This document shows positions 1 to 38,488 of a stretch of 38,488 nucleotides of DNA, in pieces. The notes beneath the pieces were generated by a model. It ran no database searches. It saw only the letters and a program-made list of their open reading frames with translations, and was not told where the DNA came from. Position 1 is the stretch's first letter; each line of letters begins with the position of its first letter. This DNA is from Clostridia bacterium. Its GTDB lineage: Bacteria; Bacillota; Clostridia; Oscillospirales; Acutalibacteraceae. The stretch spans positions 1-38,488 of the forward strand of contig JAFQSY010000010.1 of the NCBI GenBank assembly GCA_017409265.1. Reading direction: 5' to 3'. The position numbers and the translations under genes were made by a program.

Positions 1-40
1 AAAAACCCTTAACCGTGATAATCCACAGTTAAGGGTTTAG
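1..40 (-). terminator. Intrinsic terminator downstream of guaA
   Basis: The arms AAACCCTTAAC and GTTAAGGGTTT are perfectly complementary (11 bp). After one mismatch, GTG and CAC extend the stem around a small loop. Read on the minus strand the hairpin ends in a run of T, so it would stop transcripts coming from guaA. The 150 bases between it and the guaA stop hold no gene, but do hold a tandem copy of tgttatcaaag (see findings). Confidence 0.75.
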
Positions 41-192
41 TCGTTTATTGCAGAAATTTTATGAGCTTGATAACCTGCAAGCCAACGGGAAATCGGAATA
101 ATAACTCCCGGGTCGTGTTATCAAAGTGTTATCAAAGGGATATTCCAAGCCCTGAAAGCCTTGATTTTACTGGGGTTTGGCTCTTTGGGTAA

Positions 193-1173
193 TTATTCCC
201 ACTCTATTGTGCCGATCGGCTTCGGGGTGAGGTCGAGGAGGACACGGTTAATGCCTTCAACTTCGTGGGTTATTCTGTCTGTGATTTTATGAAGAACAGA
301 GTAGGGAATTTCTTCAATTGTAGCGGTCATGGCATCCTTTGTGTTGACAGCTCTGATGATTGCGGGCCAGCCTTCATAGCGCTTGTTATCTCTTACGCCT
401 ACGCTCTTGAAATCGGGAACTGCGATGAAATACTGCCATACCTTTTCGGCAAGACCGCAATTGTCAAATTCTTCGCGGAGAATTGCATCAGCCTCGCGGA
501 GAGCATGAAGTCTGTCGCGGGTGATTGCACCAAGGCAACGTACGCCGAGACCGGGGCCGGGGAACGGCTGACGGTAAACCATCGCATGGGGAAGACCGAG
601 AGCTTCGCCGACTACTCTTACTTCGTCTTTATAAAGAAGCTTGACGGGCTCAACAAGCTCCATAGCCATATCCTCGGGAAGACCGCCGACGTTGTGGTGA
701 GCCTTAACGCCGTCTGATTCGAGAATGTCGGGATAAATTGTGCCCTGTGCAAGGAATGAGATTCCTTCAAGCTTTGCAGCTTCTTCATCAAACACCTTGA
801 TGAACTCGCCGCCGATAATTTTTCTCTTCTTTTCGGGTTCTTCAACGCCTGCAAGAAGGTCGAGGAATCTGTCTGTTGCATCTATATAAATGAGATTTGC
901 GTCAAGCTCTTTGCCGAAAACTTCGATAACCTGTTCGCTTTCACCCTTACGCATAAGGCCGTGATTGACATGAACGCAGACAAGCTGCTTGCCGATTGCC
1001 TTTATAAGGAGGGCTGCAACAACTGATGAATCAACACCGCCTGAAAGGGCGAGAAGGACTTTTTTATCGCCTACCTGAGCTCTTACCTCTGCAACCTGCT
1101 CTTCAATGAAAGCATTTGCGAGCTCGGGAGTGGTGATGCGTGCCATTGTTTCGGGTCTTACATTGCTGCTCAT
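193..1173 (-). CDS. guaA: GMP synthase, ATP pyrophosphatase subunit (no glutaminase domain)
   Basis: Amidates XMP to GMP after adenylating it, the last step of guanine nucleotide synthesis. The N-terminal half has the ATP-pyrophosphatase P-loop SGGVDSS and the HGLMRKGE segment. The C-terminal half is the GMP-synthase dimerisation domain with RQPFPGPGLGVR and the usual ending KPIGTIEWE. The protein has about 326 residues, whereas ordinary bacterial GuaA has about 510-525 because it begins with a class I glutamine amidotransferase domain. That domain is absent, so this resembles the archaeal split enzyme and would need a separate glutaminase subunit or free ammonia. I chose the second in-frame ATG (1173) because GGAGG lies 8 bases before it; the first ATG, six bases earlier, is too close. 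The gene lies about 20 bases after the CofE-like gene and is probably co-transcribed with it. Confidence 0.93.
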   Translation of the reverse strand: MSSNVRPETMARITTPELANAFIEEQVAEVRAQVGDKKVLLALSGGVDSSVVAALLIKAIGKQLVCVHVNHGLMRKGESEQVIEVFGKELDANLIYIDATDRFLDLLAGVEEPEKKRKIIGGEFIKVFDEEAAKLEGISFLAQGTIYPDILESDGVKAHHNVGGLPEDMAMELVEPVKLLYKDEVRVVGEALGLPHAMVYRQPFPGPGLGVRCLGAITRDRLHALREADAILREEFDNCGLAEKVWQYFIAVPDFKSVGVRDNKRYEGWPAIIRAVNTKDAMTATIEEIPYSVLHKITDRITHEVEGINRVLLDLTPKPIGTIEWE

Positions 1174-1193
1174 AATCATTTCCTCCTTTAAAA

Positions 1194-2387
1194 TCAGTTA
1201 GTGTAGTTATCAAAATATCCCTGAACGAGAACAACGGGTGTGCCCTTGTCGCCTGAACCGCTTGTAAGGTCACACAGTGAGCCGATAAGGTCGGTGAACT
1301 GACGGGGAGTTGTTCCCTGGGATGCCATGTTGCCTACAAGGCTGCTGCCGTCTTTAGCTTCAATTTTTTCGGAAATTGCTTTTTTGAGTTCATCGCCGCT
1401 GAGATCCTTGAAATCGTTATCTGCAAGATATTTGAGCTTGAGTTCATTGGGCGTTCCCGCAAGACCTTCTGTGTATGCAGGGGAAACAACGGGGTCGGCG
1501 AGCTCCCAGATTTTACCCTGGGGATCCTTGAATGCACCGTCGCCGTAAACCATAACTTCGATGTGCTTACCGCTTGCTTCGCAGAGAAGCTTTTGAGTTT
1601 TCTTTACGAAGGGATTGCAATCTCTGGGGAAGAGTTTAATTGTATCTTCGGTAGATTTATTTGAACCGAGAAGTCCGTATGCTTCGTTGTAACCGTTGCC
1701 GTCAACGGAAGAGGTAAGAATATCGTCCATGCCGCAAACGATTTTTGCGCCTGCTGCCTTGAGAAGTCTTTTTGTTCTTGCTCTTGTGTGTATATCGCAA
1801 GTCAGAACGCAGTCGGTATATTCAAGAATGCTCTTTGCTTGATTTGCGAAGATGATTTCACATTCTGCGCCTGCATCTTTGATAATGCCTGCATAGTAAT
1901 CAACATAGTCAACTCCTGTGAACTCATGCTTGTTTTCACCGAAAAGTTCACGGTATTTTTCGAGGGTCAGAACATCGCTGTAAGGATTGATGCCTGCTTC
2001 GTCGAGCTGGTCATAGGTAAGGAGGTGGTTGCCGACTTCATCGCTGGGATAGCTGAGCATAAGAACAACTTTCTTTGCACCCATTGCAATACCCTTGAGG
2101 CAGATTGCGAAACGGTTTCTTGAAAGTATCGGGAAGATAACACCGATTGTTTCGCCGCCGAGCTTTGCTTTAACATCTTTTGCAATAGCTTCAACGCTTG
2201 CATAGTTACCCTGGCTTCTTGCAACGATTGATTCGGTGATTGCAACAACGTCCTTGTCGCGAAGCTCAAATCCGTCACACTTTGCGGCGTCAATAACGCT
2301 GTCGCAAACGATTTTTGCAAGATCGTCGCCTTCACGGATAATGGGGCAACGGATGCCTCTTGAGATTGTTCCTGTTTTTCTTTCCAT
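1194..2387 (-). CDS. CofE-like (coenzyme F420-0:L-glutamate ligase family) protein
   Basis: About 397 residues. The N-terminal part (GIRCPIIREGDDL, DKDVVAITESIVARSQG, NRFAICLKGIAMG) matches the gamma-glutamyl ligase fold of CofE, which adds glutamate to F420-0 with GTP. It is clearly longer than classical CofE (about 250 residues). Clostridia are not known to make F420, so the true substrate is unknown; relatives in Firmicutes carry the F420 name by homology only. An open frame continues 21 bases upstream from a TTG, but AGGGGG lies about 9 bases before the ATG at 2387 and inside that extension, so 2387 is preferred. A promoter lies just upstream. Adjacency to guaA suggests a nucleotide-linked ligation role (inference). 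Confidence 0.75.
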   Translation of the reverse strand: MERKTGTISRGIRCPIIREGDDLAKIVCDSVIDAAKCDGFELRDKDVVAITESIVARSQGNYASVEAIAKDVKAKLGGETIGVIFPILSRNRFAICLKGIAMGAKKVVLMLSYPSDEVGNHLLTYDQLDEAGINPYSDVLTLEKYRELFGENKHEFTGVDYVDYYAGIIKDAGAECEIIFANQAKSILEYTDCVLTCDIHTRARTKRLLKAAGAKIVCGMDDILTSSVDGNGYNEAYGLLGSNKSTEDTIKLFPRDCNPFVKKTQKLLCEASGKHIEVMVYGDGAFKDPQGKIWELADPVVSPAYTEGLAGTPNELKLKYLADNDFKDLSGDELKKAISEKIEAKDGSSLVGNMASQGTTPRQFTDLIGSLCDLTSGSGDKGTPVVLVQGYFDNYTN

Positions 2388-2429
2388 TTTTAATAGACCC
2401 CCTGACAAGTTTAAAAAACTTTACACGAT

Positions 2430-2458
2430 ATTTTAACACCATAGATAGAATAAATCAA
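2430..2458 (-). promoter_or_regulatory. Sigma-A-type promoter of the CofE-like/guaA operon
   Basis: On the minus strand TTGATT (-35, 2458-2453) and TAAAAT (-10, 2435-2430) are separated by 17 bases. Transcription would start near 2423, about 36 bases before the ATG at 2387. Confidence 0.6.
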
Positions 2459-2538
2459 GAGTTATATAATATATTATTGCGCTTTATCTTGAAAATCTTT
2501 TGTGCTATTTGCTATAAATTAGTTTTATTTTTATTGTT

Positions 2539-2572
2539 AAGAAAAAATCGGCTGTGTTAATTCACAGCCGAT
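2539..2572 (-). terminator. Terminator of the nanE-nanK operon
   Basis: A perfect 10-bp stem, ATCGGCTGTG/CACAGCCGAT with a 6-base loop, lies just after the kinase stop. On the minus strand it is followed by a T run. Confidence 0.85.
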
Positions 2573-2576
2573 AATT

Positions 2577-3452
2577 TTACAGCTTTGATGCAAGATAAGC
2601 AGCTCCGAGCTTGTTAGCGTCATTGCCCATGAGAGCCTTGACAACCTTAACTTTTCGAAAGCTTGCCATAAGCTCTTTCTGAAGTCTTGCGTTGATTTCA
2701 TTGGTGATATAAATCTCGTTCATTATTCCGCCACCTGCAACGATAAGAGAGGGGTTGAAAATATAAACAAGACTCTTTAAACCGATAACGATTTCATCAA
2801 TCCACTCGTCAATAATACGTCGGATTTCGGGATTCTTGAAATTATCAAAAATTTCTCTGCCATTCATTGAAACACCGAGCGTTTCGTTGACGGTGCTTAC
2901 AAGTGCACTTGCTGAAGCGTATGCTTCGTAGCATCCGTTGCCGCCGCAGGTACAGCTTTTTCCGCCTGCATGTGTAACCATATGGCCGAACTCACCTGAA
3001 GAAAAAGAGTTACCTGTAAAAAGCTCACCGTCAAGATAAATTGCACCGCCGATTCCCGTGCCGTAAGTCAGACAGATAAAGCTGCTGAATCCTTTTGCTG
3101 CTCCGAATATTGCTTCTCCGATTGCTGCTGAATTAACATCGTTTTCAACGGCTGTCGGAATGCCGGTCTCCGCTTCGATGGCTTCCTTTATCTTTGTTCC
3201 GGTATAGCCGGGAATGCTGTCGGTTGCATAGATTATTTCACCCTTTGAACTGTCAACCTGACCTGCGGTTGAAATGCCTATTCTGTCAATACTGTCAAAG
3301 GTTTTGATAATTTCAATAACTCTTTCAATTATTCTTTTTCCGCCTTCGTGAGCATTGGTGGGAATTGATTTTTTTTCAGTCAGATTAAAGCTTTCATCGC
3401 AGAGGCAAAATTTTATTTCCGTACCTCCGATATCGAATGCGAGGATTTTCAT
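2577..3452 (-). CDS. nanK: ROK-family sugar kinase, probably N-acetylmannosamine kinase
   Basis: About 291 residues. It begins with the phosphate-binding DIGGTEIK, has the catalytic END segment (D105) and the ROK zinc signature (E154, H157, C167, C169, C174 in EFGHMVTHAGG and CTCGGNGC). ROK kinases phosphorylate N-acetylmannosamine, glucose or related sugars with ATP. The start overlaps the end of nanE by four bases (ATGA), so the two are translationally coupled. That pairing makes ManNAc kinase the best call; glucokinase or another hexose kinase cannot be excluded from sequence alone. No nanA aldolase or sialic acid transporter is in the window. Confidence 0.8.
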   Translation of the reverse strand: MKILAFDIGGTEIKFCLCDESFNLTEKKSIPTNAHEGGKRIIERVIEIIKTFDSIDRIGISTAGQVDSSKGEIIYATDSIPGYTGTKIKEAIEAETGIPTAVENDVNSAAIGEAIFGAAKGFSSFICLTYGTGIGGAIYLDGELFTGNSFSSGEFGHMVTHAGGKSCTCGGNGCYEAYASASALVSTVNETLGVSMNGREIFDNFKNPEIRRIIDEWIDEIVIGLKSLVYIFNPSLIVAGGGIMNEIYITNEINARLQKELMASFRKVKVVKALMGNDANKLGAAYLASKL

Positions 3453-4153
3453 TTGCTTTCCTCCAAAGCTTTTACAAATCGCTTGGTGATATCCATGGGC
3501 CTTGTTATTGCCGTGCCTACTACCGCTGCGTGTGCGCCACTGTTGAATGCCTCAACAAGCTGTTCGGGAACCCATATTCCGCCCTCAGCAATAACTGTTG
3601 CACCGAGCTCTTCTTTATAGCGTTTCATAAGAGTGAAATCGGGCAGGGTAGTGCCTTGGGTATATGGTGTGTAGCCGCTCATGGTTGTACCGAGAAGGTC
3701 AAAGCCGAGTTCAAGAGCAAGCTTACCCTCTTCGAAGCATGATGTGTCCGCCATGAAAAGCTGGTCGGGATATTTTGCACGGACTTCTTTGAAAAACTCT
3801 TCAAAAGTAACTCCACCAGGTCTTACTCTGTTTGTTGCATCAACTGCGATGATCTCGCAACCGATTTCAACAAGAGCATCAACCTCTTTCATAGTGGGAG
3901 TGATGTAAACATCGCTGTCAGGATAAACTTCTTTGATGATGCCTATGATCGGAAGGTCGACTCTTTCTCTGATAGCCAGAATGTCAACAACAGTATTTGC
4001 TCTTATTCCGACGGCACCGCCGAGGAACGCAGCATAAGCCATTTTGCTCATTATGTAGCTGTCATATAATGGCTCTGTTGACAGGGCTTGGCAGGAAACA
4101 ATAAGTCCACCTTTGATCTGTTCGAGAATTTGTGTGTTATTTTTCTTTTCCAT
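3449..4153 (-). CDS. nanE: N-acetylmannosamine-6-phosphate 2-epimerase
   Basis: Converts ManNAc-6-P to GlcNAc-6-P in sialic acid/ManNAc catabolism. About 234 residues, the normal length. The typical opening LEQIKGGLIVSCQAL is present, as are the catalytic lysine (K74 in GIIKE) and glutamate (E190 in IAEGGIW) of this TIM-barrel family. It is first in an operon with the ROK kinase. There is no recognisable ribosome-binding site before the ATG. Instead a promoter's -10 box ends only 7 bases before it, which suggests a leaderless message (see findings). No alternative in-frame start nearby would keep the conserved N-terminus. Confidence 0.92.
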   Translation of the reverse strand: MEKKNNTQILEQIKGGLIVSCQALSTEPLYDSYIMSKMAYAAFLGGAVGIRANTVVDILAIRERVDLPIIGIIKEVYPDSDVYITPTMKEVDALVEIGCEIIAVDATNRVRPGGVTFEEFFKEVRAKYPDQLFMADTSCFEEGKLALELGFDLLGTTMSGYTPYTQGTTLPDFTLMKRYKEELGATVIAEGGIWVPEQLVEAFNSGAHAAVVGTAITRPMDITKRFVKALEESK

Positions 4154-4189
4154 ATTCTGAATTATATCACGCAGAATTTACTAATTCAA
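4154..4189 (-). promoter_or_regulatory. nanE promoter giving a probable leaderless mRNA
   Basis: On the minus strand TTGAAT (4189-4184), a 17-base spacer and a perfect TATAAT (4166-4161) are followed by 7 bases and then the nanE ATG (4153). Initiation normally occurs about 7 bases past the -10 box, which here is the A of the start codon. Confidence 0.65.
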
Positions 4190-4195
4190 CAGTTT

Positions 4196-4233
4196 AACAA
4201 AAAAAATCTGCTTTCATCAAACCGAAAGCAGAT
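4196..4233 (-). terminator. Terminator of the DUF4430 lipoprotein gene
   Basis: Perfect 10-bp stem ATCTGCTTTC/GAAAGCAGAT (4206-4215 and 4224-4233). On the minus strand it is followed by eight T. It ends just before the nanE -35 box and so insulates nanE from the gene upstream. Confidence 0.85.
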
Positions 4234-4240
4234 AAATTTT

Positions 4241-4669
4241 TTATTTCTCAATTTTTAAAGAATATGTTGCACCGTCAACAATTTTTGTTTGATCAACACC
4301 TGTTGTTGCCATAACTCCGTCAATATAAAATGCCCAATAGGTGCCTGTTGTACTGTAATCGGCAACGATTCCGTTGACTTCTTTAATGTAAAGACCGTAA
4401 TCGCCCTGTTCTCCTTTAACAAATCCTCTTTCCTGAAGAACGTCTCCGAGAATTTCTCTGTTTGTTGCGTAATCAATCAGTCTTTGATTGCCGTCTGCAT
4501 CAACAACTTCGAGAGTAAAATGATATTTGTATCCGTCTTCACCCGGTTCAACACTTTCAATTTCGGTGGACGCTTCGGGATGAGCTGTATTGTTTCCGCA
4601 TCCGCAAAGAATAAGAGAAAAAATCAGAAACAACACAGTAATTGCTGAAAAAGCACGCTTGAATTTCAT
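4241..4669 (-). CDS. DUF4430-domain lipoprotein
   Basis: A 142-residue protein with a lipoprotein signal peptide: positive start (MKFKR), a hydrophobic stretch, and a lipobox-like LCGC with the modified cysteine at position 24. The rest resembles the DUF4430/transcobalamin C-terminal-like fold seen in Firmicutes surface proteins (GYKYHFTLEVVDADG, an ILGDVL segment, YWAFYIDG, and the ending ATYSLKIEK). Its ligand is not known; some relatives sit in cobamide-linked proteins, so ligand binding at the outer face of the membrane is plausible. It is transcribed alone from its own promoter, divergent from the polysaccharide deacetylase. Confidence 0.72.
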   Translation of the reverse strand: MKFKRAFSAITVLFLIFSLILCGCGNNTAHPEASTEIESVEPGEDGYKYHFTLEVVDADGNQRLIDYATNREILGDVLQERGFVKGEQGDYGLYIKEVNGIVADYSTTGTYWAFYIDGVMATTGVDQTKIVDGATYSLKIEK

Positions 4670-4706
4670 GATTTACCATTCCTTTTTTATCAATTTTGTT
4701 TGTTAT

Positions 4707-4734
4707 ATTATACCATATTTTTTGAATCCTGCAA
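4707..4734 (-). promoter_or_regulatory. Promoter of the DUF4430 lipoprotein gene
   Basis: TTGCAG (4734-4729), 16-base spacer, perfect TATAAT (4712-4707) on the minus strand. AAAGGAATGG precedes the start as ribosome site. Confidence 0.6.
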
Positions 4735-4789
4735 CAGTCTAATATTGATTTTTTCGGAATATAATTGACTGAAAGAGAGATGCGAAACA

Positions 4790-5653
4790 ATGATTTTAAA
4801 GCTAAAAAAAAAATATTTTATACTTGTAGTTTTTGTTTTTTTGTTATTTATGGTTTCTTTAACTGCTATAAAGGTTGTTTCGGTTTCTGCATTGCAGAAC
4901 GGTGTTGAAATGCCGATTATTATGTATCATCAGCTTACGAAGTCTGAGTCGAGAGCGGGAAAATATGTTTTAACTCTTGAGCAGTTTGAAAAAGATTTGA
5001 AATTTTTAAAAAGCAGAGGTTATGAAACCGTTACCGTTCAACAATTACTTGATTTTTCAAAAGGCAAAAGTGATTTGCCTGAAAAACCTATAATGCTGAC
5101 CTTTGATGACGGCTGTGAAACAATTTATTCATATGCTTTGCCGTTGCTTGAAGAATACGGATTTACCGCTGTCGGATTTGTGGTTGGCTCGCTTGCTGAT
5201 TATTATTCCGAGATTGATGACCATAATCTTAATTATTCAAATCTGACATGGGTGGAAATAAAGGAACTGTGTAATGGAAATGTTATAGATATACAAAGTC
5301 ACTCCTATGACTTACATAAGAATACGGCAGGTCGTTCAGGTGCGAAAAAGAAAAAAAGTGAAACTTTGGAGCAATACCGTGAATTTTTATCGGATGATGT
5401 GTCAAAAATGAAAGAGAAGATGCTTGAGCATGTGGGAAAAGCACCTGTTGCATTTGCATATCCGTTCGGAAGCTACAGTGGCGAAAGTAAGGATATATTG
5501 AAAAAATGCGGAATTGAAATGGTATTAACCTGCGAAGAAAGGGTAAACATAATAAAAAAATCCGAGTCCGAATGGCTTTTCGGGCTCGGCAGATATAACA
5601 GACCTTACGGAATAAGCTCCGAAGGCTTCTTTGAAAAAATGGGAATAGGTTAA
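4790..5653 (+). CDS. Membrane-anchored polysaccharide deacetylase (CE4/NodB)
   Basis: About 287 residues. The N-terminal hydrophobic segment (roughly 9-33, after a Lys-rich start) should act as an uncleaved anchor or signal. The NodB domain follows: TFDDG (D106, D107) supplies the catalytic base and a metal ligand, SHSYDLH (H171, H176) the metal histidines, and AYPFGSY the third motif. Such enzymes remove acetyl groups from peptidoglycan or other cell-surface glycans. An ATG at 4790 is preceded by a purine-rich AAAGAGAGA. A TATAAT at 4760-4765 could be its -10 box, but I see no good -35. The gene ends five bases from the converging aminotransferase gene. Confidence 0.87.
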   Translation: MILKLKKKYFILVVFVFLLFMVSLTAIKVVSVSALQNGVEMPIIMYHQLTKSESRAGKYVLTLEQFEKDLKFLKSRGYETVTVQQLLDFSKGKSDLPEKPIMLTFDDGCETIYSYALPLLEEYGFTAVGFVVGSLADYYSEIDDHNLNYSNLTWVEIKELCNGNVIDIQSHSYDLHKNTAGRSGAKKKKSETLEQYREFLSDDVSKMKEKMLEHVGKAPVAFAYPFGSYSGESKDILKKCGIEMVLTCEERVNIIKKSESEWLFGLGRYNRPYGISSEGFFEKMGIG

Positions 5654-5658
5654 TTTTA

Positions 5659-6924
5659 TTAACCGAGAATCTTTTCAATTGCGGCGATTTCGACGCAAAG
5701 ACAAAGAATCTCAACCGCTTTGCAGAGTTCGTCCCTTGACGGGAAGGTGGGGGCAATGCGGATGTTTTTGTCTTCGGGGTCTTTGCCGTAGGGATAGGTT
5801 GCGCCTGCACCGGTCAGGGTAACGCCTGCTTCTTTGCAGAGAGCAACGGTTCTCTTGGCACAGCCCTCGCAGACGTCAAGGCTGATAAAGTATCCGCCGT
5901 TGGGAACAGTCCAGCTTGCAATACCCTTGCCCGAAAGCTCGCTTTTAAACGTCGAAAGTACGGCATCAAACTTTGGCTTGAGAATTTCTGCATGGCGGAG
6001 CATGTGAGCATCAACGCCTGCCTTATTCTTAAGATATGCGGCGTGACGGAGCATGTTTATTTTATCGTAGCCGATGGTCTGAACGGTCATTCTGCTCTTT
6101 ATTGCCTTGATATTTTCATCAGAAGCGGCAAGTGCGGAAATGCCTGCACCGGGGAAGGTGATTTTTGATGTTGATGTAACTTCAATAAAGAAATCTTCGC
6201 TGCTGTATTCTTTTGCGGCATCAAAAATGTTGAGAAGTGTGTCATGCGTATCTTCAATATGGTGAACGCAATATGCATTATCCCAGATAACTCTGAAATC
6301 TTTAGCGGCAGGTTTAAGAGCAGCAAAGCGGCGTACGGTTTCATCGGAATAAGTTATGCCCGAGGGGTTTGAATACATGGGAACGCAGATGATACCCTTA
6401 ACCTTTTCGTCTTTGATGATTTCGTCAATCATGTCCATATCGGGACCATTTTTATCAGTAGGAATGTTTACCATTTCAATTCCGAATTGCTCGAGAATTG
6501 AAAAGTGTCTGTCATATCCGGGAACGGGACAGAGAAATTTAATTCCGCTCTGCGCTGCCCAGGGCTCTGCACCTGCGCCGAAAATCATGCACTGTGCAAT
6601 ATAATCATACATAATTGTAAGGCTTGCGTTGCCGAAAACAATAACATTATCGGAAGGCACACCGAAAATTTCAGCAAAAAGTTTTTTACATTCGGGAATA
6701 CCGTCAAGGATTCCGTAATTGCGTACGTCAAATCCGTTTGATGCTTTGAAACTGCCGAGAAGGGCAGGGTCAAGCATGTCATTTGATAGTTCAAGCTGGT
6801 CAGCTCCGGGCTTTCCCCTCGACATGTCAAGCTTGAGCTCAAGTGACTTATAACCGTTATATTTTTCATTAAGAACAGCCAGTCTTTCTTGAAGCTGTTC
6901 GCGTGATAAATTCTGAATGTTCAT
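5659..6924 (-). CDS. Aspartate aminotransferase, type Ic (PLP-dependent)
   Basis: 421 residues, transferring the amino group between aspartate and 2-oxoglutarate. It closely follows the actinobacterial/Firmicutes type Ic enzyme (Aminotran_MocR-like, PF12897): the LKLDMSRGKPGADQL start, RNYGILDGI, CPVPGYDRHFSI, VPMYSNPSG, WDNAYCVHH, and the PLP lysine K254 in TSTSKITFPGAG. The C-terminus has NGGYFISLDV and the LTGAGATYPYGKDPEDKNIRIAP segment. CGGAGG stands about 9 bases before the ATG and a promoter is visible upstream. It stands alone. The match to the family is along the whole length, so I am confident of the class; substrate preference is less sure. Confidence 0.88.
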   Translation of the reverse strand: MNIQNLSREQLQERLAVLNEKYNGYKSLELKLDMSRGKPGADQLELSNDMLDPALLGSFKASNGFDVRNYGILDGIPECKKLFAEIFGVPSDNVIVFGNASLTIMYDYIAQCMIFGAGAEPWAAQSGIKFLCPVPGYDRHFSILEQFGIEMVNIPTDKNGPDMDMIDEIIKDEKVKGIICVPMYSNPSGITYSDETVRRFAALKPAAKDFRVIWDNAYCVHHIEDTHDTLLNIFDAAKEYSSEDFFIEVTSTSKITFPGAGISALAASDENIKAIKSRMTVQTIGYDKINMLRHAAYLKNKAGVDAHMLRHAEILKPKFDAVLSTFKSELSGKGIASWTVPNGGYFISLDVCEGCAKRTVALCKEAGVTLTGAGATYPYGKDPEDKNIRIAPTFPSRDELCKAVEILCLCVEIAAIEKILG

Positions 6925-6962
6925 TTTGGTAAACCTCCGAAAATAAATGCTGAATCTTGTAT

Positions 6963-6991
6963 ATTCTATAATATGCCAAAGGATTTTGCAA
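6963..6991 (-). promoter_or_regulatory. Promoter of the aspartate aminotransferase gene
   Basis: TTGCAA (6991-6986), 17-base spacer, TAGAAT (6968-6963) on the minus strand, about 38 bases upstream of the ATG. Confidence 0.55.
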
Positions 6992-7031
6992 GTGTTATTT
7001 TGAAATCCTGCAAAAATTCGTGGATTTGCAC

Positions 7032-7137
7032 TATAATACCGAGCGTTTTCGCATTAATGTGATGTATTTATATGCAAAAACAGCACATTTTAAATATACC
7101 GCTCCATCGGATTGTGTCCGGAGCCGGTATATTTTTT
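7032..7137 (+). ncRNA. Candidate small structured RNA or attenuated leader
   Basis: Within the 310-base gap between the aminotransferase and the sodium-pump gene. A perfect -10 box TATAAT lies at 7032-7037; its -35 is weak. From about 7044 a transcript would fold into two hairpins: ATGTG-A-TG (7057-7064) with CA-G-CACAT (7081-7088), then a 12-13-base stem at 7094-7105/7120-7132 with one bulge. A run of T to 7137 follows, giving a terminator shape. There is no reading frame or ribosome site of note. It ends upstream of the separate oadB promoter, so it may be an independent RNA or a premature terminator for oadB. I do not recognise the family. Confidence 0.35.
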
Positions 7138-7170
7138 ATAAGAAAAATTAATAAAATTTTACATTTATAC

Positions 7171-7199
7171 TTGAATTATTGTCAAAGAAATGATAAAAT
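7171..7199 (+). promoter_or_regulatory. Promoter of the sodium-pump decarboxylase genes
   Basis: TTGAAT (7171-7176), 17-base spacer, TAAAAT (7194-7199). The start near 7206 leaves a short leader with AAGGAAGGA as ribosome site before the ATG at 7235. Confidence 0.65.
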
Positions 7200-7234
7200 A
7201 AACCGAATTTGCGCTTAAAGAAAGGAAGGATAAA

Positions 7235-8368
7235 ATGTCCGCAGTTTTTGCAAACTTGTTTAATCTTGAGTGGCAGCAGGTTGTTATGTGGATAATCGGC
7301 GGTTTGCTGATTTACCTTGCAATCAAAAAAGAAATGGAACCCACTCTTCTTCTCCCCATGGGATTTGGTGCAATTCTTGTAAACCTGCCCATTCCCAGCC
7401 CTGAAGTTACAGGCGAGGTTTCGGGTGTGAGAGCTGTTATTGATTTCTTGTTTGAGATCGGTATTGACAGCCACGAGCTTTTTCCGTTGATTCTTTTCAT
7501 CGGTATCGGTGCGATGATTGACTTTGAGCCGGTTCTGACGAATCCCAAGCTTATGATTTTCGGCGCAGCGGCGCAGTTTGGTATTTTCTTCACTCTATGC
7601 CTCGCATCTCTCTTCGGCTTTGACCTTAAGGATGCTGCATCAATCGCAATTATCGGCGCGGCAGACGGCCCCACTTCAATCTTCGTTGCAAACATGCTTG
7701 ACTCAAATTATACGGCAGCTATCATGGTTGCTGCTTATTCCTATATGGCTCTTGTTCCCATTGTGCAGCCTCCCATCATCAAACTCTGCACAACAAAGAA
7801 AGAGCGTCTTATCCGCATGAAGAACACAGGTAAGAAGGTTTCAAAGACAACAAAGATTCTCTTCCCCATTGTTGTTACAATTATTGTCGGACTTGTTGCT
7901 CCCGATGCAACAGCTCTTATCGGTTTCCTTATGTTTGGTAACCTTATCAGAGAATGCGGTGTTCTTAATTCACTTTCAGATACAGCACAGAATGTTCTCG
8001 CAAACCTTATCACTATTTTCCTTGGCTTCACCATTGCTTCGAAAATGGTTGCAGAGGATTTCCTCCGTTTCGAAACAATTCTTATTATGTGCCTCGGCCT
8101 TGTTGCATTCGTTGTTGATACCTTCGGCGGTATTATGATTGCAAAGCTCATGAATCTCTTTACAAAGAATAAGATTAACCCCATGATCGGTGCGGCAGGT
8201 ATTTCGGCATTTCCCATGTCCGCAAGAGTTGTTCATAAGATGGGCCTTGCAGAGGATAACCAGAACTTCCTTCTCATGCATTCGGTCGGCGTTAATGTTT
8301 CGGGTCAGGTTGCTTCGGTTATCGCAGGCGGTCTTATCCTTACACTTGTAGGCGCACTTGTTAAATAA
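7235..8368 (+). CDS. oadB: Sodium-translocating decarboxylase beta subunit
   Basis: 377 residues of very hydrophobic membrane protein, the carboxybiotin decarboxylase that couples CO2 release to Na+ export in oxaloacetate, methylmalonyl-CoA or glutaconyl-CoA decarboxylases. The family motifs GIGAMIDFEPVLTNPK and GAADGPTSIF (with the essential Asp, here D144) are present, as is the repeated helical layout to the C-terminal VNVSGQVASVIAGG. The name oadB/mmdB/gcdB depends on the missing alpha subunit, so the symbol is generic. It is followed 18 bases later by the small gamma subunit. No carboxyltransferase alpha subunit or biotin carrier protein lies nearby, so this pump module must pair with partners encoded elsewhere. 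Confidence 0.92.
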   Translation: MSAVFANLFNLEWQQVVMWIIGGLLIYLAIKKEMEPTLLLPMGFGAILVNLPIPSPEVTGEVSGVRAVIDFLFEIGIDSHELFPLILFIGIGAMIDFEPVLTNPKLMIFGAAAQFGIFFTLCLASLFGFDLKDAASIAIIGAADGPTSIFVANMLDSNYTAAIMVAAYSYMALVPIVQPPIIKLCTTKKERLIRMKNTGKKVSKTTKILFPIVVTIIVGLVAPDATALIGFLMFGNLIRECGVLNSLSDTAQNVLANLITIFLGFTIASKMVAEDFLRFETILIMCLGLVAFVVDTFGGIMIAKLMNLFTKNKINPMIGAAGISAFPMSARVVHKMGLAEDNQNFLLMHSVGVNVSGQVASVIAGGLILTLVGALVK

Positions 8369-8386
8369 TAGGAGGAAATGGTATTT

Positions 8387-8605
8387 ATGGAACAGACAAC
8401 ACAGCTTGCAGAACAGATTATTGAAGCAACCGAACAGGCTATGCAGTATGAATTTGCATTTACCCCCGACAGATTTATAGATTCGCTTCCTATTATGGGA
8501 ACGGGGATGCTCGGCATTTTTGTTGTTATGGGTATCATCATTCTTTGCGTAACCGGTCTTAATTCTCTCGGCGCACGCCCGAAGAAAGAAAAGAAAGACA
8601 AATAA
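8387..8605 (+). CDS. oadG: Sodium-pump decarboxylase gamma subunit (OadG-like)
   Basis: 72 residues with one membrane helix (roughly 32-56, GTGMLGIFVVMGIIILCVTGL) after an acidic N-terminus and a Lys-rich cytoplasmic tail (PKKEKKDK). This is the OadG layout; the gamma subunit holds the alpha and beta subunits together. Of two in-frame ATGs, 8387 is about 10 bases after AGGAGG while 8378 is only about 2 away, so 8387 is taken. It forms an operon with oadB and ends at a strong terminator. Confidence 0.82.
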   Translation: MEQTTQLAEQIIEATEQAMQYEFAFTPDRFIDSLPIMGTGMLGIFVVMGIIILCVTGLNSLGARPKKEKKDK

Positions 8606-8617
8606 TCTGAATATACG

Positions 8618-8653
8618 AAAAGGCTCAGAGTTCAAAACTCCGAGCCTTTTTTA
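8618..8653. terminator. Bidirectional terminator between oadG and fucO
   Basis: AAAAGGCTC and GAGCCTTTT pair, and an inner GAGT/ACTC extends the stem past one mismatch. T runs flank both sides, so it can serve oadG (plus) and the rha operon (minus). Confidence 0.85.
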
Positions 8654-8662
8654 TCGCAATTA

Positions 8663-9811
8663 TCAGATAAGTGATTTATAAAGAGCGGTGATTTCTTCAA
8701 CGCTTGTATCTCTGGGATTGCCGGGTCTGCAAGCATCATCAAATGCTGACTGTGCGAGGAAGGGGATATCTTCTGCTTTAACGATTTCTTTAAGGTCAGC
8801 GGGAATGCCGACGTCGATTGAAAGCTGCTTAACAGCATCAATAGCTGCCTTGCGAGCATCTTCAATGCTCATTGTATCTGTACCTTCAACGCCCATGGCT
8901 TTTGCAATATCTCTGTACTTGTCGCCTGTTGCGGGTGCATTGTATTCCATAACTGTGGGAAGAATGATTGCATTTGCAACACCGTGAGGTGTGTCATAAA
9001 GAGCACCGAGGGGATGAGCCATTGAGTGAACAATGCCGAGACCTACGTTTGAGAAGCCCATGCCTGCAACGTACTGACCGAGAGCCATGCCCTCTCTGCC
9101 TTCATCTGTGTTTGCAACAGCGCCGCGAAGGCTCTTTGCAATGATTTCGATAGCTTTGATGTGGAACATGTCGCTGAGCTCCCATGCACCCTTGGTGATG
9201 TAACCTTCGATTGCATGAGTAAGAGCATCCATGCCTGTTGCAGCGGTAAGCCCTGCAGGCATTGTTGACATCATGTCAGGATCAACAACGGCAACAACGG
9301 GAATATCGTGAACGTCAACGCAGACCATCTTTCTGTTGTTCTGTGCATCGGTGATAACATAGTTGATTGTTACTTCAGCTGCTGTACCTGCGGTTGTGGG
9401 AACAGCAATGATGGGAACGCACTTGTTCTTTGTGGGAGCGACGCCCTCGAGTGAACGTACATCTGCAAATTCGGGGTTAGCAATGATGATGCCAACAGCC
9501 TTTGCTGTATCCATTGATGAACCGCCGCCGACAGCGATGATGCAGTCTGCACTGCTTGCCTTGAAAGCTTCAACGCCTGCCTGAACATTCTCGATGGTGG
9601 GGTTAGCTTGAATTGTGCTGAAAACATCGTATGCAATATCAGCGCCCTTGAGAACATTGAACACTTTATCTGCAACACCGAATTTGATAAGGTCGGGGTC
9701 GCAGCATACAAGAGCTTTCTTGAAGCTTCTTGCCTTAAATTCATCAGCAATTGCAGCGATAGCGCCCTTGCCGTGGTATGATGTTTCGTTAAGTACAAAT
9801 CTGTTTGCCAT
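8663..9811 (-). CDS. fucO: Lactaldehyde reductase / 1,2-propanediol oxidoreductase
   Basis: 382 residues, an iron-dependent group III alcohol dehydrogenase. The NAD-binding GGGSSMDTAKA lies near residue 95 and the iron ligands D195, H199, H262 and H276 (GMDALTHAIEGY, VHSMAHPLGA, DTPHG) sit one residue from those of E. coli FucO. It reduces the L-lactaldehyde released by rhamnulose-1-phosphate aldolase to L-1,2-propanediol, regenerating NAD+. Third gene of rhaA-rhaD-fucO, with a clear AGGAGG site before its start. The context makes lactaldehyde the obvious substrate. Confidence 0.93.
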   Translation of the reverse strand: MANRFVLNETSYHGKGAIAAIADEFKARSFKKALVCCDPDLIKFGVADKVFNVLKGADIAYDVFSTIQANPTIENVQAGVEAFKASSADCIIAVGGGSSMDTAKAVGIIIANPEFADVRSLEGVAPTKNKCVPIIAVPTTAGTAAEVTINYVITDAQNNRKMVCVDVHDIPVVAVVDPDMMSTMPAGLTAATGMDALTHAIEGYITKGAWELSDMFHIKAIEIIAKSLRGAVANTDEGREGMALGQYVAGMGFSNVGLGIVHSMAHPLGALYDTPHGVANAIILPTVMEYNAPATGDKYRDIAKAMGVEGTDTMSIEDARKAAIDAVKQLSIDVGIPADLKEIVKAEDIPFLAQSAFDDACRPGNPRDTSVEEITALYKSLI

Positions 9812-9832
9812 TGTTATTTCCTCCTGTAAATA

Positions 9833-10654
9833 TTAAAGATTGAGAAAATCTCTTCTGTATACATCTTCAAGCTTGAATGCTTTAACGATTTCAACAAGGT
9901 CGGGGTCTGTGATTGTGTTGACTCTGGGGAGGTGAGCGGTCATCATGTAAAGCTGTGCAGCTTTTTCAACAGTTTCGATAAGACCGAAAGCTTCGTCAAG
10001 GTCTTTGCCGCAGCCGTAGATGCCATGCTGACCCCAGATAACAAGGCGGAATTCTTTCATCTTTTCTGCTGTTGCGATACCGATTTCGTTCGTGCCGCAA
10101 ACCATCCAGGGAAGAACACCGATGCCGTCGGGGAAAACAACCATACACTCTGTGCACATTTCCCAGAGAGAATGTGTGAATTTCTTCTCCGAAAGCTCAT
10201 GAACATAGGTCATTGCAAGGGTGTTTGTGGGGTGGCTGTGCATGATAACTCTGTTTTCGGGATTCTTTGAGAGTCTTGAAATGTGGCTCATAAGATGAGC
10301 GGGAAGCTCTGATGTGGGTCTGCCGCCGTCGCTGTAACCCCAGAGAAGCTCTGCGGTTGTGCCGTTTTCAGCAATTTTGATGATGCCGAGATTGTTTTCG
10401 GGGTCATCAATAACATTCTTAAAGTATTTGCCTGTGCCTGTAACAATGAAAATCTTGCCGATAAGAACACTTGCATCAAAGCCCATTTCAATTGTTCTGA
10501 TGGGCTTGTTGATGTCAAGATACTCTGCAACTTCATCATTTTCAAGCATCATGCTGATGTTACCGCCGTTTCTTTCGTCCCAGCCCATGCGGTACATGTT
10601 GGCTGTTGCCTTGCACATTCCTACTACAAAGGGTGCTTCAAAGATGTTTTTCAT
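9833..10654 (-). CDS. rhaD: Rhamnulose-1-phosphate aldolase
   Basis: 273 residues. A class II zinc aldolase that splits L-rhamnulose-1-phosphate into dihydroxyacetone phosphate and L-lactaldehyde. The metal ligands H139 and H141 (VIMHSHPTN) and H210 (WGQHG), and the catalytic E116 (PTSELPAH), each lie two residues before their E. coli counterparts. The start overlaps the rhaA stop by four bases, so translation is coupled. The substrate is the phosphorylated sugar, yet no rhamnulokinase gene is in the operon. Confidence 0.94.
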   Translation of the reverse strand: MKNIFEAPFVVGMCKATANMYRMGWDERNGGNISMMLENDEVAEYLDINKPIRTIEMGFDASVLIGKIFIVTGTGKYFKNVIDDPENNLGIIKIAENGTTAELLWGYSDGGRPTSELPAHLMSHISRLSKNPENRVIMHSHPTNTLAMTYVHELSEKKFTHSLWEMCTECMVVFPDGIGVLPWMVCGTNEIGIATAEKMKEFRLVIWGQHGIYGCGKDLDEAFGLIETVEKAAQLYMMTAHLPRVNTITDPDLVEIVKAFKLEDVYRRDFLNL

Positions 10655-11889
10655 TTTCTGTTCACCAATACCTTTTCTTCATATTCTTTAATGCTGTTTA
10701 AATAGCAGCTTTCAATGCCTTGTCTGTTAAGAAATTCTGCCCAGATATCGCCCATGGGCATGGTTTTCATTTCTTCGCCGAGAATCATAAGCTCTGTGAA
10801 GTTTGCTTCGTCCTGAAGAACCTGCATCTTCTTTGAGGGCTGAAGCAGAGCAAAAAGCAATGCCTTCTGAACATTCCTGACGCCCGTTACCCATGCACTG
10901 ATACGGTTGATTGATGCATCAAAATAGTCTGTTGCGATAAATACTCTGTCAAGAGCATCGTTGCGCACGATTTCCTTTGCGATTTCTTTTGTTTCATCGT
11001 CAAGAATAACAACATGGTCGCTGTCCCAGCGCACGCCTCTTGTTATATGAAGAGCGATTTTATCGCTGAATGCGAGCATGGAAGGAATCTTATCCGAAAC
11101 AAGCTCCGTGGGGTGGTAATGACCGTTATCCATGAGGGGAACAATGCCCTTCTGAATTGAATAGCTCAGGCAAAATTCAGCCGAGCCGACTGTGTAGCTT
11201 TCAAGACCGATGCCGAAAACCTTTGATTCGAGTGTGATGTAAACATTGTTCTTATCATAAGGCGTTTCGAGAATTTCATCGAGCGATTTTTTGAAACGGA
11301 GTCTGGGGGACATGCGGTCTGCAGGGATATCCTTATATCCGTCAGGAATCCAGATGTTCATAACGCAGGGATAACCTGTTTCTTTTGCAAAATAATCCGA
11401 TAGTTCAACGCATCTTTTGCCGTGTTCAACCCAGAATTTGCGGACATTTTCATCGGGCGATGAAAGAGTGAGTCCATCTTTTACCATGGGATGCGAGAAA
11501 AAGGTGGGGTTAAAGTCGATGCCTATGTTTCTTGCTTTCGCAAATTCAACCCACTTTGCAAAATGCTCGGGCTTGATGGCATCTCTGTCTGCTCTGTTGC
11601 CGTCAAAAATTGCGTAGCTTGCGTGAAGATTGAGCTTCTTTTTGCCGGGAATAAGGCTGAATGCCTTGTCAATATCCGCCATAAGCTCTTCAGGATTTCT
11701 TGCTTTGCCGGGGTAGTTTCCGGTTGTCTGAATACCGCCCGAAAGAGCGTCGTCGCTGTCGAAGCCGCAAACATCGTCGCCCTGCCAGCAATGTACGGAA
11801 ACAGTTATATCGCCAAGCTTTGCGAGCGCTTCTTCGGTGTCTATTCCGAATTTTCCGTAAAGCTCTTTTGCGCTTTCGTATCTGTTCAT
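10651..11889 (-). CDS. rhaA: L-rhamnose isomerase
   Basis: 412 residues, converting L-rhamnose to L-rhamnulose in the cytoplasm. Recognised by HCWQGDDVCGFD near residue 33, GIQTTGNYPG, LNLHASYAIFDG, GIDFNPTFFSHP and MDNGHYHPTE, all typical of the Mn-dependent TIM-barrel RhaA. It is the first gene of rhaA-rhaD-fucO, starting after ACGGAGG. A strong promoter lies upstream. No AraC-type regulator or transporter for rhamnose is near. Confidence 0.95.
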   Translation of the reverse strand: MNRYESAKELYGKFGIDTEEALAKLGDITVSVHCWQGDDVCGFDSDDALSGGIQTTGNYPGKARNPEELMADIDKAFSLIPGKKKLNLHASYAIFDGNRADRDAIKPEHFAKWVEFAKARNIGIDFNPTFFSHPMVKDGLTLSSPDENVRKFWVEHGKRCVELSDYFAKETGYPCVMNIWIPDGYKDIPADRMSPRLRFKKSLDEILETPYDKNNVYITLESKVFGIGLESYTVGSAEFCLSYSIQKGIVPLMDNGHYHPTELVSDKIPSMLAFSDKIALHITRGVRWDSDHVVILDDETKEIAKEIVRNDALDRVFIATDYFDASINRISAWVTGVRNVQKALLFALLQPSKKMQVLQDEANFTELMILGEEMKTMPMGDIWAEFLNRQGIESCYLNSIKEYEEKVLVNRK

Positions 11890-11935
11890 TTACTTACCTC
11901 CGTAAATTATTCGAATTTAACTCCATACAAAATAC

Positions 11936-11964
11936 ATCATACACTCCTTTAGCTTTTTTGTCAA
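11936..11964 (-). promoter_or_regulatory. Promoter of the rhaA-rhaD-fucO operon
   Basis: TTGACA (11964-11959), 17-base spacer, TATGAT (11941-11936) on the minus strand, about 46 bases before the rhaA start. The near-consensus match suggests repressor control rather than an absolute need for an activator (inference). Confidence 0.7.
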
Positions 11965-12001
11965 TAAAATAGACAGCTAATAATAACAAAACAGATTTGT
12001 A

Positions 12002-12030
12002 TTGATTTTTGATAAATAATAGTGTAAAAT
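12002..12030 (+). promoter_or_regulatory. Promoter of the GT2/TagF-like gene
   Basis: TTGATT (12002-12007), 17-base spacer, TAAAAT (12025-12030). Initiation is expected near 12037, at the first base of the hairpin described next. Confidence 0.6.
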
Positions 12031-12036
12031 AGGGTC

Positions 12037-12064
12037 ACCGAAGCAGCGCTTCGGTCAATTTTTG
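12037..12064 (+). promoter_or_regulatory. 5'-terminal hairpin of the glycosyltransferase mRNA
   Basis: ACCGAAGC and GCTTCGGT form a perfect 8-bp stem with a 3-base loop (12037-12055). CAATTTTTG follows. It begins where the message should begin, so it may stabilise the 5' end or act as a weak attenuator. No plus-strand gene upstream needs a terminator here. Confidence 0.45.
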
Positions 12065-12096
12065 TTAAAATAAACAATGCAAATGGATGTGAATTG

Positions 12097-14706
12097 ATGT
12101 TGAATTATAAATATAAAATGTCAGTCGTAATTCCCGTGTATAATTGTGAAAATTATCTTGAGAGCTGTCTTCAAAGTCTTTATAAGCAGACTATGGACCG
12201 CAGCGATTTTCAGATTGTTTTTGTCAATGACGGCTCGAAGGATAAGAGCGGTGAAATATGCAGGGGATTTGCAAGCGACCCCAATATTGTTTATTTTGAA
12301 AAAGAGAACGGCGGTGTTTCGAGTGCGAGAAACAAGGGTATTGAGCTTTCAGAGGGAAAATATATAATTTTTCTTGATGCCGATGACAGTCTTTCATCAA
12401 ACACACTTGAAAAAATATATGAGTTTTTTGAAAAGCACTATGATGAAACTGATATAGTGACTTATTCGATTGATTATGTTAATGAAAAGGGTGTTGTAAC
12501 AACCCATAAGCGCTTTGACCTTCTCGTAAATAACGGAATTTATGATATGGATCCCCGCATGCTTCAGACAACGATGAATGTTTGCGTCAAAAATGTTCCT
12601 GCAAATGAAAGAGTTCTTTTTGATGAGTCACTTTCATTGGGCGAGGATCAGTTCTTTATCTTTTCCTGGATGATGAAAAAGCAGAAATTCGGATTTGTTA
12701 AAGAGGCTGTTTATACATATTACCGCCACTCAAATTCCGCAAGCTCTGTTATGAACAATCCCTATTATTGCTTTGAGCAGTATTCCTCTTTTCTTGAAAG
12801 ACTCATTGATTTTGCCAGGGATAAGAACGGAAAGCCTCATCCCGTTGCGCAGGCGTTGGTTATCTATAATCTCGGTTGGAGAATAACAGCCGATATGCTG
12901 GTCAGCCACGTTGATGAAGAAACAGAAAGCCGTCAGCTTGAACGCCTTAAAAATATACTCAAACAGATTGATAACAGAATAATCTGTAACTCAATTTATG
13001 TTGACCCGTTCCATATTGAGTATCTGATGCGTCTTAAGGAAGAAAAGAATGAATATGCTTTAAACAGCAGCGTGTTCAGTGCTTTCAATGAAGGTTATCT
13101 CTGGTTTTCGCAGAATCATACTGTTGTTCTGAATATGTTGAGAATACACAATAACCGTTTTTCTCTTATGGGTTATGTAAAGAACGGTGTTCTGGATCAC
13201 AGAAAAATTCGTTTTTATTATACGGATATTAACAATGTTCCTCATGATATACCTTTGCAGGAAACAACCTTCAGTTTTTATAAAAGTAAGACACAGACCA
13301 ATTCCTTCGGTGGATTTGATATAGAAATAGAGCTCAAAGATTCAAACAGTTTTACTTTTATGATGGAAATTGACGGAGTTGTCATTGTTCCTAAAATTAT
13401 GTTCGGCTTCAGATGCGCGGTAAACGGCACCAAATATAAAGCCGCCTGCGGAGAATATGCCGTTGAGTTCAATCCCAAAACAAAGATTTTTGATATCAAT
13501 AAATCAAACAACAAAGTACTTGATGAGTTTTCTGCTTTTGCGGATAACACAGTGAGAGCAGAAAACATAAGAGCGCTTCTTTACCGCAAGATAGCCAAAA
13601 AGCTCAAAAAGGATAAAGAAATCTGGCTTTATTGCGACAGAGAAAATATTTTTGATAATGCCTATTATCAGTTCCTTAACGATTTTTCAAAGAATGACGG
13701 AATTGAAAGATATTATATCACAGACGGTCTTAAAGACCCTTCAAAGTATTTCAATGCGGAGCAGAGAAAGCGCTTGATTGAGTTCAAGAGCCTTAAGCAT
13801 AAGCTTTTGTTCCTCAACTGTAATAAAATCCTTACTTCTTTTAACTCGGTTTCAATTATTTCTCCGTTTGACGGTATGTCAATCAAGTGGTATTCAGACA
13901 TAGTCGATTATGAGGTTATTTATCTTCAGCACGGCATTCTCCATGCAAATCTGCCCCTTCTTTATTCGAAAGAAAGGTCAAATGTTGATAAGGTTGTTGT
14001 TTCTTCAACTTTTGAATTTGAAAATTTCAAGAATATCTATAACTTCAGAGATAATGATCTTATATGTACCGGTATGCCGAGATTTGATGCTGTCAATACT
14101 AATGAAAAACCGCAAAGAAGAATACTGTTCTCACCCTCATGGCGTAAAAATCTTATCGGTGATTATGTGAATAATACAAGGGTGCTTTTTGAGGATAAAT
14201 TCCTCACATCACCATTTTTTGTTCAGATTAACGATTTCTTAAATTCAGATAAGCTTGCTGAAATTCTTGAAAAACATGACCTTGTTCTTGATTTCAAGAA
14301 TCACCCCATTTTCAGCCCCTATAATCATTGTTTTAAGGTTGATAACCCGAGAATAAATATTGTTGAGAGCGATATTGAAATGCAGAATTACGCATTGATG
14401 ATAACCGATTATTCGTCAATTGTTTTTGATTTTGTATATCTTCAGCGTCCGATTCTTTATTTTGTTCCGGATTACGAGCATTTCAGAGCGGGTGTTACTC
14501 ACAGCTATTATAAACTTGATTTGCCGCTTGAAGAGGGATTCGGCGAGGTTACCGAAACTGCAGATGAGCTTCTGAAAGGTCTTGAAGATATCGTCGGAAA
14601 TGATTTTAAGCCCAAGGCGATTTTTGATGAGAGAATGCGTGATTTCTTTATCACCAAAGAAAACCATTGCGAAAAGCTCTACAATGCTTTAAAAGAATCA
14701 AAATAA
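12097..14706 (+). CDS. Two-domain glycopolymer transferase: GT2 plus TagF-like CDP-glycerol glycerophosphotransferase
   Basis: About 869 residues. Residues 8-240 form a GT2 (GT-A) domain: VVIPVYNCENYL, FVNDGSKDKS, NGGVSSARNKG and the metal-binding DAD at 94-96. A middle region of no clear family follows. The last third matches CDP-glycerol:poly(glycerophosphate) glycerophosphotransferases (PF04464), with YLQHGILHANLPL, CTGMPRFDA, FSPSWRKN and TDYSSIVFDFVYL. Such fusions make teichoic-acid-like or capsular polymers at the cytoplasmic membrane. The ATG at 12097 follows GGATG by 8 bases; a TTG just before it and an ATG at 12118 are less likely. An acyltransferase gene follows after 13 bases, suggesting the polymer is acylated. 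No flippase or transporter is nearby. Confidence 0.85.
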   Translation: MLNYKYKMSVVIPVYNCENYLESCLQSLYKQTMDRSDFQIVFVNDGSKDKSGEICRGFASDPNIVYFEKENGGVSSARNKGIELSEGKYIIFLDADDSLSSNTLEKIYEFFEKHYDETDIVTYSIDYVNEKGVVTTHKRFDLLVNNGIYDMDPRMLQTTMNVCVKNVPANERVLFDESLSLGEDQFFIFSWMMKKQKFGFVKEAVYTYYRHSNSASSVMNNPYYCFEQYSSFLERLIDFARDKNGKPHPVAQALVIYNLGWRITADMLVSHVDEETESRQLERLKNILKQIDNRIICNSIYVDPFHIEYLMRLKEEKNEYALNSSVFSAFNEGYLWFSQNHTVVLNMLRIHNNRFSLMGYVKNGVLDHRKIRFYYTDINNVPHDIPLQETTFSFYKSKTQTNSFGGFDIEIELKDSNSFTFMMEIDGVVIVPKIMFGFRCAVNGTKYKAACGEYAVEFNPKTKIFDINKSNNKVLDEFSAFADNTVRAENIRALLYRKIAKKLKKDKEIWLYCDRENIFDNAYYQFLNDFSKNDGIERYYITDGLKDPSKYFNAEQRKRLIEFKSLKHKLLFLNCNKILTSFNSVSIISPFDGMSIKWYSDIVDYEVIYLQHGILHANLPLLYSKERSNVDKVVVSSTFEFENFKNIYNFRDNDLICTGMPRFDAVNTNEKPQRRILFSPSWRKNLIGDYVNNTRVLFEDKFLTSPFFVQINDFLNSDKLAEILEKHDLVLDFKNHPIFSPYNHCFKVDNPRINIVESDIEMQNYALMITDYSSIVFDFVYLQRPILYFVPDYEHFRAGVTHSYYKLDLPLEEGFGEVTETADELLKGLEDIVGNDFKPKAIFDERMRDFFITKENHCEKLYNALKESK

Positions 14707-14719
14707 GAGGAGAGATATC

Positions 14720-15754
14720 ATGGCAAACATAAAGCTGAAGCATGATGCTGACGGCAGATCTCAAAAATGGGATATTGTCAAGTTTGTCATGATTTTTCTT
14801 GTTGTTCTCGGCCATGCGGCAGATTATTACACGGGCGAATCCGAAATTATGAGAGGCTTCTACATCTTTATTTACAGCTTTCATATGCCCGTTTTCTTCT
14901 TCGTTTCAGGTTTGTTTTCAAAAAGAACGGTTGATGAAAAACGAAAAGAAAAAGTGTTCGGATTTATAGTTATGTATGTTTTTATGAAAGCTGTCATTCT
15001 TGTGACACAGCTTCTTGCAGGGAAAAGCCCGAAATTTGAGCTTTTCTCTGAAGGCGGATTTCCATGGTATCTGCTTGCAATGGCATTTTTTTTGGTCATA
15101 ACAATGCTTATTAAGGATTTTTCTCCTGCATATGTTCTTGTGTTCAGCGTTCTTCTTGCGTGCTTTGCAGGTTATGATTCAAGCATCGGCAACTTTTTGA
15201 GCCTTTCAAGAGTTATTGTTTTTTATCCGTTCTTTTATCTCGGATATGCTCTTGACAGAAAAAAGGTTGAAAAATTTTGCAGCGGTAAGATTAAAAAGCT
15301 TTTATCGGCAGCGTTAATTATCGGACTTATAATATTTGTTGTTTATAAATGCGACGATATTTATTGGGTACGCCTTTTACTGACGGGAAGAAATTCTTTC
15401 TTATCTTTAGCGCCAAATACGGAAAAGGGTTTCTTTTTCAGACTTACTTATTATGCTGCAGTTACTATAATCAGTTGCGCTGTCATTATCCTTATTCCGA
15501 ACAAAACTCCGTTTGGCTTTGCTGCAAGACTCGGACAGAGAACGCTTTCCGTATATGTTTTTCATTACGTTGTCTTTTACTGTGTTTATAATGTTTTTGA
15601 ATGTAAAAATATATTTGCGGAATGGTTTCCGCAGGGCTCGGAATGGGTTGTTATTCCGTTATCAATAATAACAACTTTGGTTTTATCTTCAAAATTTCTC
15701 AATGATTTTCTTCTGAAAATTATGAATGTTCCATTGAAAAAACTTGAAAAATAA
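14720..15754 (+). CDS. Acyltransferase family 3 membrane protein
   Basis: About 344 residues with roughly ten membrane helices. It has the acyltransferase-3 (PF01757) marks: the early KWDIVKFVMIFLVVLGHA with its catalytic-type His, SFHMPVFFFVSGL with a second conserved segment, and the late GQRTLSVYVFHY. These enzymes O-acylate surface polysaccharides or other envelope compounds using acyl groups moved across the membrane. A GAGGAGAG site precedes the ATG, 13 bases after the transferase stop, so the two form an operon. The product most likely decorates the polymer made by its neighbour. Confidence 0.85.
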   Translation: MANIKLKHDADGRSQKWDIVKFVMIFLVVLGHAADYYTGESEIMRGFYIFIYSFHMPVFFFVSGLFSKRTVDEKRKEKVFGFIVMYVFMKAVILVTQLLAGKSPKFELFSEGGFPWYLLAMAFFLVITMLIKDFSPAYVLVFSVLLACFAGYDSSIGNFLSLSRVIVFYPFFYLGYALDRKKVEKFCSGKIKKLLSAALIIGLIIFVVYKCDDIYWVRLLLTGRNSFLSLAPNTEKGFFFRLTYYAAVTIISCAVIILIPNKTPFGFAARLGQRTLSVYVFHYVVFYCVYNVFECKNIFAEWFPQGSEWVVIPLSIITTLVLSSKFLNDFLLKIMNVPLKKLEK

Positions 15755-15758
15755 TGAT

Positions 15759-15794
15759 AACCGCACACCGAAGCAGCTGCTTTGATGTGCGGTT
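15759..15794. terminator. Bidirectional terminator between the acyltransferase and threonine aldolase genes
   Basis: The arms of an 18-base inverted repeat with a few mismatches start AACCGCACA and end TGTGCGGTT. Short T-rich tracts flank it, and it lies between two converging stop codons. Confidence 0.75.
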
Positions 15795-15800
15795 AAACTT

Positions 15801-16838
15801 TTATTTCAGCGCCTTAACGGCGTTTTCAAGTTTATCGAGGTTTTCCTGTTTTGTTGCCCAGCTTGCGCAGAATCTTACTCCGCTTTTTTTATCGGAAAGA
15901 GCGCACCAATAATCATAAGTAAATTCTTTTGAGAGAGTTTCAAGTTCATTATCGGGAATAATCGGGAATTGCTGATTTGTTGTTGAATCAAACAGAAACT
16001 CATATCCGTTAGATTCGAAAATTTCATGAATCCTTTTTGCGCATTCAATCGCATAGGCGGAAATTTCAAAATACAGCCCGTCTTCAAAAAGCGTTTCAAA
16101 CTGTATTCCGAGAAGCCTTCCTTTTGCAAGAAGTCCGCCCTTTTGTTTAATTACATATCTGAAATCTTTTTTGAGGTATTCGTTGTTAATTACAAGTGCT
16201 TCCCCGAAGAGTGCGCCGACCTTTGTTCCGCCGATGTAAAAAACATCACAGTTTGCCGCAACATCGGGAAGAGTCAGGTCGCATCCGTCGCTTGCAAGTG
16301 CGTAGCCGAGTCTTGCGCCGTCGATATAAAGAAACATTCCCGTATTTTTGCAAACCGAATATATATCTTCAAGCTCTTTCTTTGTATAAACCGTTCCGCC
16401 CTCTGTCGGCAGCGAAATATAAACCATCGCAGGCTGAACCATATGCTCATGGCAGACATCGTTGTGATGAGCGTTAAAGCATTCTTCAATCTGTTTAGTG
16501 GTCAGCTTGCCGTTGCTTGAGGGGAGCGCAAGCACCTTGTGACCCGTAGCCTCGATTGCTCCGCTTTCATGAACGTTTATATGACCCGACTGTGCGCTGA
16601 TAACGCCTTGGTGAATACGAAGTGCGCTGCTTATAACAGCGGTGTTTGTCTGTGTTCCGCCGACAAGAAAATGAACATCGCTTTCGGGTGCGTTGCATAC
16701 TTTTTTAATCATTTCTTTAGCTCTGGTGCAATGCGGGTCACAGCCGTAGCCTGCGGTTTGTTCCATATTTGTTTCAACGAGCTTTTCGATTATTTTCGGG
16801 TGAGCTCCCTCAAGATAGTCGCAGTCAAATCTTATCAT
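15801..16838 (-). CDS. Threonine-aldolase-family PLP enzyme (low-specificity L-threonine aldolase-like)
   Basis: About 345 residues of the beta-eliminating lyase/threonine aldolase fold (PF01212). Seen are the start MIRFDCDYLEGAHPKII, the GGTQTNT phosphate loop, SGHINVHESGAIE with the ring-stacking His, YIDGARLG (D173) and the PLP lysine K206 in YIGGTKVGALFG. Threonine aldolases split L-threonine or L-allo-threonine into glycine and acetaldehyde; relatives also handle other beta-hydroxy amino acids. AAGGAG lies inside the end of the MFS gene and the two genes are one base apart, so uptake of the substrate by that transporter is a fair guess. Confidence 0.85.
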   Translation of the reverse strand: MIRFDCDYLEGAHPKIIEKLVETNMEQTAGYGCDPHCTRAKEMIKKVCNAPESDVHFLVGGTQTNTAVISSALRIHQGVISAQSGHINVHESGAIEATGHKVLALPSSNGKLTTKQIEECFNAHHNDVCHEHMVQPAMVYISLPTEGGTVYTKKELEDIYSVCKNTGMFLYIDGARLGYALASDGCDLTLPDVAANCDVFYIGGTKVGALFGEALVINNEYLKKDFRYVIKQKGGLLAKGRLLGIQFETLFEDGLYFEISAYAIECAKRIHEIFESNGYEFLFDSTTNQQFPIIPDNELETLSKEFTYDYWCALSDKKSGVRFCASWATKQENLDKLENAVKALK

Positions 16839-16839
16839 T

Positions 16840-18051
16840 TTATTTCTCCTTCATTTTTCTTTCGCTTAAGATTCCTGCAAAACAGATTACTGCGGCAATA
16901 ACACATACACCGAGCATTATTGTGAAAACAGCGTTCCAGCCATGATTCTGTGAAACGGCGCCGAGAGTGTAAGATGTTACTGTGCTGCCGATATAGCAGA
17001 AGGTGTTGAGAAGCCCTGCGGCAAAGCCTGCATTGAGCATTCTGCGGTAATCGAGCGCAAACATGCTTGTGATAACGTTGTTAATCATTGACATTCCGCA
17101 TGCAACACAAATGAAGCAAATCATAATCGTAACAATGCTGTGTATCTTAAGTGAGAAAAGTATTCCGCCGCAAAGCGCTGCTGAAAAGATATAGAATATG
17201 CAGTTCATGGCGGCGTGGGATTTGATTTTTTCGTGTATCTTTTTTGCAATGGCTGCACCCATTGTAGAAACCATCGGTAAAAGAAGTGTCAGAAGAATGG
17301 AAAACGATTGAGAAACATCAAATTCCTCATAAAGAACAGAGGGTACCCACGTGTTTATGCCGTCTTTGATAAATCCGTTTGCCACTCCTGCAAATGCGGC
17401 AAGCAAAAGCGCAAGAAGAACAGGCTTTGCCATTTTGACCTTTTCAGCTTTGATTTCTTCAGCTTGAATGGCTTTTTCGGGTGCTTTGCCGAAAAGTATA
17501 AACCAGATTATGGCGCTGATAACAAGAACAGCCGACGCAACGTAAAAAACAGTCTGCCAATTATCCATGCGCACCGAGAGCGATGAAATACCGTAGGCGA
17601 CAAGTGTTCCGATTGCAACCGTTGTGCTCATTGCAAGGATTGCTTTGGGCAGCTTTTTATCAGAAACAAAATCCGAGAGGGTTTTTATGAGTGTGCTCCA
17701 TAATACTGACTGAACGATTCCGTTACCCATCCATATGAATTTCATCATTGAAATGTCATTACATACGGGCATCATAATGTTGAAAACGGCAGAGCAGGTA
17801 AGCGAAAGAAAAATCATGATTTTTGCGTTATATTTCTTCGAAAGAATGCCGTTTATAAGCTGACCTGCGCCGTAAGCGAAGAAAAAGAATGAGCTTACAA
17901 GCCCTGCATCAGCTTTCGTTACTCCGAGATCAGAGATAATTGCGACAATTGATGCGTTGAAATTGAGTCTGCCGACATATGCTGCCGTATAGGCAAGCCA
18001 GCAGATAAATATTATTTTATTTTCGTTTTTATTTTTAATGAGTGTTTCCAT
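16840..18051 (-). CDS. MFS transporter (organophosphate:phosphate antiporter-like)
   Basis: About 403 residues with around twelve membrane helices and a central loop near residues 190-215. The first helix region WLAYTAAYVGRLNFNAS recalls the GlpT/UhpT group. Similar proteins move many anions or sugar phosphates, so the substrate is open. A longer frame starts 18 bases upstream, but GAAGAAGGT within that stretch is the ribosome site for the ATG at 18051. The gene is coupled to the threonine-aldolase-like gene, which suggests amino acid or hydroxy acid uptake (inference). Confidence 0.8.
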   Translation of the reverse strand: METLIKNKNENKIIFICWLAYTAAYVGRLNFNASIVAIISDLGVTKADAGLVSSFFFFAYGAGQLINGILSKKYNAKIMIFLSLTCSAVFNIMMPVCNDISMMKFIWMGNGIVQSVLWSTLIKTLSDFVSDKKLPKAILAMSTTVAIGTLVAYGISSLSVRMDNWQTVFYVASAVLVISAIIWFILFGKAPEKAIQAEEIKAEKVKMAKPVLLALLLAAFAGVANGFIKDGINTWVPSVLYEEFDVSQSFSILLTLLLPMVSTMGAAIAKKIHEKIKSHAAMNCIFYIFSAALCGGILFSLKIHSIVTIMICFICVACGMSMINNVITSMFALDYRRMLNAGFAAGLLNTFCYIGSTVTSYTLGAVSQNHGWNAVFTIMLGVCVIAAVICFAGILSERKMKEK

Positions 18052-18075
18052 TTTATTACCTTCTTCCAAACGGAT

Positions 18076-18104
18076 AGTTTATCACCTTTGTTAATTTTGG
18101 TCAA
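18076..18104 (-). promoter_or_regulatory. Promoter of the MFS/threonine aldolase operon
   Basis: TTGACC (18104-18099), 17-base spacer, TAAACT (18081-18076) on the minus strand. Its -35 box is only eight bases from that of the divergent hyd promoter, so the two promoters may compete or share a regulator. Confidence 0.5.
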
Positions 18105-18112
18105 TACTGTCA

Positions 18113-18141
18113 TTGACAATAATTCTAAAACATTATATAAT
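18113..18141 (+). promoter_or_regulatory. Consensus promoter of the hyd maturation operon
   Basis: TTGACA (18113-18118), exactly 17 bases, TATAAT (18136-18141): a perfect sigma-A consensus. Such a strong promoter is unusual before genes needed in small amounts. It fits control exerted after initiation, by the leader terminator just downstream. Initiation is expected near 18148. Confidence 0.8.
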
Positions 18142-18190
18142 TAAATTACAATCCTGACATAAGGAATTTCCGAGTGAAAGGTGCATGAAT

Positions 18191-18214
18191 ATGTTATATT
18201 TGTATATACCATAG
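18191..18214 (+). CDS. Possible leader peptide MLYLYIP in the hyd leader
   Basis: A seven-codon frame ending TAG at 18212-18214, directly before the terminator stem that begins at 18215. GAAAGGTG lies 9 bases before its ATG. Another ATG at 18185 would add two residues. Two of seven codons are for tyrosine, the substrate of HydG. It may be chance in AT-rich sequence; see findings. Confidence 0.25.
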   Translation: MLYLYIP

Positions 18215-18249
18215 CTGCGCCTTTTTGTCAGGGCGCAGTTTTCTTTTTT
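18215..18249 (+). terminator. Leader terminator upstream of the hyd operon
   Basis: CTGCGCC (18215-18221) pairs with GGCGCAG (18232-18238) across a 10-base loop, followed by TTTTCTTTTTT. It stands after the promoter and before the first gene, not at an operon end, so it must be read through or be regulated. Confidence 0.8.
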
Positions 18250-18261
18250 GCGGAGGTAATT

Positions 18262-18519
18262 ATGGAAAAAAGAATAGCGGTTATCGGTATAATAGTTGAA
18301 AACAAAGATTCGGTTGAAACTCTCAATTCCCTTCTTCATGAATTTGGAGATTTTATTGTCGGCAGAATGGGTTTGCCCTATAAAGAGCGCGGTTTAAGCA
18401 TAGTCAGCCTTGCCGTTGATGCTCCGCAGAACACGATTTCGGAGCTGACAGGCAAAATCGGAAAGCTTGACGGAATAAGTGTAAAAACAGCTTATTCAAA
18501 CAAAATTTTCAATGATTGA
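18262..18519 (+). CDS. TM1266-type iron-only hydrogenase system putative regulator
   Basis: An 85-residue ACT-like domain protein (MEKRIAVIGIIVENK, GRMGLPYKERGLSIVSL, KLDGISVKTAYS) of the family regularly found with the HydE/F/G genes. Its role is not established; the fold suggests ligand binding or regulation. A GTG 81 bases upstream keeps the frame open, but it would run through the leader terminator, whereas GCGGAGG sits about 6 bases before the ATG at 18262. The end overlaps hydE by eight bases. Confidence 0.88.
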   Translation: MEKRIAVIGIIVENKDSVETLNSLLHEFGDFIVGRMGLPYKERGLSIVSLAVDAPQNTISELTGKIGKLDGISVKTAYSNKIFND

Positions 18520-19555
18520 GTTAATAAACAAGCTCGAAAAGGAGCAGAGCCTGACCCTTGCCGAATACGAATTTCTGATAGAAAACCGAAATGAAGAAGC
18601 CGCAAAAATCCTTTCTGAAAAGGCTGTTGAAAAACGAAAAGAAGTTTACGGAAATGATGTTTATATCAGAGGATTAATCGAAATATCCAATATCTGCAAA
18701 AATGACTGCTGTTATTGCGGAATAAGAAGAGGTAACAAAAACTGTGAGCGATACCGTCTTACGAAGGAGCAGATACTTTTATGCTGTGACGAGGGTTATC
18801 CTCTCGGCTACCGCACCTTTGTTTTGCAGGGCGGCGAAGATTCTCATTTCAGTGATGATTTTTTGTGCGATATAATTACTTCAATAAAATTAAAATACCC
18901 CGACTGCGCGGTAACATTATCTCTCGGTGAACGAAGCTTTGAGAGCTATAAAAAACTCCGTGAAGCCGGCGCAGACAGATATCTTCTCCGCCACGAAACC
19001 GCCGATAAAGAACATTATGAAAAGCTTCACCCTGCGGATATGTCATTTGATAACCGCATGGAATGCCTGAAAAACCTTAAAAAACTCAGATTTCAAACCG
19101 GTTGCGGATTTATGGTAGGCTCTCCTTATCAGACATCTGCAACTCTTGCGAAAGACCTCAAGTTCATAGAAGAATTTAGACCCGAAATGTGCGGAATCGG
19201 ACCTTTTATTCCGCATAAGGATACCGAATTTTCAAATTTTCCTGCGGGTACGGTTGAGCTTACCTGCTATCTTCTCTCAATCGTCAGGCTGATTTCTCCC
19301 GATATTCTTCTTCCTGCTACAACGGCGCTCGGCTCAATTGATTCTTTTGGCAGAGAAAAAGGAATACTTTCGGGTGCAAATGTCGTTATGCCGAATCTTT
19401 CACCTGAAGATGCAAAGCAGAAATATCAGCTTTATAATAACAAGCTTTCAAGCGGAGCTGAAGCAGCCGCAAACAAACGAATGCTTGAGGAACGTATGGA
19501 ATCAATAGGATATAAAATAGTTACAAATATAGGCAATCATAAGAAAGGAAATTGA
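18512..19555 (+). CDS. hydE: [FeFe]-hydrogenase H-cluster radical SAM maturase HydE
   Basis: 347 residues. HydE acts after HydG in assembling the di-iron subcluster of the H-cluster. The radical SAM cysteines C62, C66 and C69 (ICKNDCCYCG) bind the 4Fe-4S cluster. Also typical are VLQGGED, LSLGERS, RYLLRHET, GFMVGSPYQT and GIGPFIPHKDT. No ribosome site precedes the ATG, which lies inside the regulator gene, so translation probably depends on coupling. The length is normal. Confidence 0.94.
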   Translation: MIELINKLEKEQSLTLAEYEFLIENRNEEAAKILSEKAVEKRKEVYGNDVYIRGLIEISNICKNDCCYCGIRRGNKNCERYRLTKEQILLCCDEGYPLGYRTFVLQGGEDSHFSDDFLCDIITSIKLKYPDCAVTLSLGERSFESYKKLREAGADRYLLRHETADKEHYEKLHPADMSFDNRMECLKNLKKLRFQTGCGFMVGSPYQTSATLAKDLKFIEEFRPEMCGIGPFIPHKDTEFSNFPAGTVELTCYLLSIVRLISPDILLPATTALGSIDSFGREKGILSGANVVMPNLSPEDAKQKYQLYNNKLSSGAEAAANKRMLEERMESIGYKIVTNIGNHKKGN

Positions 19556-19556
19556 T

Positions 19557-21005
19557 ATGGCAATTTATAATCCCAAATCACTCAAAGCAGAAGAATTTAT
19601 CAATCACGAAGAGATACTTGCAACGCTCGAATATGCGGAGCAGAATAAGAATAACGCAGAGCTTATTGACAGTATTCTTGAAAAAGCACGTCCCAAGAGA
19701 ACCGCAACGGGAACAACCTGCGCAGGTCTTACTCACAGAGAAGCGTCAGTCCTTCTTGCCTGTGATATTCCAGAGAAAAATGAGGAAATGTTAAAACTTG
19801 CAGAAGAAATCAAGCAGGCATTTTACGGCAACAGAATTGTTATGTTTGCTCCTCTTTATCTTTCAAACTACTGCGTGAACGGCTGCGTATATTGTCCTTA
19901 TCATCTAAAAAATAAGCACATTGCAAGAAAAAAGCTTACACAGGAAGAGGTAGCAAAGGAAGTTATCGCTCTTCAGGATATGGGCCATAAGCGCCTTGCA
20001 ATTGAGGCAGGCGAGGACCCTGTAAATAATCCCATTGAATATATCCTTGAATGCATCAAAACAATTTACAGCATTAACCATAAAAACGGAGCAATCCGTC
20101 GCGTTAATGTTAATATTGCTGCAACAACCGTCGAGAATTACCGCAAGCTTAAGGATGCTGGAATCGGCACATACATTCTCTTCCAAGAAACCTATCATAA
20201 AGAGAGCTATCTCAAGCTTCATCCCACAGGCCCCAAGCATGATTATGACTATCATACAGAAGCTATGGACAGAGCTATGGAGGGTGGAATTGACGATGTC
20301 GGTCTCGGTGTGCTTTTCGGGCTTGAGCTTTATAAGTATGAGTTTGCGGGTCTTATGATGCACGCAGAGCATCTTGAAGCCGTTCATGGCGTCGGTCCTC
20401 ACACAATCAGTGTTCCCAGACTCAAAAGAGCGGACGATATTGACCCCGATGCCTTTGATAATGGTATTGCCGATGAGCTTTTTGAAAAGCTTATTGCATG
20501 TATCAGAATTGCCGTGCCTTACACAGGCATGATTATCTCAACAAGAGAATCAGAGGCTGTCAGAGGCAGAGCGCTGCGCCTTGGTATTTCACAGATAAGC
20601 GGTGCTTCAAGAACATCTGTCGGTGGCTACACCGAAGAAGAAAGACCGCATGATTCCGAGCAGTTTGACGTTTCCGACCAGAGAACTCTTGATGAGGTTG
20701 TCAGTTGGCTTATGGAGCTTAAGCACATTCCTTCATTCTGTACCGCATGTTACAGAGAGGGCAGAACGGGTGACAGATTTATGGCTCTTTGTAAAAACGG
20801 TCAGATTCTTAATTGCTGCCATCCGAATGCATTGATGACTCTTACCGAATATCTTGTTGACTACGCAAGCGAGGAAACAAAGAAAATCGGATTTGAGCTT
20901 ATAAAGAATGAGCTTAAAAAGATTCCAGGCGAAAAGGTCAGAGCAATTGCAGAGAAAAATATTGAGGATATCAAAGCCTCGAACCGACGCGACTTCAGAT
21001 TTTAA
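19557..21005 (+). CDS. hydG: [FeFe]-hydrogenase H-cluster radical SAM maturase HydG (tyrosine lyase)
   Basis: 482 residues. HydG splits tyrosine into p-cresol and dehydroglycine, which yields the CO and CN ligands of the H-cluster. The radical SAM cluster is C106, C110 and C113 (YCVNGCVYC). The C-terminal auxiliary cluster motif is C395, C398 and C421 (CTACYREGRTGDRFM, NCCHP). HHTEAM-like and GPHTISVPRLK segments are conserved. AAAGGAAATT inside the end of hydE is the ribosome site, one base between genes. All expected ligands are present, so it should be active. Confidence 0.95.
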   Translation: MAIYNPKSLKAEEFINHEEILATLEYAEQNKNNAELIDSILEKARPKRTATGTTCAGLTHREASVLLACDIPEKNEEMLKLAEEIKQAFYGNRIVMFAPLYLSNYCVNGCVYCPYHLKNKHIARKKLTQEEVAKEVIALQDMGHKRLAIEAGEDPVNNPIEYILECIKTIYSINHKNGAIRRVNVNIAATTVENYRKLKDAGIGTYILFQETYHKESYLKLHPTGPKHDYDYHTEAMDRAMEGGIDDVGLGVLFGLELYKYEFAGLMMHAEHLEAVHGVGPHTISVPRLKRADDIDPDAFDNGIADELFEKLIACIRIAVPYTGMIISTRESEAVRGRALRLGISQISGASRTSVGGYTEEERPHDSEQFDVSDQRTLDEVVSWLMELKHIPSFCTACYREGRTGDRFMALCKNGQILNCCHPNALMTLTEYLVDYASEETKKIGFELIKNELKKIPGEKVRAIAEKNIEDIKASNRRDFRF

Positions 21006-21014
21006 GGAGTTTTT

Positions 21015-22214
21015 ATGAGTCTTAATGAAACTGTTTCTGCCGAAAGAATCCATATCGGCTTTTTTGGCATGAGAAATGCGGGTAAGTCAAGCATTGTCAA
21101 TGCAGTTACGGGTCAAAATCTTTCGTTGGTTTCCGATGTTAAGGGTACGACAACTGACCCCGTAAAAAAAGCAATGGAGCTTCTGCCTCTCGGTCCCGTT
21201 GTTATTATTGATACACCCGGTGTTGACGATGAGGGAGAGCTTGGCGAGATGCGTGTAAAGCGTGCAAAGCAGGCACTCAATTATTGCGATATAGCGGTTC
21301 TTGTTGTCGATGCATCGAAAGGTATTCAAAATGCCGATAAAGACCTGATTTCTGCATTTGAAAGCAAAAAAATCAGCTATGTTGTAGCGTACAACAAAGC
21401 CGATTTGTTTGAAGATGTTCCCGAAAAAAATGAAAATTCGATATATGTCAGCGCTGCAGACGGAACAAATATAAATGAGCTCAAGGAAATGATTGCGCGA
21501 ATGGCAAAAGGGTGGGAGAGCGGCAAAAAAATCGTTGCCGACCTTATCGAACCGAACGATTTGGTTGTTCTTGTTGTTCCGATTGATGAATCCGCCCCCA
21601 AAGGCAGGCTTATTCTTCCGCAGCAACAGGTAATCAGAGAGGTTATCGAAAGCGGTGCGGTGGCTGTTGTCTGCCGTGATACGGAGCTTAAAGCAACTCT
21701 CGAATCGCTCGGCAGAAAGCCGAAGCTTGTCATAACCGATTCGCAGGTGTTCGGAAAAGTTTCAAAGGATACTCCCGCTGATATTCCGCTGACATCATTC
21801 TCGATACTTTTTGTGCGTTATAAAGGTGACTTGACCGCCGCTGTTCATGGCGCAGCACAGCTTGATAAACTGAATGACGGCGATGTTGTTCTCATTTCAG
21901 AGGGCTGTACCCATCACAGACAATGCAACGATATCGGTACGGTTAAAATGCCGAATTGGGTAAGAAATCACACAAATAAAAATATTGAATTTGAGTTTAC
22001 AAGCGGCAAGGATTTCCCGGAGGCTTTGTCAAAATATTCTCTTATAATTCATTGCGGAGGATGTATGCTCAATAACCGTGAAATGCAGTACAGAGCAGGT
22101 CATGCGAACGATTGTGATGTTCCCATGACAAATTACGGAATAGCAATTGCTCATATGCACGGAATCCTTAAACGCAGCGTTGAACTTTTTCCCGAAGCAT
22201 TGAAAGAACTTTAA
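21015..22214 (+). CDS. hydF: [FeFe]-hydrogenase H-cluster maturation GTPase HydF
   Basis: 399 residues. HydF is the GTPase scaffold on which the di-iron subcluster is assembled and from which it is passed to apo-hydrogenase. The GTPase part has GMRNAGKS (G23 to S25), DTPG and NKAD. The C-terminal cluster site has C298 and H300 (EGCTHHRQC) with H346, C347 and C350 (HCGGC), the normal ligand set. It follows hydG after nine bases with AAGGAG as ribosome site and closes the operon before a strong terminator. No hydrogenase structural gene (hydA) is in the window. Confidence 0.95.
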   Translation: MSLNETVSAERIHIGFFGMRNAGKSSIVNAVTGQNLSLVSDVKGTTTDPVKKAMELLPLGPVVIIDTPGVDDEGELGEMRVKRAKQALNYCDIAVLVVDASKGIQNADKDLISAFESKKISYVVAYNKADLFEDVPEKNENSIYVSAADGTNINELKEMIARMAKGWESGKKIVADLIEPNDLVVLVVPIDESAPKGRLILPQQQVIREVIESGAVAVVCRDTELKATLESLGRKPKLVITDSQVFGKVSKDTPADIPLTSFSILFVRYKGDLTAAVHGAAQLDKLNDGDVVLISEGCTHHRQCNDIGTVKMPNWVRNHTNKNIEFEFTSGKDFPEALSKYSLIIHCGGCMLNNREMQYRAGHANDCDVPMTNYGIAIAHMHGILKRSVELFPEALKEL

Positions 22215-22220
22215 AACAAC

Positions 22221-22252
22221 AACCGCCGAGGTTCAAAACTTCGGCGGTTTTA
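22221..22252. terminator. Bidirectional terminator between hydF and araA
   Basis: AACCGCCGA and TCGGCGGTT (9 bp) with a further inner pairing, followed by TTTTATC on the plus strand and T on the minus strand. Both hydF and araA end at it. Confidence 0.8.
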
Positions 22253-22259
22253 TCATATC

Positions 22260-23735
22260 TTATTTAAGCTTCCATGCAAGGTCGTTGAGGAAGAGTTCGT
22301 TTTCAAGACCTTCGGGAGTAGTGTTTTTATTGATATGAACAAATTCAATGTTCATGATTCTTGCAAAATCGCGAAGCATTTCTGCGTCTGCATCGTATGA
22401 GAGAACGGTGTGATGTGCGCCGCCTGCGATAATCCAGCATTTTGCGCCTGTGCAAAGGTCGGGCATTGCTCTCCACATAACTCTCGCAACGGGAAGATTT
22501 GGCATGGAAAGAATGGGCTTTACACATTCGATATCCTGGCAAATCATTCGAAGTCTGCCTCCCATATCGATAAGACTTACAACAACTGCAGGACCTGCCT
22601 TGCCTTCAAAAACAAGTCTTGCAGGGTCGCCCTTTCCGCCGATTCCGAGCGGATGAACTTCAATTCTGGGCTTATCAGCTGCAAGAGTGGGGCAGACCTC
22701 AAGCATGTGTGCACCGAGCGAATATTCTGCACCGGGTGCGAGATTGTATGTATAGTCCTCCATGAATGCCGAGCCGCCGTTCATGCCTTCGGTCATTGCT
22801 TTGAGGATTGCTGTCATTGCGGAAACCTTCCAGTCGCCCTCGCCGCCGTAGCCGTAGCCCTGCTCCATAAGTCGCTGACTTGCAAGTCCGGGAAGCTGCT
22901 TCATGCCGTGAAGGTCCTCGAAGGTGTTTGTGTATGCTTTACAGCCTTGTTCATCAAGCATCTTCTTGATTGCAATTTCTTCTTTAGCCTGATAGCGTAC
23001 AGCATAAAGATTGTCTGTTGCAATATCATATTTTTCTGCATATTCAGCCATAAGTGCATCGACTTCTGAATCTGTTACAGCGTTGATATATTCAACAAGT
23101 GTGCCGACGGGCCATGTGTTGACTTCCCAGCCAAGTTGTTCCTGAACGCCGACCTTATCGCCTTCGGTAACGGCAACATTTCTCATGTTGTCGCCGAAAC
23201 GCATAACCTTAAGTCCTTTTGAGAATGCGGCGCCGACTGCCGAACGCATCCACTTGCCGAGCTCTGTAAGAACCTTTTCATCCTGCCAATAACCCATGAT
23301 AACCTTTCTGGGAGTGCGGAGTCTCGCGGCAATGAAGCCGTGCTCTCTGTCGCCGTGAGCAGCCTGATTGAGATTCATAAAGTCCATATCAATCTCTTCG
23401 TTGGGAATGTCGCGGTTATACTGTGTTGCAAAATGGCAGTAGGGCTTCTGAAGCTCTTTGAGACCGTTAAGCCACATTTTTGAGGGAGAGAAGGTATGCA
23501 TCCATGTTATGATGCCTGCGCACTTATCGTCAAAGTTTGCTTCTTTAACTACCTTTGTAATTTCTTCGCTTGTTTTTGCGGTTACCTTATAAACAACCTT
23601 GCAGGGGAGAAGTCCGCTTGCGTTCATTTTTTCTGCCATTTCTTCTGCCCTTGCCGTAACAATATCAAGCACCTCGGGTCCGTAAAGAAACTGGCTGCCG
23701 ACAACAAACCAGAACTCATATTTTTCCATATACAT
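22260..23735 (-). CDS. araA: L-arabinose isomerase
   Basis: 491 residues, converting L-arabinose to L-ribulose. Seen are the opening YEFWFVVGSQFLYGPE, the active-site TWMHTFSPSKMW, NRDIPNEEIDMDFMNLNQ, and the Glu of GEGDWK. The late GGAHHTVLSYD and the whole length fit. AAAGGATGA lies about 10 bases before the first of two ATGs, so 23735 is taken. Single-gene unit: no araB kinase or araD epimerase nearby. Confidence 0.95.
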   Translation of the reverse strand: MYMEKYEFWFVVGSQFLYGPEVLDIVTARAEEMAEKMNASGLLPCKVVYKVTAKTSEEITKVVKEANFDDKCAGIITWMHTFSPSKMWLNGLKELQKPYCHFATQYNRDIPNEEIDMDFMNLNQAAHGDREHGFIAARLRTPRKVIMGYWQDEKVLTELGKWMRSAVGAAFSKGLKVMRFGDNMRNVAVTEGDKVGVQEQLGWEVNTWPVGTLVEYINAVTDSEVDALMAEYAEKYDIATDNLYAVRYQAKEEIAIKKMLDEQGCKAYTNTFEDLHGMKQLPGLASQRLMEQGYGYGGEGDWKVSAMTAILKAMTEGMNGGSAFMEDYTYNLAPGAEYSLGAHMLEVCPTLAADKPRIEVHPLGIGGKGDPARLVFEGKAGPAVVVSLIDMGGRLRMICQDIECVKPILSMPNLPVARVMWRAMPDLCTGAKCWIIAGGAHHTVLSYDADAEMLRDFARIMNIEFVHINKNTTPEGLENELFLNDLAWKLK

Positions 23736-23770
23736 AAAGAATCATCCTTTATAATAAAATATACAATTAA

Positions 23771-23799
23771 ATATTACCATCCATAACTTATAAAGTCAA
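23771..23799 (-). promoter_or_regulatory. Promoter of araA
   Basis: TTGACT (23799-23794), 17-base spacer, TAATAT (23776-23771) on the minus strand, about 36 bases before the start. Confidence 0.5.
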
Positions 23800-23839
23800 G
23801 AAAACGAAAGTAAAATATGTAATAATATCTTGAAATATT

Positions 23840-23869
23840 TTGCATATTCTGCTAAACTGAAATTATAAT
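23840..23869 (+). promoter_or_regulatory. Promoter of the glycerophosphodiesterase gene
   Basis: TTGCAT (23840-23845), 18-base spacer, perfect TATAAT (23864-23869). Confidence 0.55.
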
Positions 23870-23896
23870 CAATAAGTATATTGAAAGGTGATTTAA

Positions 23897-24643
23897 ATGG
23901 CTTGTAAAGTAATTTCTCACAGAGGCGCCAACAGACGCGCTCCGCAGAATACTCTTCCTGCATTTGAGCATTCAATCAAAATCGGTGTTGACGGATTTGA
24001 AACAGACATACATCTTACAAAAGACGGCGTTCCCGTTGTCTGTCATAACTATACAATTGACGAAACCTCAACCGGTAACGGCGAAATCCGCAGCATGACT
24101 CTTGAAGAGCTCCGCACATATGATTTCGGTTCATATTTTCATGAAAAATATGCAGGAACAAAGCTCCCGACTCTTGAAGAGTTTCTTGCTCTTTGCGAAA
24201 CTGCCGATATCGAGATAATGAATATCGAAATCAAGCCGCCTCTTGACGGTAATATGGAAATTGTTAAGAAAACCATTGATGCCGTTAAGGCTCACGGGCT
24301 TTTTGACAGGCTCCTTATCTCAAGCTTTGATGCCAATGTTCTTGTTGAATGCAAAAAGGTTGACCCCAACTGCAAAACAGGCTATCTTTACTGCCCGAAG
24401 CAGAAGGTTTTTTTCACGAAACTGCTTTTCGGCTATGTTAAGTTTGCAAAAGAGATAAAGGCTGATTATTTCCATCCCCACTTCTCATCGGTTAACAAGA
24501 GATTTGTCAGAAGACTCCATGAAAACGGAGTTAAGGTGAATGTTTGGACAGTTAATGATGAAAAGGTTGCAAAGTATCTTCTCAAATGCGGAGTTGACGG
24601 ACTTATCACCGATGTTCCAGATGTAATGAATAAGCTTGTATAA
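23897..24643 (+). CDS. Glycerophosphodiester phosphodiesterase
   Basis: 248 residues with no signal peptide, so cytoplasmic. It hydrolyses glycerophosphodiesters to glycerol-3-phosphate and an alcohol. The family signature is complete: SHRGANRRAPQNTLPAF, DGFETDIHLTKDG, VVCHNYTIDETSTG and IEIKPP. The C-terminal VNVWTVNDEKV and GVDGLITDVPD also match the UgpQ type. Ribosome site AAAGGTGA, own promoter and terminator. Confidence 0.92.
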   Translation: MACKVISHRGANRRAPQNTLPAFEHSIKIGVDGFETDIHLTKDGVPVVCHNYTIDETSTGNGEIRSMTLEELRTYDFGSYFHEKYAGTKLPTLEEFLALCETADIEIMNIEIKPPLDGNMEIVKKTIDAVKAHGLFDRLLISSFDANVLVECKKVDPNCKTGYLYCPKQKVFFTKLLFGYVKFAKEIKADYFHPHFSSVNKRFVRRLHENGVKVNVWTVNDEKVAKYLLKCGVDGLITDVPDVMNKLV

Positions 24644-24649
24644 TTTTAA

Positions 24650-24694
24650 GGAAATGTCTGAGATTTAAATGTAATTCGGACATTTCTTTTTCTT
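24650..24694 (+). terminator. Terminator after the glycerophosphodiesterase gene
   Basis: GAAATGTC and GACATTTC pair (8 bp, plus a nearby C-G) and are followed by TTTTTC. Confidence 0.75.
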
Positions 24695-24711
24695 TGTCCT
24701 GCTATGAAAAA

Positions 24712-24740
24712 TTGACATAACAACAACAATATGTTATCTT
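24712..24740 (+). promoter_or_regulatory. Promoter of the lipase gene
   Basis: TTGACA (24712-24717), 17-base spacer, TATCTT (24735-24740). AAAGGAGG precedes the ATG. Confidence 0.6.
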
Positions 24741-24761
24741 TTAAATAAAGGAGGCGTTTAA

Positions 24762-26018
24762 ATGTTTAGAAAAATAATTGCAGTTTTGCTTTGTATGGTT
24801 ATGGTGGTTTCTGCATTTTCAATCGGTGTTTATGCCGATGAATCTTCGGGAAACGATTATCCCTTTGTTTTTGTTCACGGACTTATGGGCTGGGGCGAAT
24901 ATCAGGGAATTGATAAATTTATGCCTTATTGGGGAACAACGGCAGGAAATATTCCGCGTTATCTTGAAAATCAGGGCTATGATGTTTATACAGCATGCGT
25001 CGGCGGTGCGTCCTCTGCATGGGACAGAGCGTGTGAGCTCTATGCCCAGCTTACAGGAACAACCGTTGATTACGGCGAAGCTCATTCAAAGGAACACGGT
25101 CATTCACGCTACGGCAGAACCTATGACGAGCCTCTTTGCCCGACATTCGGCAAGACCGATGAAAACGGGGATATAATCAAAATCAACCTTGTCGGTCACA
25201 GCATGGGCGGAGTGACAATCCGCCTTTTTGCGTCAATTCTTGAATACGGCGATTCAGCCGAAAGAAAAGCCGGAAATGATGTTTCGGATTTCTTTAAAGG
25301 CGGGAAAGGGGATTATATCCACTCAATAACAACGCTTTCTGCACCGCATAACGGTTCGCTTGCTGCCGATAAGGATACTTATCCCGTTATCAATATCATG
25401 GTGCATGCTTTCTATTATATTTGGGGTGTTCTTGATAACACACCGTTGCGCCCGATATGGGATATTCAGATGGAGCATTTCGGGCTGACCGATTATCCTG
25501 ACGACGGCTTTGAGGGCAGCTTTGATACGGAGCTTATCGAAAGAATGCTCAATTCAAAGGATTCCGCATATTATGATTTAACCGTAAAAGGTTCAGCAGA
25601 GGCAAATGAAAAGATAAAAATGCTTGATGATGTCTATTATTTTTCATATTCCTCGGAATGCGTTTTTGAAGGCCCGATTACAGGCAATCTTTATCCCGAG
25701 CCGACAATGAATCCTCTGTTTTTGCTCACTTCACCCAATATCTGCAGCTATAACAGAGATGAGCTTTTCGGAATTGCAATTGATGAAAGCTGGAGAGTGA
25801 ATGACGGCATCGTAAGTACAAATTCCGCTCATCATCCCGACGGAGAGCCTTATAAAGATTATGATGAAAATGATGTCGAAAAGGGTATCTGGAATGTTAT
25901 GCCCGTTATCGAATCAATGGACCATACAGATTATATGGGGGTTTTCACAAACCCGATTGAAATAAGAAAATTCTATAAAGAGGTCTGTGCGCTTGCTGCA
26001 TCTCTTCCCGTAAAATAA
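24762..26018 (+). CDS. Secreted lipase of the Geobacillus/staphylococcal (family I.5-like) type
   Basis: 418 residues with a cleaved signal peptide (cut probably after A25 in VYADE). An alpha/beta hydrolase: FVFVHGLMGWGE forms the oxyanion region and Ser147 lies in GHSMGG. By family alignment the catalytic Asp is in the RVNDGIVSTNS segment and the His in SMDHTDYMG. The stretch SAWDRACELYAQLTG followed by VDYG is typical of this family. It should hydrolyse ester-linked lipids outside the cell. Unlike three other secreted proteins here, it lacks the hydrophobic C-terminal tail. Confidence 0.88.
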   Translation: MFRKIIAVLLCMVMVVSAFSIGVYADESSGNDYPFVFVHGLMGWGEYQGIDKFMPYWGTTAGNIPRYLENQGYDVYTACVGGASSAWDRACELYAQLTGTTVDYGEAHSKEHGHSRYGRTYDEPLCPTFGKTDENGDIIKINLVGHSMGGVTIRLFASILEYGDSAERKAGNDVSDFFKGGKGDYIHSITTLSAPHNGSLAADKDTYPVINIMVHAFYYIWGVLDNTPLRPIWDIQMEHFGLTDYPDDGFEGSFDTELIERMLNSKDSAYYDLTVKGSAEANEKIKMLDDVYYFSYSSECVFEGPITGNLYPEPTMNPLFLLTSPNICSYNRDELFGIAIDESWRVNDGIVSTNSAHHPDGEPYKDYDENDVEKGIWNVMPVIESMDHTDYMGVFTNPIEIRKFYKEVCALAASLPVK

Positions 26019-26027
26019 AATTAAATT

Positions 26028-26067
26028 GCCTCATATAGTGTTTGCGGACATAATATGAGGCTTTTTT
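26028..26067 (+). terminator. Terminator after the lipase gene
   Basis: GCCTCATAT and ATATGAGGC (9 bp, 16-base loop) followed by six T. Confidence 0.85.
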
Positions 26068-26079
26068 ATGTTTTGGTGG

Positions 26080-26107
26080 TTGATTTTAGTGTTTTTTATG
26101 TTAAAAT
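26080..26107 (+). promoter_or_regulatory. Promoter of the beta-helix protein gene
   Basis: TTGATT (26080-26085), 16-base spacer, TAAAAT (26102-26107), directly after the lipase terminator. Confidence 0.45.
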
Positions 26108-26135
26108 TGGGTGTGACGTGAAAGGAGAGACAAAT

Positions 26136-27758
26136 ATGAAAACAGCAAAAAAAGTTTTGAGCCTTTTGGTTGCTTTTATGTTTGCTTTTTGCAGCATAAG
26201 CCTTTTATCTTATGCGGCTGAAAATGAAAAAAACTATTATTATCTTGACTCTGTAAACGGTGACGATTCAAACAGCGGAACGGATATAGACAGTCCTGTT
26301 AAATCTATTGCAGGTTTAAAGAATCTCAATGTGGGACCGGGTACACATTTCCTTTTCAAAAACGGCGGAGAATACGAATGCGCTGTAACGTTGACTTGCA
26401 GCGGCAAAAAGGAAAATCCTGTTGTTATTTCGTCTTACGGTGAAGGTGAAAGAGCACTCCTTTATACCAATGACAAAACAGAAGTCATAAAGCTTTTTGA
26501 CTGCTCTTATGTAACCGTATCAGACCTTCATATCAAAGCACCCAACGGTGGGGGTATATGGATTGATACATATAATCAGACCTCCGAGGGCATTATCATT
26601 GACAATGTTTATTTCGAGGATATGCAGAATTATAAAGTCCACAGCCGCGATGATTTTTCAAACGGTGCGGCATCTGCAAGAGCGGCGGTTATGGTAAAGG
26701 GTCTGCCTGCAAAATCAAGATATGCCGTCAACGACCTTACAATCCGCAACTGCGAAGTCTATAACTGTGCAAACGGATTTATGATATGGGGTTCGTGGAA
26801 TGAACAGCAAGCTCCTTGGTGCAGCGAAGATGAAATTGACCCCGTATATAATAAAGGGCTGCTTATTGAGGGCTGCTACTTTCACGAGATGGATGCAGAA
26901 GCAGTAATTGTCGGTATTTGTGACGGAGCGCTTGTCACTCATTGCCGTGCAATCAATTGCTGTCAGGGCGGCGCAGAACTTAAAAAGGACGGTAGTGTTG
27001 AATATTTTACTGCGGCAATGTGGTTCTGGGGAAGCGAAAGCAGCACAATTCAGTATTGCGAAATTGCAGGTCAGAAAAATATCGGCGACGGTATGGCGGT
27101 TGATTTCGATTCTTACACGCACAACTGCACTTATCAGTATATCTATTCCCACGATAACGTACGCTTTATGTGCAACTGCCCCAATCACAGCGGTCATCAC
27201 GGCAATACAGTCCGCTACTGTCTTTCCGTCAATGATAACAAAGCACGTTCAACAACAGCTGTCGGTGCGCAGGGGGAGCATGATTTTAGTTTCTATAACA
27301 ACACCATCGTCAACTGTGGTGAATTTCAGTTCAAGAATCTTTTTAATTCCTATATCGCAAACAATATAATTGTCCCTGTTGACGGCGCAACTTTTGCATA
27401 TGATATAGATGAATCAAGAGGAAATGTGTTCGAAAACAACTGTTATTATAACGTTATGACTCCGTTTGTTGACCTCGGTGCAATGAATACCGTACCCGGC
27501 TTCAGCGGTACGGATTATTCGGATATCAACAGCTTTATGCTTTCAAAGGATTCTCCTCTTATAGGCGCAGGAACAGCGGTTAATGGCATTGAAAAGGATT
27601 TTTACGGCGACGCTATTCAGAGCAACAATATCGGATGTTATGGCGGCATGGGTACCGATACAGAATACAAAGGCGAAAACATTTTCGAGAAAATCATCCG
27701 CACAATCCGCAATATTTTTGAAACGCTCTGGCACGAAATATACGTTATATTTGATTAA
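26136..27758 (+). CDS. Secreted right-handed beta-helix protein (pectate-lyase-like or glycoside-active)
   Basis: 540 residues. A signal peptide (MKTAKK, then a hydrophobic stretch ending LSYAAENE) is followed by YYYLDSVNGDDSNSGT, the usual opening of Pel-family beta-helix enzymes. Next come many repeated Asn/Cys-rich coils, for example LTIRNCEVYNCANG and HDFSFYNNTIVNC. The end is a short hydrophobic tail with RTIRNIF and IYVIF. Likely a polysaccharide lyase, epimerase or glycosidase; catalytic residues cannot be assigned. An in-frame ATG 81 bases earlier overlaps the previous terminator, whereas AAAGGAGAG precedes the ATG at 26136. Confidence 0.78.
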   Translation: MKTAKKVLSLLVAFMFAFCSISLLSYAAENEKNYYYLDSVNGDDSNSGTDIDSPVKSIAGLKNLNVGPGTHFLFKNGGEYECAVTLTCSGKKENPVVISSYGEGERALLYTNDKTEVIKLFDCSYVTVSDLHIKAPNGGGIWIDTYNQTSEGIIIDNVYFEDMQNYKVHSRDDFSNGAASARAAVMVKGLPAKSRYAVNDLTIRNCEVYNCANGFMIWGSWNEQQAPWCSEDEIDPVYNKGLLIEGCYFHEMDAEAVIVGICDGALVTHCRAINCCQGGAELKKDGSVEYFTAAMWFWGSESSTIQYCEIAGQKNIGDGMAVDFDSYTHNCTYQYIYSHDNVRFMCNCPNHSGHHGNTVRYCLSVNDNKARSTTAVGAQGEHDFSFYNNTIVNCGEFQFKNLFNSYIANNIIVPVDGATFAYDIDESRGNVFENNCYYNVMTPFVDLGAMNTVPGFSGTDYSDINSFMLSKDSPLIGAGTAVNGIEKDFYGDAIQSNNIGCYGGMGTDTEYKGENIFEKIIRTIRNIFETLWHEIYVIFD

Positions 27759-27801
27759 CAAACAAGCTGCTTTGCTTTTTCGGCAAAGCAGCTTGTTTGT
27801 T
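27757..27801. terminator. 19-bp perfect bidirectional terminator sharing both stop codons
   Basis: The arms 27757-27775 and 27783-27801 are perfectly complementary, with a TTTTTCG loop. The stem contains most of the TAA of the beta-helix gene and touches the TAA of the converging metallophosphoesterase gene. Confidence 0.85.
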
Positions 27802-29102
27802 TATTTAAGAATAAATTCGGCATTGTTATCTGAATAAGGTTTGTTGTTTCCGACGGTATTAAGCAGCATATCTGTAAGGTCAATTTTGACCCCGTCTTTA
27901 GATAACTTCGGTTCAATCTTTTTAGTTATAAAGGAAAAATTTTTGAAAAATCTGCTCATAACGTCAAATTCAGGCGTGCCTTCGGTATAAGGCATATCGC
28001 CAAGGAAAATATTTACACCTGTTTCACCGATAAAGTCGGTAAGCTTCTTTTTTCGCAGAGGCTGTGGAACTTTTATGAAAAGGATACGCCCCAATTTGCC
28101 TACCGTAGCGGTTGATATAAATTCCATGCCGAGCTTTTTAAGGTGCTTCACAATTCCTTTTCCGCCCTTGAGAGCATTATAAACACGGACAACGATGGCG
28201 TTTTTAAACTGATTATAGCAGTATTCCTGAACGGTAAGACCCTGCATATCCCAGCCGAAATCTTCTATATCAATCGTTTCAACTTTCATTTGAGAGCTTT
28301 CGTTTACCGTGATTTTTCTGTACTTTGCGGGACAGCCTGCAAGGCATGAGGTACAGATATCAATAAGCCTGTTGCCTTTTTCGCTGTGAAATTCGTTGAT
28401 GCTTTGGATATGCATATGACCTGTCAGAACAAGCTCAACGCCATTGTCTGCAAGGAAGGAAGCGACCATTCTCCATTCCTTGATTTTTGCATCGCCCACA
28501 AGGTCAAAAACGGGAACGGAAGGAATAATCGGATAATGACAGATTGCAAAAATTGAACAGCCGTCAGCTTTTGCTTTGTCGATCTGCGCCTTTGCCCAAG
28601 CCATGTGTCTTTCGTCTATGGCACCTTTGGGTTGATTCGGGCTGTCACAGCAGATACCGAGCATTCTTATGCCTTCGGCTATTTCGGCAACATAAGAATG
28701 CGTAGGTTCGTCAAAAGCTATTGCATTGCCATAACCGAAATCCTTATACATTTCGGGAAGAGCTTCAAAATCCGCACCCTCAACCTCAATTTTCTCATCA
28801 TTTTTGAAAGCGAAGGAGTTGCCGTAATCGTGACCGGCGGTGATAACAAAAATCTTTTTACCGCTTTCTTTGAGCTTGTAAAGCTCTTTAATGAAGCTTT
28901 TGTGGCTTTCAAGCTCGCCGTTTTTTGTAAGGTCGCCGGGTATGATAACAATATCCGTTTCTTTATCTTCGGCAAGACGCTTGAAAGTTGTTTTTGTAAT
29001 CGCGCTGCTTTCTTTCATGAAGTATTGCTCTTTTTGCATGTATTCATCGAAGGCCTTGCCTTCAGCACCGAGAGAATTTTCAAAATAATGGGTATCGGTC
29101 AA
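27801..29102 (-). CDS. Metallophosphoesterase, start codon uncertain
   Basis: At least 433 residues. Metal-binding motifs of calcineurin-type phosphoesterases appear in order: TDTHYF (D..H), PGDLTKNGE, TAGHDYGN (in place of GNHD), ICHYPI and TGHMHIQ. A C-terminal 150-residue part is unassigned. The TTG at 29102 has no ribosome site and would remove the first beta strand, which is encoded in frame upstream (KPVSFYLL). The open frame begins after a TGA at 29142-29144 and contains no ATG, GTG or further TTG. The likely start is a non-standard codon near 29132, or the gene is damaged. Confidence 0.72.
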   Translation of the reverse strand: MTDTHYFENSLGAEGKAFDEYMQKEQYFMKESSAITKTTFKRLAEDKETDIVIIPGDLTKNGELESHKSFIKELYKLKESGKKIFVITAGHDYGNSFAFKNDEKIEVEGADFEALPEMYKDFGYGNAIAFDEPTHSYVAEIAEGIRMLGICCDSPNQPKGAIDERHMAWAKAQIDKAKADGCSIFAICHYPIIPSVPVFDLVGDAKIKEWRMVASFLADNGVELVLTGHMHIQSINEFHSEKGNRLIDICTSCLAGCPAKYRKITVNESSQMKVETIDIEDFGWDMQGLTVQEYCYNQFKNAIVVRVYNALKGGKGIVKHLKKLGMEFISTATVGKLGRILFIKVPQPLRKKKLTDFIGETGVNIFLGDMPYTEGTPEFDVMSRFFKNFSFITKKIEPKLSKDGVKIDLTDMLLNTVGNNKPYSDNNAEFILK

Positions 29103-29321
29103 AAGATAAAAACTAACGGGTTTCGTATTTATCAGCTTCTTTCAATATGTATTTCTTTTTCTTAATTGATGATTAAAGATACCTTAAGACTTTTGCATTG
29201 CCAGTAAAGCTAATCTTAACACGCAGGATTATTGCGGTATCTTCAAGACTAAACACGGTGCATGTGACAATTTAATAAAACCTATAGATTTGTTTTTTAT
29301 GATAGCTTTATAAACCGGACT

Positions 29322-29468
29322 TTACTTATCTTCTTTAGAAAAAAATCCCCAAACAGCAAAACCTAATCCAATTATACTCGCAATACAGATAAGCCATCCT
29401 TCTTGTAAATACTGTTCAAGTGTAAACCCAAATAACATAACTGCTATTCCGAAACATATCTTTTTCAT
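29322..29468 (-). CDS. Small membrane protein of 48 residues
   Basis: Begins MKKICFGIAVMLFGF and ends FFSKEDK. Two short hydrophobic stretches (about 4-16 and 25-43) separated by EQYLQEGW predict a helical hairpin in the membrane with both ends in the cytoplasm. GGAGGT lies 7 bases before the ATG, which is strong support for a real gene. Function unknown. It lies 32 bases after the acetyltransferase remnant. Confidence 0.65.
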   Translation of the reverse strand: MKKICFGIAVMLFGFTLEQYLQEGWLICIASIIGLGFAVWGFFSKEDK

Positions 29469-29500
29469 AAAGTAACCTCCTATGCAAATTCATGTTTGCT

Positions 29501-29724
29501 TTATTCATCCAAGCTCTGAAATTTTTCTTCAAGCTTTTTAACAAATTGACCCACAAAATAACTGTCAATAAAACGGTGGTTAACATCAAGAGCCGTATTG
29601 ATATTATACCTGCCGTTTTGCTCGGTATATTTAACCCAAACAAGTATCGGTGCGGTATCATCTTTAAACTTCGGGTTGGTGTTTCGGGCATAATACGTAT
29701 ATCTTTGGCGGTAAATATTTTATT
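29501..29724 (-). pseudogene. C-terminal remnant of a chloramphenicol-acetyltransferase-fold protein
   Basis: About 70 codons read YYARNTNPKFKDD, then PILVWVKYTEQNGRY, then NHRFIDSYFVGQF, ending KKLEEKFQSLDE. The last part matches the C-terminus of the CAT family (PF00302), where HHAxxDGyH holds the catalytic His; here the first His is replaced by Asn. There is no N-terminal two thirds, no start codon and no ribosome site. The open frame starts within ten bases of the GH36-like stop, so the junction may mark a deletion. Confidence 0.7.
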
Positions 29725-29729
29725 GTTGT

Positions 29730-31229
29730 TTACCAGATATATTTAACCGTTTCACCATCAATTTCCCATTGTGACGGTGTTTTGTTTTCGAAAATATCAA
29801 TGGGCTTTATTGCGTGGTTGAGTTGGAATACCTTATAGGCTTTTGAAAGGTCTGATTTTTGTTTCTCGGTAACGGTATTGTTGCAGGATACAAAAAGAGG
29901 TGTATTGCTGTAAGAGAGAAGATGAAGCCATTGCCTGTTTTTCTCCCACGGGATGTTATCGTCAAGAATACCTACGCAGTCGGCATCGCACATATAAAAA
30001 GCTTCATTTTGTGCCAAGCGGAAAGCGAGAGTGTTGACGCCGTTTTTCTTTGTTGCTTCCCATTCTCTGCCGCTTGTGTCATTGCCTGTGCGGTTAATCT
30101 CAACAAGACCTGCACAAAGGTGAGAAATGGTGTTGCAGCCGATGATATACATATCCTGAGCAGTTTCTTTGATGAGCTTGTAGAGGTCGAGAACGATTTC
30201 GGCATTTGTCTTTGTTTTATCGTAAAAACTCCAGCGGCCAATATCGGTTATTTTTGGGTCGAGCTCCTTGCCCCAGCCTCCGAAAAGGTCAAAGGTTGTG
30301 AAATCGTGCTTGATAAGCTCATAGCCCCAACTGCGGATTCTTTTGATATCGGATTTTATGTATTCTTTGACGGCAGGATGGGTCGGGTCAAGATATTGTC
30401 TTTTGCCGCCTCGCAGAATCCTCATATCTTCTGTGATGGCGGTATCTCTGTTATGCAGAAGTCTTACCCAAATGCCGGGTCTTGCACCGATTTTCTTGAT
30501 TTCATCGGCAAGTTTTTTCATATCGCCGAAATTTTCGTTGGGAATCCACGGACCTTCGCAGGAGTGAATCTGCCAGCAATCGTCAATAACTTCAAACGGT
30601 CTGTTTTCGATTCCGTTTGCAAGTTCAACCTGAACCTTTGTGTCGGCAATTATTTCGTTGTAACTGCTTTTACCGTATGCATAATACCAGTTGTTACCTC
30701 CGTATATTCTTTCTTTCGGAAGGATGGAATTATCGCAAAGGACTCTGCAAAAATCGCAAAGGCAGTCAAACACGTTATCCGAATCATATTTTTTGTAAAC
30801 AAATGTTGCAAGACTGAGTCTTCTACCGTTTAATTCAACACCGCAGCCGCCATTTCTGCAGTCAACAAGAGCCGTTATTCCGTCGACGGAATAACGGAAA
30901 CTGACAAAAGCGTTCGGCTGTGTTTTAACACCAAAGCAGAAACAGCTTGTCTTATCTGTTGCAATAAAATACCACGGCATAAATCTGTCATTATCCGTAA
31001 GTTTTATGAATGCAAGGTCGCCGTAGCTGCGCTCCCATGCATCGCCGAGAACAAAAGTGTTTTTATCACTTTCGAATTTCCATTCAAGTTCGATGAATTT
31101 AACTTTGTCAGTATTGGCAGTTACATACAAATCAAGCATGTTGCCATTAATAACAGTTTCTGCAACAGTATCGTTGAATGTGTTTTCACAAAGTATATTC
31201 TTGCTGAATTTGTTTAAATCAAAGTTCAT
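29730..31229 (-). CDS. GH36-like alpha-galactosidase
   Basis: About 499 residues, no signal peptide, so cytoplasmic. The barrel shows the clan GH-D plan: VIDDCWQ, GARPGIWVRLL, the nucleophile Asp in ELIKHDFTTFDLFG, and the acid/base Asp in NRTGNDTSG. These enzymes release alpha-linked galactose. The longer frame from 31283 lacks a ribosome site; GAAGG stands about 8 bases before the ATG at 31229. The gene is shorter than many GH36 enzymes (about 700). It is divergent from an XRE-TPR regulator gene that may control it. Confidence 0.82.
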   Translation of the reverse strand: MNFDLNKFSKNILCENTFNDTVAETVINGNMLDLYVTANTDKVKFIELEWKFESDKNTFVLGDAWERSYGDLAFIKLTDNDRFMPWYFIATDKTSCFCFGVKTQPNAFVSFRYSVDGITALVDCRNGGCGVELNGRRLSLATFVYKKYDSDNVFDCLCDFCRVLCDNSILPKERIYGGNNWYYAYGKSSYNEIIADTKVQVELANGIENRPFEVIDDCWQIHSCEGPWIPNENFGDMKKLADEIKKIGARPGIWVRLLHNRDTAITEDMRILRGGKRQYLDPTHPAVKEYIKSDIKRIRSWGYELIKHDFTTFDLFGGWGKELDPKITDIGRWSFYDKTKTNAEIVLDLYKLIKETAQDMYIIGCNTISHLCAGLVEINRTGNDTSGREWEATKKNGVNTLAFRLAQNEAFYMCDADCVGILDDNIPWEKNRQWLHLLSYSNTPLFVSCNNTVTEKQKSDLSKAYKVFQLNHAIKPIDIFENKTPSQWEIDGETVKYIW

Positions 31230-31262
31230 TTTATAACCTTCAAGCCTGCACTTTTTGCTTAA

Positions 31263-31290
31263 ATTATAACATAAATATAACAAAAAACAA
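31263..31290 (-). promoter_or_regulatory. Promoter of the GH36-like gene
   Basis: TTGTTT (31290-31285), 16-base spacer, perfect TATAAT (31268-31263) on the minus strand. Confidence 0.55.
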
Positions 31291-31394
31291 TTGGCTCTGC
31301 TGATTTTATTTCTAAATCATTTAAAATTAATGAATTTATTAATTTTCTTTAATTGACTACATAAAAATCAAGAGCTTGTTCATAAAATAAGACC

Positions 31395-31423
31395 TTATCA
31401 GCCGTGAATATGTGTGTTATAAT
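31395..31423 (+). promoter_or_regulatory. Promoter of the XRE-TPR regulator gene
   Basis: TTATCA (31395-31400), 17-base spacer, perfect TATAAT (31418-31423). Confidence 0.55.
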
Positions 31424-31463
31424 CACAACAGAAGCTTCGAGAAAAACTGAAAAGGTGAAACTT

Positions 31464-32387
31464 ATGAATAAAATATTTACTGAAAATCTCAAAAAATTCC
31501 GTCTTGCAAAAGGATTTACTCAGGAGCAGGTTGCGGAAAAACTGAATGTAAATTCTCAGACAATTTCTCGTTGGGAGTGCGGAACGACTTTGCCCGATGT
31601 TCTGACCTTGCCCGAACTCGCAAGACTCTACGAAGTGACGGTTGATGACTTTTATAAAAAGAATTCTGTTGCTTACGACAATTACGCACAAAGATTAGCT
31701 TCGGTTTTTGAAGAAACACACGACCCTGAAGATTTTATCCGTGCAGATGCAGAGTTTAAAAAGCTGATAAAAAGCAATTCCTTAACAACATACGATATGT
31801 GGGAATACGGAATAATACATTATTTTTTGATGAACTATGGTAAAGAAAATGCTTTCTATTGGTTTGACAAAGTGTTGGAGCAGGGCGAAAGTGCCGATGA
31901 ATTCGCTTATTGGAAAACTCGTATCCAGAGAATGAAGCTTTGCTCACAACTCGGCAAAAACGAAGAAAATATCAAGGGGCAACAAAATATCATCGAGAAT
32001 AACTCCGATAATGTGCATGAGTGGTGTCTTCTGCTTGCTGCGTATATGTTTGCCGGTCGTTATGAAGAAGCATATACAGAATTCAAGAAAGCGGTTGCAA
32101 AATTTCCTGATGAATGGGAACTGTATATTCACGGCGGAGACATTTCCAAGAAACTCGGAAAATATGATGAAGCGTTGGAACATTACAACAAAGCTGGAGA
32201 AATAGGTTCATATTTTTGTGATGAGCTTTATTGCAAAGCGAGTTTGTATGAAGATTTAGGCGAGTATGAAAAATCAGTTGAAATGTATATGAAGATTGCC
32301 GATACTCTCCGACAGAGAGGCTACGATGTTGAAGCCGAAATGGCAGAAAAAAGCGCAGAACAAGTAAAAAATAAAATCAAAAAGTAA
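31464..32387 (+). CDS. XRE-family transcriptional regulator with TPR domain
   Basis: 307 residues. Residues 3-60 form a Cro/CI helix-turn-helix (KKFRLAKGFTQEQVAEKLN, SQTISRWECG, LPDVLTLPELARLYEV). The rest is alpha-helical with tetratricopeptide-like repeats (YEEAYTEFKKAVAKF, GKYDEALEHYNKAGE, GEYEKSVEMYMKIAD). Such XRE-TPR proteins sense peptides or partner proteins. An upstream ATG at 31404 keeps the frame open but AAAAGGTGA sits before 31464. The gene is divergent from the GH36-like gene and shares its control region. Confidence 0.85.
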   Translation: MNKIFTENLKKFRLAKGFTQEQVAEKLNVNSQTISRWECGTTLPDVLTLPELARLYEVTVDDFYKKNSVAYDNYAQRLASVFEETHDPEDFIRADAEFKKLIKSNSLTTYDMWEYGIIHYFLMNYGKENAFYWFDKVLEQGESADEFAYWKTRIQRMKLCSQLGKNEENIKGQQNIIENNSDNVHEWCLLLAAYMFAGRYEEAYTEFKKAVAKFPDEWELYIHGGDISKKLGKYDEALEHYNKAGEIGSYFCDELYCKASLYEDLGEYEKSVEMYMKIADTLRQRGYDVEAEMAEKSAEQVKNKIKK

Positions 32388-32394
32388 AACATCA

Positions 32395-32424
32395 AGCCGC
32401 CCGAGTTTGAAGCTCGGACGGCTG
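32395..32424. terminator. Terminator between the regulator and the catalase remnant
   Basis: AGCCG-CCGAG pairs with CTCGG-CGGCT around one mismatch (32395-32422), between two converging reading frames. Confidence 0.7.
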
Positions 32425-32428
32425 TTTG

Positions 32429-32872
32429 CTATTTGTTACAATGCTTATCAAATGACGGGTTGAATGCATAGAAGTTCTTTTCATCAAGTTTATCCGTCGC
32501 GAGGCGCAGACCTTCGCCGAAGCGCTGGAAATGAACGATTTCTCTTGCACGCAGGAATTTAATCGGTTCTCTGACATCGGGGTCATCAACAAGGCGCAAA
32601 ATGTTGTCATAAGTTGTTCGTGCTTTCTGTTCAGCGGCGAGATTTTCCGTCATGTCTGTGATAACATCGCCTTTGCTCTGAATGTATGCTGCTGTGAAGG
32701 GTACACCTGCTGCTGATGACGGGTAAACGCCCGTTGTGTGGTCAACAAAATATGCATCAAAACCATGTTTTTTGATATCATCTTCCGTCAGATTCCTTGT
32801 CAGCTGGTGCACTATTGCACCGATCATTTCAAGATGAGCAAGTTCTTCCGTACCTACATTGGAAGTGAAATG
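32429..32872 (-). pseudogene. 5'-truncated manganese catalase / CotJC-like gene
   Basis: The intact C-terminal part of a manganese catalase (PF05067) or CotJC spore-coat protein: NVGTEELAHLEMIGAIVHQLTR with metal-type Glu and His, GVPFTAAYIQSKGDV, and EPIKFLRAREIVHFQRFGEGL. The end is DEKNFYAFNPSFDKHCNK. Reading upstream, family similarity stops just before NVGTEE (near 32872) and the preceding residues (NLNCNRDHFTS) do not fit. The N-terminal part of the di-manganese site is missing, so a working enzyme is unlikely. A second, shorter piece of the same gene is at 37990-38080. Confidence 0.8.
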
Positions 32873-32925
32873 GTCCCTATTGCAGTTTAAATTCCACTCA
32901 ATCGGCAGAGGAAAGAGCCGAACCT

Positions 32926-32981
32926 ATCAAACCACCTCAATCGATGCAGAAAGCACCGATAAGAGGTGGTTTGATGTTTTT
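32926..32981 (+). repeat. Long hairpin at the break of the catalase gene
   Basis: The 13-base arms 32926-32938 and 32963-32975 are perfectly complementary. Inside them ATCG-TGC and GCA-CGAT pair around one mismatch with loop AGAAA. GTTTTT follows on the plus strand. It looks like a terminator facing plus, yet no plus-strand gene precedes it. It lies between the truncated catalase and the SGNH hydrolase stop and may be the end of a lost mobile element. Confidence 0.6.
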
Positions 32982-32992
32982 GGCGTATATAT

Positions 32993-33856
32993 TTAATTAT
33001 TAAAGTATGCCAATATTCCTACGAAGAAACCGTATATAACCGAAATTATGTGGAACAGGTTCCCTGCAAGTCGGAGTGACATTGTGAAAACAACAGGAAT
33101 TTCAATATCTACACCTTTTTCTGCAATAACGGGAGAGGTATTGCTTCCAAATTCAAGTTCTTCAAGTTTGTCAAGAATAACATTTGCAATAATCTCATTG
33201 CCCTGTGCGCTGGGATGAATTTCATCATCGGCATAGTTTACTATATCATCGCCGAGCGCCGATGCAACATCAACAATAACAATTTCACCGGGATTTTCGG
33301 CATTGTATCTTTCAATTGCGGCGTTGATTCTGTCCGCACCCTGCTGATAAGGTGCTCTCAGATAACCTGACTGCGGATTATAGAGCGTCTGCATAAGAAT
33401 AACGGCGTCTGAATTATGCGAATTTATGATATCGATTATTTCGCAGAAGTTAGCGTAAAAGCCGTCTGCAATTCTGTCGAATTCGCTGTGATCACCGAGA
33501 ACAATTGAGTCAAACATAAGGTCAATGAGATTGCTCATAAGGAAATCATTTCCGCCGATTGAAATACTGATTATATCTGCTTTTTCAAGGTCGGCGATAA
33601 CTGTTTCGTCTTTCAGTCGGTTTATGAGGTTTGTTGTTGTGTGTCCGGGTACGGAATGATTTGCATAATCGTAGCCGTTGGTATCGGCAACGATTTTTCC
33701 GTAGCAGGCTTCTTTCGAATTTGTAATGCCCGAGCCGTAAGCTATCGAATCGCCTAGTACAAGATAGAACGGCTTTTCGGTTTCTGCATATCCGCAGATG
33801 CCGAACATACCGAAAATCATAACAATGCTTAAGATGATTGCTGCCAGTTTTTTCAT
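32993..33856 (-). CDS. Secreted SGNH/GDSL hydrolase with C-terminal hydrophobic tail
   Basis: 287 residues. Signal peptide MKKLAAIILSIVMIFG, probably cut near GYA-ETEK. The hydrolase has S37 in GDSIAYG, an oxyanion N103 in GGND, and D211/H214 in DEIHPSAQG, a full SGNH set. Likely an esterase or acetyl esterase acting on glycans or lipids outside the cell. After residue 250 follows VFTMSLRLAGNLF, then IYGFFVGILAYFNN, a probable membrane segment like those on two other secreted proteins here. AAAGGAG precedes the start. Confidence 0.85.
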   Translation of the reverse strand: MKKLAAIILSIVMIFGMFGICGYAETEKPFYLVLGDSIAYGSGITNSKEACYGKIVADTNGYDYANHSVPGHTTTNLINRLKDETVIADLEKADIISISIGGNDFLMSNLIDLMFDSIVLGDHSEFDRIADGFYANFCEIIDIINSHNSDAVILMQTLYNPQSGYLRAPYQQGADRINAAIERYNAENPGEIVIVDVASALGDDIVNYADDEIHPSAQGNEIIANVILDKLEELEFGSNTSPVIAEKGVDIEIPVVFTMSLRLAGNLFHIISVIYGFFVGILAYFNN

Positions 33857-33885
33857 TTAAATTTCTCCTTTATCTTTTTTCTTAA

Positions 33886-33914
33886 AATATAACATTTGGG
33901 AAATATCAAGTCAA
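33886..33914 (-). promoter_or_regulatory. Promoter of the SGNH hydrolase gene
   Basis: TTGACT (33914-33909), 17-base spacer, TATATT (33891-33886) on the minus strand. Confidence 0.6.
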
Positions 33915-33989
33915 TATTTTGTTTTGAACGGTATGAACAATATGGCAAGCTGTTGAACAAATTTGCACAGATAAATACAAATTTCTTTA

Positions 33990-34019
33990 TTGAAAGAATA
34001 ACCGAATATATTGTATAAT
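33990..34019 (+). promoter_or_regulatory. Promoter of the GH3 beta-glucosidase operon
   Basis: TTGAAA (33990-33995), 18-base spacer, perfect TATAAT (34014-34019). GCGAGGTG stands before the ATG at 34050. Confidence 0.6.
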
Positions 34020-34049
34020 TAGATATAAATCAAAATGCGAGGTGTTCCG

Positions 34050-36653
34050 ATGAAAAAAAGATTCCTCAGAGTTATGTCCTTGATACTTGTTTTTGCGCTT
34101 ATGTTTGGCAACGTTGCTTTCGCAACAAGCGGCGATGTTGACCCTGCAATTATTGCCGAAACAAGAGAAACTGCAGTTCAGATTGAAAGCGAAGGAATTG
34201 TTCTTCTTAAAAACGAGGATAATTTTCTTCCGCTCTCAAACAAAAAGGTTAATATTTTCGGTGCGGGCTCAGTTTGTCCGTTTTTCGGCGGTGCGGGTTC
34301 GGGTGCGATAACAACCGATGACCCCGTAACTCTTTATGAAGCGTTTGAGGCAGAGGGAATTGAATACAATGCTGAGCTTCGCGCGCTTTATGAGGAACAC
34401 TGCCTTTCAAACGAACTTCCCAAAACGGATAATACCGTTATCAACAATCTTCTTCAGGTGCTTCTTGCCAAGAACACTCTTGAAGAAATGGACCCGAAGC
34501 ACCTCACAAACGAGCTTATTGAAAATGCGCTTGCGTTTTCTGATACAGCAGTAATCGTTATCAGCCGCACAAGTGCGGAAGGCACAGACCATACGGTTGA
34601 AACCTTGAGCCTTTCCGATGATGAAAAAGCGATGGTTGAAAAGGTGACCTCTGCATTTGAAAACGTTGTTGTGCTTTTTAATATCGGCAACGTTATGGAA
34701 ATGGGCTGGATTGATGAATATGAAAGCATCAAGGCTGCCGCAATCATCTGGATTCCGGGCGAATTCGGTATGACAGCCGTACCGCAGATGCTCGACGGCA
34801 AGGTCAATCCCTCGGGCAAGCTGACCGATACAATCGCATACAACATCAGCGACCACCCCTCAAGCGTATGCTTTGGCAGTAATAAGTATAACGGCGGAGA
34901 GCATTTTGTTGAATACTATGAAGGAATATATATCGGTTACCGTTATTTTGAAACCTTTGCAAAGGATAAGGTGCAGTATCCTTTCGGCTACGGTCTTTCA
35001 TACACAAGCTTTGAAAAAGAGGTTGTTTCAACCGATTTTGATGCTGAAAATATAACCGTTGAAGTTAAAGTAACTAACACGGGCGACAGAGCAGGCAAAG
35101 AGGTTATTCAGCTTTATTACAGCGCACCCTATACCGAAGGCGGCATTGAAAAAAGCGCGATTTGTCTCGGCGGTTTTGCAAAAACAGATATGCTTGACCC
35201 CAATGAGAGCGAAACACTCACAATTTCGTTCAAAACCGATGATATGGCTTCCTATGATTATAAAGTGAACGAAGCCTGGGTGCTTGATAAAGGTACATAC
35301 AAAATTATTGTTGCAAACGATGTCAGAAACCATATTGCAACATATAACTATGAAATTGCCAAAACGAAGATTATCAAAAATGATTCCGTAACAGGAACAG
35401 AAATCGAAAATCTTTTCGAGGACGTATACAGCGGATATGAGATCATGTCAAGAGCCGACGTTGAGAGTACGTATCCTGAACTGCGTGAGCTTAATAAAGA
35501 CGATTATCTTATTGACGTTGACAAAACTCCCGCCCCTGTAACAGAGGGTGAAGCACCGAAGATGGGCGTTAAATATGATAAAACCATCACCTTGCAGGAC
35601 GTGGCAAAGGATGAAAGCTTATGGGATGCATTCCTTGATCAGCTTACTCTTGACGAAATGACGATGCTTGTTATTAACGGCGGATATGAAACCCACGGCG
35701 TTGAGCGACTCGGAATACCCCACACAATGGATAATGACGGCCCGTCAAGCGTCAAGGGCAGAAACGGACTTGTTTATACTGACAGCGGTACAGCTTATCC
35801 CTGCGCAACCGCGATCGGATGCACCTGGAACGTTGAACTCGCTTATGAAATGGGTAAAGGTGCAGGCAAAGAAGCCGCAGATATGGGCACTGATACTTGG
35901 TATGCACCCGGTGCAAATATCCACCGCAATCCCAGAGGCGGCAGAAACTTTGAATATTTTTCAGAAGACCCGATCGTTTCTGGCGTTATGGCAGCTGAAA
36001 TCATCAAGGGCGCAAATTCCGAAAGCCTTGTAACAACGATAAAGCACTTCGCTCTCAATGATCAGGAATCCCACAGAACGGGTGTTTTCACCTGGTGCGA
36101 TGAGCAGGCAATGCGTGAAATCTATCTCAAAGCGTTTGAGATTCCCGTCAAGGAAGCACAGCCGAAGGGCATTATGTCGGCATATAACCGTATAGGCACA
36201 AAATGGTGCGGCTCAAGTTCAGCACTCCTTAAAGATTTGCTGCGTGAAGAATGGGGATTTGAAGGCTTTGTTGTTTCGGACTATTCTTCAAACTTTACTG
36301 GCAGCGGATATATGAGCCCCGTTCTTGCTGTTTATAACGGCAATGATACCATTCTTTCGGGTATGTGGGCACTGCAGGTTGTTCAGCATAAAGCAGCCGT
36401 TAAGCTTGCTTATGCTAAAGATCCCGTCGGATTCGGCAATGCTCTGCGTGAAGCCTGCAAGAATCTGTGCATAATGAAAATGGAAACAAAGGCATTCAAG
36501 AATCCTGAAATCACCTATGATTCATCGCTTATCGGTACACTTGACACCTTTGATGATTGGGAGTTTGAATTCCCTTACGTATTCACTTTTATAAGATTCG
36601 CATTCAACAACTTGCTTAATGTTATTATTTATGCTTTCAGATTCATTCTGTAA
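34050..36653 (+). CDS. Secreted GH3 beta-glucosidase with permuted domain order
   Basis: About 867 residues. A signal peptide (ending near AFA-TS) is followed by the GH3 C-terminal alpha/beta domain (LKNEDNFLPL, FGAGS, GGAGSG, IVISRTSAEG), then a fibronectin-III-like domain (YPFGYGLSYTSF, VTNTGDRAGKEV). The GH3 N-terminal barrel (GVERLGIPHTMDNDGPS, KHF at 665-667) comes last. The nucleophile is D744 in VVSDYSS, where many relatives have SDW. This swapped order is known from Ruminococcus albus beta-glucosidase. The C-terminus is a hydrophobic tail (VFTFIRFAFNN, IIYAFRFIL). It should release glucose from beta-glucosides at the cell surface. The ATG at 34035 lies before the ribosome site and is rejected. 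Confidence 0.88.
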   Translation: MKKRFLRVMSLILVFALMFGNVAFATSGDVDPAIIAETRETAVQIESEGIVLLKNEDNFLPLSNKKVNIFGAGSVCPFFGGAGSGAITTDDPVTLYEAFEAEGIEYNAELRALYEEHCLSNELPKTDNTVINNLLQVLLAKNTLEEMDPKHLTNELIENALAFSDTAVIVISRTSAEGTDHTVETLSLSDDEKAMVEKVTSAFENVVVLFNIGNVMEMGWIDEYESIKAAAIIWIPGEFGMTAVPQMLDGKVNPSGKLTDTIAYNISDHPSSVCFGSNKYNGGEHFVEYYEGIYIGYRYFETFAKDKVQYPFGYGLSYTSFEKEVVSTDFDAENITVEVKVTNTGDRAGKEVIQLYYSAPYTEGGIEKSAICLGGFAKTDMLDPNESETLTISFKTDDMASYDYKVNEAWVLDKGTYKIIVANDVRNHIATYNYEIAKTKIIKNDSVTGTEIENLFEDVYSGYEIMSRADVESTYPELRELNKDDYLIDVDKTPAPVTEGEAPKMGVKYDKTITLQDVAKDESLWDAFLDQLTLDEMTMLVINGGYETHGVERLGIPHTMDNDGPSSVKGRNGLVYTDSGTAYPCATAIGCTWNVELAYEMGKGAGKEAADMGTDTWYAPGANIHRNPRGGRNFEYFSEDPIVSGVMAAEIIKGANSESLVTTIKHFALNDQESHRTGVFTWCDEQAMREIYLKAFEIPVKEAQPKGIMSAYNRIGTKWCGSSSALLKDLLREEWGFEGFVVSDYSSNFTGSGYMSPVLAVYNGNDTILSGMWALQVVQHKAAVKLAYAKDPVGFGNALREACKNLCIMKMETKAFKNPEITYDSSLIGTLDTFDDWEFEFPYVFTFIRFAFNNLLNVIIYAFRFIL

Positions 36654-36678
36654 TTTTTTATTTAAGGGGAGAGAGAAA

Positions 36679-37563
36679 ATGTTACAGATTATACAGAGAA
36701 TGATTGCGGTTATCCTTTCTTCGTTCAGTGTTTTTTCAAGCTTTATCGGAGGGTTATCGTTTGAAGAATATGATGTTTTCAAAAATCTTGCTTACGGTGA
36801 AGCTGAAAGAAACGTTATGGATATCTATGTTCCCGATTCTGCATACGATAACGAACATAACGGCGTTATTCTCTATATTCACGGCGGTTCGTGGACAGGC
36901 GGTAAGAAAGAGGATATGGCAGAAAAATGCGAAAGATTTGCAAGAAAAGGCTATATCACCGCAACTATGAATTACACACTCTATGCAGACGGCCTTTTCG
37001 GCAAAGTGACTGCGCTTACAATGTGTGATGAAATCGGCAAGGCAATAGATAAAATCAAAGCGTTTTCAGAGGAAAAAGAGCTTAATATCACTAAACTTGC
37101 CGTTTCGGGCTATTCAGCAGGAGCACATCTTTCAATGCTTTACGGGTTTTCAAGAGCAGACGAATCTGCGATTGAGCTTGTGTTTACCGCTAATCAGGTA
37201 GGTCCCTCCGATTTCCATTCTGAAGTGTGGGGCAGTACAGGTCTCGCAAGTATGCTTTCGGGAATTGAAATCACGGAAGAAATGATTGCAAACGGAGAAG
37301 ATGAAAAAGTGATAAAACTCGTTTCTCCAACAGCTTACGTGACGAAAGATACCGTTCCTTCCGTTCTTGCTTACGGCGGTACGGATATGATTGTTCCTTC
37401 GGGTAATGCCGAAAGAATAAAAGCAGCTTTTGAAAATGCAGGTGCCGTTCACAAGTATATTCTTTATCCGCTTTCAAATCACGGTCTGGGTCTTGATCCG
37501 CTTTGCGAAATGGAATATATTAATACCGTTGAACAGTATTGTGTGCAGTATTTCGGATATTGA
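36679..37563 (+). CDS. Alpha/beta hydrolase (esterase, BD-FAE-like)
   Basis: 294 residues. An N-terminal hydrophobic stretch (about 5-26) may be a signal or anchor. The hydrolase has HGGSW (oxyanion, H68), the nucleophile S146 in GYSAGAH, GGTDMIVP with the acid Asp, and SNHGLG with the catalytic His. It resembles carbohydrate-type esterases such as feruloyl or acetyl esterases. AAGGGGAGAG precedes the ATG, 25 bases after the GH3 gene, so the two are probably one operon acting on decorated plant or host glycans. A longer frame from 36619 overlaps the GH3 gene and has no ribosome site. Confidence 0.85.
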   Translation: MLQIIQRMIAVILSSFSVFSSFIGGLSFEEYDVFKNLAYGEAERNVMDIYVPDSAYDNEHNGVILYIHGGSWTGGKKEDMAEKCERFARKGYITATMNYTLYADGLFGKVTALTMCDEIGKAIDKIKAFSEEKELNITKLAVSGYSAGAHLSMLYGFSRADESAIELVFTANQVGPSDFHSEVWGSTGLASMLSGIEITEEMIANGEDEKVIKLVSPTAYVTKDTVPSVLAYGGTDMIVPSGNAERIKAAFENAGAVHKYILYPLSNHGLGLDPLCEMEYINTVEQYCVQYFGY

Positions 37564-37596
37564 TTTCTGACAAACGATTGTAAATAAGGTGATTCA

Positions 37597-37889
37597 ATGA
37601 GCAAATATTACAAATCCCGAAGCATTAAAATTGAATCAACGGGAGAGAAAATCGAGCAGCTGCCTGTCAGATCGACTATTCAATTCTTCCGCCTGCTTAT
37701 ACATTTGTCGGAGATATCGAACCATTTTATTGCGAAACGCTTACTTATATTGATAACTTGAAAAGTGCAGGAATTGAAGCGAAGGTTGATGTTTATCCGA
37801 ACTGTTTTCACGCATTCGATATGCTCACTCCGTTCAGAAAAGTCAGCAAAGAAGCAACAGCAAAATTTGAAAAGGAATATCTGAATTGA
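37597..37889 (+). pseudogene. Broken alpha/beta hydrolase with internal deletion and frame change
   Basis: The frame begins after AAGGTGA with MSKYYKSRSIKIESTG but stops early. From about 37674 another frame reads DYSILPPAYTFVGDIEPF, NLKSAGIEAKVDVYP, CFHAFDMLTPF and ends at 37889. The second half is the C-terminus of an esterase of the alpha/beta hydrolase-3 type with its catalytic His (CFHAFD). The nucleophile elbow is missing, so most of the gene has been deleted. Confidence 0.7.
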
Positions 37890-37897
37890 AATTACCA

Positions 37898-37944
37898 AAA
37901 TCACCGTTGCAGTAAATTATACCGCAGCGGTGATTTAAGTTTTG
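37898..37944 (+). terminator. Terminator after the broken hydrolase gene
   Basis: AAATCACCG and CGGTGATTT (9 bp) plus inner TGC/GCA, followed by a TTTTG tract. Confidence 0.7.
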
Positions 37945-37954
37945 TTACAAACGA

Positions 37955-37985
37955 TCAAAAAGCCCACAGAAAACCTGTGGGCTTC
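37955..37985 (-). terminator. Terminator of the second catalase remnant
   Basis: AGCCCACAG and CTGTGGGCT (9 bp, 5-base loop) followed by T on the minus strand, just after the stop of the remnant. Confidence 0.8.
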
Positions 37986-37989
37986 ATTG

Positions 37990-38080
37990 TTATTTGTTGC
38001 AGTGTTTATCAAACGATGGGTTGAAAGCGTAAAAATTCTTTTCGTCAAGTTTGTCTGTGGCAAGTCTTAAACCTTCCCCA
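37990..38080 (-). pseudogene. Second 5'-truncated manganese catalase / CotJC-like fragment
   Basis: About 29 codons encode GEGLRLATDKLDEKNF and the rest of the same C-terminus as the remnant at 32429 with identical amino acids, though many third codon positions differ. Upstream of GEG (near 38080) the similarity stops. It is therefore an old, separate paralogue fragment or the far end of a duplication, with its own terminator. Confidence 0.75.
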
Positions 38081-38168
38081 GTAATGGATTCCTGAAAAAA
38101 CGACACATAAAGACAATTTTCGCAAAATGGATGGGGAATGCTCGGTTCAATTATGTAAAATAAAAATA

Positions 38169-38197
38169 TTGCCTATTTATAATGTTTTTGATATACT
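38169..38197 (+). promoter_or_regulatory. Promoter of the flavin oxidoreductase gene
   Basis: TTGCCT (38169-38174), 17-base spacer, TATACT (38192-38197). GTGAGGT precedes the ATG. Confidence 0.5.
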
Positions 38198-38241
38198 GAA
38201 TTTATATATAAACTTTTTTTATGGATTTTGTGAGGTTTACT

Positions 38242-38488
38242 ATGGAAACAGTTCTTTCTTTGCCATTGAAAATACATAACAGAGAAATATGCAACAGAGT
38301 GGTTTTTCACCCTATGGAGGGGTGCGACGGTACCTTTGATGGTGGTATTGATGAGCTCACTCGCAGAAGATATCTTCGCTTTGCAAAAAGTGGAGCCGGT
38401 ATTATCTGGTTTGAAGCAACTGCAGTTACCAATGAGGGCAGAGCAAATCCTCGTCAGCTGTTTCTGAATGAAAATACAAAGGACTCCT
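38242..38488 (+). CDS. NADH:flavin oxidoreductase (old yellow enzyme family), partial
   Basis: The first 82 residues, cut by the window end. The start METVLSLPLKIHNREICNR, VVFHPMEGCDGT and FAKSGAGIIWFEATAVTNEGRANP match the OYE/2,4-dienoyl-CoA reductase family, where FMN binds within a TIM barrel. Substrate unknown. Confidence 0.8.
   Translation, partial: METVLSLPLKIHNREICNRVVFHPMEGCDGTFDGGIDELTRRRYLRFAKSGAGIIWFEATAVTNEGRANPRQLFLNENTKDS

Follow-up and report, generated by a model that had tools for sequence, protein, structure and literature searches.

The window, a 38,488-nt stretch of DNA from a Clostridia bacterium (contig JAFQSY010000010.1), contained the hydrogenase-maturation operon TM1266-hydE-hydG-hydF, preceded by a promoter, a leader and an intrinsic terminator (Table 1). 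The four genes, which the initial annotation had named from the letters alone, each matched an NCBIfam equivalog above its cut-off. The perfect consensus promoter described there was present, with a −35 box TTGACA (18113–18118), a 17-nt spacer and a −10 box TATAAT (18136–18141), and ranked first among the 19 promoter-like sites scanned in 16000–24000. Transcription would start near 18148, which gives a leader of 114 nt ending at 18261, the same length as annotated. The fold of this leader was better than those of 200 out of 200 dinucleotide shuffles (z = −3.34), and the intrinsic terminator that had been called clear was composed of an 11-pair stem followed by the run TTCTTTTTT. An MFS transporter gene (16840–18069, minus strand) was located divergently upstream of the operon, and the intergenic region also contained minus-strand promoter-like sites.

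Table 1. Features of the leader and operon, in positions of the window
Feature	Position	Strand	Evidence or remark
Sigma-A type promoter TTGACA-17-TATAAT	18113..18141	+	12/12 consensus matches
Pseudo-two-fold rod, putative sensor domain	18152..18182	+	Match to model R2 at 3.1e-9 (not independent, the window being one of the 36 training rows of R2); covariation, symmetry test, folding
Rod helix P1	18153-18155/18179-18181	+	Followed by loop GA/AA
Rod helix P2	18158-18160/18174-18176	+	Followed by loop AA/GA
Rod helix P3	18163-18165/18169-18171	+	Hairpin
Strand a, CCTGACA	18153..18159	+	5' strand of rod; partner of 18226-18232 in the window's ON fold
Strand b, AAAGGTGCA	18177..18185	+	3' strand of rod plus flank; 5' strand of antiterminator
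Intrinsic terminator	18213..18250	+	Stem 18213-18240, 11 pairs, then TTCTTTTTT
Strand c, TGCGCCTTT	18216-18224	+	5' arm of terminator; pairs with strand b
Strand d	18226-18232	+	Terminator loop and start of 3' arm
Shine-Dalgarno GGAGG of TM1266	18252..18256	+	Direct sequence reading
TM1266 family protein (TIGR03959 / PF21699)	18262..18519	+	115.3 bits, cut-off 60.8; proposed RNA partner
hydE	18512..19555	+	TIGR03956, 556 bits
hydG	19557..21005	+	TIGR03955, 929 bits
hydF	21015..22214	+	TIGR03918, 565 bits

The initial annotation knew of no riboswitch class for a hydEGF leader, and no Rfam 15 family matched the window at the gathering cut-off. At E values up to 10, the best match was a sub-threshold L10_leader (22.7 of 44 bits), and among 20 related loci Rfam gave only 5S, lysine, ZTP and tRNA matches, none at the coordinates of the element. 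Neither a T-box nor a tungsten-cofactor riboswitch was matched in the window. The tungsten-cofactor riboswitches, which occur upstream of hydrogenase genes according to the accessible text of PMC9481103, are a different class from the element.

The rod at the start of the leader

A 31-nt segment just 3' of the predicted start site (CCU-GA-CAU-AA-hairpin-GA-GUG-AA-AGG) was predicted to form an unbranched, nearly two-fold symmetric rod with two GA/RA internal loops set 3–4 bp apart. This rod was the minimum-energy fold of a 36-nt piece, with −7.6 kcal/mol. The consensus core of related leaders, CCUGACAY-NA-RG...CY-GM-RUG-AAAGG, directly followed the promoter, and was itself followed by a variable spacer, the terminator and the start codon. 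It was parsed into P1 (CCU/AGG), loop 1 (GA/AA), P2 (3 or 4 bp), loop 2 (NA/GM) and the P3 hairpin. The pattern fitted 23 of 44 TM1266 loci, with the second copy of the window (L031) set apart; the other leaders included several divergent forms, judged by eye, and about ten without the core. Two subtypes were distinguished, one with a 3-bp P2 (alignment A4, 36 sequences) and one with a 4-bp P2 and loops that were often GA/GA (alignment A5, 17 sequences).

The helices were supported by both alignments. Paired cells amounted to 90.6% (A4) and 92.9% (A5), compared with 80.8 and 78.3 in shuffles, and cells changed on both sides numbered 41 and 32, compared with 13.6 and 11.1, kinship being ignored in each comparison. 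When the 3' partner was shifted by one column, pairing fell below 50% in both alignments. Two other counts did not exceed the shuffles, namely further pair types (495 of 500 shuffles as high for A4, 296 of 500 for A5) and the number of A4 pairs with a change on both sides (121 of 500).

Loop 1 was near-invariant, with GA facing AA or GA in 59 of 61 parsed elements, which remained after L106, L130 and L141 had been omitted from the symmetry and loop counts. Loop 2 showed non-canonical covariation: of the 20 elements with a C at the end of J2b, 15 had a U at the start of J2a, compared with 1 of the remaining 41 (Fisher 3e-9, kinship ignored). Furthermore, both strands of the rod, read 5' to 3', followed the scheme YCU-GA-helix-RA-ARG. 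Their identity over the 61 elements was 6.4 of 10 positions, compared with 2.8 (s.d. 0.9) after permutation (2 of 10,000 as high); this test and the loop counts lean towards the consensus because the parse rewards GA and AA letters.

Several unusual leaders were noted by eye. The opposite end of the rod seemed to be loop-closed in L038–L041, as if circularly permuted (uncounted), and the leader of L034 resembled a permuted or rearranged rod. In Sporobacter termitidis (L154, roughly 2830–2914), a tandem pair of rod-like units preceded TM1266-hydE-hydG-hydF.

Predicted strand exchange

A second complementarity, absent from the initial annotation, was found between strands b and c. In a set of 64 leaders, the pairing of b with its own c had a mean of −11.40 kcal/mol, compared with −8.96 kcal/mol for swapped partners, and the variable flank alone gave −6.69 and −5.65 kcal/mol, respectively, with 0 of 20,000 permutations as good in either test. 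Own partners outperformed the median swap in 52 of the 64 leaders for b and c, and in 45 for the flank alone. The set was composed of 46 leaders from matches to model R1 and the 23 pattern-fitting leaders, 69 in all, minus 5 near-duplicates, and was enriched for clear cases because of this selection by pattern and match. An R1 leader match at E up to 5 was obtained for 48 of 80 loci; the weak L126 and L160 were left out, and the weak L154, L095, L143 and L149 (E in the range 0.99–4.6) and L113 (0.75) were kept. Leaders that appeared divergent or permuted by eye (L003, L004, L034, L038–L041) were excluded from the statistics.

In the proposed OFF state, strands a and b would form the rod and strands c and d the terminator. 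In the ON state, strand b (AAAGG plus flank) would pair with c and, in some leaders including that of the window, a would also pair with d; the terminator could not form, because b would occupy its 5' arm. Since strand b is common to the rod and the antiterminator, the two states are predicted to be mutually exclusive. Stabilization of the rod would lead to termination and to lower expression of the maturation genes.

The folds of the window were balanced, with −28.4 kcal/mol for the antiterminated fold and −28.1 kcal/mol for rod plus terminator, and the minimum-energy fold contained the rod at transcript end 18190 and the antiterminator at 18226; all energies refer to naked RNA, with neither pseudoknots nor co-transcriptional kinetics in the model. 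Over the 64 leaders, the ON minus OFF energy had a median of +2.85 kcal/mol (quartiles 0.8 and 4.45). Pairing of b with c over at least 5 positions was modelled in 55 of the 64 ON folds (fewer than 5 pairs in the other 9), and pairing of a with d over at least 4 positions in 31. Rod helix P1 was present in 44 of the 64 OFF folds and missing in 20, and the automatic choice of terminator looks wrong for several leaders, such as L092, L096 and L103. The sequence and energy models thus predict a mutually exclusive expression platform.

Of the 64 leaders, 55 had a promoter-like site (at most 4 mismatches of 12) in the 60 nt before the element, compared with a mean of 21 (maximum 27) in 50 shuffles that preserved base composition only. 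The −10 box of the leaders with such a site was a median of 9 nt from the element. The comparison of leaders supports the attenuation-type leader that the initial annotation had placed before the maturation operon, and strand exchange is a well supported prediction for the mode of transcription attenuation.

Distribution of the element and its genes

TM1266 was present in 41 of 60 genomes, counting that of the window. When 80 TM1266 loci from named records were scanned with R1, all 33 matches with E below 0.01 were just upstream of TM1266, L124 and L136 being repeats of training genomes. Over 119 relatives, R1 matched 33 genomes at E up to 0.01, and 13 previously unseen loci were inspected, the remaining matches falling in leaders of the 44-locus set; all matches better than 1e-3 were upstream of TM1266 or hydE. 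In 341 genomes of the class, R2 matched 16 and R3 matched 33 genomes, with the window, G054 and G102 as training rows among the matches. Below 1e-4, 8 of 8 R2 and 17 of 17 R3 matches were at TM1266 or hyd loci, and among the weaker ones 4 of 8 and 4 of 17, respectively, were unrelated. In the phylum samples, R3 matched 3 of 229 genomes, two of them at TM1266 loci, and R2 matched 4 of 189, of which the window and one other were at TM1266-hyd loci. Named carriers included Lacrimispora amygdalina (L104, R1 E 0.0037) and, accepted by place and parse of weak R1 matches, Loigolactobacillus rennini (L150, 0.063), Sporobacter termitidis (0.99), Massilioclostridium coli (L095, 1.7) and a Roseburia hominis MAG (L149, 4.6). 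The same predicted switch recurs in many Clostridia.

Weak matches outside leaders were dropped (L074, L076–L079, L180, L183, L185, L186, L213, L216–L218, L262, L264 and L266); inspection of each revealed neither TM1266 nor a hyd gene in the neighbourhood. Two weak R2 matches among them, L185 (G271) and L266 (G487), are presumably T-box leaders (GGGTGGTACC); both have GA-rich internal loops, which are perhaps similar to a portion of T-box stem I.

In the class sample, TM1266 was carried by 38 of 39 element-bearing genomes. G132, which is 97% complete, contained the element, and TM1266 was not found in it. The element was present in 1 of 46 genomes with HydG and without TM1266, and was not detected in 133 of 167 genomes with both. 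By eye, TM1266 of L022, L028 and L029 was directly 3' of an apparent aspartate kinase C-terminal (ACT) end, without the element.

The element preceded TM1266-hydEGF, other units of hydE, hydG or hydF, TM1266-FecCD-ABC and TM1266-ECF transporter units. Among 45 element-bearing TM1266 loci, the next genes were hyd in 32, FecCD-ABC in 6 and a membrane protein in 7, and TM1266 was the first gene in all three operon types. Within the stretch examined, HydE followed FecCD-ABC in 5 of the 6 loci. The element was also found before hydE or hydG with TM1266 not adjoining (L071, L176, L179, L201–L205, L210 and L215), and between TM1266 and hydE, hydG or hydF (L188, L190, L191, L193 and L208). G437 contained two elements about 11 kb apart, one before hydE and one before hydG, and TM1266 on a separate contig.

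Nitrogenase-like genes were noted in two FecCD clusters, the remaining ones having been examined over shorter stretches. In G505 (L267, C1:90500-99500), the order was element, TM1266, element, FecCD permease, ABC ATPase, HydE, a NifH-like protein and two nitrogenase-component-like (Oxidored_nitro) proteins. In G102 (L268, C7:41000-47500), it was element, TM1266, FecCD permease, ABC ATPase and a NifH-like protein. The ABC ATPase of both clusters had a C-terminal TM1266-like domain. The membrane protein after TM1266, of about 180–191 residues, was found in L098, L099, L101, L120, L127, L162 and L166; BLAST linked six of these proteins to that of L098 or of L120, and the one in L166, which had no Pfam match, was assigned by eye. 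The Pfam ECF S component was above the cut-off in L098 and just below it in L120.

TM1266 as a candidate reader of the rod

TM1266, for which the NCBIfam and Pfam names say no more than putative regulator, was composed of 85 residues, with a single Pfam match (PF21699) spanning residues 4–76. Its structure model had a pLDDT of 96. Among the best 1000 Foldseek chains, the nearest folds after its own structure were NikR regulatory domains; the model shared the C-terminal regulatory fold of NikR, with an identity of 11–22% in the alignments, whereas the N-terminal DNA-binding part of NikR, a ribbon-helix-helix domain, was absent. No RNA-binding attenuation protein was named among the 50 matches listed from these chains. 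TM1266 was highly conserved whether or not its locus had the element. The largest differences between the two groups were at A77 (65 of 69 with, 16 of 39 without) and Q56 (69 of 69 and 29 of 39), in counts that ignore kinship, set aside 20 loci of unclear status and keep L003 and L004 in the element-free group.

As predicted structures and operons, the rod with its covariation, the terminator, the antiterminator, their mutual exclusion and the controlled genes are established by comparison and computation. Either the small protein TM1266 or a related metabolite probably controls the switch. The reading that we favour, with a probability of about 0.5, is a four-strand attenuator whose rod would be bound by a TM1266 dimer under the control of a ligand. 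TM1266 would act as a sensor like the NikR regulatory domain, without a DNA-binding domain, and a small ligand would set its binding; a metal, a cofactor precursor and a transported nutrient are candidates, and the initial annotation had suggested an iron-sulfur, tyrosine, SAM or H-cluster precursor state as the possible signal.

Binding by a dimer is proposed by analogy with LicT. In the BglG, LicT and SacY systems, the two internal loops of a leader hairpin (RAT) are read similarly by a CAT-domain homodimer, and the hairpin excludes the terminator, according to the accessible text of PMC3369936. The element likewise has two similar internal loops in its rod and a fold exclusive with the terminator. 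However, binding to RAT stabilizes the antiterminator and leads to read-through, whereas here the antiterminator is a separate structure in competition with the rod, and binding should therefore cause termination. In addition, the first gene of the operon matched PF21699 only, with no CAT domain.

The main rival of a protein reader is a metabolite or metal riboswitch, plausible but less likely, in which the rod would be the aptamer, perhaps with two equivalent sites, and TM1266 would sense the same compound independently. The 5' leader contained a conserved structured domain, which is a criterion for riboswitches. This compact domain, joined to a variable platform of exchangeable terminator and antiterminator, has the usual riboswitch layout, as in OFF riboswitches that terminate transcription. 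The near-invariance of loop 1 and the presence of small-molecule uptake genes in the controlled operons (FecCD-type ABC transporter and ECF S component) also fit an aptamer. The element differs from the known OFF riboswitches in that it matched no Rfam family at threshold. Against an aptamer, it was nearly absent from HydG genomes without TM1266, and an unbranched, symmetric rod with two loops would be more like the site of a protein dimer. That symmetry, together with the loci at which TM1266 is not adjoining, would also suit another dimeric RNA-binding protein; this is unlikely, as nearly all element-bearing genomes of the class sample carried TM1266, which leads each of the three operon types.

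The initial annotation had proposed that CCTGACA and TGTCAGG (strands a and d) could form an antiterminator or a pseudoknot. Their complementarity was exact in the window, and the pair formed the outer helix of its lowest-energy antiterminated fold, in keeping with a part in antitermination. As a conserved core it was ruled out, 58 of 64 leaders having no exact 6-nt match; the parts that are conserved are the rod and the antiterminator of strands b and c, and the comparison of homologous leaders that had been suggested gave covariation for the rod and only sporadic occurrence of this helix. An exact match of at least 6 nt was found in 6 of 64 leaders, whereas 420 rearranged words gave 0.96 on average (6 was reached by 13 of them), and the full 7-nt match in 3 (L016, L124 and L167), compared with a mean of 0.086 (2 of 420 words reached 3). 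In the swap test, the 5' 9 nt paired with its own whole terminator at −5.90 and with swapped ones at −5.30 kcal/mol (matched by 10 of 20,000 permutations; 36 of 64 leaders paired better with their own terminator than in the median swap), a weaker result than that for b and c; with the terminator 5' arm plus loop, the swap test was null (27 of 64 better than the median). The match is mildly enriched but sporadic, and is best read as a predicted accessory helix of the antiterminated state. That this helix alone is the switch has very little probability, even with an exact pair in the window and more matches than in rearranged words, when most leaders lack it and b pairs with c in most modelled ON folds.

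Attenuation by a leader peptide, with MNMLYLYIP and its Tyr codons as the regulatory frame, was rejected as highly improbable: this frame terminates at the terminator of the window and tyrosine is the substrate of HydG, but a closed frame of at least 6 codons with at least 2 Tyr was found in 1 of 64 spacers, and no conserved regulatory short frame was found, any closed frame of at least 6 codons being present in 13 of 64.

With TM1266 as the reader of the rod, a wider proposal can be made tentatively, at slightly under even odds. TM1266 would be the founder of a new group of RNA-binding attenuation proteins, in which a NikR/ACT-type sensor reads a symmetric RNA rod and governs one joint regulon of hydE, hydG and hydF, the nitrogenase-like cluster with the TM1266-domain ATPase, and ECF-type uptake; the ligand common to these units would be a building block of a metallocofactor. 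The controlled gene set ties hydrogenase maturation to a nitrogenase-like system and nutrient uptake, and therefore narrows the candidate signal. A 31-nt RNA and an 85-residue protein form a small testable target, and in either case the outcome would be novel, whether as a family of RNA-binding proteins or as a class of riboswitch.

In a literature search that covered few subscription journals, no RNA element at hyd genes and no RNA binding by TM1266 were found, and the accessible text of two papers on new and orphan riboswitches (PMC11109978 and PMC7266159) contained 0 occurrences of hydrogenase. Transcription attenuation by strand exchange is of a known kind; the RNA element, the gene set and the proposed partner appear to be new. 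The substrate of the ECF-type membrane protein may serve as a pointer to the ligand. A relative of this protein was also observed upstream of the element in Loigolactobacillus rennini.
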